The notes below the pieces were generated by a model that was not told the origin of the DNA, did not search any database, and worked only from the letters and a program-made list of their open reading frames with translations. From Bacteriovoracaceae bacterium (GTDB taxonomy: Bacteria > Bdellovibrionota > UBA2394), in NCBI GenBank assembly GCA_028287765.1, contig JAQBPA010000137.1, positions 1 through 40,931 of the forward strand: a DNA stretch of 40,931 nt, read 5' to 3'. Position 1 is the stretch's first letter. The number at the start of each line of letters is the position of its first letter. The position numbers and the translations under genes are program-made. Positions 1 to 40,931 of the stretch are shown piece by piece.

Positions 1-228
1 TCAAGAGTATTTGGAATTAATGAAAAGGAATTTAGTACACTGATTTAAAAAAGATTATCTAGCGCTCCCAACAATGCTACAACGCTAAACACCTCTCATT
101 TTCCTCTAGACCGAGCGGAGTTTCAGAAAATATATCCAGAATTACTTTCGAGTTCTGAGCGAGTCGGAAATAGCGCCTCTCCGTTCTCGGGCTTTGAGCC
201 AAAGCTTGTCGCCGAAACTCTTCAGAAG

Positions 229-948
229 ATGGCCCCTGAAACTAGGCTCTCTGCATTCAAAAAGAATGGATCTTTTTCTCGAGATGATTTCTTGAGAAAT
301 GCTGACGAATTATTAGTAAAATCGGAGCCCGGCAAAGAAACTATTCTTGAAAAAACGGATAATAACAGACAATCAGATAAACTTCTCGATATTCACGCAA
401 GTCGTGTAGGATTTTGGTCTAATACTGCTGAAGGCATGACGGGTGGAACTCCATTTTTATTTCGCGGCGGACAAACAAGAAAGGCTGAAGTTTCAGAACC
501 CGGATTTTTTCACAACCAGAATTTTACGATCGAGGCATGGGTAAAGCTAGAGCCGGGTTTTAATAGGGATCCAATGGCAATCTTTTCATATGGTGCAGAA
601 GATCTCGCGTTTTTTCTCACCCCAGAGGGAAACTTGATGCTGTCGAGAAATAATAAGATTTCGATCACGGGAAATAATATATTGGTGAATGATCTCGACG
701 TCCACCAGGTCGTGGTGACGAAGACAGGATCGAAAGTGATTTTTTATGTCGATGGTAGACCTAGTTCACCGTTTGAATTCGGCGATACTTTTATTTTTAA
801 AGGGAATCCTGCAATCGGAGATCGCCCTGACCTTGGTTTTCAACATCATTTCCCAGGATCAATTTATAAGGTCGAGCTTTATAACCGACCTCTTTCTGAA
901 GAGGAAATTCAACGCTCGAGAGAGAACGATGAACTCCTCTATAAGTAG
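229..948 (+). CDS. LamG/concanavalin A-like domain protein (C-terminal part)
   Basis: The protein has 239 residues from the ATG at 229. Residues from about 95 to 235 form one LamG/concanavalin A-like lectin domain (LamG_3 type): FTIEAWVK, then a central VVVTKTGSKVIFYVDG strand pair, then the typical closing helix LYNRPLSEEEIQ. Such domains usually bind glycans or proteins outside the cell. No signal peptide is visible and there is no ribosome binding site before the ATG. The same frame stays open back to position 49 and reads like protein, with an in-frame TAA at 46-48 and more protein-like sequence before it. The true protein is therefore probably longer and either interrupted or mis-sequenced at that point. 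The ligand is unknown. It converges on the acyl-CoA ligase gene with a 52-base gap that holds no clear terminator. Confidence 0.6.
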   Translation: MAPETRLSAFKKNGSFSRDDFLRNADELLVKSEPGKETILEKTDNNRQSDKLLDIHASRVGFWSNTAEGMTGGTPFLFRGGQTRKAEVSEPGFFHNQNFTIEAWVKLEPGFNRDPMAIFSYGAEDLAFFLTPEGNLMLSRNNKISITGNNILVNDLDVHQVVVTKTGSKVIFYVDGRPSSPFEFGDTFIFKGNPAIGDRPDLGFQHHFPGSIYKVELYNRPLSEEEIQRSRENDELLYK

Positions 949-1000
949 ATTCGGAATTTGTTCATCGCGATTTAAGAGAGCTGCACTAGTCACTCGACCC

Positions 1001-2812
1001 CTAAAGATTCGCGCCCTCACCCTTCGTACTGGCGTACATCAAATCAATGATCGATTGATACTTCTCCTGAATAACCCTTCGCTTCAATTTTAAAGTGGGC
1101 GTGAGTTCGCCGCTTTCAATGGTGAATGAGAGTGGCAGAATTTTAAAATGTTTGATGGTTGAATATCTAGGAAGCGTTGCATTGAGTTCGTCGATCGTTC
1201 GTTGAATTCTCTCATGAAGTCGATCGCTCTTTGCGCATTCGTCAGCGGTCGAGAGCACGAAATCTTTTGACAGAGCCCAGCTTTTACAAATCTCGATATT
1301 GGGCGTGATTAAGGCGGCAACGTAATTTCGTTTATCGCCTACCAAACAGACGGCCTCGATAAGAGGCTCACCCTTTAAAATATTTTCAATCGGTTGAGGC
1401 GCGATTTTTTTTCCAGCTGCCAGAACGATGAGGTCCTTTTTTCGATCGGTAATCTTTAAAAAACCTTCTAAACCCAGCTCGCCAATATCGCCTGTATGAA
1501 ACCAACCGCTCGAATCAATCACGTCGGTTGTTGCGTCGTCTCTCTTATAATAACCTTTCATCACGGTCGGACCTTTGACCAAAATTTCTCCATCGTCGGC
1601 AAATTTAATTTGCACGCCTTCGAAGGGAAATCCTACCGTTCCAAACTTAATTTTTTCAGGTAAATTTACCGAAAGAATACAAGTTTCAGAAAGTCCGTAA
1701 CCTTCAAGAATCACAAAACCCACATTAAAGAAAAATTCTGCAATCTCCTGCGAGAGAGGCGCTCCTCCACTGATAAACATTTGCGCTCGCCCACCTGTAA
1801 TCGCACGAATTTTTCTAAACACGAGCACATCCGAAATTCCGTATAAAATTTTCCAGTGAATAGGAAGTGATCGATTCGATCTTCGATAAATAGCCGTTTT
1901 TTGGCCAATCCATAAAGCGAGAGCAAAAATATTCTTTTGAATGACTGAAGCACTTTTCGTCTTTTCTTTAATTTTGACGTACATCTTTTCAAAAATTCGC
2001 GGAACAGCGGTATTGATGTGCGGTCTTGCTTCAGAAAGATTTTCGATCAGTTTATCGACGCTCTCCGCAAAATAAATTTCGACACCAGAAAGAAGTAAAT
2101 AATTATGAACCACTCTTTCATAAATATGTGAAAACGGCAGAAATGAAACGGTGACAAGGTCTGTTTTCGGTAGCGGAATAGCTTTATAAAACATTTCTAA
2201 ATTTGAAATAAAATTATGGTGCGTAAGAATAACACCCTTCGGCTCACCTGTTGTGCCAGAAGTATAGAGTAAAACGCTCATCTCATTCGGATCGAGTATC
2301 TGGAGAAGATTTTTCGCCTCGTCCTCTGTAATAGAATTTTTCAAAAATTCACTTCGAGAAATAAATTGAATACCCTCGGGAACTTTCGGATTTGAAATTT
2401 CATCCCAGGCGATCACCGTCTTTAAAGTCTGAAGATTCTTAATGCCAGACACTCGCTGAAGCGCAGTTTCATTTGACACAAAAAGAACCGTCGATTCAGA
2501 TTCATCTAAAATATATTTAATTTGGTCCGGACTACTCGTTATATAAATAGCCGCTACCGCCGCCCCATACCACTGGGCCGCGTAATCTGTCAGAATCCAC
2601 TCCAGGCGATTCTCGGCAAGAATGGCAATTCTTTCACCCCGCTTTAAATTTATTTTTTTAAGGCCAGCAATGGTTTTTAAAATAAATTGAAAGGCTTCTT
2701 GAAAATTTGTAGGAATCCACTTTCCATTTACTTTTGAATAATAGGCTGTCGATAAAGAATTGCTTTTATAATACTGATAGAAACTCTCCGGAAGAGTTTT
2801 TCCAAATCTCAC
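1001..2812 (-). CDS. Long-chain acyl-CoA synthetase (AMP-forming), FadD-like
   Basis: This 603-residue member of the ANL adenylating superfamily activates fatty acids to acyl-CoA using ATP and CoA. The phosphate loop YTSGTTGEPKG is at residues 183-193, the adenine motif EGYGLSET at 370-377, and GWFHTGD with the following hinge DRKKDLIVLAAGKK at 436-469. The length fits the bacterial long-chain (FadD15-like) branch. I chose the GTG at 2812 because it overlaps the TGA of the upstream oxidoreductase gene (GTGA) and has GGAGG eight bases before it; longer readings would run far into that gene. The overlap implies translational coupling. It is the last gene of the etfB-etfA-oxidoreductase operon, so acyl-CoA made here probably feeds beta-oxidation whose electrons leave through Etf. 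Chain-length preference cannot be read from the sequence. Confidence 0.9.
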   Translation of the reverse strand: MRFGKTLPESFYQYYKSNSLSTAYYSKVNGKWIPTNFQEAFQFILKTIAGLKKINLKRGERIAILAENRLEWILTDYAAQWYGAAVAAIYITSSPDQIKYILDESESTVLFVSNETALQRVSGIKNLQTLKTVIAWDEISNPKVPEGIQFISRSEFLKNSITEDEAKNLLQILDPNEMSVLLYTSGTTGEPKGVILTHHNFISNLEMFYKAIPLPKTDLVTVSFLPFSHIYERVVHNYLLLSGVEIYFAESVDKLIENLSEARPHINTAVPRIFEKMYVKIKEKTKSASVIQKNIFALALWIGQKTAIYRRSNRSLPIHWKILYGISDVLVFRKIRAITGGRAQMFISGGAPLSQEIAEFFFNVGFVILEGYGLSETCILSVNLPEKIKFGTVGFPFEGVQIKFADDGEILVKGPTVMKGYYKRDDATTDVIDSSGWFHTGDIGELGLEGFLKITDRKKDLIVLAAGKKIAPQPIENILKGEPLIEAVCLVGDKRNYVAALITPNIEICKSWALSKDFVLSTADECAKSDRLHERIQRTIDELNATLPRYSTIKHFKILPLSFTIESGELTPTLKLKRRVIQEKYQSIIDLMYASTKGEGANL

Positions 2813-4845
2813 AGGGCCTCCGCAACAATCTCGGCAATATCTTTCACTTTGATATCTTCGCGTTCCTTCGATTTCATTCCGTCGGTAAGCATCGTCATGC
2901 AAAACGGACAAGCTGTACAAACCGTCTTTGCTTTTGAATCGATCACTTCTTGCGCGCGATTGACATTAATGCGACTTCCCGTTTTTTCTTCGAGCCACAT
3001 TCTTCCGCCCCCCGCACCGCAGCAAAAACCTTGCTCTTTACTTCGCGCCATTTCAATCGGCGCTTCTTTCGTCACCGCTTTGATGATGTCTCGAGGAGCA
3101 TCGTAAATATTATTGTAGCGTCCGATATAACAAGAATCATGATACGTAACCGACTGCATTTTTTCCGACTCAGGCTTCACTCGACCATCAGCAATGAGTT
3201 CGCTGATGTATTCGGAATGATGAATGACTTCGTAATGTCCACCGAACTCTGGGTATTCGTTTTTAAGCGTATTGAAACAATGCGGACACGACGTTAAAAT
3301 TTTTCTAACTTTATACTTCTCGAGAATTTCTTTATTCGCTTTAATCATTTGCTGACCGAGGTATTCATTTCCGAGACGTCTTGCTGTTTCGCCATTACAT
3401 CGTTCTTCTTTTCCAAGAATTCCAAATTTGATACCAGCGGTTTGAAGAATTTTCACAACGCTTTCAACCACTTTTTTATTTCGATCGTCAAAACTTCCCG
3501 CACAGCCGATATAGTAAAGAAATTCAAAATCAGCATCGGCTTGATATTGGGGAACGCCTTTTTCGATCAGATTTTCTTGTCGAGACGATTCATTAATTCC
3601 CCAAGGATTCGATGCTGTCTCCCAATTTCTAAATGCATTCGTCGCTTCGTCAGGATTTGAGCCTTTATTGAGAACAAGTGCCCTTCTCATATCCACAATC
3701 GAATCCACATGATCGATCATGACAGGACAAGCTTCGACACAGGCACCGCACGTCGTACAGTCCCAAATAGTTTGGTCCGAAAATATATCGGGCACTAGCT
3801 CTTTATTATAAATTCTTCTCTGATCTTCAGTGAGAGCGGCCAGCGCCTTTTCGTCCGCTACAATACTTCCATTTTTTTCGAGTAAGCTAAGCAGCGTCGG
3901 GCCTTTTTCAGTAATGGCAGCGCGCATATTGATCATTAAGCTTTTGGGACGAAGGTCTTTTCCAGTAGAAGCAGTCGGACAAAATTCATTGCAACGTCCG
4001 CATTCCGTACAAGAATAAGAATCCATCAAATTCTTCCAGCTCAGATCTGTCACCTTCTGCGCGCCAAAAGTCGTGACCGATTCATCTTCTAAATTGAGCT
4101 TTGAGAGCTGTCCTCTCGGCTCTGTTTTCGAAAGAAAAACATTCGGAGCAGCTAGAATCACATGAAAATGTTTCGAGAACGGAAGAAAATTCAAAAAGAA
4201 GAGAACGATTCCTAAATGTGCCCACCAGAAAACAAAATAAATATTTTCGTTCAGAGTTCCGGCAGCAGACCAAAGGCCTGAGAGTGCAGAAGCCACGGGT
4301 TGATATTTTGAAAAGGGATCAACTCCGTTATGAATCAGTACGCTATGAGCAAGAAGATTGGTGATATTGAGACCCCAGATCAGACTCAAAATAAAGTAAG
4401 CATCCCATTTCGATTTTTTAGAATTGTCAGCCATCCGCGCAGGCTTAATAAAAATTCGTCGATAAAAAGCAGCGGCAACCACCGCGAAAACGATAAAATT
4501 AAAAACGTCCTGACTTAAACAAAAGAGCCCGTAAAATCGATCAGGAATAAAATCAAAATGGTGCCCGCCGGTGAGCCCGTAATAAATCCATTCTGTCGTC
4601 CCGAGTGTTAAGGTGACGAATCCCCAGAAAATAAAAAAATGAATCGCTCCCGGAATAGGCTGCCTCATCAGTTTTCGATGAAAGAAAACTTCTCGCACAA
4701 AAATAGAGATTCTACTTCCGAGATTCGTCAAACGGTTTCGGGATTTGCCGAACGCAAAAATCTGCAAAATCTTTCCAAAATTGGAAAGAAAAACAGCCAT
4801 CGAAACGATCAGAACGAGAGCGGTAGAAACCTGAAGTGCGACCAT
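2809..4845 (-). CDS. Membrane Etf:quinone oxidoreductase-type Fe-S protein (EMO-like, CCG domains)
   Basis: The protein has 678 residues. The N-terminal ~230 residues hold several membrane helices resembling nitrate reductase gamma/HdrE haem b subunits. Two 4Fe-4S clusters follow: CTECGRCNEFC at 279-289 and CTTCGACVEAC at 363-373. Two HdrB/GlpC-type cysteine-rich CCG domains complete it. The first has CNG where CCG is usual and ends in CPHC; the second has the full CCGAGGGRMW and CPFC. This architecture matches the membrane Etf:(mena)quinone oxidoreductases known from Geobacter and syntrophs, which take electrons from reduced Etf and pass them to quinone. Placement directly after etfA (4-base gap) and before an acyl-CoA ligase supports that role. 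The assignment is by architecture; a generic heterodisulfide reductase-like role is the alternative. Confidence 0.85.
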   Translation of the reverse strand: MVALQVSTALVLIVSMAVFLSNFGKILQIFAFGKSRNRLTNLGSRISIFVREVFFHRKLMRQPIPGAIHFFIFWGFVTLTLGTTEWIYYGLTGGHHFDFIPDRFYGLFCLSQDVFNFIVFAVVAAAFYRRIFIKPARMADNSKKSKWDAYFILSLIWGLNITNLLAHSVLIHNGVDPFSKYQPVASALSGLWSAAGTLNENIYFVFWWAHLGIVLFFLNFLPFSKHFHVILAAPNVFLSKTEPRGQLSKLNLEDESVTTFGAQKVTDLSWKNLMDSYSCTECGRCNEFCPTASTGKDLRPKSLMINMRAAITEKGPTLLSLLEKNGSIVADEKALAALTEDQRRIYNKELVPDIFSDQTIWDCTTCGACVEACPVMIDHVDSIVDMRRALVLNKGSNPDEATNAFRNWETASNPWGINESSRQENLIEKGVPQYQADADFEFLYYIGCAGSFDDRNKKVVESVVKILQTAGIKFGILGKEERCNGETARRLGNEYLGQQMIKANKEILEKYKVRKILTSCPHCFNTLKNEYPEFGGHYEVIHHSEYISELIADGRVKPESEKMQSVTYHDSCYIGRYNNIYDAPRDIIKAVTKEAPIEMARSKEQGFCCGAGGGRMWLEEKTGSRINVNRAQEVIDSKAKTVCTACPFCMTMLTDGMKSKEREDIKVKDIAEIVAEAL

Positions 4846-4849
4846 AGTT

Positions 4850-5809
4850 TTAAGCTTTATTCAGAAGTTTTTTAAACTCCTGGTTAAGTAATGGAGCGAG
4901 AACGAATAAATCTCCTACGATGCCATAATCCGCTTTTTGAAAAAGAGGTGCATTCGGATCTTTATTAATGGCAACAATCACCTTACTCGTGCGCATTCCA
5001 GCCAAATGTTGAATAGCACCGCTGATCCCGAATGCCACATAAAGCGAGGGGTTCACGGTCTTTCCAGTTTGCCCCACTTGCATATCATGGCCAGCGAGTC
5101 CTTCATCAACCGCTGCACGCGAAGCTCCAACTGCGGCACCGATACTATCGGCGAGATCAAAAAGAATTTTGAAATTTTCTTTTGTCTTCAGCGATCGACC
5201 CCCACTTACAATAATCGACGCTTCTGTTAAATCAGGGCGGTCCGAGCTTGCCTGTGTTCGACTTACAAATTGAATCGGTGAACCAGAAAAATCAAAACTC
5301 GGGGTAAGCTCATTCACCTTTCCAGGTGTTCCAGACACTGAGCCCGCCGGAAGAGAATTTGGACGAACGGAAATAAAAATAGTCTCTGCCGATTCAAATT
5401 GAATGGCTGCAGCCGCCTTACCTGAAAAGAATGGTTTTCGAACTTTCAAAGGTTCAAGCGAAAGTTCAATGCAATCTGTTGCAACAGGAGCATCAAATCG
5501 AGCGGCGAGTTTTGGAATTAAATCTTTTCCGAGACTTGAAGCACTTCCGAGAACAAAGGCAGGTTTTTGTGCTTTGATCAAATCTTCAGCCGTCTTCGCA
5601 TAAGCTTCCGGGTGGTATTCATTAAATTTTGCATCTTTTACCCAGTGAACCGTCTGAACTCCTTGCTTCGCAAGTTCGTCAGCCGCTGCTTTTGCACCAG
5701 CGCCAAAAATGACGGCCGCAACATCCGCTCCCTTACTTGCGCCTAAGAGTTCAAGCGTCGCTTTTTTTAAATTTCCATTTTTATGTTCAGCAAGAATAAA
5801 AATTTTCAT
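4850..5809 (-). CDS. etfA: Electron transfer flavoprotein alpha subunit
   Basis: EtfA (319 residues) is the FAD-carrying half of the soluble electron carrier that accepts electrons from acyl-CoA dehydrogenases. The C-terminal FAD domain is unmistakable: SGGRSLKTKENF, then VGASRAAVDEG, GQTGKTVNPSLY, FGISGAIQHLAGM and INKDPNAPLFQKADYGIVGD. The N-terminal domain is the usual Rossmann-like half. Length is normal. The ATG at 5809 has AGAGG about ten bases upstream. It follows etfB by 34 bases and precedes the membrane oxidoreductase by 4 bases, so all three are almost certainly one transcript. No acyl-CoA dehydrogenase gene is present in this window. Confidence 0.96.
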   Translation of the reverse strand: MKIFILAEHKNGNLKKATLELLGASKGADVAAVIFGAGAKAAADELAKQGVQTVHWVKDAKFNEYHPEAYAKTAEDLIKAQKPAFVLGSASSLGKDLIPKLAARFDAPVATDCIELSLEPLKVRKPFFSGKAAAAIQFESAETIFISVRPNSLPAGSVSGTPGKVNELTPSFDFSGSPIQFVSRTQASSDRPDLTEASIIVSGGRSLKTKENFKILFDLADSIGAAVGASRAAVDEGLAGHDMQVGQTGKTVNPSLYVAFGISGAIQHLAGMRTSKVIVAINKDPNAPLFQKADYGIVGDLFVLAPLLNQEFKKLLNKA

Positions 5810-5843
5810 TAGACTTTAACCTCTGGTTTTTTTCTCAACAAGG

Positions 5844-6620
5844 TCATACCACCTTCGCTTCTTCATGAAGTCGTTTGACGAGTTCAGCAGCTTGGGCAGG
5901 AGGCTCCCCTTCAATCATTTTTACTTTTCCTCGCTCCGGCGGAAGACCCCATCCTGAAACTTTGTAGCCCGCCTTGATATCTGAGAGCGGAACTTCTTTG
6001 ATTTCTTTTTTGCTAGCCGCTCGAATGCCAGGCAGAGATGCGAGGCGCATTTTATTGAGGCCTTTATTCGCGGTGAGGAGTGCTGGAAGTTTTATTTTAT
6101 AAACTTCTTTGATTCCCCCTTCGATATCACGCTCGACTTGCACGGATTCTGTTCCAGAAAATTCACATTTAGAAATGACCGCCATATGCGGCATTTTGAG
6201 TCGCTCGGCGACCATCGTCGCAACCGAGTGAGAATCCGTATCCACGGCCTGCTTTCCCGCAAAAATCAGATTAAAATTCTCTTCCTGGCAAACTTTAGCC
6301 AGAGCTTGAGAGACACTTCTTGGATCGATGGCTTTTTTTTCGTTATCGAGAATGTGAACACCCCGATCAACTCCCACAGCAAAGGCATCTCTTAAACTTT
6401 TTGAAGCGGTCGTCGGTCCGAGACAAACACCGACAACTTCAACGGTCTGCCCGGCTTTCGTCCACGCTTCCTTAGTTTTTACGGCTTCCTCGATTGCAAA
6501 CTCATCGTAAGGATTAATGACGTATTTAATATCGCCTTCATCGATCGCGTCGCCCTTGAGTTGAATTTTTGTATTCGTATCGGGAACGTTTTTAATGAGT
6601 ACGCCAATTTTGACTGCCAT
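5844..6620 (-). CDS. etfB: Electron transfer flavoprotein beta subunit
   Basis: EtfB has 258 residues and begins MAVKIGVLIKNVPDTNTKI, a typical start for this family. Conserved stretches include VINPYDEFAIEEAVKTKE, the AFAVGVDRGVHI segment, the nucleotide-binding FAGKQAVDTDSHSVATMVAERL loop region, and LPALLTANKGLNKMRLASLPGIRAA. In the heterodimer this subunit binds AMP (classical Etf) or a second FAD (bifurcating Etf). The neighbouring quinone oxidoreductase rather than a bifurcating partner favours the classical type. The ATG has GGAGG nine bases upstream. It is the first gene of the operon and lies behind a candidate sigma-70 promoter. Confidence 0.96.
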   Translation of the reverse strand: MAVKIGVLIKNVPDTNTKIQLKGDAIDEGDIKYVINPYDEFAIEEAVKTKEAWTKAGQTVEVVGVCLGPTTASKSLRDAFAVGVDRGVHILDNEKKAIDPRSVSQALAKVCQEENFNLIFAGKQAVDTDSHSVATMVAERLKMPHMAVISKCEFSGTESVQVERDIEGGIKEVYKIKLPALLTANKGLNKMRLASLPGIRAASKKEIKEVPLSDIKAGYKVSGWGLPPERGKVKMIEGEPPAQAAELVKRLHEEAKVV

Positions 6621-6667
6621 GACTATAAGCCTCCAACGAGAATCGCCAAAAAGTTAGCTATTCCACT

Positions 6668-6703
6668 GACTTATAGAATAATCAGACCATTAGTGAGGGT
6701 AAA
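6668..6703 (-). promoter_or_regulatory. Candidate sigma-70 promoter for etfB operon
   Basis: On the minus strand, TTTACC (6703-6698) and TATTCT (6680-6675) are separated by exactly 17 bases, each matching four of six consensus positions. Transcription would start near 6668, leaving a leader of about 47 bases before the etfB ATG at 6620. The 112-base gap between the preceding gene and etfB has no convincing terminator; a five-pair CTAAG/CTTAG hairpin lies near 6710-6725 without a T tract. This is a reading by eye only. Confidence 0.4.
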
Positions 6704-6732
6704 GGCGTTTCTAAGCTCATCTTAGCCATGAC

Positions 6733-9700
6733 TCAGCGCGGCTCTTCATTGGCCGGAATCTTTGATCCTGAACTTGCAAGCTTCTTCGGATCAACTTCTT
6801 TGCTTTCGTTCAAAGTGCCAGAATTATCAAATTTAAAAGCGACCGAAAACGGCTTCAACAATTCTGGATCGAGTTTGGGATCGATATCAAGGACGACCCA
6901 GTTCTTATCAAATCGAATCGATACTCCCTGATACTGTACCGAGTCGCTCTCAAAACTTGTATTCATCGAAATATTGAGGGGATTTTCAGAAAGTGCCTTG
7001 GCCGCACCCTTCAAAACAAAATGAGTCGCTAAGGTTTTAAAGACGGGCTTAGAAAAAGTTCCCTTTTGAATCTCAAATCTTCGACTTAAATGGACATTGT
7101 CACTTTTTACGATCATTGACCCTTCAACCAACGGCAGCACTCCTTTTGCGGGCTTACCCTCCGTAAACGTTATGTATTCATGCGTAGGCGAAATGCTGAT
7201 TTGAACATTTTTTGTATCCACCTTGAGTAACGGACTCAGCATCCAATCCATCGCATTTCCTATGATAGGCAAAACCCTTCTAAAGAAAATAAAGGGTTCC
7301 GACATTCGAGTATCAATCACAAGGACGGGTTCCCCCTTTTGCACTTCAAAATGAGAGCGCGCATATTCAACTTTAAATTTTTCGTTAATTAAACTTCGTC
7401 TTTTTTGAATATGCGTTGTCGGATCTTCTTCGTATTTTAATGTGCCCTCAACGATAGCACGTATTTTTTCCTGATTTTCTTGCAGACCGTTCATAATATA
7501 TCCGTAACCCAATGCCAAAGAAATAAGGCTCTTCGAACCAGGTGCTGTCGAATCTTTTGGCAGCTTATTCGCTGGTATTTTGATGACAGGCGCCAAATTT
7601 TCCTGATCGCTCAAAAGAATTCGATAAGCATCTTCTAGCCCGGAGTTATTTTTTCGAGGTCCTTCAATCAGACAAACGCTTTTGGTGGTCGGAAGAATGA
7701 GAGTGGTATCCTTGAGATCAACGGAAGAAGTCACCGGTCGAATTTTGGGTGCGAGCGTGCTTCGAAACATTTCATTCAGTTCGTCTGTGAGTCTGTCGAA
7801 CTGATCTTGCACGAGATCAAACAACAGAGGATTCACGACAACTGCCGAGTCGTTGGATAAACGATAGAGCCGATCTCTCAAAATACTTTTCCAGGTTTCC
7901 GCGGAGATAAAAGAAGGATTGGTTGTGTTCTCGGTGTCGTCCACAGACGGCTCTGTATTTTTTTTGACAGGTTCTGGGCCATGAAGAAATTCATGAACAA
8001 ATTTTACAATTTTATCTCTCGCTTGTTTTTGAATAACGGGCAGCTGAAGGGCAGAGCCACTCAAATCTTTTGAAGTTTGTGGGTCGGGCACAATGGGTGA
8101 GCTCGAAGAAAGAATTTGGTAATGATCCTGAACGATGTCCTTGGGGATTTCAAAAAATAATTCGTTTGTAATCAGATCACCGATATCTGGAATATTATCT
8201 TTCCAACCTTTAATGAGGGCGCTTGCAGCACCGTCAATTTTTTCGCTTTGCAAAGCATCGCTATAAGTGCGTGTGGTGATGGCCTGCGCTGCTCCCGCTA
8301 CTGATGCTAAAAAACCTCCAGTAATCTTGGCGTCGGGAGTTGGCTGGACAACAAGGTCGTAGTTACGAAGAATATTTTCAATATCCATTTGCTCTGGAAC
8401 GAGCCAAAGGGTGCCGGTGACCGGATTTTTTACAAGCTTAATTCGAACTTTGATGGGATCAGATTTGATCGTTCTAAAGTTTCCACGCGCGTGACTAATC
8501 GAACCTGCATTTGTTTTTAAATCTTTAAATTCGAAAGAGATCGATTTGGGAAGACGTAGAGTACATGCCCAACTTTGAATCGCAGGTGCTTTCGCAAGGG
8601 CGGCACGATCTGAAGAGAGACGCATCAATGCTTTAGGATCCATAAGCGTTTTTTCACTCTCGGCAAGTTTATCGACGACCTCACATTGAAGGCCCTCTGG
8701 CGACAACGAAACAGAATGGATAATGAGCGAGGCCGCAATACCATTTTTAGAAGTTTTAAGCGTATCAATATTAAGAATGTGGTTCTTGTTCTTTGGATCG
8801 GTGAGCGTCTTTGTCTCGGAGACGAGTGTTTGATAGATCATAGCACTCGCCGCTTTAGTTAAATCATTGAGAGTTTTCTTGGCCGCACTATTTTTTACAG
8901 CCGCTGAAAGGAAGTTCGGCAAATCCTCAACGAATTGATTTTCACGAAGAGGTGTCGATTCTAAACCTGGCCAAACTATTTTGACGTTTTGAATTTGTGC
9001 ATCTTTCAGAGGGTCTAATGAAATACTTAAATTGTTCTCATCGATATCGGCTCCATACTTATGCCATGTGATCGGAATAGCAGCGTGGAAGGCTTTATCT
9101 GGAAGCTCAATATTTCCAGAAATTTTTAAAGGTGCTTGACCAAAATCCACCGACGTCACTTTTTCAAATAGCTGATCGTAAAGAGTGCCGCTGACGCCGA
9201 GAGAAACGCGATTGAACTTCTGCGGGTCAACAAAAAAAACTTTCCCTTCCACAGGAATCATTTGATCGAGCTTCATCGATGCCGAAATGATAAAAGGTTT
9301 TTCAAAAGCAATCTCGGCACTTTTGATGGCAAGTGGAAGCGACAGCTCGGCCGCGTACACAAGCTTGCCTTTTGTTTTAAAGGCAATGGCGTTGGTTTCG
9401 AAAGCTGCATGATCGAGCTCATAATGAGTGACTACTTTTCCGTCTGCAGTCTGTTCTCCAAGAACCGAAACGGTAATCTTTTTTTCGCGCAAATGGGGAA
9501 TAATCGTCGAGTTGAAATCGCTTTCTGCTTCATGCACAATCTTTTGCAGACTTGGCGAATTTCGAAAAATATCGGTGACGGTATTCCACATCTCCGGCGT
9601 AAAAACTTGCCGAGTGACATCTTCGACCGTATTGATTGCCAAATAGTTTTGGGGAAGTCCCGATCCGAACCAACTCTCTTCAAAATGAAAAGGTGCCGGG

Positions 9701-10776
9701 CGTTTTTCAAAATGAATTTGAGATTCAACGATATATTTGAGTTTACCCGCGGCTTTCAGCGCCGAAACTTGCTTTTCTGTCTCACTATCCTTAAATGCCC
9801 AGTCCTCTTGCCAATCTCCCGAAAGGTTTCGGTAATTAAAAATATAAACGGGCGTCTTCCCTTTTAAAAGTTCCGCCATCTTTTCAGGGGTTCGATCTTT
9901 TGAGAGACTTCGAGCGGCTTCAGCCGGAAGTTCTTTAGGTTTAAAATTCTCTCCGTTTTTACCCATTTGATCTTGGTCTGCCCCGTTAGAAAATTTTAAT
10001 ACCTTGGAATCCATGACCACCTGATCTTCAGTTCGCTGAAAAACTTGATTCAATTGCGAAATCACATAAAACCAAGGCGGCTGCCCCAAGCGGACATCGC
10101 TCAAATCGAGGTGAAGAGAATTCACTTCATTTTTTTTGTTCGACGGAAGCTCCTTCGTATAAAAATGGAGGCCGCTAAATTGCAATTTGGGATTGGCATC
10201 GATTTCTACATCCGCTCGAGCAAGCTGAACTTGATGCACCGTCGGATCATTCTTGATTAACTTAGGATCCAAAGGATGTGTCTTCTCATTTTCAGGATTA
10301 TTAATATCTAATTTGGCCGATAAAAAATTCGGGTAAATCGTAAGTTTACCATCCACTCCAAGCTCAAAATTCTTTAATAACTGCGAACAATATTTATCAA
10401 AGAACGCGTTTGCTTCTTCCTCATCCCCCAAAATGGAAATGAGCCAAGCCATCAATGGCTCGCGGTTCTTTTCGCAAACCATTTGAAGGACAGGCTTTGA
10501 AATAGAAAAATCTGTCACGATCGGATGACTCGGATCATTCATCGCGCGAAGTTGTTCTTCAAACGGCTTTGTAAGTTCCGGCCTCTCTTTGCCTAAAATA
10601 ATCGGCGTGAGTTTATTTTTGGTCGCGAGGGGTGGAGCTGTGAGAATAACCGATTGGCTAAGATCGAGGGTCGGCGCACTTAAAGTCTGCGGATTTTCTT
10701 GCGAATAGAGAAAATTTGTTCCCATCAAAAAAGCGAAAAGAATCCCAAGAAAAAACAATTTTAAACTCTCTAACAT
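6733..10776 (-). CDS. Very large secreted/periplasmic protein of unknown function
   Basis: The protein has about 1347 residues from the ATG at 10776. The first 25 residues form a signal peptide (MLESLKLFFLGILFAFLMG, then NFLYSQ), so it acts in the periplasm or at the outer membrane. I prefer this start to the TTG 21 bases upstream, which has no ribosome binding site and would place seven extra residues before the signal. The rest is long, mostly predicted beta strand with short helical linkers and many strands of the type LKISGNIELP or FSGLHFYTKEL, and has no recognisable catalytic motif. That texture recalls AsmA/TamB-like or other long periplasmic beta proteins, but I cannot assign a family. 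The last ~25 residues are polar and probably disordered. It follows the histidine kinase gene by about 145 bases on the same strand. Confidence 0.75.
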   Translation of the reverse strand: MLESLKLFFLGILFAFLMGTNFLYSQENPQTLSAPTLDLSQSVILTAPPLATKNKLTPIILGKERPELTKPFEEQLRAMNDPSHPIVTDFSISKPVLQMVCEKNREPLMAWLISILGDEEEANAFFDKYCSQLLKNFELGVDGKLTIYPNFLSAKLDINNPENEKTHPLDPKLIKNDPTVHQVQLARADVEIDANPKLQFSGLHFYTKELPSNKKNEVNSLHLDLSDVRLGQPPWFYVISQLNQVFQRTEDQVVMDSKVLKFSNGADQDQMGKNGENFKPKELPAEAARSLSKDRTPEKMAELLKGKTPVYIFNYRNLSGDWQEDWAFKDSETEKQVSALKAAGKLKYIVESQIHFEKRPAPFHFEESWFGSGLPQNYLAINTVEDVTRQVFTPEMWNTVTDIFRNSPSLQKIVHEAESDFNSTIIPHLREKKITVSVLGEQTADGKVVTHYELDHAAFETNAIAFKTKGKLVYAAELSLPLAIKSAEIAFEKPFIISASMKLDQMIPVEGKVFFVDPQKFNRVSLGVSGTLYDQLFEKVTSVDFGQAPLKISGNIELPDKAFHAAIPITWHKYGADIDENNLSISLDPLKDAQIQNVKIVWPGLESTPLRENQFVEDLPNFLSAAVKNSAAKKTLNDLTKAASAMIYQTLVSETKTLTDPKNKNHILNIDTLKTSKNGIAASLIIHSVSLSPEGLQCEVVDKLAESEKTLMDPKALMRLSSDRAALAKAPAIQSWACTLRLPKSISFEFKDLKTNAGSISHARGNFRTIKSDPIKVRIKLVKNPVTGTLWLVPEQMDIENILRNYDLVVQPTPDAKITGGFLASVAGAAQAITTRTYSDALQSEKIDGAASALIKGWKDNIPDIGDLITNELFFEIPKDIVQDHYQILSSSSPIVPDPQTSKDLSGSALQLPVIQKQARDKIVKFVHEFLHGPEPVKKNTEPSVDDTENTTNPSFISAETWKSILRDRLYRLSNDSAVVVNPLLFDLVQDQFDRLTDELNEMFRSTLAPKIRPVTSSVDLKDTTLILPTTKSVCLIEGPRKNNSGLEDAYRILLSDQENLAPVIKIPANKLPKDSTAPGSKSLISLALGYGYIMNGLQENQEKIRAIVEGTLKYEEDPTTHIQKRRSLINEKFKVEYARSHFEVQKGEPVLVIDTRMSEPFIFFRRVLPIIGNAMDWMLSPLLKVDTKNVQISISPTHEYITFTEGKPAKGVLPLVEGSMIVKSDNVHLSRRFEIQKGTFSKPVFKTLATHFVLKGAAKALSENPLNISMNTSFESDSVQYQGVSIRFDKNWVVLDIDPKLDPELLKPFSVAFKFDNSGTLNESKEVDPKKLASSGSKIPANEEPR

Positions 10777-10920
10777 CCCAATACATATAGAGAGCAAGTT
10801 CCGTGCCAGGGGTAACTATACTAAGCTACTGGAAACATTGATTATTCTTGAATAATGACTTGGCTAAACTGAGACAATCGCGGAATCAGGAATCGGAATG
10901 TCCCAATTTCTGGCTCATCA

Positions 10921-12327
10921 TCAGCCAACGAGTCTCACCACATTTTCATGCACTCGCGGAAGTTCAATCGTGAAAGTACTTCCACATCCAAGTCCATCGC
11001 TTTCAGCAAAGAGCCGACCTTCATGTAGCTCAGTCAAAGACCTTGCGATCGAAAGACCTAGCCCCGTCGAGGGCTCCCCGTCGGTGGGCGCTTTCGCTCT
11101 AAAAAACGGCACGAAAATTTTTTCCATCTCGAGTGGCTCAAGTCCGAGTCCGTCATCTTTCACTTTAATTCTTACCCAGCTTTGATCAGCTTCGGCGCTG
11201 ATCCATATATGGCCCCCAATGGGAGAATATTTGATCGCGTTGGTAATGAGATTATCTAAAATTTGGCAAAATTTTATCTCATCGACCTCTACCAGCAAAT
11301 ACGAAAGTACGGGTGAAATTTTTAAAGTCTGTTTCTTTTGCTTAAGTTTGGCTTCATAGTGCACCACCACCCCAGGAATACATTTCTTAAGAAATAGTTT
11401 TTCTTTATTGAGTTTGAAGCTCCCGTCTCGAAGTGAGGCTTCTTGAAGAAGATCTTCGACGAGAGCACTCATTCGATCAGCTCCACTTTTTATCAAGTCG
11501 ATCGTTTCTTTATTTTCTGGCGAGAGATTTTGTTCCTGTGAAAGAAGCTCTGAAAACATTCCAATTTGCCGGAGTGGACTGCGAAGATCATGGGCTGCAA
11601 TGGTCAGAAATTGATCTCGAACTCGACTGGATTCTTTTAACGATCGATTGGACGCCCCGAGTTCGTGAAGCGAAACAGATAATTGATTTTCGACTTTTCG
11701 TCTGCGCTGAATTTCCCTTCGAAGCGTAAAAAAGATCCAGGAGAAAATAAAAATATCTAAGAAAGTTCCTCCAACAATTGCTCTTTCGCTAAATAAAGTG
11801 ATCTGTTCATTTTCGTGCCGACGGCCCACAAGCAAACCTTCGAGACGAGTTTCAAGTTGTCGAATTTTATTTTCTATCTCTTTCGAAATTAATGTCTGCG
11901 TATTTTCCGAGGCTAGTGCAAGCGCAGGCAAAAGCCCCCGATACTGTCTCGCCTCGACTTGACCATGTAAAAGGCGCATATTTCTTTCTAACAAACTCTC
12001 AATCGAGTTGAGAGTTTCTGAGTCGGCTGCAAAGATAGGTAAATCATTTCTAATTTTCGATAACTTAAGCTCCGCTTTTTTTTCTGAATCTAAAAACGGC
12101 TGGAGATCTTCTACTTTGCCTGTGATCAAATAATTTTTAGCGGAATATTCGGCATTTCGAATATCTAGTGAGAAACGCTTAAGAACTATTGTGCCCTCAC
12201 GAATTAACCTTCGTTCTTGAACGACGTTATTAGCGCGAAAGGTGGAGACAACATCAATGATATCACTGGCAATAAGAATTCCGATGGCTCCAAGAAACCA
12301 ATAGAGTGGATGCTTTAGAAAACCCAT
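10921..12327 (-). CDS. Membrane sensor histidine kinase with CHASE3-like sensor
   Basis: The protein has 468 residues. Transmembrane helices lie at about 8-24 and 183-202. Between them is a helical periplasmic region with the CHASE3-like signature RNAEYSAKNYLITG (residues 57-70). A short coiled coil leads to the HisKA dimerisation domain with phosphoacceptor H246 in AAHDLRSPL. The HATPase has the N box DNLITNAIKYS (N363), G1 DDGLGL (391-396), an F box near FVPFFR, and G2 TGLGLSIA. All elements for activity are present, so this should autophosphorylate. No response regulator gene is adjacent, so it is an orphan kinase here. The ATG at 12327 has AAGGAG about ten bases upstream. The signal sensed is unknown. 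Confidence 0.92.
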   Translation of the reverse strand: MGFLKHPLYWFLGAIGILIASDIIDVVSTFRANNVVQERRLIREGTIVLKRFSLDIRNAEYSAKNYLITGKVEDLQPFLDSEKKAELKLSKIRNDLPIFAADSETLNSIESLLERNMRLLHGQVEARQYRGLLPALALASENTQTLISKEIENKIRQLETRLEGLLVGRRHENEQITLFSERAIVGGTFLDIFIFSWIFFTLRREIQRRRKVENQLSVSLHELGASNRSLKESSRVRDQFLTIAAHDLRSPLRQIGMFSELLSQEQNLSPENKETIDLIKSGADRMSALVEDLLQEASLRDGSFKLNKEKLFLKKCIPGVVVHYEAKLKQKKQTLKISPVLSYLLVEVDEIKFCQILDNLITNAIKYSPIGGHIWISAEADQSWVRIKVKDDGLGLEPLEMEKIFVPFFRAKAPTDGEPSTGLGLSIARSLTELHEGRLFAESDGLGCGSTFTIELPRVHENVVRLVG

Positions 12328-12415
12328 AAGTGGTCACTCCTTATTAGGGTATCCTCCAAAGCTTTTGTCGAGTCAACCCGTTCTAAAAATTCAATTTTAG
12401 TTGGTTGCAAGCCCC

Positions 12416-13777
12416 TCACTGGGCTGGTCGTAGGGTGGGGCCGATATAATGCGAATGGATTTCACCTTCGTGACCTGAGTCATGCGTGAAATGAGCTCCA
12501 TACCAAAGAACCACATGCGTTGCTGAAACCGATTCATCGTTCACATAATTATCGAGGCCAGCTTCCGTAGAACCATTGCTCATACCGTCATCGATTTCTC
12601 CGGAAGAATGATGAAGAACCCAAACGTCTCCTTTTGCATAAGGATCGTCGAGAGCGGGTTCATCCATTTTTCCCGGCTCAAGAATATAAGCACGTTTTGT
12701 TGTCGGATTAAAAATTTTCCAGAGTCTGTGATCTTTATTTCTAAATTGTTTGACTTCTTTTGTAATCGGATTCCAATTCTGCCCATCAAAAACTTCGACA
12801 GAATTATTATTCGCTTCGTCGATTCCCATATCTAGCCGCCAATAGGCATGGTGATGATGCACTTTACAGACGCATGAGTTTTCAACAGACGAGAATCCAA
12901 AATCAGGAATAATTGTTCCGTCTGTATAAAATCTAAATCGACTCGCGTATCGATACCAACCAGCCTGCATTTGACTCACGACTGTCGTTTCACTTCCTTC
13001 CGTATAAATCGCAACACCTCTAAAATTTCCTTCGTCCGATCCGGATTCCATAATGGTCTGCGGACGAGTCTTCGTAAATCGAATGCCAGGAGCGGCGTCA
13101 TCACCGTCAGCCTTAAACATCCCCTCTTGATATTGCCAATCTCGGTACGGTCCACAGGCATCTCCATCATATTTTACATTCAAAATGGGAACATGCATTT
13201 CAGCAGCAACGAGTTTTCCACGATAAAAAATATTTTGAATATCGATTCCCGATCCGTTGGGCCCCGCTGAAGCCGAAGGGCGTTTGACCAAAAAATTCCA
13301 GACCACTTGTTGGTGTGCATCTTTAATCGTCACTTGCGCTTCACCGGCAATTCCTTTTTCAGATGTGTCCTGGCCGGCATCTTTATATCCGCAAAAGGTA
13401 CTCGTCGCGATCGATGTGGGAGGTGCGCCCTTCGCAAAATGGATGACGGATTTATCACGCATATTCACGCCCACGATCTCGTGAACAAAACCTTCGTGTT
13501 TGGGCCTGAGTCCAATGGGAATAATCCGATCTCCATTTTTAGCCGTAATATAAGCGGGCATCGCGCGATAAGGAGTGTACGGAAGATTCGTGCTTATCGA
13601 ACGAGTGTCACGAGAAATATAGCGAACGGCTTTTAAAAATTCTTTATCTGCTGGAGCAAGAAGATTGGGATCCGAAGGGGTTTCAACAGATTCTATCGAT
13701 TCAAGATCAATAGATAATTCTTCTGCAAATACCCACGCAGAATTCAAAAACAAAATCGAAAATATGAAGTACTTCAA
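12416..13777 (-). CDS. Short secreted copper amine oxidase-like protein with altered active site
   Basis: The protein has 453 residues with a signal peptide (about 1-18, ending AWVFA). The start is a TTG with GGGGAG seven bases upstream. The remaining sequence follows the catalytic domain of copper amine oxidases. AAEMHVPI (191-198) matches the AEM.VPY segment, and AGWYRYASRFRFYTDGTI (272-289) matches the cofactor region. HHHHAYWRLDMGID (307-320) matches the copper HxH plus RLDM block, and VVLWYGAHFTH (422-432) matches the third copper histidine. The tyrosine that becomes topaquinone in the family is kept (Y275), but its Asn-Tyr-Asp/Glu setting is replaced by W-Y-R. The position of the catalytic-base Asp reads YQEG near 216-219. 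The usual N-terminal N2/N3 domains are missing, as true enzymes are about 640 residues or more. It probably still binds copper; amine oxidase activity is doubtful. Confidence 0.75.
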   Translation of the reverse strand: MKYFIFSILFLNSAWVFAEELSIDLESIESVETPSDPNLLAPADKEFLKAVRYISRDTRSISTNLPYTPYRAMPAYITAKNGDRIIPIGLRPKHEGFVHEIVGVNMRDKSVIHFAKGAPPTSIATSTFCGYKDAGQDTSEKGIAGEAQVTIKDAHQQVVWNFLVKRPSASAGPNGSGIDIQNIFYRGKLVAAEMHVPILNVKYDGDACGPYRDWQYQEGMFKADGDDAAPGIRFTKTRPQTIMESGSDEGNFRGVAIYTEGSETTVVSQMQAGWYRYASRFRFYTDGTIIPDFGFSSVENSCVCKVHHHHAYWRLDMGIDEANNNSVEVFDGQNWNPITKEVKQFRNKDHRLWKIFNPTTKRAYILEPGKMDEPALDDPYAKGDVWVLHHSSGEIDDGMSNGSTEAGLDNYVNDESVSATHVVLWYGAHFTHDSGHEGEIHSHYIGPTLRPAQ

Positions 13778-13844
13778 TTTACTCCCCCCAAGTTTTCAAA
13801 TTTAACTTACAGTCCGTAACTTAGGCAATAAAACAAAATCTAAA

Positions 13845-15692
13845 TCAAAACGGATTTTTAATTCCATTCGATGGGTTTTTAAGTGCAGGGATACTAGCCA
13901 CTCCACTTTGAGCTCTTTTGGTTAAAGTCTGCTCTAGCTTTCCCGCCTCTTCCCGATACTGATTAGCTTTATCCATCGCCTGTTCGACATTTCTTTTGGT
14001 GCCCAACCGAAGGTCACTCAGATTTTTGTTCGCCTGATCCTTATAAACCGAAACTCTTTTTTCAAGTTCGAGATGAAGTTTCTCTTGAAAACTTTCTATT
14101 TTTTTTTGCAAAGCGGATTGAATGGCCGCATGAAGAAGTTCATCCAAATCACTTTTCACATGATACTGAAGACCCTTCTCATCTGAAATCATTTCTATAT
14201 CGACGTGAAAATATTTCGTACTCGAAAGAACGTCTTTCATTGCAGAAACGAGCAGCCCTGCTTGTGGAAGTTCTGAAAAATCCCATGAAATATTTTTAAA
14301 AAAGATCTCACTCACCCACTTCATGGCTTCTCCATCAAAGTGAAGTTTGCTTTCTGCATTTATCGACCCCTGCGAAAACTTAATCGGAAAAATCTTTGGA
14401 ATTCCTAACGGCCAAGCCTCGGCTTTTAACTGATCGACTTCCATATGAAGATCATCCTTAGGAATCTTTTTTGTATAATCCCAAAATGACGCAAAACTCG
14501 CCGAGCCAAGTGGGGCATTCTCAAAACTTCCCTTAAGTTCAAGGCTTGAAGGCTTGCCATAAAGAAACGGCGCCGAATTTATATCTTTCATTTTAATCGT
14601 GTAAGCCGCTTGGCTCGACTTCACATTAAATTCTGAATTTTCTAAAACAAAACGGGGCTGCGCTTTCTCATCAATAAAAATAATATCACGACCGATTTGT
14701 CTTTTTTTAACTTCTACAAATTCACCGTCCTCCGTATTTAAAACTAAAGATTTCTGAAGGAGTGAATGATATTGTATAACCTTCTCAGCTAGATCGATCC
14801 CAGGAGAGCCGAAAACAATTTTCGAAAGATTACCGATATCAAATTCATCGAGGCTAACCCTACTTTTGGCGGCGGCAAAATCGAGTTCAAGAGCATTGGT
14901 AGCCACAGAAAGATCGCCTTCCGCTTTTCGAATATCGGACGACGCATCGCCGAAAAGACTTTCGGCTTTTCTTTGTTCAGCTTGAAAAAATTCGTAAGTT
15001 TTTTTGATCGTCTCCACCGCCTCTGAAACAACTTTGGGATCATTGACGGTGTTTTTTGCAAGATTTCTCGCTTCGTTTATTCGTTCGTCGTAATCACTGA
15101 CGCCTCGAAGCTCGCTCATTCTTCTCGATAAATCGCCGCGGTACTGTTCCATATTTGAAATGGATGTTTTGAAGACATCGATAGATTTTAAATTCAGAGC
15201 GTTAACCATTTCAATCGGATCGGATGGAATTTCAAAATCTAAAAATTTGTTAAACGGAAGATTAACAAATTCTGCTTTAATTTTGTCGATCGCATTCCCC
15301 ATTTTTTCGGAAACCCAAGATGAAGATTTTTTGGGCAAAGAAAGTTTGCCAGACTTTCCACGTGGCGTTCCAAACGAAATACCTTTGATTGAAAACTCAT
15401 CCACAAAAAGCGTTTTTTTGAGCAGAGGAAGCGCTTTGAAACCAATGAAGACGCCTTCCAACTCGACGATATTCTTAAACTCGTCGTCACGAGAAGCAAC
15501 TTCGAGTTTTTTGATCTCGAGACTCCAATTCTTAAACGAAACTTTTAAATTAGAGATGTCCGTTTTTGTAAGTGTGATTTGTGAAATTTTTTCTTCGAGC
15601 GCGGTCGTGAGTAACGTGTCGATTTTAAAAAAAGCTACGCCCCCCACGATTGTCAGGAATAAAAGCCCAGCAATAAAGAATTTAATCCGCAT
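13845..15692 (-). CDS. TIGR03545 family protein, AsmA-like N-terminus
   Basis: This 615-residue protein is membrane-anchored by one N-terminal helix (about residues 5-23) and otherwise periplasmic. The first ~130 residues have the AsmA-like pattern of an anchor followed by strands such as LKVSFKNWSLEIKKLEV and LFVDEFSIKGISFG. The middle (about 185-260) and the C-terminus (about 520-600) are charged coiled coils. The order and the downstream partner match my recollection of the uncharacterised family TIGR03545, which is normally found beside TIGR03546. The start ATG lies 2 bases after the stop of that partner, so the two are co-transcribed and probably work together. No catalytic residues are visible; a role in envelope lipid or protein handling is only a guess. 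Confidence 0.7.
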   Translation of the reverse strand: MRIKFFIAGLLFLTIVGGVAFFKIDTLLTTALEEKISQITLTKTDISNLKVSFKNWSLEIKKLEVASRDDEFKNIVELEGVFIGFKALPLLKKTLFVDEFSIKGISFGTPRGKSGKLSLPKKSSSWVSEKMGNAIDKIKAEFVNLPFNKFLDFEIPSDPIEMVNALNLKSIDVFKTSISNMEQYRGDLSRRMSELRGVSDYDERINEARNLAKNTVNDPKVVSEAVETIKKTYEFFQAEQRKAESLFGDASSDIRKAEGDLSVATNALELDFAAAKSRVSLDEFDIGNLSKIVFGSPGIDLAEKVIQYHSLLQKSLVLNTEDGEFVEVKKRQIGRDIIFIDEKAQPRFVLENSEFNVKSSQAAYTIKMKDINSAPFLYGKPSSLELKGSFENAPLGSASFASFWDYTKKIPKDDLHMEVDQLKAEAWPLGIPKIFPIKFSQGSINAESKLHFDGEAMKWVSEIFFKNISWDFSELPQAGLLVSAMKDVLSSTKYFHVDIEMISDEKGLQYHVKSDLDELLHAAIQSALQKKIESFQEKLHLELEKRVSVYKDQANKNLSDLRLGTKRNVEQAMDKANQYREEAGKLEQTLTKRAQSGVASIPALKNPSNGIKNPF

Positions 15693-15694
15693 CC

Positions 15695-16150
15695 TTATGC
15701 GTTCCCCTCAGGAAATTGTTGAGGCGCCAGCGGCTTCGACTGCCGAAATTTTACAATCAAAATGAATAGGGGAAAAAACAAAGCGAGGCTTAAAAAGAAA
15801 GACCCCGTCATCACGGTATTATTAAATCTGAAAAAGGGAACGACAGGGCCCGTGGTCATAAAAATCCAAAACGAGCGAAGTGCTGTCATATCAACTAAAA
15901 GGAGGTAGCCAAACCAATCGAAAAAAGGCCGCAAAAGAAAACTTAAAACTGAAAAAAGACCAAGGCTTAAAAAAAACATCAAAAAATTTATACGAAACAA
16001 ACAAACCACTAAAAGGCTGATGAGATTATGCAAACTCAATAGCGGCGTTAGACCCACCATCATTCCAAAGCTAATCCCCCATGCAAGCTGGTTCGGCTTT
16101 ACCTCAGAGTTGAAAAGTTTTACAATTTTGTGAATCGATTTGAGAGGCAT
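15695..16150 (-). CDS. TIGR03546/DUF2062-like membrane protein
   Basis: The protein has 151 residues with four or five hydrophobic helices and begins MPLKSIHKIVKLFNSE. The segment LAWGISFGMMVGLTPLLSLHNL is the DUF2062-like signature of a glycine-rich helix ending in T/P. I recall that TIGR03546 proteins have this form and sit next to TIGR03545, as here with a 2-base gap. It is an inner-membrane protein of unknown function. The ATG lies in the middle of a perfect 12-base palindrome (16144-16155) that also supplies the GAGG just before it, an unusually tight arrangement. It follows the DUF255 gene by 30 bases. Confidence 0.75.
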   Translation of the reverse strand: MPLKSIHKIVKLFNSEVKPNQLAWGISFGMMVGLTPLLSLHNLISLLVVCLFRINFLMFFLSLGLFSVLSFLLRPFFDWFGYLLLVDMTALRSFWIFMTTGPVVPFFRFNNTVMTGSFFLSLALFFPLFILIVKFRQSKPLAPQQFPEGNA

Positions 16151-16180
16151 GCCTCATTAAGAGTAAATGGCAGTACTCAT

Positions 16181-18181
16181 TTAAAGCAAACTGAATTCAG
16201 CCACTTCCTGACAAGCACCAGATTCACAAAGATAGAGCTTTGGGGCACTGCTCCATTTGGCCTGAAATAAAGAAATATTTTCGAGATTCACTTTTTCTTT
16301 CCAAATAAATATATGCCCTCGCGGAACGTATTTCTTGCTTATCGCCAACTCACGCTCGGACTCTGGAGAAGTCGCCACGATCATTCGAGAGCCCCGAACA
16401 AACTCATCAACCACCAAAGCCAATCGATGAAAACCTCCCGGAGATTCGAGAGCAGAGCCAAGAATACTCTGAATAGATTTTTTGAGCGGCTCTCGCCATT
16501 TTGAATCTCCCGTCAGCTCAAAAAGTCGATTGAGAACAGAAAGTGCCAAATGAAAAGGTGCCGGCACTGCACCGTCAAAGATTTCTTTACTACGGATTAA
16601 AAGATCGGCCTGATTTTTTTGCGTCGTCCAAAACCCACCAAATTCTGGGTCGTAAAAATTAGCCAATAAAATTTCTGCGAGCTTTGTGGCTTGATCAAAA
16701 TATTTTCGATTGAGAGTCACTTCAAAGAGATCCAGCAGCGACTCGGCAAAATAAGCATAATCCTCTAAAAAGCTCTCTATTCCTACCGTACTCTCAAAAC
16801 TCACATGGCTCAGATGCGAGTCTTTAAACGCCGTTCTCCAGATAAAATCTGCTGATCTTTCGGCTGCAGTTAAATAGTTTGGCTCGCCAAGAACTCGCGA
16901 GGCTTTCGCAAAAGCAGTGATCATAAGTCCATTCCAACTCGTGAGAACTTTTCGATCGATCAATGGCCAAATTCTTTGCTTTCGTTCTGCCAACAAAATA
17001 TCTAGTGCTGGCTTCATTTCGGCTCGATCTTCGTCAGAAAGAAGACTCGAGAGATGGGGAATATTTTGACCCTCAAAATTCCCCGCTCGAGTTATATTAT
17101 AAAGTGTTTTAAATTTTATTCCGAGTTCTTGAGGAACTAGTTTGTCGATCTCCGCTTCACTCCAAACATAAAACTTACCTTCGTGATGTTCGCTGTCTGC
17201 ATCTATGGCTGAATAAAATCCTCCGTCTTTGGAAGTCATCTCCCTAAGAACCCAATCAAGCGTGCCCGTGATCACCGATCGATAAGCCGTATTTTCAGTC
17301 ACCTGATAAGTTTCGAGATAAAGCGAAGAGAGAAGCGCGTTGTCGTAGAGCATTTTTTCAAAGTGAGGAACCTGCCATGCCGCATCTGTTGAATACCGAT
17401 GAAAGCCTCCGCCGACATGATCGTAAACGCCGCCCGAAGCCATCTGATTTAAGGAATGAGTAACCATACCGAGCAGCTCGGAATCATTTTTTTCAACTGC
17501 TTCTTTCAAAAGGAATCGAAGACCATCGACATGAAAAAATTTGGGAGCGCCACCAAGTCCGCCACCTTCAGGATCATAAGCTTTCTTTAAATTTAAAAGA
17601 GTCGCTTCGCGAAGTTTATCGTCGATCTGTTCACGAGCATCAAAAAATTGGCCTTGTTGTGCAAGCATTCCAACGAGTTGATCGGTGTTTTTTTTCACCA
17701 AATCAGCCTGGTTATTAAAAATATCCACGACTCTTAAAAGTAAATCCCCAAAGGGAGGTCTGCCGTAGCGAGAATCGGGAGCAAAATAGGTCCCGCAAAA
17801 GAAGGGCTTTAAATCGGGCGTTAAAAAGACGTTCAGTGGCCATCCACCCTGCCCCGTCATCATTTGAAGCGCCGTCATATAGACATGATCGAGATCGGGG
17901 CGTTCTTCTCGATCCACTTTGATGCAGACAAAATGGCGATTCAAAATGTCTGCGATTCGCGGATCCGAAAAACTCTCGCGCTCCATAACGTGACACCAGT
18001 GACAAGACGAGTAGCCAATACTTAAAAAAATAGGTCGCTTTTCATTTCGTGCCCGGAGGAGCGCCTCTCCACTCCACGGATACCAATCAACGGGATTGTC
18101 TTTGTGCTGCTGCAAATAAGGAGACAAAGAAGCTGAAAGTCGGTTGGGCATTTGGCCAAAATTACCAATTTCAGACTTCAT
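16181..18181 (-). CDS. DUF255 thioredoxin-like protein (YyaL/SPATA20 family)
   Basis: The protein has about 666 residues. The N-terminal thioredoxin-like domain has the family hallmarks [24 protein letters not shown], then [16 protein letters not shown] with a CxxC pair, then [14 protein letters not shown] and [14 protein letters not shown]. The rest is an (alpha/alpha)6 barrel-like region of the glycosidase/epimerase type, including [15 protein letters not shown] and [13 protein letters not shown]. Members are widespread and cytoplasmic; the substrate is unproven. Several starts are possible. The longest is a TTG at 18280, but homologues begin shortly before NRL, so I use the ATG at 18181; the ATG at 18151 is equally plausible. 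It is transcribed divergently from the RsmB-like gene at 18367. Confidence 0.88.
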
Positions 18182-18366
18182 GACCAGTACCGAATGGACA
18201 AATTCCCAGTTTCTCCTCTTGATCCTTTCTGTTTCTCTTCCTAACGTTGTTTTAGTTCTCAATTGATAAAAGGGTAACAAATTGGGCTGCTTAATGAGCT
18301 TCGAATGCTCAAGAAAGACGATTCGTTAAGAAAATATTCGTTTCTAAGATAATAAAGAGGGATTCA

Positions 18367-19719
18367 ATGAAAAGTGCTCGAGCTTTAAAAGCGAAATCTG
18401 GAAGTTCCAAAAAAGCGTCAATTAAGCCTAAAAAGGCACCATCCGGAAAGAAGGCCCCTGTTTCTTTCACAAAGAAAGCAGCAGATAAAATTAAAACTTT
18501 ATTAAAACCTACCAAGGCCGCAAAAGCGGAACCCAAAATTAAAGCTGTCTCTTCCAAAGACAAAGCAAAGCTTCTAAAACTCGAAGAATCTCGAAAAAAG
18601 GCCTACGCGAGTCCGCTAGAGACCTTGATGACGCTTTGGAAGCCCAAAGCAGAATCCTTTGAAACGGGGCTCGAAAAATTCTTTGAAGAATTCCCTCCGC
18701 AAGAAAAAGATGCCGAAGAAGCTAAAAAGGCAATTGTAGAAAAAATTCTCGCTCAAATTAGAAAACAACCCCTTTCGCAAGAAGTGGAACAGCAGTTATC
18801 TGAAAGATTTTCGAGAGATCGAATTCATAAAATCGGCTCCATTCTCTCGATGAAGCCCAAATCTCTTTTGAGATTGAATATTTTAAAGGGCGATTTGCTT
18901 GGATTTGAAAACTCAGGCATTGCTGAAGAACTCAAAATCAAGCGAAGTAAACTGAGCCCTTGGGCATTTGAGATTGGAAAGCCTGAAGGAATCGAACAGC
19001 ATCCTGCGTATCAACGAGGGCTTTTTGAACTTCAAGAGGAAGCCTCTCAAATCATTTCCCTTTTAGTGAATGCTCGTGCAGGACAAAGAATTCTCATTTT
19101 AAATGGCGGAACGGGTGACTCTGCACTGGCTATTTCAGCGATGATGAAAAATAAGGGCTCGGTTTTCGTTTACGATACGGACCCTAAGAAATTAAAACTC
19201 TTCAAAGAAAGAGCCGAACGCGCTGGAATCGATAACTTTCGAATTTTAACGGACAGCCAAATTGCCGAAGTGAAAGGTCTTGATGCTGTTCTGATTGAGG
19301 CTCCGAGTAGCGCACTCGGTCTTCTCGCCCATAACCCTGATTTAAGGCTTAGATTTTTTAAAGAAGAACTTCCTAGAATTCATAAACTTCAAGCAGCGCT
19401 TCTTCGCGAAGGTGGCCGAAAATTAAAGCTCGGCGGCTATATGATTTATTCCACTTATACGCTGACGAAGTCTGAGAACGATGAACAGGTCGACCATTTT
19501 TTAAGATCTTCGCACAACTCTTTTAGACCAGTACCGGTCATTCCTTATATTAAGGAATTTGTTCTCCCCTATGCTGGAAACTTCTTTGGGTTTACATGGG
19601 ATGAAAAAACGCTTTCAAGTTTTAACGAATTTGAACCGTATTTTACGCTCACGCCCGATGTGCACGGAACACCCGGCACGTTTGTGGCCGTAATTCAGCG
19701 CACCCGAATTAGTTCCTAG
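18367..19719 (+). CDS. RsmB/NSUN-like methyltransferase fold protein without catalytic cysteines
   Basis: The protein has 450 residues. Residues 1-75 are a Lys/Ala/Ser/Pro-rich basic tail resembling histone H1 or an RNA-binding tail. From about 210 the protein follows the RsmB/NOP2/Sun RNA m5C methyltransferase fold: FELQEEASQIISLL, a SAM motif region RILILNGGTGDSALA (241-255), and VYDTDPKKLKLFKERAERAGIDN for motifs II-III. Motif IV reads EAPSSALG where DAPCSGxG is expected (Cys to Ser at 314). Motif VI reads YSTYTLTKSEN where YSTCTLxxxEN is expected (Cys to Tyr at 364). Both cysteines needed for C5 cytosine methylation are gone while the surrounding motifs are intact. It is likely a catalytically dead RNA-binding paralogue, or an enzyme with different chemistry. 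The ATG has GAGGG seven bases upstream. It is divergent from the DUF255 gene. Confidence 0.8.
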   Translation: MKSARALKAKSGSSKKASIKPKKAPSGKKAPVSFTKKAADKIKTLLKPTKAAKAEPKIKAVSSKDKAKLLKLEESRKKAYASPLETLMTLWKPKAESFETGLEKFFEEFPPQEKDAEEAKKAIVEKILAQIRKQPLSQEVEQQLSERFSRDRIHKIGSILSMKPKSLLRLNILKGDLLGFENSGIAEELKIKRSKLSPWAFEIGKPEGIEQHPAYQRGLFELQEEASQIISLLVNARAGQRILILNGGTGDSALAISAMMKNKGSVFVYDTDPKKLKLFKERAERAGIDNFRILTDSQIAEVKGLDAVLIEAPSSALGLLAHNPDLRLRFFKEELPRIHKLQAALLREGGRKLKLGGYMIYSTYTLTKSENDEQVDHFLRSSHNSFRPVPVIPYIKEFVLPYAGNFFGFTWDEKTLSSFNEFEPYFTLTPDVHGTPGTFVAVIQRTRISS

Positions 19720-19760
19720 TCAAAAAATTCCGATACGGTGTAGCTTGGCCCTGGGGTTAT

Positions 19761-21245
19761 ATGGGCTGGTTAAGTTCTACCATTTTGATGGGCCAAGTTC
19801 TAATTGGCCAAGTGAATAATGCGCCTGCTCGCGATCATCTGAGTATTTGGATGGATGGGGTGTCGACGAATAAATACACTCAAAATAGTCCTCTCACTTT
19901 TTTTTCGAGGAAATACGAAAAAATAATTCGTAAGAAGTACAGTGTTGTGGATCAGCATTGGAAAGTGAACGCCTGGTTCCATTTTATCGATCAAAAACAC
20001 CTTCAGCCAGCGTTGAAGGGCGGCATATCTTTTCAATATTTGGGATATGAAATGTATAAAGTCGGTGGCCGAGACGAGCTCAATCGATTTATCGAACGAG
20101 ACCAAAGCTATGAACAGTTTATTAAAAATCCGTCCCGCGTCAAAAATTGGCTAAACAAAGTTCTTCATTCGCCTCTTAATATGGAAGAAGGATGGGTTTC
20201 GCTTGAAGACTATTCATTCCCTCCAGAACGTGAACCGCTCGCGTATTTACCTTCATCACTTCTCGCAGATATTTTTATAGATGAAAGTGAATGGATGGAT
20301 GCCAAGGATTTTTCTGTACCCATTCGTTTTGTTTCGGACGTGCTTTTAGATTCAAACCCCTATTTGGATCCAAAAGAATTTGAAAAAATATTAAAAGAAT
20401 TTCGGAATGCACCGACAACAAATACTCAGCTCACAAAAGATGGCGAGCAGATTAGTCTCACCTGGAATCAATGTGATTCTTTTCAAAAGATCTTTATAAG
20501 GTCCATCTATTCTGAGGAAGAGATCGTCGATTTGCTCATAAAATCTAATTCTGTAGATTTGGTAGAAAATGTTTTTGAGGTTCTTTATGAACGAAAACTG
20601 ACGACCTTAGGTGAAGAAAAAATTCTCGAATTTATTCGGTCCCCTGATGCCTCAGGAGAGAAATTAGAACGTATCGCGCAAGTTTTCAATAAACGTATGA
20701 ATGGTTTGTCATCCATCCTCTACGATAAAATTCAAAGTTCAACCGGCCATGCAAGGGACGAAATACTCAGTTTGCTCACCGCAATCGATCCAGAAAAAGC
20801 ACAACCCATTCTCAAACAGGATGAAAATACTCTCGTAGATCGGCTTATAAACAAAAAAGGCGATTTGTTTTACCCTCGCACTCTGCTTCTTGCGCTTGAA
20901 AAATGGAGTTCCCAAACAAAGTCCCGACTTTTAGAAGCGATCCGAAATCCATCTCGACAAGAAAACTTCACCGATGACGACAAGGCGCAAAGCGGTTTAG
21001 AAGAAAATTCAGTAATCAGTATTTACTATCTTATTCATGAGAGGGTGCCTGGAAGCGGGACAGCGATGGCCGAGTATTTGGCCAATCATCCAACTTCGGA
21101 TTTTGCACAATTTGAATATCGGATTCTTTCAACTGGTGATTTAGATGCCATTCCATTTCTTGAGAAATATCAGAAAGAAATTCCGGACCCACAGGAAGTA
21201 CAATCATTGATCGAAAGACTTCGTCAAAAGGCCTCAAAAAAATAA
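19761..21245 (+). CDS. Unrecognised helical-repeat protein
   Basis: The protein has 494 residues and I do not recognise the family. The N-terminus (MGWLSSTILMGQVLIGQV) is hydrophobic and could be a weak signal sequence, but it lacks a positive n-region. Residues from about 220 to the end read as repeated helical pairs, for example IVDLLIKSNSVDLVENVFEVLYE, EILSLLTAIDPEKAQPIL and IPFLEKYQKEIPDPQEVQSLIERL. These suggest HEAT-like repeats, a protein-interaction scaffold. The frame upstream of the ATG has no usable start before an in-frame stop at 19710. The ribosome binding site is weak (TGGGG). It lies 41 bases after the RsmB-like gene and may be co-transcribed with it. Confidence 0.7.
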   Translation: MGWLSSTILMGQVLIGQVNNAPARDHLSIWMDGVSTNKYTQNSPLTFFSRKYEKIIRKKYSVVDQHWKVNAWFHFIDQKHLQPALKGGISFQYLGYEMYKVGGRDELNRFIERDQSYEQFIKNPSRVKNWLNKVLHSPLNMEEGWVSLEDYSFPPEREPLAYLPSSLLADIFIDESEWMDAKDFSVPIRFVSDVLLDSNPYLDPKEFEKILKEFRNAPTTNTQLTKDGEQISLTWNQCDSFQKIFIRSIYSEEEIVDLLIKSNSVDLVENVFEVLYERKLTTLGEEKILEFIRSPDASGEKLERIAQVFNKRMNGLSSILYDKIQSSTGHARDEILSLLTAIDPEKAQPILKQDENTLVDRLINKKGDLFYPRTLLLALEKWSSQTKSRLLEAIRNPSRQENFTDDDKAQSGLEENSVISIYYLIHERVPGSGTAMAEYLANHPTSDFAQFEYRILSTGDLDAIPFLEKYQKEIPDPQEVQSLIERLRQKASKK

Positions 21246-21375
21246 AAATCCCGAGAAAAAAAATGGGGCGATGCGTCAACGTCTTAAGAGCCTCAAATTG
21301 TTCAAGAACTCAGCTCATTTTAAAAAAGATCACTATAAATTTAGAGTTTTGCCGATTGAATACCCTGAAGGAATT

Positions 21376-22503
21376 ATGAGCATTTCAGTTGGAAATTATT
21401 GGTATCTCCGGGGTCAATCGGTCGTTGCGAATGCGAAACGTTCACTTCAGTCTGACGTTGCGCCTTCTGAATCCATACTGCCGTCAAACCCTGAGCAAGT
21501 CATTTCAGGGAAGCATTCGATGCTCAATCGGTCTCGAGGAAGTGGGCTTTCAAACGTGCTCTCTTCGGCCCTTACACTCAATGGAGGTCCCCTTCAGGAT
21601 AATGTTTTGGGTGGATCAAATTTTCGTGGAAGTTTTCTCTCTCCGATGAATTTGCCGCTCGATCCGAGTTTAAATCCCTTACTGGACTCAAATACTACGT
21701 TAAGAGCGACGCAGACTTTAGGGTTTGGCGATAGAAATTGGGGCATCACCAATACGAAGCCAATCGACAATCCAAAAACTTTTCCATTTTCTACAAACGA
21801 TCAACTTGAATTAAATCTGATTACCGATGTCACCTCACAACCGGAAAACCAAGCTCTCAATCTTCGTGGTGCCATTTTTGATATTGCTAAAAATTTTACG
21901 CTTACTAATCAAAACGTTTCACAGGCCGATCTTCAAACCGAAATTGACAGCCATTTAGGGTCGGGAACCGCCGCTCTTTTTGGAGTCAATGTTCACGATC
22001 AGGGTGCCGGGCAAACAACTTTCTCTATCAATCAAGTGGAATACGATCGGCTCGGATCCGCCGACAAACAGACTTTTGACACGGCGGTCGCAAGCGTTAA
22101 TCAATTCTACGGAACAGTGAGTAGCAATCATGCTCTCTCCGGCAGTGACGTCACAGACACCTTAAATAATATTAGCTCACTTCTTGGAATGAACGGCGCA
22201 GCTCTTGTTTCGGATCTCAAAAGTTCCCTCAGTCAGCAAACCGACGTCACCCAAACGTTAAATGATTTCTATAATAATGCCGTCGATCTCGGTCTTTCTT
22301 CAAATGACCAATCGCAACTCAAATCCCTCGTTCAAAATTTACAATCAGCAGATTCTTCCAATGTCGCAAGCTTCGACTCCAATGCTCTCGTCGATAACTT
22401 TCAATATACCTATTCAAGTAATCGATACGGGCTTGCCTACGATCCAAAAACCATCGCAACTTATGCAGCACTTACGGCTAATACACTTTTTGATAATAAA
22501 TAA
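21376..22503 (+). CDS. Unrecognised Ser/Asn/Leu-rich protein
   Basis: The protein has 375 residues from the ATG at 21376, which has GAAGGA just upstream. A start at 21271 in the same frame would add 35 residues and cannot be excluded. The composition is striking: Ser, Asn, Thr, Gln and Leu dominate and cysteine is absent. Residues about 50-150 look disordered and glycine/asparagine-rich. The second half has short helices such as DVTQTLNDFYNNAVDLGLSSNDQSQLKSLVQNLQ, split here by polar linkers. There is no signal peptide and no domain that I can name. It could be an exported surface or structural protein using another route. It is separated by only 18 bases from the convergent GNAT gene. Confidence 0.65.
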   Translation: MSISVGNYWYLRGQSVVANAKRSLQSDVAPSESILPSNPEQVISGKHSMLNRSRGSGLSNVLSSALTLNGGPLQDNVLGGSNFRGSFLSPMNLPLDPSLNPLLDSNTTLRATQTLGFGDRNWGITNTKPIDNPKTFPFSTNDQLELNLITDVTSQPENQALNLRGAIFDIAKNFTLTNQNVSQADLQTEIDSHLGSGTAALFGVNVHDQGAGQTTFSINQVEYDRLGSADKQTFDTAVASVNQFYGTVSSNHALSGSDVTDTLNNISSLLGMNGAALVSDLKSSLSQQTDVTQTLNDFYNNAVDLGLSSNDQSQLKSLVQNLQSADSSNVASFDSNALVDNFQYTYSSNRYGLAYDPKTIATYAALTANTLFDNK

Positions 22504-22521
22504 TTAAAGTACGGAATTGAA

Positions 22522-22980
22522 TTAGTAGTCCGTCATCCATTCAAAAAGGTCATAACGTTCACTAGTCATTCCGAGCGCTTGATAGACAGCTTTTGCTTTT
22601 ACATTATGTTTCTCAACGTAAAGCCTCAGACCTCGAAATTGAGAGTTTTCGAGTCCAAGATTTTTTATTTTTTCATAAATTGATTTAAAAACTTTTTGGC
22701 CTCGTGCCTCGGGGCGCACATAAACCGACTGAATCCACCAAACGATTCCGTTTCTCCAGTCGCTCCATTCGTGGGTAATCAAAGTACTTCCAACAATCTT
22801 GCCATCCAGCTCCGCAATAAAATAATTTCCGCGATTCGGATCTTCAAAAACCCCGCCAACGCCCTTCAAACATTTCTGCTTTTCAAGCTCAATGCCTTCT
22901 GTCTCTTTGGCCATTGCCATCTGAAAGCTTGCGATCGTTTCCAAATCAGTGAGCTTTGCTTCGCGGATAGTCACCGGCAT
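22522..22980 (-). CDS. GNAT family N-acetyltransferase
   Basis: The protein has 152 residues from the ATG at 22980 (MPVTIREAKLTDLETIASFQ, a typical GNAT start). Motif A, which binds the acetyl-CoA pyrophosphate, is VYVRPEARGQKVFKSIYEKI with the R-x-x-G-x core slightly altered. Motif B is LRLYVEKHNVKAKAVYQALGM. The acceptor, whether a small amine, amino acid or protein terminus, cannot be told. The start lies four bases after the fabI stop, so it is the last gene of the fabI operon. A longer reading from 23088 would overlap fabI by about 100 bases and does not resemble a GNAT N-terminus. Confidence 0.85.
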   Translation of the reverse strand: MPVTIREAKLTDLETIASFQMAMAKETEGIELEKQKCLKGVGGVFEDPNRGNYFIAELDGKIVGSTLITHEWSDWRNGIVWWIQSVYVRPEARGQKVFKSIYEKIKNLGLENSQFRGLRLYVEKHNVKAKAVYQALGMTSERYDLFEWMTDY

Positions 22981-22984
22981 ACGA

Positions 22985-23752
22985 TTAAAGTCCCATGATA
23001 CTGTAGCCGCTATCGACGTACAGAATTTGACCGGTAATTCCTCGAGCAGCTTCTGACGATAAAAAAAGCGCAGTTGAGCCGACTTCATCGGTCGTAATAT
23101 TTCTTCGAAGAGGAGATTTTTCTTCTATTTTTGTGAGGATCGACCGAAAATCTTTCACACCGCTTGCGGCCAAGGTTCGGATCGGACCGGCAGAAATAGC
23201 ATTCACACGAATTCCGCGAGCTCCCCCGTCCGCAGCTAAGTATCGAACACAAGATTCAAGCGCTGCCTTGGCAACGCCCATCACATTATAATTGGGCACC
23301 ACTCGCTCTGCCCCGTAGTAACTCATTGCAAGAACGGAGCCCTTCGTGGCTTCAAGCGCGGGAAGAAGAGCCTTCGTGACAGCAACGAGAGAGTACGCAG
23401 AAATATCGAGTGCCGTTTGAAATCCTTTTCTAGAAGTGAATACAAATTCCTTCTCAAGATCCTCTCGGTCGGCATAAGCGAGAGAGTGAATAAGAATATC
23501 CACTTGATTATTCCACTTGTGCTCCACCGTCTCGGCTAACGCCGCAATATCTTGATCAGAAGCGACGTCACATTTGGCGATAAGACTCGCGTCCATCTCC
23601 TCTGCGAGCGGGCGCATTCGTTTTTCAACCACATCGATATAGGTAAATCCAAGCTCTGCTCCAGCTCCCTTCAGAGCTTTGGCAATTCCGTAAGCGATAC
23701 TGCGTTCATTTGCGAGACCCATAATCAGGGCCTTTTTTCCGTTTAAATTCAT
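22985..23752 (-). CDS. fabI: Enoyl-[acyl-carrier-protein] reductase (NADH)
   Basis: FabI (255 residues) performs the last reductive step of each fatty-acid elongation cycle. Its NAD-binding start is GKKALIMGLANERSIAYGIAKAL, with CDVASDQDI and DILIHSLAYA downstream. The active-site signature SYYGAERVVPNYNVMGVAKAALE carries the FabI-specific Tyr-x6-Lys arrangement, and AGPIRTLAASG is the substrate loop. Length and motifs are those of a normal, triclosan-type FabI. I place the start at the ATG at 23752 (MNLNGKKAL); the TTG at 23806 would overlap the upstream gene. It sits between a cyclic-nucleotide-binding protein and a GNAT gene in a tight operon. Confidence 0.95.
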   Translation of the reverse strand: MNLNGKKALIMGLANERSIAYGIAKALKGAGAELGFTYIDVVEKRMRPLAEEMDASLIAKCDVASDQDIAALAETVEHKWNNQVDILIHSLAYADREDLEKEFVFTSRKGFQTALDISAYSLVAVTKALLPALEATKGSVLAMSYYGAERVVPNYNVMGVAKAALESCVRYLAADGGARGIRVNAISAGPIRTLAASGVKDFRSILTKIEEKSPLRRNITTDEVGSTALFLSSEAARGITGQILYVDSGYSIMGL

Positions 23753-23783
23753 CACTTGTAATTCGCTGATCGAAAATAATCTG

Positions 23784-25022
23784 TCAATCGATGACAGTAG
23801 TTTCAACGATGGGATAATTTCCGGGCTTTAACGAAAGAAGTTCTATGTTTTCATTGAGGCGCGGAAAAAGAAAACAAAGCTTATCGAAGGTTTCACGGTG
23901 CCATTCGAGAACGTAAACTTCGTTTTTAGCAGTCACTTTAAAAGACGATGTCTGGTTTTTTAAAAAGTCGATTTCCCCAAAAAATCGACCCACCCCAAGT
24001 GTCATCGATTTCCCAAATCGATCCGTTCGTTCGCACTCGCCTTGAACAATAAACGACAGGCGATCGACTGGCCGAGCCTCATGCATCAAAACACGTGTGG
24101 GAGGAGGACTCACCGACAAACTATGATCAAAACAAACGACGAGCTCCTCCGACGTCAAATTCTTAAAGAGTTCGGATCGAAGAGCGATATTTAAAAAAAG
24201 GCGCTTTTCAAAAAACTTCCATATCTTCTCTTGGAGATTTTTGAATTTTTTGAAACTTTCGCTAATATTTTTTCCAGAAAATTCTAAAAGTTCTGTTTCT
24301 TCTTGTGCTCGAACGGTCGAACCTCTTTGAACTCCCGCAAGACAACTGACATCTCCAACAAAATCTCCTGGTTTTAAAATCTTTCGAACTCCGCTTTTTG
24401 AAAGTAAAAGAAGACTTCCACTGACCAAAATAAACATTTGCGCCGACGCTTTACCTTCTTCGTAAAGAATTTCTGAGCCGGAGAGCTTCTTCGTTTTGAC
24501 AACATCGATCAGATGAGCTGTTTCGACACTTCGAAGCGATGAAAACAATGCAAATTGATTCGAAGACGAAGAGCTCTCAAGCTGATTGCGAGGAACCTCT
24601 CCCTCCGATTCATTCTCTAACGAAACAGAAGCCGTAAATTCTTGAAACGGAGTAGGAATAGGAAAGTTAGAATCTTGCTCTTTCTTTTTTGGTCTTAAAA
24701 CTGAAAAAGTTTCGCTTATTAAATTTTTAAGCTGTTCTGATTTTTCTTTACCTGTCGCGATCTCTTTCAACCAAATCGAGAGGCTCATCGCATGATAAAT
24801 CTCGCCTTCTCGAACGAAACCCTCTCCTGCTAAAAACCCGAAGTGAATCGCCTTTGTAATATCCTTTAAATTTTTGTAGAGTTCGGCAAGATCCCGCGCT
24901 AAAAAACAGGCTTCAAGCGTATCTTCACACTTCACGAGCGTCTCTTTTAAGATACTAATCGCTTCCCGAATATTGCCGGCCGCAACCAGGGGATCTAATT
25001 TTTCCCAAATCTTTGTTTTCAT
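23784..25022 (-). CDS. Protein with two cyclic-nucleotide-binding domains
   Basis: The protein has 412 residues. Residues 1-105 are helical and TPR-like (NIREAISILKETL, DITKAIHFGFLAGEGFVREG). A Ser-rich linker (about 115-160) leads to two CAP-family cyclic-nucleotide-binding domains at about 165-275 and 280-395. The first phosphate cassette, PGDFVGDVSCLAGVQRGSTV, keeps the Arg (R233) but has Asp for Glu (D224). The second, VGRFFGEIDFLKNQTSSFKV, keeps the Glu (E350) but lacks the Arg (Ser at 360). Neither is canonical, so ligand binding may be weakened or altered. There is no DNA-binding or catalytic domain, so it is probably a signalling adaptor. Its ATG directly abuts the stop of the upstream small gene (TAAATG). 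Confidence 0.85.
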   Translation of the reverse strand: MKTKIWEKLDPLVAAGNIREAISILKETLVKCEDTLEACFLARDLAELYKNLKDITKAIHFGFLAGEGFVREGEIYHAMSLSIWLKEIATGKEKSEQLKNLISETFSVLRPKKKEQDSNFPIPTPFQEFTASVSLENESEGEVPRNQLESSSSSNQFALFSSLRSVETAHLIDVVKTKKLSGSEILYEEGKASAQMFILVSGSLLLLSKSGVRKILKPGDFVGDVSCLAGVQRGSTVRAQEETELLEFSGKNISESFKKFKNLQEKIWKFFEKRLFLNIALRSELFKNLTSEELVVCFDHSLSVSPPPTRVLMHEARPVDRLSFIVQGECERTDRFGKSMTLGVGRFFGEIDFLKNQTSSFKVTAKNEVYVLEWHRETFDKLCFLFPRLNENIELLSLKPGNYPIVETTVID

Positions 25023-25220
25023 TTACCAAGCCCTTACAAAGCGAGACGCGACGCCTTTTTTTTCGTCGACGCGAATCGTAAGAGTACGAAGACACTTCGG
25101 GCATCGGCCCCGGTATTCCTTCTCTTCGGGCTTTCGATAAATGCGCGTATAAACGCTGCAACAATCAAACTTCACGCCAAGATAAGGCTTTCCAATTGGA
25201 TTTTCTTCCTTCGACTTCAC
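25023..25220 (-). CDS. Small zinc-ribbon-like protein
   Basis: The protein has 65 residues from the GTG at 25220. It has CC in KFDCCSVYTRIYRKPEEKEYRG and a CPKC knuckle followed by a basic stretch, which suggests one small zinc ribbon. A start at 25280 in the same frame would overlap the divergent gpsA gene, so I favour the GTG. It is the first gene of the zinc ribbon, cyclic-nucleotide protein, fabI, GNAT series, with its stop codon joined to the next ATG. The function is unknown; small zinc ribbons often bind nucleic acid or proteins. The ribosome binding site is weak. Confidence 0.65.
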   Translation of the reverse strand: MKSKEENPIGKPYLGVKFDCCSVYTRIYRKPEEKEYRGRCPKCLRTLTIRVDEKKGVASRFVRAW

Positions 25221-25246
25221 TCTATTTATTATGACATTATGGCGGC

Positions 25247-26197
25247 ATGATGCAGCGCCGCGCTGAAAAAGCGATAACAATCATCGGTGAAGGACAATGG
25301 GGCTTGGCCTTGGGGTCGCTGTTTTCTGAATCTTTTCAGACGATAACCTATTTAAATTCTTCTTCTTCTGAGAAGGACTGGAAGAAGGCTTTAGATAAAA
25401 GGCCCATGGTGATTACGGCCTGTCCTTTTGCTGCGCTGCCAAAAGTTCTTCAAAGACTCTCTTCATTTAAAATTACTGCGCTCGTGAATGCCTCGAAGGG
25501 CATCGATCAAAAGTCGCTGATGACTTTTACGCGAATGACCAAAAAATATTTGAAAGTCCCGACAGCGACCCTTTCAGGTCCTACGTTCGCTAAAGAAGTT
25601 CTCGAAAAAAAACCAACCGCTTGCGTTCTAGCTGGTGAGAGCGCTTCGTTTGTCCGTGATCTCGCAAAAAAACTTTCGACAAACTATTTCAGAATTTATG
25701 TTAGCTCGGATCCCATCGGAGTAGAAGCTTGCGGAGCGATGAAGAATGTTCTTGCGATCGCATGTGGAATCTCTGACGGCCTTCGTCTCGGACAAAATGC
25801 TCGAGCAGCACTGCTTACAAGAGGACTCATCGAGCTGAGATCTATAGTCGAAAAACTCGGTGGCAGAGCCGAAACTGTTTTTGGTCTGGCCGGTGTAGGC
25901 GATCTTTGGCTAACCGCTACGGGAGATTTAAGTCGTAATCGAAGACTGGGCTTAGCTCTTGCAGAAGGTCTTTCCGTTAAAAGTGCCCTCAAAAAAATTA
26001 ATGGCACCTGCGAAGGTCTCTATACGGCAAAACAAATCTATACACTTGCGAAGAATCACCGAATGGATCTTCCCATCTCAGAACAGGTTTACAGCATCTG
26101 CTTCAAAGGCAAAGATCCGAAAACAGCACTCTTCGAACTTATGAATCGCGAACTGAAGTCCGAGGAGTCCAGTTCGTCGAAAGGTCGGAGAACATAG
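25247..26197 (+). CDS. gpsA: Glycerol-3-phosphate dehydrogenase [NAD(P)+]
   Basis: GpsA (316 residues) reduces dihydroxyacetone phosphate to sn-glycerol 3-phosphate, the backbone for phospholipids. The nucleotide loop GEGQWGLAL is at about 14-22. LSGPTFAKEV, then the catalytic lysine segment GAMKNVLAIACGISDGLRLGQNARAAL, and GLAGVGDLWLTATGDLSRNRRLG are all as expected. The start is either of two adjacent ATGs at 25247 and 25250. It diverges from the zinc-ribbon gene with 26 bases between them. Its last 59 bases overlap the 3' end of the convergent gene at 26139, and the Ser/Lys-rich tail (SSSSKGRRT) falls in that overlap. Confidence 0.95.
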   Translation: MMQRRAEKAITIIGEGQWGLALGSLFSESFQTITYLNSSSSEKDWKKALDKRPMVITACPFAALPKVLQRLSSFKITALVNASKGIDQKSLMTFTRMTKKYLKVPTATLSGPTFAKEVLEKKPTACVLAGESASFVRDLAKKLSTNYFRIYVSSDPIGVEACGAMKNVLAIACGISDGLRLGQNARAALLTRGLIELRSIVEKLGGRAETVFGLAGVGDLWLTATGDLSRNRRLGLALAEGLSVKSALKKINGTCEGLYTAKQIYTLAKNHRMDLPISEQVYSICFKGKDPKTALFELMNRELKSEESSSSKGRRT

Positions 26198-26780
26198 TTT
26201 CCCAGATTTTTAGTTCAGACTTAAAATCTCCCTTGAGAATTTTTCGAAACGCATCCCACTTGCTGTCTGCTAAGTTGGAATGAAGCTGAACCAGTTGAAA
26301 CTGCATTCGTGTACAAGAATCCATCACTTTTCCTTGAGAAAAAGTCATGTCCTCAACTCTTTTATCTCCTAGTGATTGCGCACCCACAACAAGTTGAATG
26401 AGCCATTCGAGGAGTGCGCTCATTTCTGTTAAACGATTCGCAGCTTCTTGAAATTTATCGGTATTGAGAAAATTCTCTAATTCATCGCAGTCCATTTGCA
26501 GTGCTTCACAAATACGAGGAGCAACCGTGAGTGACTCGCGGAAGAGTTCGTCGACTTGCCTTGTTTTGAGAACAACATCGCCAAGAATGCTAAATTCTTT
26601 TTTATTAAGTTCCTCTTCTTCAACTAAATCCACCGGTCGATTATCAATGATAATTTCCGTGAGCACTCGATCAGAAGGTAATCCCACGCGAACTTCTTCG
26701 GCTATTACCCCAAAGGTTTTGCTTGGATCAAATATTTTGATCTCTCCATCAAGTTGCAATTGTTTTTGGGTGGCCTCCAT
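26139..26780 (-). CDS. Unrecognised helical protein (possible partner of 26819-27187)
   Basis: The protein has 213 residues. The N-terminal ~65 residues are mixed and acidic (EIKIFDPSKTFGVIAEEVRVGLP, then NRPVDLVEEEELNKK). The rest is a series of amphipathic helices with conserved-looking Trp and Leu spacing, such as FQEAANRLTEMSALLEWLIQLVVGAQSLGD. There are no membrane segments, signal peptide or enzyme motif. The ATG has AGGAAAAGG just upstream. It follows the gene at 26819-27187 by 38 bases, so the two form a small operon. Function unknown. Its C-terminal coding region overlaps the end of gpsA by 59 bases. Confidence 0.65.
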   Translation of the reverse strand: MEATQKQLQLDGEIKIFDPSKTFGVIAEEVRVGLPSDRVLTEIIIDNRPVDLVEEEELNKKEFSILGDVVLKTRQVDELFRESLTVAPRICEALQMDCDELENFLNTDKFQEAANRLTEMSALLEWLIQLVVGAQSLGDKRVEDMTFSQGKVMDSCTRMQFQLVQLHSNLADSKWDAFRKILKGDFKSELKIWETMFSDLSTNWTPRTSVRDS

Positions 26781-26818
26781 ACCTTTTCCTCCTCTGCTAT
26801 CCGTGCAAATTTATCCGA

Positions 26819-27187
26819 TCATCCTTTCGCCTCAAGACGATTGCCCCGAGGGTCAAGGTCATGGGATTGAATGATATTTACTTTTGCGTTCTGCAAAACT
26901 TCGTATTGTTGTCCGATCTCCGCGCGACTTTTTTCTGTAAGTAATTCGATCTCTTCATTCATCTTTTGAATGAGTGCCATTTGGGCTATCCAATGAGCGC
27001 CAGCGAGTTCCGGCTTTTTTTTGAGCTCTTTTTCACACTGCTCAAGTTCGTTGACCAGCAGTCCTCGCTCCAAAATTCTTTCTTTGGCCTTTTCAAAATT
27101 TCCAGAGCGGTAAAATTTAAGAATAAGAAAAGTTAAAGAAAAAATACCTTCCATGATTCTATTTTTTTTGTTGACCCACGCATCCAT
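26819..27187 (-). CDS. Unrecognised small coiled-coil protein
   Basis: The protein has 122 residues from the ATG at 27187 (MDAWVNKKNRIMEG) with GGAAC just before it. A TTG at 27238 and a GTG at 27208 are possible longer starts. The protein is almost all helix and charged (FEKAKERILERGLLVNELEQCEKELKKKPEL, split by a turn). The size and the helix with E-R-x-x-L-V-x-E-L recall FlgN/FliT-type flagellar chaperones, but the resemblance is too weak to name it. It is the first gene of a two-gene unit and divergent from the rlmD-like gene. Confidence 0.6.
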   Translation of the reverse strand: MDAWVNKKNRIMEGIFSLTFLILKFYRSGNFEKAKERILERGLLVNELEQCEKELKKKPELAGAHWIAQMALIQKMNEEIELLTEKSRAEIGQQYEVLQNAKVNIIQSHDLDPRGNRLEAKG

Positions 27188-27347
27188 ACGTTCCAACCAG
27201 TCTATCACTTTTGACGACGATGGGGAGCGCCTTCGCAAGGACGGCGGTGCATCAACGAAGAATTTTATATCGTGAGCAGGTGCACCCGCGTCAAAGCGTC
27301 AAGAATTTGATTTCAATCACCGAGAATTCACGCTATGCAGCAGAAGA

Positions 27348-28499
27348 ATGTCTCCACTTTTAGAAGAAGAATTAAAAATCGGCTCCACGCTCCAAGTGAA
27401 GATTGAAGGCATCGGGAGCCTTGGCGAAGGCCTTGCTCGCGTGGGCGGAAATGAAATCTTTATTCCAAAGACAGCGCCAGGCGATGAAGTAGAAATTCAA
27501 ATTATAGAGAAAAAAAAATCCAGGTATCGTGGCATTCTAAAAAAACTTTTAAAGGCTGGAAGTGTAAGACAGCCGCCTCCCTGTAAACATTTTGAAATTT
27601 GCGGAGGCTGCGATTTCCAACATATTCAGTACGACGAACAACTCGCCTGGAAACTTAGACAGACCAAACACTGGATCCGAAGATCTTCTCTAGCTCCCCT
27701 CTTAGATAAAATTCCCTTCGATCAAATTGCAGCGCCTTCTCCTTTTCATTATAGGCATCGCGCTCGAATGCAGGTTAAAAATAAAAAACTTCATTTTTTT
27801 AAACCTCATTCAAATGATCTTTTTGAAATTGAAGAATGCCCAATCATGGTGAATGGTTTTTTTATGGCGCTACAAGAGAATTCAAAGGAGATGCCGAACA
27901 CGAAAGACTGGAGTCAGTCTTATATGGACGGGAAACTCGTCGAGTCTGTATCGAGCTATGAGCTCGACGGTCAAAAAATTTCATTTGATCGCGAATGTTT
28001 TACCCAAGGAAATTTAGAAGTGAATGCTCTCATGTGGGAGCGTGTGAAGGAAGATGTCGATCTTCTAGAAAGAAAAGAATCTGCGCTCGATCTTTTTTGT
28101 GGAGTAGGAAATTTTTCTCTTCCGCTTTCCAATTATTTTAAAACGGTCACAGGAGTAGAATCCTCCCCACAATCGATCGCATGGGCCCGAAAAAATTCTT
28201 CGAAAATCCGCTGGATCGAAGGCTTATCAGAAGAAGTTCTTCTCGATCTCGAGAAGAAAAGAGAGTTTTTTGATTTTATTTTATTAGATCCCCCGCGCGC
28301 AGGAGCCAATGCCGTGGTTCGAGTGCTTTCGAGAATGTTAATGCCCAAGATTACATATATTTCGTGCAGTCTCGAAAGTTTAGTGCATGACTTGGTTCTT
28401 TTGACGAAACACGGCGGATATAAAATTAAGCGCTGGACGGTAGCGGATATGTTTCCACAGACTCATCATATTGAGTCGATCGTCAGTCTTTCGCGATAG
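27348..28499 (+). CDS. RlmD/TrmA-family RNA 5-methyluridine methyltransferase
   Basis: The protein has 383 residues. An N-terminal TRAM domain (about 10-65, IEGIGSLGEGLARVGGNEIFIP) is followed by an Fe-S cysteine set CKHFEICGGC (about 79-88) with a fourth cysteine near ECP at about 165. The SAM-binding motif is LDLFCGVGNFSL, then LLDPPRAG. The catalytic motif YISCSLESLVHDL keeps the nucleophilic Cys, though the usual SCNP is SCSL. The C-terminal HHIESIVSL supplies the catalytic Glu. It methylates C5 of a uridine in 23S rRNA (RlmD/RlmCD-like, U1939 in E. coli) or possibly another RNA target. Which target cannot be decided here. The ribosome binding site is poor. Confidence 0.92.
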   Translation: MSPLLEEELKIGSTLQVKIEGIGSLGEGLARVGGNEIFIPKTAPGDEVEIQIIEKKKSRYRGILKKLLKAGSVRQPPPCKHFEICGGCDFQHIQYDEQLAWKLRQTKHWIRRSSLAPLLDKIPFDQIAAPSPFHYRHRARMQVKNKKLHFFKPHSNDLFEIEECPIMVNGFFMALQENSKEMPNTKDWSQSYMDGKLVESVSSYELDGQKISFDRECFTQGNLEVNALMWERVKEDVDLLERKESALDLFCGVGNFSLPLSNYFKTVTGVESSPQSIAWARKNSSKIRWIEGLSEEVLLDLEKKREFFDFILLDPPRAGANAVVRVLSRMLMPKITYISCSLESLVHDLVLLTKHGGYKIKRWTVADMFPQTHHIESIVSLSR

Positions 28500-28504
28500 A
28501 AAGC

Positions 28505-29374
28505 TTATTTATAAATAATCAGATCCTCGAATTCAGCGATAAATTTAGGCTGAAAATTAGGACTATTAATGATCCCAGCTCCATCCGTAATTTTTACAAT
28601 GACTGTATAATATCCCTGTGTGAGAATGGGTCCATCGTAAACTGTTCCCGAATAAGTAAATTGCATTTCACCACGTCTTAATTCGCGTGGTGCAGATCTA
28701 GTTGTTTCGTTTACTGTTGAAGTACTATTCACTTCAGTAATCGCCAATTCGTTCATCCCGGGACTACTTTGATTCATTTTGTCGACGCCAAGATTCTTTA
28801 TAAGTTCTGCATCCGCGATGATTTGAGCTTTCATTTTTATAAGCCGCGAAAATTCTAACTTTTTATCAGACACGCAGCGTACGCTGTATTTCGATGGTCC
28901 AACCACCCCAGGAATTGGCATAAACGAATTCACGAATACCACTCGTGCAATATCGTCATACTGATAAACATTCCCGTCTTGCGACCAAAATGCGTTTTTA
29001 TAAAGGTGCGGAAGAACCTGAGTTTTTGTACCAGGAACATAAGGGCTGAATCCTCCATCATTCGCTTTTAAACTCAAATCCGCCAATAATTGACTAAGCT
29101 CTTCCTCGGTAGGCAGTCTCGCGTCTTTACTACGGCAATATTCGATAGATTCATCTTTCGTCATCACAGAAGTACCATCACTGGCACTTACTAAATCTCC
29201 CCAGATCAACCCACCTGAATCCCGATAAGCTTCTTTCAAATTGGGTTCACTTTGGTCTCTAACAAATACAGCCCCACTTACCGAAGTATGTGTTTCCAAT
29301 TTCTCTTCTGCATAAACGGCAAAAATTATATTTGTGAAAATGACAATCGTTGCCATTCTTATTTTATTCGACAT
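28505..29374 (-). CDS. Secreted DUF1566 (Lcl_C)-like protein
   Basis: The protein has 289 residues from the ATG at 29374, with GGGGAG about twelve bases upstream. The first 22 residues are a signal peptide (MSNKIRMATIVIFTNIIFAVYA). The DUF1566/Lcl_C signature follows: GLIWGDLVSASDGTSVMTKDE, then IEYCRSKDARLPTEEELSQLL, FWSQDG and a closing SVRCVSDKK. This C-type-lectin-like fold is common in secreted and surface proteins; the ligand is unknown. A helical stretch and a C-terminal beta region (about 230-289) follow. The frame is open upstream to 29665, but that part overlaps the HNH gene and the repeat and is not protein of this gene. It lies just downstream of the HNH endonuclease gene. Confidence 0.8.
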   Translation of the reverse strand: MSNKIRMATIVIFTNIIFAVYAEEKLETHTSVSGAVFVRDQSEPNLKEAYRDSGGLIWGDLVSASDGTSVMTKDESIEYCRSKDARLPTEEELSQLLADLSLKANDGGFSPYVPGTKTQVLPHLYKNAFWSQDGNVYQYDDIARVVFVNSFMPIPGVVGPSKYSVRCVSDKKLEFSRLIKMKAQIIADAELIKNLGVDKMNQSSPGMNELAITEVNSTSTVNETTRSAPRELRRGEMQFTYSGTVYDGPILTQGYYTVIVKITDGAGIINSPNFQPKFIAEFEDLIIYK

Positions 29375-29405
29375 AGAAAGTGGCTCCCCTTTATTGTTTT
29401 TGATC

Positions 29406-30425
29406 TTAAACTGTTCGCTTTCTAACGGCAACATTGGCTTTTGGGTCCGCGTTCGTCGTCGGAGGAGTTCCATCAGGTGGGGAAAATCGGGGCCGACAAT
29501 CTGACGAATGTAAGCACCGATTTCCCGTTTTGAATTGAGGTGCCAAGAAGCTTCGATGAGGTGCTTGCGTATGGTAATACCGGTGATGGGCACTGCAGAG
29601 GGTGATGAGGTTTTCAATTTGATTTTGTCCTCCTGATGCGACCGGAATCTTATGATGGATTTCAACGAATGCGGAAGAACTGCATTTTCTTCCGTGAACG
29701 GTATAGCCGCACTGACCGCGGTCTCTCTGGAAGACTTGGTGCTTGAGACTTGCTTTTAAAGGCTCTCTTTTCATGACGTGAACCATTCCGCCTGTTTTTA
29801 CTTTGCCTGGGCAAAGTACCTTTTTCTCGGCACGATCGGCTTTCACGACAGGATCTTTTCTTTCCAGGTAGAGATCTAAGGAGGCATCAAGTGCTTCTTC
29901 CATGGAGACGGGCTTTCGCTCGGAACTCGAGAGCAGCGTTTGAACTCTCTTTAGCTTACTCAGAAAAGCGTCTGAAATGCCGAGCTTTAAACAAAGTCGA
30001 TCTTCGGAGACTTGCCGAGTGGATTCTCTCACCTCTTCCGGCTTTTCTTTCACCACCTCTCGCTCTAATTCTCGTTTAGATAAATGAGAGGCCTTTCGAA
30101 TCCACTCGTCTTTGTTTTCGGTTGTAATCACTGAAACGATACGAGCAGCTTTAGATAAAGAGAGATTCCCAAGAAGGATTTCTTTTTTAAGTTCAGGAAT
30201 CTGAACGGCTTTACGAGCAACGGACATCAGAAGATACGAATTCGAATCGGAAAGAAGCAGAGCAGTCTTCGCATATTCAAAAAGGCTCGGAAATCCAAAA
30301 GCTAGGTAGACTTTCTCACGATCCACTTCTTGTAAGATCGAAAGAAGATCGGATTCCAGTTTTCGAAAGTTTTGAGAAAGAAGCAGTGCTCGTTCATGAA
30401 TCGCTTTTTGCTGAGAAGTAATCAT
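29406..30425 (-). CDS. HNH endonuclease, apparently with a lost stop codon
   Basis: The protein has 339 residues. The N-terminal ~150 residues are helical (VYLAFGFPSLFEYAKTALLL, LSLSKAARIVSVI) as in multi-copy DUF222-like/HNH proteins. The HNH nuclease domain is at about 228-285: ECG-type zinc region GQCGYTVHGRKC, EIHHKIP (H257/258), N272 in NQIENLITLCSAHH, and H280/281. The last 35 residues (305-339) are odd, Pro/Arg/Thr-rich, and are translated from a repeat hairpin. In the second copy of this sequence at 30676 the matching codon is TGA where this gene has TTA (29513-29511), so the ancestral protein probably ended at Cys304. The ATG has AAGGAG eight bases upstream. Role unknown: a DNA nuclease, possibly tied to movement of the element. 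Confidence 0.85.
   Translation of the reverse strand: MITSQQKAIHERALLLSQNFRKLESDLLSILQEVDREKVYLAFGFPSLFEYAKTALLLSDSNSYLLMSVARKAVQIPELKKEILLGNLSLSKAARIVSVITTENKDEWIRKASHLSKRELEREVVKEKPEEVRESTRQVSEDRLCLKLGISDAFLSKLKRVQTLLSSSERKPVSMEEALDASLDLYLERKDPVVKADRAEKKVLCPGKVKTGGMVHVMKREPLKASLKHQVFQRDRGQCGYTVHGRKCSSSAFVEIHHKIPVASGGQNQIENLITLCSAHHRYYHTQAPHRSFLAPQFKTGNRCLHSSDCRPRFSPPDGTPPTTNADPKANVAVRKRTV
29458..29555 (-). repeat. HNH-linked hairpin repeat, copy 1
   Basis: These 98 bases at the 3' end of the HNH gene match 30676-30774 on the other strand at roughly 80 percent identity by hand alignment. They contain an imperfect hairpin (29479-29526, arms GGGAAATCGG and CCGATTTTCCC on the minus strand). 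The repeat covers the last coding triplets of the ancestral HNH gene and its lost stop codon. Confidence 0.8.
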
Positions 30426-30633
30426 AGAAAAATCTCCTTTATTAAAAAAAGCCTAACACAGCTTTTTCAACAAACGAGACGCACCCCAGATTCAAAGAAA
30501 ACGTGAAAACAAAAAATAAAAAAATGAAAAGAAAAAAACGTCCCAGAAGCAGAATCCCTTCGTTATGAAATATTTTCAAACACGAAAGCAAATTCAAAAA
30601 AAGAACTCACAAAATGACTGTCAAATAAAATAA

Positions 30634-30720
30634 TGCAAAAAAATATTTTCACTTTGCCCAGGCAAAATTCGAGAGCGAAGCTGCTTGGCACTCCAATTCA
30701 AAGCGGGAAATCGGTGCTGA
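30634..30720 (+). pseudogene. Internally deleted remnant of an HNH endonuclease gene 3' end
   Basis: This frame runs from after a TAA at 30631 to the TGA at 30718-30720. From 30652 it reads LCPGKIRERSCLALQFKAGNRC-stop. The LCPGK part matches residues 204-208 of the intact HNH protein (shared DNA at 30652-30666 and, inverted, 29802-29815). The RSCLALQFKAGNRC part matches its residues 291-304. The HNH motif lying between them has been removed. About 237 bases, exactly 79 codons, are missing, so the frame is kept. It has no start codon or nuclease motif and is a fossil or a miniature non-autonomous derivative of the same element. Confidence 0.65.
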
Positions 30721-30774
30721 CATTCCCAAAGGATGTCGGCCCCGATTTCCCCCCACATATGGAACTCCCCCGAC
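30676..30774 (+). repeat. HNH-linked hairpin repeat, copy 2 (well-preserved hairpin)
   Basis: This is the second copy of the repeat, inverted relative to copy 1. It holds a strong hairpin at 30705-30751 with 19-base arms (GGGAAATCGGTGCTGACAT and ATGTCGGCCCCGATTTCCC): 17 Watson-Crick pairs, one G-T pair and one mismatch, with a nine-base loop. The ancestral HNH stop codon TGA (30718-30720) lies in the left arm. Confidence 0.8.
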
Positions 30775-30926
30775 TCGACTCCGAACCACTCAAAACCCCC
30801 AAAGTGATTGCCAACAAAAATCAGTCCCCTATTCTGGCAACTTAAGATGAGTTTCTCAATATTATTGACTCTTAAGCGCGTCCGCTTTGGGTCTTTAGGA
30901 GATCTGTGATATTTTTATAAGTATCT

Positions 30927-31478
30927 ATGCTTTTAGCCCAAGCAACCGAAAAACAAGAATTCCTGCGCGAAATGGCCAGAGGAATTGCGGAGCAACATTC
31001 TGAATCTGGAAGTTTGTGGATCGTCGGCGTCTCGATAGGCAGTCTGCTCGCTTTGATCCTCACCGGAAACTATATCTATAGTAATCTCGACCTTCTTCGA
31101 GGTCGGTGGATCCGATTAAAAAAAATCCTGGGAGGCGCTCCTCGGGGAAAGCCCAGATATAAAGTCAAAGTGGATTTGGTCATCGACGTCCCGCTTCTCG
31201 GAGAGAAGGTTTACCGAACAACCACGGCGAATCTGAGCCCAAGCGGAATGTTCGTAAAAGTGAACCCGCCACTCGCTCGCAAAGAAATTTTTAGATTCCG
31301 TCTAGGCCTGCCCGGCGAAGAGGGCATCATGGGGACGGCAGAAGTGCTTTGGGTTCAAAGTGTTTGGACCGAGCACCATCCGACCGGCATTGGTTGTAAA
31401 TTCACAAGCATCAGTGATACAGATCGAAATCGCATTCGATTATGGATTCAAAAGAACAAACCACCGCGCCAACTCTAA
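30927..31478 (+). CDS. Membrane-anchored PilZ domain protein (c-di-GMP receptor)
   Basis: The protein has 183 residues. A single transmembrane helix lies at about 29-50 (LWIVGVSIGSLLALILTG). The PilZ domain occupies about 72-178. The RxxxR motif is in PRGKPRYKVKVD and the second motif in NLSPSGMFV, matching D/N-x-S-x-x-G. Both c-di-GMP-binding motifs are intact, so it should bind the second messenger at the inner membrane. The output partner is unknown. The last 37 bases overlap the start of queG in a different frame, implying co-expression. No clear ribosome binding site precedes the ATG. Confidence 0.88.
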   Translation: MLLAQATEKQEFLREMARGIAEQHSESGSLWIVGVSIGSLLALILTGNYIYSNLDLLRGRWIRLKKILGGAPRGKPRYKVKVDLVIDVPLLGEKVYRTTTANLSPSGMFVKVNPPLARKEIFRFRLGLPGEEGIMGTAEVLWVQSVWTEHHPTGIGCKFTSISDTDRNRIRLWIQKNKPPRQL

Positions 31479-32362
31479 ATTTTGATCTGACATTATTTGC
31501 TCAGGAACTGGGTTGGAATTTGGCTGGCGTCTGCTCGCCCGACCTGAACGACGACACCAAACAAAAGACAAAAGTGTGGCTAGAAGATTCCAAAGGCCCG
31601 CAGATGGATTACCTAAAGCGAAGAGCGGACGAACGAATGAATCCCCGGAATTACTTTCCGGAAACCGAATCCATTTTAAGCTTCGGTCTTTATTATTTTA
31701 AAGGCTGGGCATCAGGCGACGTCAAAGTTTCCAATTATGCGTGGGGCGAAGATTATCATACACTCCTGAAAAACAAACTGGAGCTGACCGCCACCGCACT
31801 CAAAGAAAGGCTCGGCTCGTTTTCGTACCGCATCTGTGTAGATACCGCTCCCGTTTTAGAAAAAGCGATCGCGACAAAGTCTGGCCTTGGATGGCAAGGA
31901 AAGAACTCCCTCGTCCTGAACCCACAAGTCGGGAGCCTCTTTTTTTTAGGCGAAATTTTTACATCGCTGCCGCTTTCTCATTTTCAGGCTAAACTTCCCA
32001 TGACCGATCATTGTGGCAATTGCACAAGGTGCATCGAAGCTTGCCCGACGGATGCACTCACGCCTTACGTACTCGATGCCGGAAAGTGCATTTCGTATTG
32101 GACGCTCGAGCATAAAGGCCCGTTCGACAAGCAAACGCCTCCCCTTTCAAATTGGATTGCTGGATGCGATATTTGCCAGGAAGTTTGCCCTTGGAATCAA
32201 AAATTGATTCCACTCGATGGAAGCCGAGAACTCCAAAACCTTTCGAAAGAGGACATTCTGAGTTCGACTTGGACGGAAAAAATCAAAAATTCTGCCGCTT
32301 CGTATGTTCCGAAAGAAAATTGGACCAGAAACTTAGAAAAAATTACTGAGAAATCCTCTTAA
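31442..32362 (+). CDS. queG: Epoxyqueuosine reductase
   Basis: QueG (306 residues) is the cobalamin- and Fe-S-dependent enzyme that reduces epoxyqueuosine to queuosine in tRNA. The N-terminal domain has the DUF1730-type MDYLKRRADERMNPRNYFPETESILSFGL and the RICVDTAPVLEKAIATKSGLGWQGKNSLVLNP segment with its catalytic Asp. The two 4Fe-4S motifs are CGNCTRCIEACP and CDICQEVCPWN. It is shorter than the E. coli enzyme (about 379) because the C-terminal HEAT-like extension is absent, as in many species. It overlaps the PilZ gene by 37 bases. QueF, another queuosine enzyme, is encoded about 1 kb away on the other strand. Confidence 0.95.
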   Translation: MDSKEQTTAPTLNFDLTLFAQELGWNLAGVCSPDLNDDTKQKTKVWLEDSKGPQMDYLKRRADERMNPRNYFPETESILSFGLYYFKGWASGDVKVSNYAWGEDYHTLLKNKLELTATALKERLGSFSYRICVDTAPVLEKAIATKSGLGWQGKNSLVLNPQVGSLFFLGEIFTSLPLSHFQAKLPMTDHCGNCTRCIEACPTDALTPYVLDAGKCISYWTLEHKGPFDKQTPPLSNWIAGCDICQEVCPWNQKLIPLDGSRELQNLSKEDILSSTWTEKIKNSAASYVPKENWTRNLEKITEKSS

Positions 32363-33269
32363 GCGCAACGACACAGCTGGCGAAGCCCTCAGGATATTGA
32401 AGCTGATCTGAGAGATGATTCATATAATCGACGCTTTCACTGAATTTTGAAAGTTTAAGGCCTTGTCCCCGATTCGCGCCCTCTAAGAAAGCTTCAAAGA
32501 GCTCCGCAAATTTCTTTTCTCGTCCCCTTTTCATTATATAAATTGAAGGAACGATTCCCGTCCCGACCACTAAAGCAGTTGCACCGATCGCATGCACAAA
32601 GGTCGGAAAGGCCGGGGCCACCGCTCGAAGGGCCAAATCCGCAATCACGACCGAGCCTGTAATCGAAATAAATTCACTTATAAAATACCAAGATTTTAAA
32701 TGACTCTTGAACCAACTTTCAACCCGCTCCGACCGGGATTCATATTTAAAACCAGCAGCAAATAGAATTCGAAGTCTTTGACGTGCCATTTCTCTAAATT
32801 CTTCTTTTTCACTCTCGACTTGAGTGGCTTCAATTGCCTTATAAATAGTAGAAAATTCTTTGCCGAGCTGTTTGGCCAATAGCAAACCTTCTAACTTAGA
32901 CATGGGATCAAGTTCCACCACAGCCTCGTCACCTTCATAGATTTTACGAATTTTTTTCTTTTCTTCTGCAATTGAAAGACTCACCGGATGATCTGGAGTC
33001 GAACGGATCGTCTTTAGCCGATCATTCGCAGAGAGATCTTTTAAAGCTCTTGCCGCCTCAATTGCAGGCAAATTTTTGAGTGGAGCGGTAGGCTTTCTTG
33101 CAGGTTCAGAGCCAACTTCACCGCCATTTGCCGCAAGCAGGGTCGGCTCTACCGGCTGCTCAGGAACTAGATTGATAATTTTATCATCTTCATCCGCCCA
33201 AGCAGAATGAGAACTCGCCGTCGAAACGGTTACTAGAACTAAAAATAAAAAATTTCTCCGCCTTCCCAA
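32343..33269 (-). CDS. Secreted protein of unknown function with C-terminal membrane helices
   Basis: The protein has 308 residues from a TTG start; no ATG or GTG lies earlier in the signal peptide, and a weak AAGG lies upstream. The signal peptide MGRRRNFLFLVLVTVSTASSHSAWA is clear. A Pro/Ala-rich linker (about 35-70) is followed by a helical region. Two hydrophobic segments at about 205-250 (FISITGSVVIADLALRAV and IGATALVVGTGIVPSIYIM) could be membrane helices. No family is recognised. It follows queF by 91 bases on the same strand with a possible promoter between. Its stop overlaps the queG 3' end by 20 bases. Confidence 0.75.
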   Translation of the reverse strand: MGRRRNFLFLVLVTVSTASSHSAWADEDDKIINLVPEQPVEPTLLAANGGEVGSEPARKPTAPLKNLPAIEAARALKDLSANDRLKTIRSTPDHPVSLSIAEEKKKIRKIYEGDEAVVELDPMSKLEGLLLAKQLGKEFSTIYKAIEATQVESEKEEFREMARQRLRILFAAGFKYESRSERVESWFKSHLKSWYFISEFISITGSVVIADLALRAVAPAFPTFVHAIGATALVVGTGIVPSIYIMKRGREKKFAELFEAFLEGANRGQGLKLSKFSESVDYMNHLSDQLQYPEGFASCVVALKRISQ

Positions 33270-33293
33270 ATTTTTTTTGCCTTAGATCTTTGC

Positions 33294-33323
33294 CATATTG
33301 GAATCCACAGTTTTCCAAGTCAA
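33294..33323 (-). promoter_or_regulatory. Weak candidate promoter for the 308-residue protein
   Basis: On the minus strand TTGACT (33323-33318) and AATATG (33299-33294) are 18 bases apart. The -35 is good (five of six) and the -10 poor (three of six). A bulged hairpin (TCAAGGACT/AGTCTTGA) overlaps the -35 box. Confidence 0.25.
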
Positions 33324-33360
33324 GACTTTGTAGTCCTTGAGGAAAATTTTTTTTAATATT

Positions 33361-33801
33361 TTACCTGAAGTTTTTTCGGACTTCCCAAACGGGAGCTTCC
33401 GGACCTTGATAGTTTTTGGTTTTGAATTCGACAACAACGTCCGTCTGAATATTTCCACGACGAGTGTAATCCATCACAATTTTTACATAACTTGGATTCA
33501 AAGCCTCTCTCAAGTCGGCCAGAATCAAATGCGGAAGCTCTTCATGGTAAACGCCGCGATCGCGAAAACTGTTGATATAGAGCTTTAGGCTTTTAAGTTC
33601 GACGATCAAATCGCTCGGCACATACCAGATGTGAGCCGTCCAAAAATCTGGAAAGCCAGAGCGAGGGCAGAGCGTGGTCCCTTCAGGGCAGGTAAAATAG
33701 ATGAGGGTCTTAGGATCCTTAAAAGAAAACGGGATGGGTTCCAGACGAGCTTTTGCAATTTGCTTCGCTCCGTATTTTTTTGCACTCCGCTGTTGTTTCA
33801 T
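33361..33801 (-). CDS. queF: NADPH-dependent 7-cyano-7-deazaguanine reductase (preQ0 reductase)
   Basis: This short, type I (YkvM-like) QueF of 146 residues reduces preQ0 to preQ1 for queuosine synthesis. The catalytic Cys is in LCPRSGFPDFW (C45, with the active-site Asp at 52). The NADPH-binding signature E-L-K-S-L-K-LYINSFRDRGVYHEE follows, and then RGNIQTDVV. The start at the ATG at 33801 (MKQQRSAKKYG) gives the normal family length; an in-frame start at 33873 would add 24 hydrophobic residues. No good ribosome binding site is visible at either. It is divergent from the winged-helix-like gene at 33888. Confidence 0.95.
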   Translation of the reverse strand: MKQQRSAKKYGAKQIAKARLEPIPFSFKDPKTLIYFTCPEGTTLCPRSGFPDFWTAHIWYVPSDLIVELKSLKLYINSFRDRGVYHEELPHLILADLREALNPSYVKIVMDYTRRGNIQTDVVVEFKTKNYQGPEAPVWEVRKNFR

Positions 33802-33887
33802 TAGCAATGGTATAAAGCAGGTCATGGCAGGTTTTGTAAAGTGCGGAAACCTTTTAATTCTTTCCATTTTCACGATACACTTTGAGC

Positions 33888-34706
33888 ATGAGAAAAGACT
33901 CGAACCTCGAGCATAACAATATTTTTGTCATCGCTGCTTGTCTCGGCGCTCAGGCCATTTTTTCGACCGAAGGATTTCGGCAAAAAGATCTCAAGTTTCT
34001 AATCGAAATGTTTTCGAACTGGGTAGATATTACTCTGAAGGACCGAGTTCTCTTCGTCCATAACACCCAGATCATGCGATACCTCCACCACCTAACGGCG
34101 GAAGGTTTTGCCCAAAAGATCACGCGAAAGGGCCAGCCACGATTTCGCCTCACTCGCGTGGGACTCATTACGCTGCTCACTCAGCTGATCGAACGTCCGC
34201 CGCAGTTTCCGCTGGAGCACTTCTTCTTCGGGTTCCATATGGTCGAGACTTATCGGAATCAGATCGAGATGCTCGTCAAATCCGAAGGTCAGCAGTTTCC
34301 TTCCGCCCTAAAAATTGAGCTCGACGCCCTTTTTGACCTCCAAAAAATGATCGACCAGCAGATCGCTTATGTTCGAATTGAACACAAAAAGCTGAAACAG
34401 AGGATCGCTGACTCCGAAGAGGTGGAAAAACTCGTAAAGAAGATGCGTATCGATAAGAAAAGCATCAAAGAAATCTCGAGCGCGATCGAAAAGCAGTATC
34501 CCTATGACCTCAACAGCCAAAAATCCCTCGCGCAGTTCTACAACGAAATTCCCAAACCCATCGCCGATTGGATTCTGGACTCGGCGATCACTAAGCGTAG
34601 AGAGCAAATCTGGAACCCGATTGCTAAGATTTTAGAAACCCATTTGGAAATTTTGGAGAGGCTAAGAGAAGCTTCTCATCCGAAGAAAGGAAGCAAGGTC
34701 CTTTAA
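33888..34706 (+). CDS. Possible winged-helix DNA-binding protein
   Basis: The protein has 272 residues from the ATG at 33888. Residues about 58-105 resemble a winged helix-turn-helix: a helix pair TQIMRYLHHLTAEGFAQKI, then the wing RKGQPRFRLTRVGLITLL. The remainder is helical with a coiled coil near 150-205 (HKKLKQRIADSEEVEKLVKKM). That suggests a DNA-binding domain with a dimerisation or sensing tail of a kind I do not recognise. It lies divergent from queF, so an autoregulatory or local role is possible but unproven. Its end overlaps the patatin gene's stop by four bases. Confidence 0.7.
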   Translation: MRKDSNLEHNNIFVIAACLGAQAIFSTEGFRQKDLKFLIEMFSNWVDITLKDRVLFVHNTQIMRYLHHLTAEGFAQKITRKGQPRFRLTRVGLITLLTQLIERPPQFPLEHFFFGFHMVETYRNQIEMLVKSEGQQFPSALKIELDALFDLQKMIDQQIAYVRIEHKKLKQRIADSEEVEKLVKKMRIDKKSIKEISSAIEKQYPYDLNSQKSLAQFYNEIPKPIADWILDSAITKRREQIWNPIAKILETHLEILERLREASHPKKGSKVL

Positions 34707-36910
34707 AAAACTCGCGGACTCCCGATTCCAAAAGTTCTACCGACAGAAATATAGAACTGTTGATGGTCAGAGCCCGATTGGCCATAGGCTAAAAAGATCG
34801 GGCCGAGCTTTGTATCAAAGCCGGCGCCAAGTGTTCCTGCATATCTGAGATCTGAGAAATCGATATCTCGCTTTCGACTCCATACGTTTCCAGCTTCGCC
34901 CCAAAGGCCCAAAAACATCCGACTCCAAAACACGGTCGGAGGAAATGGCAATCTATATATATAACCCACTCGGCCCACGCCAAAATCCTGGCCTCTGAGT
35001 TCGTCCTCACGATACCCTGAAAGGGATCTGAAGCCTCCAAGCAGGTACTCATCGTAAAGAGGAACCTCAGTTCCTAAACTTGCTCCCCCACTCGCCGATA
35101 AAAAGACAGTATGACGATCGAGCGAATAGAAATTATGAATTTGAGCGGAAAGCTTTCGATAGCTTTGATCAGCGCCCAAATAGGTTCGCGAAGCCAAATA
35201 TTCGGATGAAAAATAAACTCCCCGACTTGGAAAATAAATACTATCGAGCTGATCAAGGCTCATTCGGCCAATAAAACTTCCCGTCTGAACCTTAAACGGA
35301 GCAACCGACGAAGCCGCAAGTTCGGATTCTGAATTTAAAAATCCGCGCCTTAGACCAAACCGAATCTCGCCAAATCTTTTGAGATCCACTCCCACATCGA
35401 CTTCGCCGGCCACAGCATCTATTTCATATTCCGCCACTCGCTTTTGATCCGCATAAAAATCTTGATACATCCGAAGTGCCGAGACCTTTGGTGCAATAAA
35501 GAAATACCCTCGGTAACCAATCGGCTGATAAAACTCGGAGTCCAGAGCTAAAGTAGATCCCATCTCAATATTCGTAATCCATTCGGCGTTCAGGCGATTG
35601 AGTCGAGTGAGTTGAATATTTATAAGCGCCGTTCCGTCACGCTTTCCTTTAATTTCACCGTCCCAAGTTACGCCAAAGTGCAGATAATTAGGCCCCCATC
35701 GTTTTTCAATGGCGCGGACTGAGAGAACATTCTTTTTATTTTCTTCAGAAAGAGCAAAATCAGTTCGTTCAAAATCTCCTAGACTATAAATTTGAGTGAG
35801 CTCGCCGTTGATTTCAGTAAGATCAAAAGGACTCCCCTCGCGCAAATGAAGTCTTTGCTCGACAGTTTCTTTATCTACCCGCTGAAATCCAGAAACACGA
35901 ACGGCATCTATTCGCTCAGGTTCGTAAGGTTTATTCTGCTCACGATGCTTTAATTTCTGAAAAGCCAAATCCGAAATTCGAAAACGATTTAAATCGCTTT
36001 CGTGTTTAAGTACTTCATCTTCGCCGGATTTAATAAGAGGTGCGATTCCAGCATAAGAAAAGGTTCCTTCGTCCCTAAGTTTAGGCAAAAGAACAAGATG
36101 CGCCAGATCTTTAGATGCCTGCGTCGTCTTTCTCATCAAAATGGTGACGAACTGATCGGACACATCCACGAAACTTGAAAGGTCATTACGCGATTGAAGC
36201 GGGGCACTGATGTCGACCGCAATCACGATATCGGCTCCCATTTTTTTTACCACATCGACCGGAAGATTATCGACAGCACCTCCGTCGAGTAAAAGTTTGC
36301 CGTCAATTTCAACCGGCGAAAAAAGCACAGGATACGCCGCACTGGCTCGAACTGAATCGGCAAGATTTCCACGATCGAGCACCGTCATCTTTCCCGATTC
36401 AGCATCGGTCGCGACCGCTCGAAAGGGAATCGGCAGATGAGAAAAATCAGGAGTGTTCGCAACTCTTAAAAAGAGAGAATCAAGAAGAAGACTAAATTTT
36501 TGTCCTTGCACCAGACCTGATGGCAAAATAAATCTTCCGCTTCGATAACCTAATTCAAAATCGAATAAATACTGCCCATGATCTACTTTTCTTCGAAAGG
36601 GAAGATCGGGTCGTGGAACTCGATCTCTAAAAATTAAATCTTCCCAGGGGGTTGTTGAAAATATATTTTCGATTTCTTTCACCGAATATCCCGAAGCATA
36701 GAGCGCACCAATCAATGCTCCGATACTCGTGCCAGCAATATAATCAACAGGTACATGAAGTTCTTCGAGCGCCTTAAGAACTCCGATATGCGCCATCCCC
36801 CTCGCGCCACCACCGCTCAATGCTAAACCGATTTTTGGTCGGCCTTCCTTTGCGTTTAGATTCAAAGAAATAAGACCTAAAAAGACGGCGAGAGAAACTT
36901 TAAAATTCAT
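34703..36910 (-). CDS. Patatin-like phospholipase with POTRA and beta-barrel (type Vd-like)
   Basis: The protein has 735 residues with a signal peptide of about 20 residues. The patatin domain occupies about 25-310. The oxyanion loop is SGGGARG (32-38), the nucleophile S62 lies in GTSIG, and the Asp of the dyad is D209 in LDGGAVDN. A POTRA-like domain follows (about 330-400, IDAVRVSGFQRVDKETVEQRL). The C-terminal ~330 residues are a 16-strand Omp85-type barrel ending in phenylalanine (GSPRVF). This order matches PlpD-type type Vd autotransporters, which display or release a phospholipase at the outer membrane. All catalytic residues are present. The GGAG before the ATG is unusually close to it. 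Confidence 0.92.
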   Translation of the reverse strand: MNFKVSLAVFLGLISLNLNAKEGRPKIGLALSGGGARGMAHIGVLKALEELHVPVDYIAGTSIGALIGALYASGYSVKEIENIFSTTPWEDLIFRDRVPRPDLPFRRKVDHGQYLFDFELGYRSGRFILPSGLVQGQKFSLLLDSLFLRVANTPDFSHLPIPFRAVATDAESGKMTVLDRGNLADSVRASAAYPVLFSPVEIDGKLLLDGGAVDNLPVDVVKKMGADIVIAVDISAPLQSRNDLSSFVDVSDQFVTILMRKTTQASKDLAHLVLLPKLRDEGTFSYAGIAPLIKSGEDEVLKHESDLNRFRISDLAFQKLKHREQNKPYEPERIDAVRVSGFQRVDKETVEQRLHLREGSPFDLTEINGELTQIYSLGDFERTDFALSEENKKNVLSVRAIEKRWGPNYLHFGVTWDGEIKGKRDGTALINIQLTRLNRLNAEWITNIEMGSTLALDSEFYQPIGYRGYFFIAPKVSALRMYQDFYADQKRVAEYEIDAVAGEVDVGVDLKRFGEIRFGLRRGFLNSESELAASSVAPFKVQTGSFIGRMSLDQLDSIYFPSRGVYFSSEYLASRTYLGADQSYRKLSAQIHNFYSLDRHTVFLSASGGASLGTEVPLYDEYLLGGFRSLSGYREDELRGQDFGVGRVGYIYRLPFPPTVFWSRMFLGLWGEAGNVWSRKRDIDFSDLRYAGTLGAGFDTKLGPIFLAYGQSGSDHQQFYISVGRTFGIGSPRVF

Positions 36911-36973
36911 CTCCTTAAATCGTGCCCAGTATAAAAGACGGCCGCAAGGACATTAAAATGAGGCTATTAGTTA

Positions 36974-36996
36974 CATTGTAATAAAATGTGACAATG
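36974..36996. promoter_or_regulatory. Inverted repeat in the patatin / 267-residue protein intergenic region
   Basis: CATTGT and ACAATG form six-base arms around an 11-base spacer. The left arm lies within the smaller palindrome TTACATTGTAA (36971-36981). It lies 64 bases upstream of the patatin ATG and could be an operator. Short arms leave chance as a real option. Confidence 0.25.
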
Positions 36997-37111
36997 AAAT
37001 GCATGGCGAAAAAATCCAGTAAATGGCGATTTAAGCCGAAATTAATAAAATCAATAACTTTGTAATGAATTGACCAGCTCTCAAACTGAGCATCACGGCG
37101 TAGAGTCAAAT

Positions 37112-37135
37112 CATACCGACAAGGACGTCGGCATG
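37112..37135 (+). other. Leader hairpin before the 267-residue protein gene
   Basis: CATACCGAC and GTCGGCATG form an eight-pair stem with one mismatch and a six-base loop (AAGGAC), 21 bases before the start codon. It has no T tract, so it may affect translation or RNA stability rather than termination. Confidence 0.4.
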
Positions 37136-37156
37136 AACATACTAACTAGGAGTGTT

Positions 37157-37960
37157 ATGAAAACAAAAACAATCATCATCAAAACAATAGTCGGACTAAT
37201 AATTACACTTACTGAAAACGGACTCAGCGCAGAAACTTCGATCGATCAAAAAGTGGCCCGCGCAGAAACACTTTTAAAACAAGCAGCGGAAGACAATCAC
37301 ACTGAACGAATGTGGAAGGGCGCCGGATGGGCAGTAACAGCTGCTGGCGGCGTTACTTTGTTAGCCACAGGTGTATCGGATATGAATAATCGCAAAAAAG
37401 ACTCATCTGGCGGCGACCAATCACTTGCTGCCGTTGGTGACGCGATTGCAATTATTCTTGGTAGCGGAATCGGAATTACTGGTGCGGTTGGCACCATTTA
37501 TCAATTTGCATGGAAAAGCGCACCCGAACGTTTTTATTTAAATTATAAAAAAGATTCTAACACTCAAATTAATAACCAGGATCGACTTAATCTCTTAGAG
37601 AGAGCGCTCAAAGAAAGTGCAGAACAACAAAAATTTGGCCGTCAGGTCTGGTCTGGAATCTATTTTGCGGGTGCTGCCGCGTCTTTGAGCGCCTTAGGCA
37701 ATCAACTTGCCAAGGGAACTCGCATTGGAGCCAGCTCAACAAACTTCTGGATGGTTTTGTCTGGTGTATCGGTCAGTCTGGGCCTTTGGAATCTTCTCGG
37801 ATCATCCTCCGCTGAAAAAGCTTACAAAACGTATCGATCAGAATTTTCGACCGAAGACGTAAAGCAATCCAAAATTAAGTTTCAGGATCTGAACGTAAGC
37901 TTCGCTCCCGACAGTCACGGAAATAATCAGACGACGGTAGGCGCTGTGTTCAAATTTTAA
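37157..37960 (+). CDS. Secreted protein with internal duplication, unknown function
   Basis: The protein has 267 residues from the ATG at 37157, which has AGGAG six bases upstream. An earlier start at 37070 would add non-signal-like residues. The signal peptide is MKTKTIIIKTIVGLIITLTENGLSA. Two similar halves follow. Each has a short helix (AETLLKQAAEDN, LLERALKESAEQQ), a glycine-rich hydrophobic pair (VTAAGGVTLLATG with IILGSGIGITGAVG; GIYFAGAAASLSALG with VLSGVSVSLGLWNLLG) and a closing RFYLNYKKDSN or KAYKTYRSEFS. It is probably a membrane-associated protein with four hydrophobic helices. No family is recognised. It heads a run of small secreted proteins. Confidence 0.75.
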   Translation: MKTKTIIIKTIVGLIITLTENGLSAETSIDQKVARAETLLKQAAEDNHTERMWKGAGWAVTAAGGVTLLATGVSDMNNRKKDSSGGDQSLAAVGDAIAIILGSGIGITGAVGTIYQFAWKSAPERFYLNYKKDSNTQINNQDRLNLLERALKESAEQQKFGRQVWSGIYFAGAAASLSALGNQLAKGTRIGASSTNFWMVLSGVSVSLGLWNLLGSSSAEKAYKTYRSEFSTEDVKQSKIKFQDLNVSFAPDSHGNNQTTVGAVFKF

Positions 37961-37986
37961 TCATTAGCAAATAAAAGGAAAAATAT

Positions 37987-38571
37987 ATGAAGACGAAAAC
38001 CATATTAGTAGCTCTCCACTTCCTAGCTCTCTCCATACAAGGGTGCGGCTTCGATTCTACGAGTGAAAACTATCCCTCAGAGGTCAGAGGACGAGATGAA
38101 AGTAGCGCGACCGTTATAAAAAACGGAACTCCGTCGACTCTCACCTGCACATCCGTTTCCGCGAGCCTCGAGCACGACGGCACAGTTAAAGACACGTCAA
38201 AGGACATCCCTCCTATTTCGTATAATGTGACCTGCGAAATTTCTCTGTTGAATGTGGACTTACAGCCGTTAAGAGATCTTCTTTTCACCGTGAAAAAGGA
38301 TCTTCGAAAAATCGACGGAACAGAAATCGAGGTGGGGAAAACCCTTTCTACCAAAGCAAAGGTAACGGGCTATCCCGACAAGTTCGATGCCACGATAAAG
38401 ATCCTTAGCTGGAATCCGCAAGGCGAATACAGGGTCATGAGTTGCAAAGGAGGAAATTATTCTACTACTCCTCTCATTCGCTATCAGATCGATTTCACGA
38501 CAACCGACGGTTCAGTCTCCATCACTCAAGAAGACTTCATTTATTACTACAACAATTGCGTGGAGCCATGA
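37987..38571 (+). CDS. Lipoprotein of unknown function
   Basis: The protein has 194 residues with a lipoprotein signal MKTKTILVALHFLALSIQGC; the lipid-modified Cys is C20. The mature protein is beta-rich with four further cysteines that may pair (CTSVS, NVTCEI, MSCKGG, NNCVEP). The ATG has AAGGAAAAA upstream and lies 26 bases after the preceding gene, so the two are probably co-transcribed. The first six residues (MKTKTI) are identical to those of the upstream protein, suggesting related leaders. No family recognised. Confidence 0.8.
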   Translation: MKTKTILVALHFLALSIQGCGFDSTSENYPSEVRGRDESSATVIKNGTPSTLTCTSVSASLEHDGTVKDTSKDIPPISYNVTCEISLLNVDLQPLRDLLFTVKKDLRKIDGTEIEVGKTLSTKAKVTGYPDKFDATIKILSWNPQGEYRVMSCKGGNYSTTPLIRYQIDFTTTDGSVSITQEDFIYYYNNCVEP

Positions 38572-38577
38572 AAAGCA

Positions 38578-38814
38578 ATGCTCACGTTTTCATTATTTAT
38601 TTTTTTTCTGAGTGGTTGCGAGTCCGCTCATTACACCAGAGACTTCGATTATTTTCGAGCAATTCGAACACTCGAATACCGTGGAACAGAAACAGGAAAC
38701 CCCACTAAAAATTACAAACAAGGAAACAAAAATGAAAAAAAAATTATTCACAAAGATATTAAATCACTCATATTTAACCATCCTCGCGCTAACCTTCACC
38801 GGATGTGGCAATGA
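38578..38814 (+). CDS. Small lipoprotein, overlapping next gene
   Basis: The protein has 78 residues with a lipoprotein signal MLTFSLFIFFLSGC (C14). The alternative ATG at 38568 (GGAG just upstream) opens a different frame that would join this one by a +1 shift at a T8 run (about 38595-38602). The joined leader, MKSNAHVFIIYFF plus LSGC, would be an even better lipoprotein signal. The reading frame overlaps the next gene by 83 bases, so its C-terminus is doubtful. It may be a decayed or phase-variable lipoprotein. Confidence 0.4.
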   Translation: MLTFSLFIFFLSGCESAHYTRDFDYFRAIRTLEYRGTETGNPTKNYKQGNKNEKKIIHKDIKSLIFNHPRANLHRMWQ

Positions 38815-39625
38815 CTCTGTAAATCCAAACGTAACGCTTACCGGCGATCCCGTGAATGAGACGGCACTCACTTCACTTGGGGACATCACTCTCACTGCAA
38901 GTGACTTCGATTCCGTGATGGCGATCAAAGACTCCGGAGCTCAAGCAGGACTTTTTTTCCTCAGTAATCCTTCGCAAGAATCTTCGACTCAAAGCTCTAT
39001 CTCTGTCGCCTATAGACTTGCCTTCGCGGGAGCACAAACAGTGATGCTCAATCCGTCAATCGTTGGGCCGAGCATCGCTCACCAAGGAACCGGATATACT
39101 GGTAAATCGAATGTAACTAAATCCACAGACAAAGTTGAAGTGGATACCGACATCAATGAAACCGGAACGAACATTCCACTTCTTGCTTCGAAGAGCCAAA
39201 CTCTCGACGGTCAAAATCACTTTCAGGCAAAAATAACTTTCGATATTAAGGATCCGCAATACCCAGATCGACTTTTTCCAAGCGTCGATTCGTATTCTGA
39301 GCAAGGCACTGCGACGGATAATTTAGGGAATACTTATGATTTTACAATCAGTGGAGAAAGCCGCTGGTCTACTTCTTCACAATCTAGTCCTCAATTTTCG
39401 ACTGCACTGAAACAATTGATCGCCTCCTTTACTGGTACCTATAATAGTACAAACTCTACTTCACCCGCGGCAAGAGACGCGTTTCTCATCATTGCCAATC
39501 ACCCAGATATGGCGGCCATCATCAAAAACTTCTATGCGGCTGGTATGATTCACGTAAACGGAACTGCCTTCAGTTTTTCAAAAGTTGAAAAACTCTATCT
39601 CGTAATGCTCACGATCGGGCCCTAA
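38732..39625 (+). CDS. Lipoprotein of unknown function
   Basis: The protein has 297 residues from the ATG at 38732 with AAGGA upstream. The signal peptide MKKKLFTKILNHSYLTILALTFTGC ends in a Cys lipobox (C25). The mature protein is Ser/Thr/Asn-rich and beta-rich with a helical C-terminus (PAARDAFLIIANHPDMAAIIKNFYAAGMIHVNG). It contains no other clear motif. Earlier starts in this frame lie within the small lipoprotein and are not signal-like. It follows the lipoproteins upstream on the same strand. Confidence 0.8.
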   Translation: MKKKLFTKILNHSYLTILALTFTGCGNDSVNPNVTLTGDPVNETALTSLGDITLTASDFDSVMAIKDSGAQAGLFFLSNPSQESSTQSSISVAYRLAFAGAQTVMLNPSIVGPSIAHQGTGYTGKSNVTKSTDKVEVDTDINETGTNIPLLASKSQTLDGQNHFQAKITFDIKDPQYPDRLFPSVDSYSEQGTATDNLGNTYDFTISGESRWSTSSQSSPQFSTALKQLIASFTGTYNSTNSTSPAARDAFLIIANHPDMAAIIKNFYAAGMIHVNGTAFSFSKVEKLYLVMLTIGP

Positions 39626-39636
39626 ACCTCGGCACA

Positions 39637-39659
39637 TATGTATTCCGATAGAATACATA
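39637..39659 (+). promoter_or_regulatory. Perfect inverted repeat upstream of sigma-54-type promoter
   Basis: TATGTATTC and GAATACATA are perfect nine-base arms around CGATA. It lies 12 bases after the stop of the upstream lipoprotein and 21 bases before the sigma-54-type element. It could be a terminator-like hairpin (no T tract) or an activator binding site. Confidence 0.5.
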
Positions 39660-39680
39660 AAATTTTGAAAATATAAAATT

Positions 39681-39697
39681 TTGGAACGGATCTTGCA
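39681..39697 (+). promoter_or_regulatory. Sigma-54 (RpoN)-type promoter
   Basis: TTGGAACGGATCTTGCA matches the -24/-12 consensus (YTGGCACG, four bases, TTGCW) in all but one defined position. The GG and GC cores are separated by the required ten bases. Transcription would start near 39708, about 60 bases before the lipoprotein ATG at 39767. This type needs an ATP-dependent enhancer-binding activator. Confidence 0.6.
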
Positions 39698-39766
39698 TCA
39701 CTTACTTACAAGAAACGAATCCAACGGCTTAAATTTCGCAAGAAAATAACAATCGAGGAAAAGAAA

Positions 39767-40156
39767 ATGAAACACATTAAATATTTAATCGGATTAACAA
39801 TACTTACCCAGCCCGCCTGTGGAACATTCGATGATTCATCCTCATCTGGCTTCATTACCGCCAACAATCAGTTGGATTATGCTTTGGTCGAAAGTAAAGC
39901 AGCGGTTTTGGCTGAGCCTTGTTCTTCGGATATTGACTGTATTTTTTTTCAATCAAATTTTAATGAATGCAGGAAGCTTACTTACTCAGTCCTTCGATCC
40001 AATCTTGAAGAAATAAAACAACTCGATCAATTGGTTCACAATGACTACATCAAGCTCGGATTAAACCAGACATGTGCAACAGATCCCATTTCCCAACTCG
40101 GAGTAGTGGTCCCGGATCCTTTCGTTGTATGCCGAGATAAGAAGTGCGACTTTTAG
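39767..40156 (+). CDS. Small cysteine-containing lipoprotein
   Basis: The protein has 129 residues. The signal MKHIKYLIGLTILTQPAC ends in a lipobox Cys (C18) with a less common PAC ending. The mature part has six more cysteines (C52, C58, C68, C104, C122, C127, approximate), with an EPCSSDIDC motif like that of short disulphide-rich exported proteins. The final CRDKKCDF is similar. The ATG has an AGGAAAAG site upstream. It stands behind a sigma-54-type promoter, so it is probably expressed under a specific condition and separately from the upstream lipoproteins. No family recognised. Confidence 0.8.
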   Translation: MKHIKYLIGLTILTQPACGTFDDSSSSGFITANNQLDYALVESKAAVLAEPCSSDIDCIFFQSNFNECRKLTYSVLRSNLEEIKQLDQLVHNDYIKLGLNQTCATDPISQLGVVVPDPFVVCRDKKCDF

Positions 40157-40173
40157 CAATAGCCCTTGTCCCA

Positions 40174-40842
40174 TTAATCTCGAATTTTAAAATAAGCTTT
40201 CAACATCGACTCCATCGTTGGCTTTTGCGCAACATACGAAGCCATCCCAAACTTGCGAAGCTCTCTCGCCGTCGTCGGGCCGATTGCCACCCACTTCACT
40301 TCGAGTCCTTTGAGCTCGCGGATCGAAAACGATTTTCGAAGCGATGAAAAAATAGAGGGGCTTGTGACGAAGAAAACGTCCATTCGAGCGTTTCTAAGGG
40401 CTCCTAGAACTTTCGCACGAATATTGAGAACCTTCGTTTCATAACTATGGCAGACCGAAACTTTAAATCCCTTCGCTCTCAATTTTTGGACAACGGTCGT
40501 ATCGCCCAGGCTTGAACGCGGAAAAAAAATAGAACCTCGTTCGGCTTTCGAGAAAAACTTGAGGACACCATCCGAATTGGACTCATTAAGCACTGAAATC
40601 TTTCCAACTTTTCCCAGCGATGCGGCCGTTGCCTCTCCGACAGCTACCCATCTTTTGGTCTTTGGGCGCCTTCTACTCTCTCGAAGAGCATTGGCACTCG
40701 TCACCAGTACGTAATCGAAGATCTTTTTTGGAATTCGAAACTTCTTCGGCTGGATTTTGATCGCTGGAATGACGAAAACCTTGTGAGACTTAAATGCCCT
40801 TTTATCCGCTGACGACAATTCTCTAAAAACTAAGATATTCAA
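40174..40842 (-). CDS. hemD: Uroporphyrinogen-III synthase
   Basis: HemD (222 residues) closes and inverts ring D of hydroxymethylbilane to form uroporphyrinogen III for haem and corrin. The family is divergent, but the two-lobe pattern is present: DYVLVTSANALRE and WVAVGEATA in one lobe; DVFFVTSPSIFSSL, VKWVAIGPTTARELRKFG and a C-terminal MLKAYF helix in the other. The start is a TTG at 40842 that overlaps the hemC stop (TTGA), implying translational coupling. That gene order, hemC then hemD, supports the call. Confidence 0.9.
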   Translation of the reverse strand: MNILVFRELSSADKRAFKSHKVFVIPAIKIQPKKFRIPKKIFDYVLVTSANALRESRRRPKTKRWVAVGEATAASLGKVGKISVLNESNSDGVLKFFSKAERGSIFFPRSSLGDTTVVQKLRAKGFKVSVCHSYETKVLNIRAKVLGALRNARMDVFFVTSPSIFSSLRKSFSIRELKGLEVKWVAIGPTTARELRKFGMASYVAQKPTMESMLKAYFKIRD

Positions 40843-40931
40843 AGAGCGTCCAAAATCTTTTTGGCTCCCTGAACGAGAAATCTCTGTGCAAGACCTTCTC
40901 CGAGTTGTTGCGCGTAGCCGATCGGAGCGAT
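40839..40931 (-). CDS. hemC: Porphobilinogen deaminase (hydroxymethylbilane synthase), C-terminal fragment
   Basis: Only the last 30 codons lie in the window; the gene continues beyond it. The sequence IAPIGYAQQLGEGLAQRF followed by LVQGAKKILDAL matches the usual HemC C-terminal helix ending GA..IL. It overlaps the hemD TTG start by four bases, as expected for a hemCD operon. Confidence 0.8.
   Translation of the reverse strand: MAPIGYAQQLGEGLAQRFLVQGAKKILDAL

What the first reader, a model, noticed from the sequence alone, without database searches (positions are those of the whole stretch)
29406..30774. HNH endonuclease gene bracketed by inverted, hairpin-bearing repeats
About 98 bases at the 3' end of the HNH gene (29458-29555) recur, inverted, about 250-350 bases beyond its 5' end (30676-30774) at roughly 80 percent identity. 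The better copy folds into a 19-base-arm hairpin that includes the gene's ancestral stop codon. A nuclease gene ending in a hairpin repeat, with a second copy close by, suggests a dispersed mobile unit in which the hairpin is a recognition or protection signal, comparable in logic to REP/RAYT pairs but with an HNH enzyme. That mechanism is inference; the repeats and hairpins are visible.
Basis: partly seen in the sequence, partly recalled or inferred. Interest (0 to 1): 0.75.

Follow-up and report, generated by a model that had tools for sequence, protein, structure and literature searches.

The report
Palindrome-bounded mobile HNH nuclease elements
The gene is one of at least nine copies of a small dispersed element in this bacterium, in which a DNA-cutting enzyme with a probable palindrome-binding domain travels with its own palindromic DNA sites, a pairing that recurs with different palindromes across the whole phylum and appears not to have been described.

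Summary
The repeats are real and are not a local duplication. The genome (draft, 76% complete) holds five complete HNH copies with inverted ~98-nt ends, further copies cut by contig ends (at least nine in all), and HNH-less remnants including one solo hairpin. The ends are 94% identical between copies, against 73% at third codon positions and 37% outside. The proteins are under strong purifying selection (dN/dS 0.05-0.11).

It sits ~226 bp upstream of the gene and again inside it, in the linker before the HNH domain. Relatives across the phylum carry P at the same places with different sequences. In 59 new loci, 30 perfect palindromes of at least 14 bp were seen against 6.5 expected. P marks the joints between modules: unique DNA meets P, and one copy joins the upstream module to the HNH module exactly at P. 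The N-terminal domain resembles ParB/Noc DNA-binding domains, which bind palindromes.

Best explanation: a REP/RAYT-like selfish family run by a ParB-like/HNH nuclease acting on P and the hairpin ends. Binding, cutting and transposition are inferred, not shown.

The parts
29406..30425 (-). HNH nuclease gene as read in the window (339 aa); sister copies end after residue 304 (position 29514)
   Evidence: Pfam HNH E 1.8e-8; dN/dS among 7 paralogues 0.05-0.11
29511..29513 (-). ancestral stop codon (TGA in sister copies, TTA here), inside the 3' hairpin
   Evidence: alignment of copies, ORF ends
29571..29711 (-). HNH catalytic domain (residues 239-285), HH...N...H residues invariant in 27 relatives
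30045..30284 (-). ParB/Noc-like helix-turn-helix region (about residues 48-127)
   Evidence: HTH_ParB in 8 of 27 family members, genome scan, hhalign E 3e-4, Foldseek to ParB/Noc DNA-binding domains
29445..29555 (+). terminal inverted repeat at the gene's 3' end, with degraded hairpin
30676..30787 (+). terminal inverted repeat beyond the gene's 5' end
   Evidence: 94% identical among copies
30705..30751 (+). 19-nt-arm imperfect hairpin inside the 5' terminal repeat; its two mismatch positions recur in nearly all copies
30651..30668 (.). palindrome P, upstream copy (ACTTTGCCCAGGCAAAAT), 226 bp before the start codon
   Evidence: (pair I7)
29800..29817 (.). palindrome P, internal copy (ACTTTGCCTGGGCAAAGT), in the linker between N-terminal domain and HNH domain
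   Evidence: (pair I7)

Best explanation
This is one copy of a dispersed selfish element. Shown: a ~1.3-kb unit [hairpin-bearing terminal repeat - P - promoter region and N-terminal domain - P - HNH domain - terminal repeat] is present in at least nine copies with unrelated flanks, plus HNH-less pieces. Shown: related HNH genes across the phylum carry lineage-specific palindromes at the same positions, and P is the exact joint between modules and between element and unique DNA. Inferred: the ParB-like N-terminal domain binds P as a dimer, the HNH domain nicks or cuts at P or the hairpin ends, and repair or re-ligation copies or moves P-bounded segments to new places and deletes internal ones, giving solo hairpins and half elements. 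Spread therefore works like REP/RAYT or a homing gene, but with a different enzyme.
For: Copy number and inverted ends; sharp border and constraint: ends 94%, third codon positions 73%, outside 37%; dN/dS 0.05-0.11; P almost confined to element copies. In G042, P brackets three HNH genes at both ends, with two solo P sites. In G053 there are 22 perfect P sites, including P+X modules without HNH and a copy joined precisely at P with the N module missing. Discovery set: 27 palindromes against 3.2 expected, 7 loci with the same core twice. Independent set: 30 against 6.5, 4 loci with the same core twice and none in shuffles, clustered at 0.6-0.8 of the gene and at -200 to -300. ParB-like DNA-binding domain. 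No transposase carries these ends.
Against: No binding, cleavage or transposition has been observed. No empty site or strain-level polymorphism could be examined. No target-site duplication is evident and the outer borders are ragged. Structure support for the ParB likeness is weak (Foldseek E > 1; hhalign probability 40%). Many relatives lack a perfect palindrome (for example nine copies in G086). P-to-P deletion could arise by host recombination between 18-bp repeats. If the enzyme cut intact P, it would cut its own gene, so regulation, methylation or single-strand specificity has to be assumed.
Confidence: 0.6

Rival explanations
1. The HNH gene is a passenger, as IscB/TnpB are in IS605-type elements: hairpin ends are cut and joined by a Y1 (RAYT/TnpA) transposase supplied in trans, and HNH helps retention.
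For: All 13 genomes examined encode Y1 transposases, G000 has five; hairpin ends overlapping the ORF 3' end recall tnpB/iscB; in G006 and G025 a Y1 gene sits beside an HNH gene.
Against: None of the five Y1 loci in G000 carries the terminal repeat, and none of 14 Y1 genes in G042 lies near the HNH-linked palindrome. The palindromes change with the HNH lineage and sit inside the HNH gene itself.
Confidence: 0.17
2. P is an operator: the protein is an autoregulated nuclease, perhaps a defence or domesticated host function, and the copies arose by ordinary duplication.
For: Upstream P lies at a fixed -200 to -320 bp; strong purifying selection on every copy; ParB-like domains bind palindromes.
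Against: Does not explain the copy of P inside the gene linker or 3' of the gene, P at the edges of HNH-less modules, solo hairpins, or dispersal with unrelated flanks.
Confidence: 0.13
3. P and the hairpins are recombination or insertion hot spots only, with no relation to the HNH enzyme; modules are shuffled by host recombination.
For: Small inserted elements (147 nt in G053, 60 nt in G000 C198) sit in the centre of P; 18-bp repeats can recombine.
Against: P sequences differ between lineages but are shared between positions of one element, which needs a factor that co-varies with the element.
Confidence: 0.07

Closest known systems
REP sequences and RAYT (Y1 HUH) transposases
   Same: Dispersed imperfect palindromes, many solitary, some flanking the gene of a DNA-cutting enzyme; inverted pairs around the gene; mostly intergenic.
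   Different: The enzyme is HNH with a ParB-like domain, not a Y1 transposase; a second, perfect palindrome lies inside the coding sequence.
IS200/IS605 family and IscB (HNH and RuvC, with omega RNA / HEARO)
   Same: Small hairpin-ended elements with a nuclease ORF whose 3' end overlaps the element end; best NCBIfam hit of the HNH domain is IscB.
   Different: No RuvC or PLMP domain, far below the IscB cut-off (29 against 175 bits), no HEARO or any Rfam match, no linked TnpA.
REP13E12 (13E12, DUF222-HNH) repeats of mycobacteria
   Same: ~1.4-kb dispersed repeat encoding an all-helical domain plus HNH, mobility mechanism unknown (from general knowledge; mentioned in PMC10589994).
   Different: No DUF222 match in any of 27 members; paired P palindromes not known there (not tested).
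Free-standing homing endonuclease genes
   Same: A nuclease gene spreading by acting on a specific, often pseudo-palindromic site.
   Different: Homing sites are normally destroyed by the insertion; here intact P copies bracket and interrupt the gene. No intron or intein.
ParB/Noc-parS
   Same: N-terminal domain resembles the ParB DNA-binding domain; some P sites are parS-like (CTGTTCACGTGAACAG in L270, against parS TGTTTCACGTGAAACA from general knowledge).
   Different: No CTP-binding domain; fused to a nuclease; multi-copy.

Membership tests
REP/RAYT | Y1 HUH (PF01797) transposase encoded by the associated gene | tested here: not met
   Only HNH families hit
REP/RAYT | dispersed palindromes, with and without the enzyme gene, enriched around the gene | tested here: met
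IscB / OMEGA | RuvC plus HNH protein with HEARO / omega RNA | tested here: not met
Classical insertion sequence | terminal inverted repeats | tested here: met
Classical insertion sequence | known transposase (DDE, Y, S, HUH) inside | tested here: not met
Classical insertion sequence | target-site duplication or empty site | tested here: inconclusive
   ragged outer borders, no duplication evident by eye; no closely related genome held
REP13E12 / DUF222-HNH | DUF222 domain | tested here: not met
   no PF02720 hit at E <= 0.5 in 27 members
Homing endonuclease | specific cleavage of a cognate site and copying into it | not testable with these tools
   needs biochemistry; no intron or intein context seen
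ParB-like DNA-binding domain | HTH_ParB fold and palindrome binding | tested here: inconclusive
   8 of 27 members hit HTH_ParB (best 5.8e-4), two ORFs pass the cut-off; hhalign E 3e-4; Foldseek weak; binding untested

The most novel reading that the evidence does not exclude
A new class of bacterial mobile element whose mobility enzyme is a ParB-like/HNH nuclease: it recognises a lineage-specific 14-30-bp palindrome that both bounds the element and divides its own gene, and moves, deletes and shuffles palindrome-bounded modules, including hairpin-only derivatives.
Probability: 0.4. Interest if true: 0.9.

Novelty: new variant of a known kind. Interest (0 to 1): 0.76.

Why it matters
All well-understood bacterial transposition uses DDE, HUH, tyrosine or serine enzymes (casposase aside). 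HNH proteins are usually treated as passengers or RNA-guided partners. Here an HNH gene family without RuvC, found in about a third of the phylum's sampled genomes, is tied to co-varying palindromes that mark its borders and internal joints. That makes a directly testable case for HNH-driven mobility, may help explain other multi-copy HNH repeats such as REP13E12, and offers a set of natural protein-palindrome pairs for studying how DNA specificity evolves.

Tried and rejected
Rfam search: no known RNA. DUF222 membership: no hit. Intrinsic terminators as the explanation of the terminal hairpin: neither end is listed by the terminator scan, whose single hit is the internal P; in G001/G002 some long A/T-flanked palindromes upstream of the gene do look like terminators and were not counted as evidence. 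Phage or plasmid carriage: no match, one weak viral-contig hit. Y1 transposase in trans: not linked. First AlphaFold model poor beyond residue 200. A conserved GGGGTCAGG-type motif near the elements (a possible RAYT site) was seen in few copies only. A first dN/dS run had C244 in the wrong orientation and was redone. The alignment scan of genome contigs returned only genome G053. Literature searches found no description; the library holds open-licence papers only.

Full report
OBSERVATION. The inverted repeat is real: 29458-29554 matches 30677-30774 at 83%. The 5' copy folds into a 19-nt-arm hairpin (z -4.4, none of 200 shuffles as stable); the 3' copy is degraded. The ancestral stop (TGA in sister copies, TTA at 29511-29513 here) lies in the 3' copy, not in the better one as the finding's wording suggests.

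A DISPERSED FAMILY. In the window's own genome (2.84 Mb, 270 contigs, 76% complete) the end repeat has about 20 strong hits and the HNH protein about 12 clear ones (87-100% identity). Five copies are complete with inverted ends on both sides (contigs C244, C44, C196, C265, C67). C125, C198 and C204 hold left parts and C17, C49, C66 and C52 right parts cut by contig ends (C125 may be truncated). If left and right parts belong together there are at least nine copies. C126 holds an end repeat without HNH, and C4 a solo hairpin that folds as one ~100-nt palindrome (z -5.6). Left ends are 94% identical between copies, against 73% at third codon positions, 80% in the upstream region and 37% outside. 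Paralogues show mean dN 0.04, dS 0.57, ratio 0.05-0.11: old copies, each kept functional. Gene conversion between ends cannot be excluded as a cause of their similarity. The two arms of the hairpin keep AAATCGGGGCCGACA and AAATCGGTGCTGACA in nearly every copy, including two fixed mispairs. In the most complete copy (C265) the inverted similarity runs on outward for a further few dozen bases.

A SECOND PALINDROME, P. The repeat finder pair I7 is a short palindrome, ACTTTGCCCRGGCAAAGT, present just inside the 5' end repeat (30651-30668, 226 bp before the gene) and again in the gene, in the linker between the N-terminal and HNH domains (29800-29817). In the genome nearly all one-mismatch matches lie in element copies; one more is a solo P (C49:560).

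P IS GENERAL AND CO-VARIES WITH THE LINEAGE. Relatives carry their own palindromes at the same places: G001 CTGTCCCGGGACAG (-239, linker, and 13 bp after the gene), G002 TGTGCCCGGGCACA (upstream, linker), G004 TCTTCCCGGGAAGA (-250), G053 ACTCGCGCCGGCGCGAGT (-222, linker) and ACTCTTCCCGGGAAGAGT (-234, linker), G042 ACAGTTCTTAAGAACTGT (-321/-272 and about +15). In G042 this 18-mer occurs nine times (control 0): seven at three HNH genes, two alone. In the 29 discovery loci there are 27 perfect palindromes of at least 14 bp against 3.2 expected, and seven loci with the same core twice (none in 200 shuffles). I then searched 241 genomes of the phylum: 86 genomes, 63 of 142 genera, hold the family at E <= 1e-30. 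In 59 new loci the prediction held: 30 palindromes against 6.5 expected (maximum 14), four loci with the same core twice (none in shuffles), flank control 9 in 90 kb. 13 of 18 in-gene palindromes fall in 0.6-0.8 of the gene, and the upstream peak is at -200 to -300. Many loci, for example all of G086, lack a perfect palindrome.

P MARKS JOINTS. In G053, P separates unique DNA from a palindromic ~400-bp module X at seven or more loci without HNH in the stretch seen (most end at contig ends). L131 and L132 are unique DNA - P - HNH module. L219 is X tail - P - HNH module with the N-terminal module missing, joined exactly at P. In G000, C126 ends at P and C125 loses similarity at the centre of internal P (near a contig end, so weak). 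Other small elements insert into P (147-nt element in G053 with CCGG on both sides; 60-nt element in C198). In G053 and G055 similarity between copies stops at the end of the gene, so last codons and stop come from flanking DNA.

A SECOND ARRANGEMENT. In G042 a more distant HNH subfamily (266 aa, more than 15 copies) lies among arrays of a ~150-nt nested palindrome: 20 of 36 clusters within 1 kb of an HNH gene, 16 of 24 HNH genes with one, none of 14 Y1 genes. Some clusters stand alone. This is the REP/RAYT pattern with an HNH gene.

THE PROTEIN. HNH residues are invariant in 27 relatives. The HNH domain is nearest to group II intron maturase, McrA and IscB HNH domains. The N-terminal domain matches HTH_ParB in 8 of 27 members (best 5.8e-4). 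In a whole-genome scan HNH genes rank next after true ParB, and two ORFs pass the cut-off. hhalign against ParB gives E 3e-4, probability 40%. The AlphaFold N-domain model's only coherent structural matches are ParB/Noc/Spo0J DNA-binding domains (TM up to 0.64 by target length, E above 1). ParB/Noc bind 14-16-bp palindromes as dimers (general knowledge), and one P (CTGTTCACGTGAACAG, L270) is close to parS. I take ParB likeness as probable, not proven.

MECHANISM. Shown: multiplicity, constraint, co-variation, P as joint. Inferred: binding of P by the N-terminal domain, cutting by HNH, spread and deletion by repair or re-ligation. Trans-mobilisation by Y1 transposases is the main rival; it is weakened because neither the five Y1 loci of G000 nor those of G042 carry these repeats, but Y1 genes are present in all 13 genomes tested.

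NOVELTY. No description was found in the open library. It works like REP/RAYT but is not a member, since the enzyme differs. REP13E12 (DUF222-HNH) is the nearest multi-copy HNH repeat, but DUF222 is not detected. If HNH proves to be the mobility enzyme, this would be a new class.

Noticed in passing
L128, L127, L119, L131-L133 (G053): A near-identical 147-nt element with 32-nt inverted ends (AGTGTGTTTGGAAAGTCC...) is inserted repeatedly in the centre of palindrome P, in both orientations, with CCGG on both sides; in several HNH genes the reading frame stays open through it.
   Followed up: partly
L009 about 1570-1670 (G000 C198): A 60-nt element with 16-nt inverted ends (CTTGGATTTACACAAT) is inserted in the upstream P of one copy.
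   Followed up: no
L143, L149 (G042): The HNH-linked ~150-nt palindrome of G042 has a central hairpin TTTGCCC...GGGCAAA whose half-site equals that of P in the window genome, though the HNH proteins are only about 27% identical.
   Followed up: no
L157 863-1219 and L197 821-1426: In G006 and G025 a Y1 (RAYT-like) transposase gene lies directly beside an HNH gene of this family.
   Followed up: partly
L190 43-127 and L183 1-85: An 85-nt sequence, 100% identical, lies outside the element ends of C265 and C126; some element flanks also carry GGCCTGACCCC, a possible separate REP family.
   Followed up: partly
L192-L196 (G000): Five divergent Y1 transposase genes in the window's genome, flanked by other sequences, unrelated to the HNH ends.
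   Followed up: partly
L270: One family member in G101 carries CTGTTCACGTGAACAG in the linker, close to the ParB site parS.
   Followed up: no
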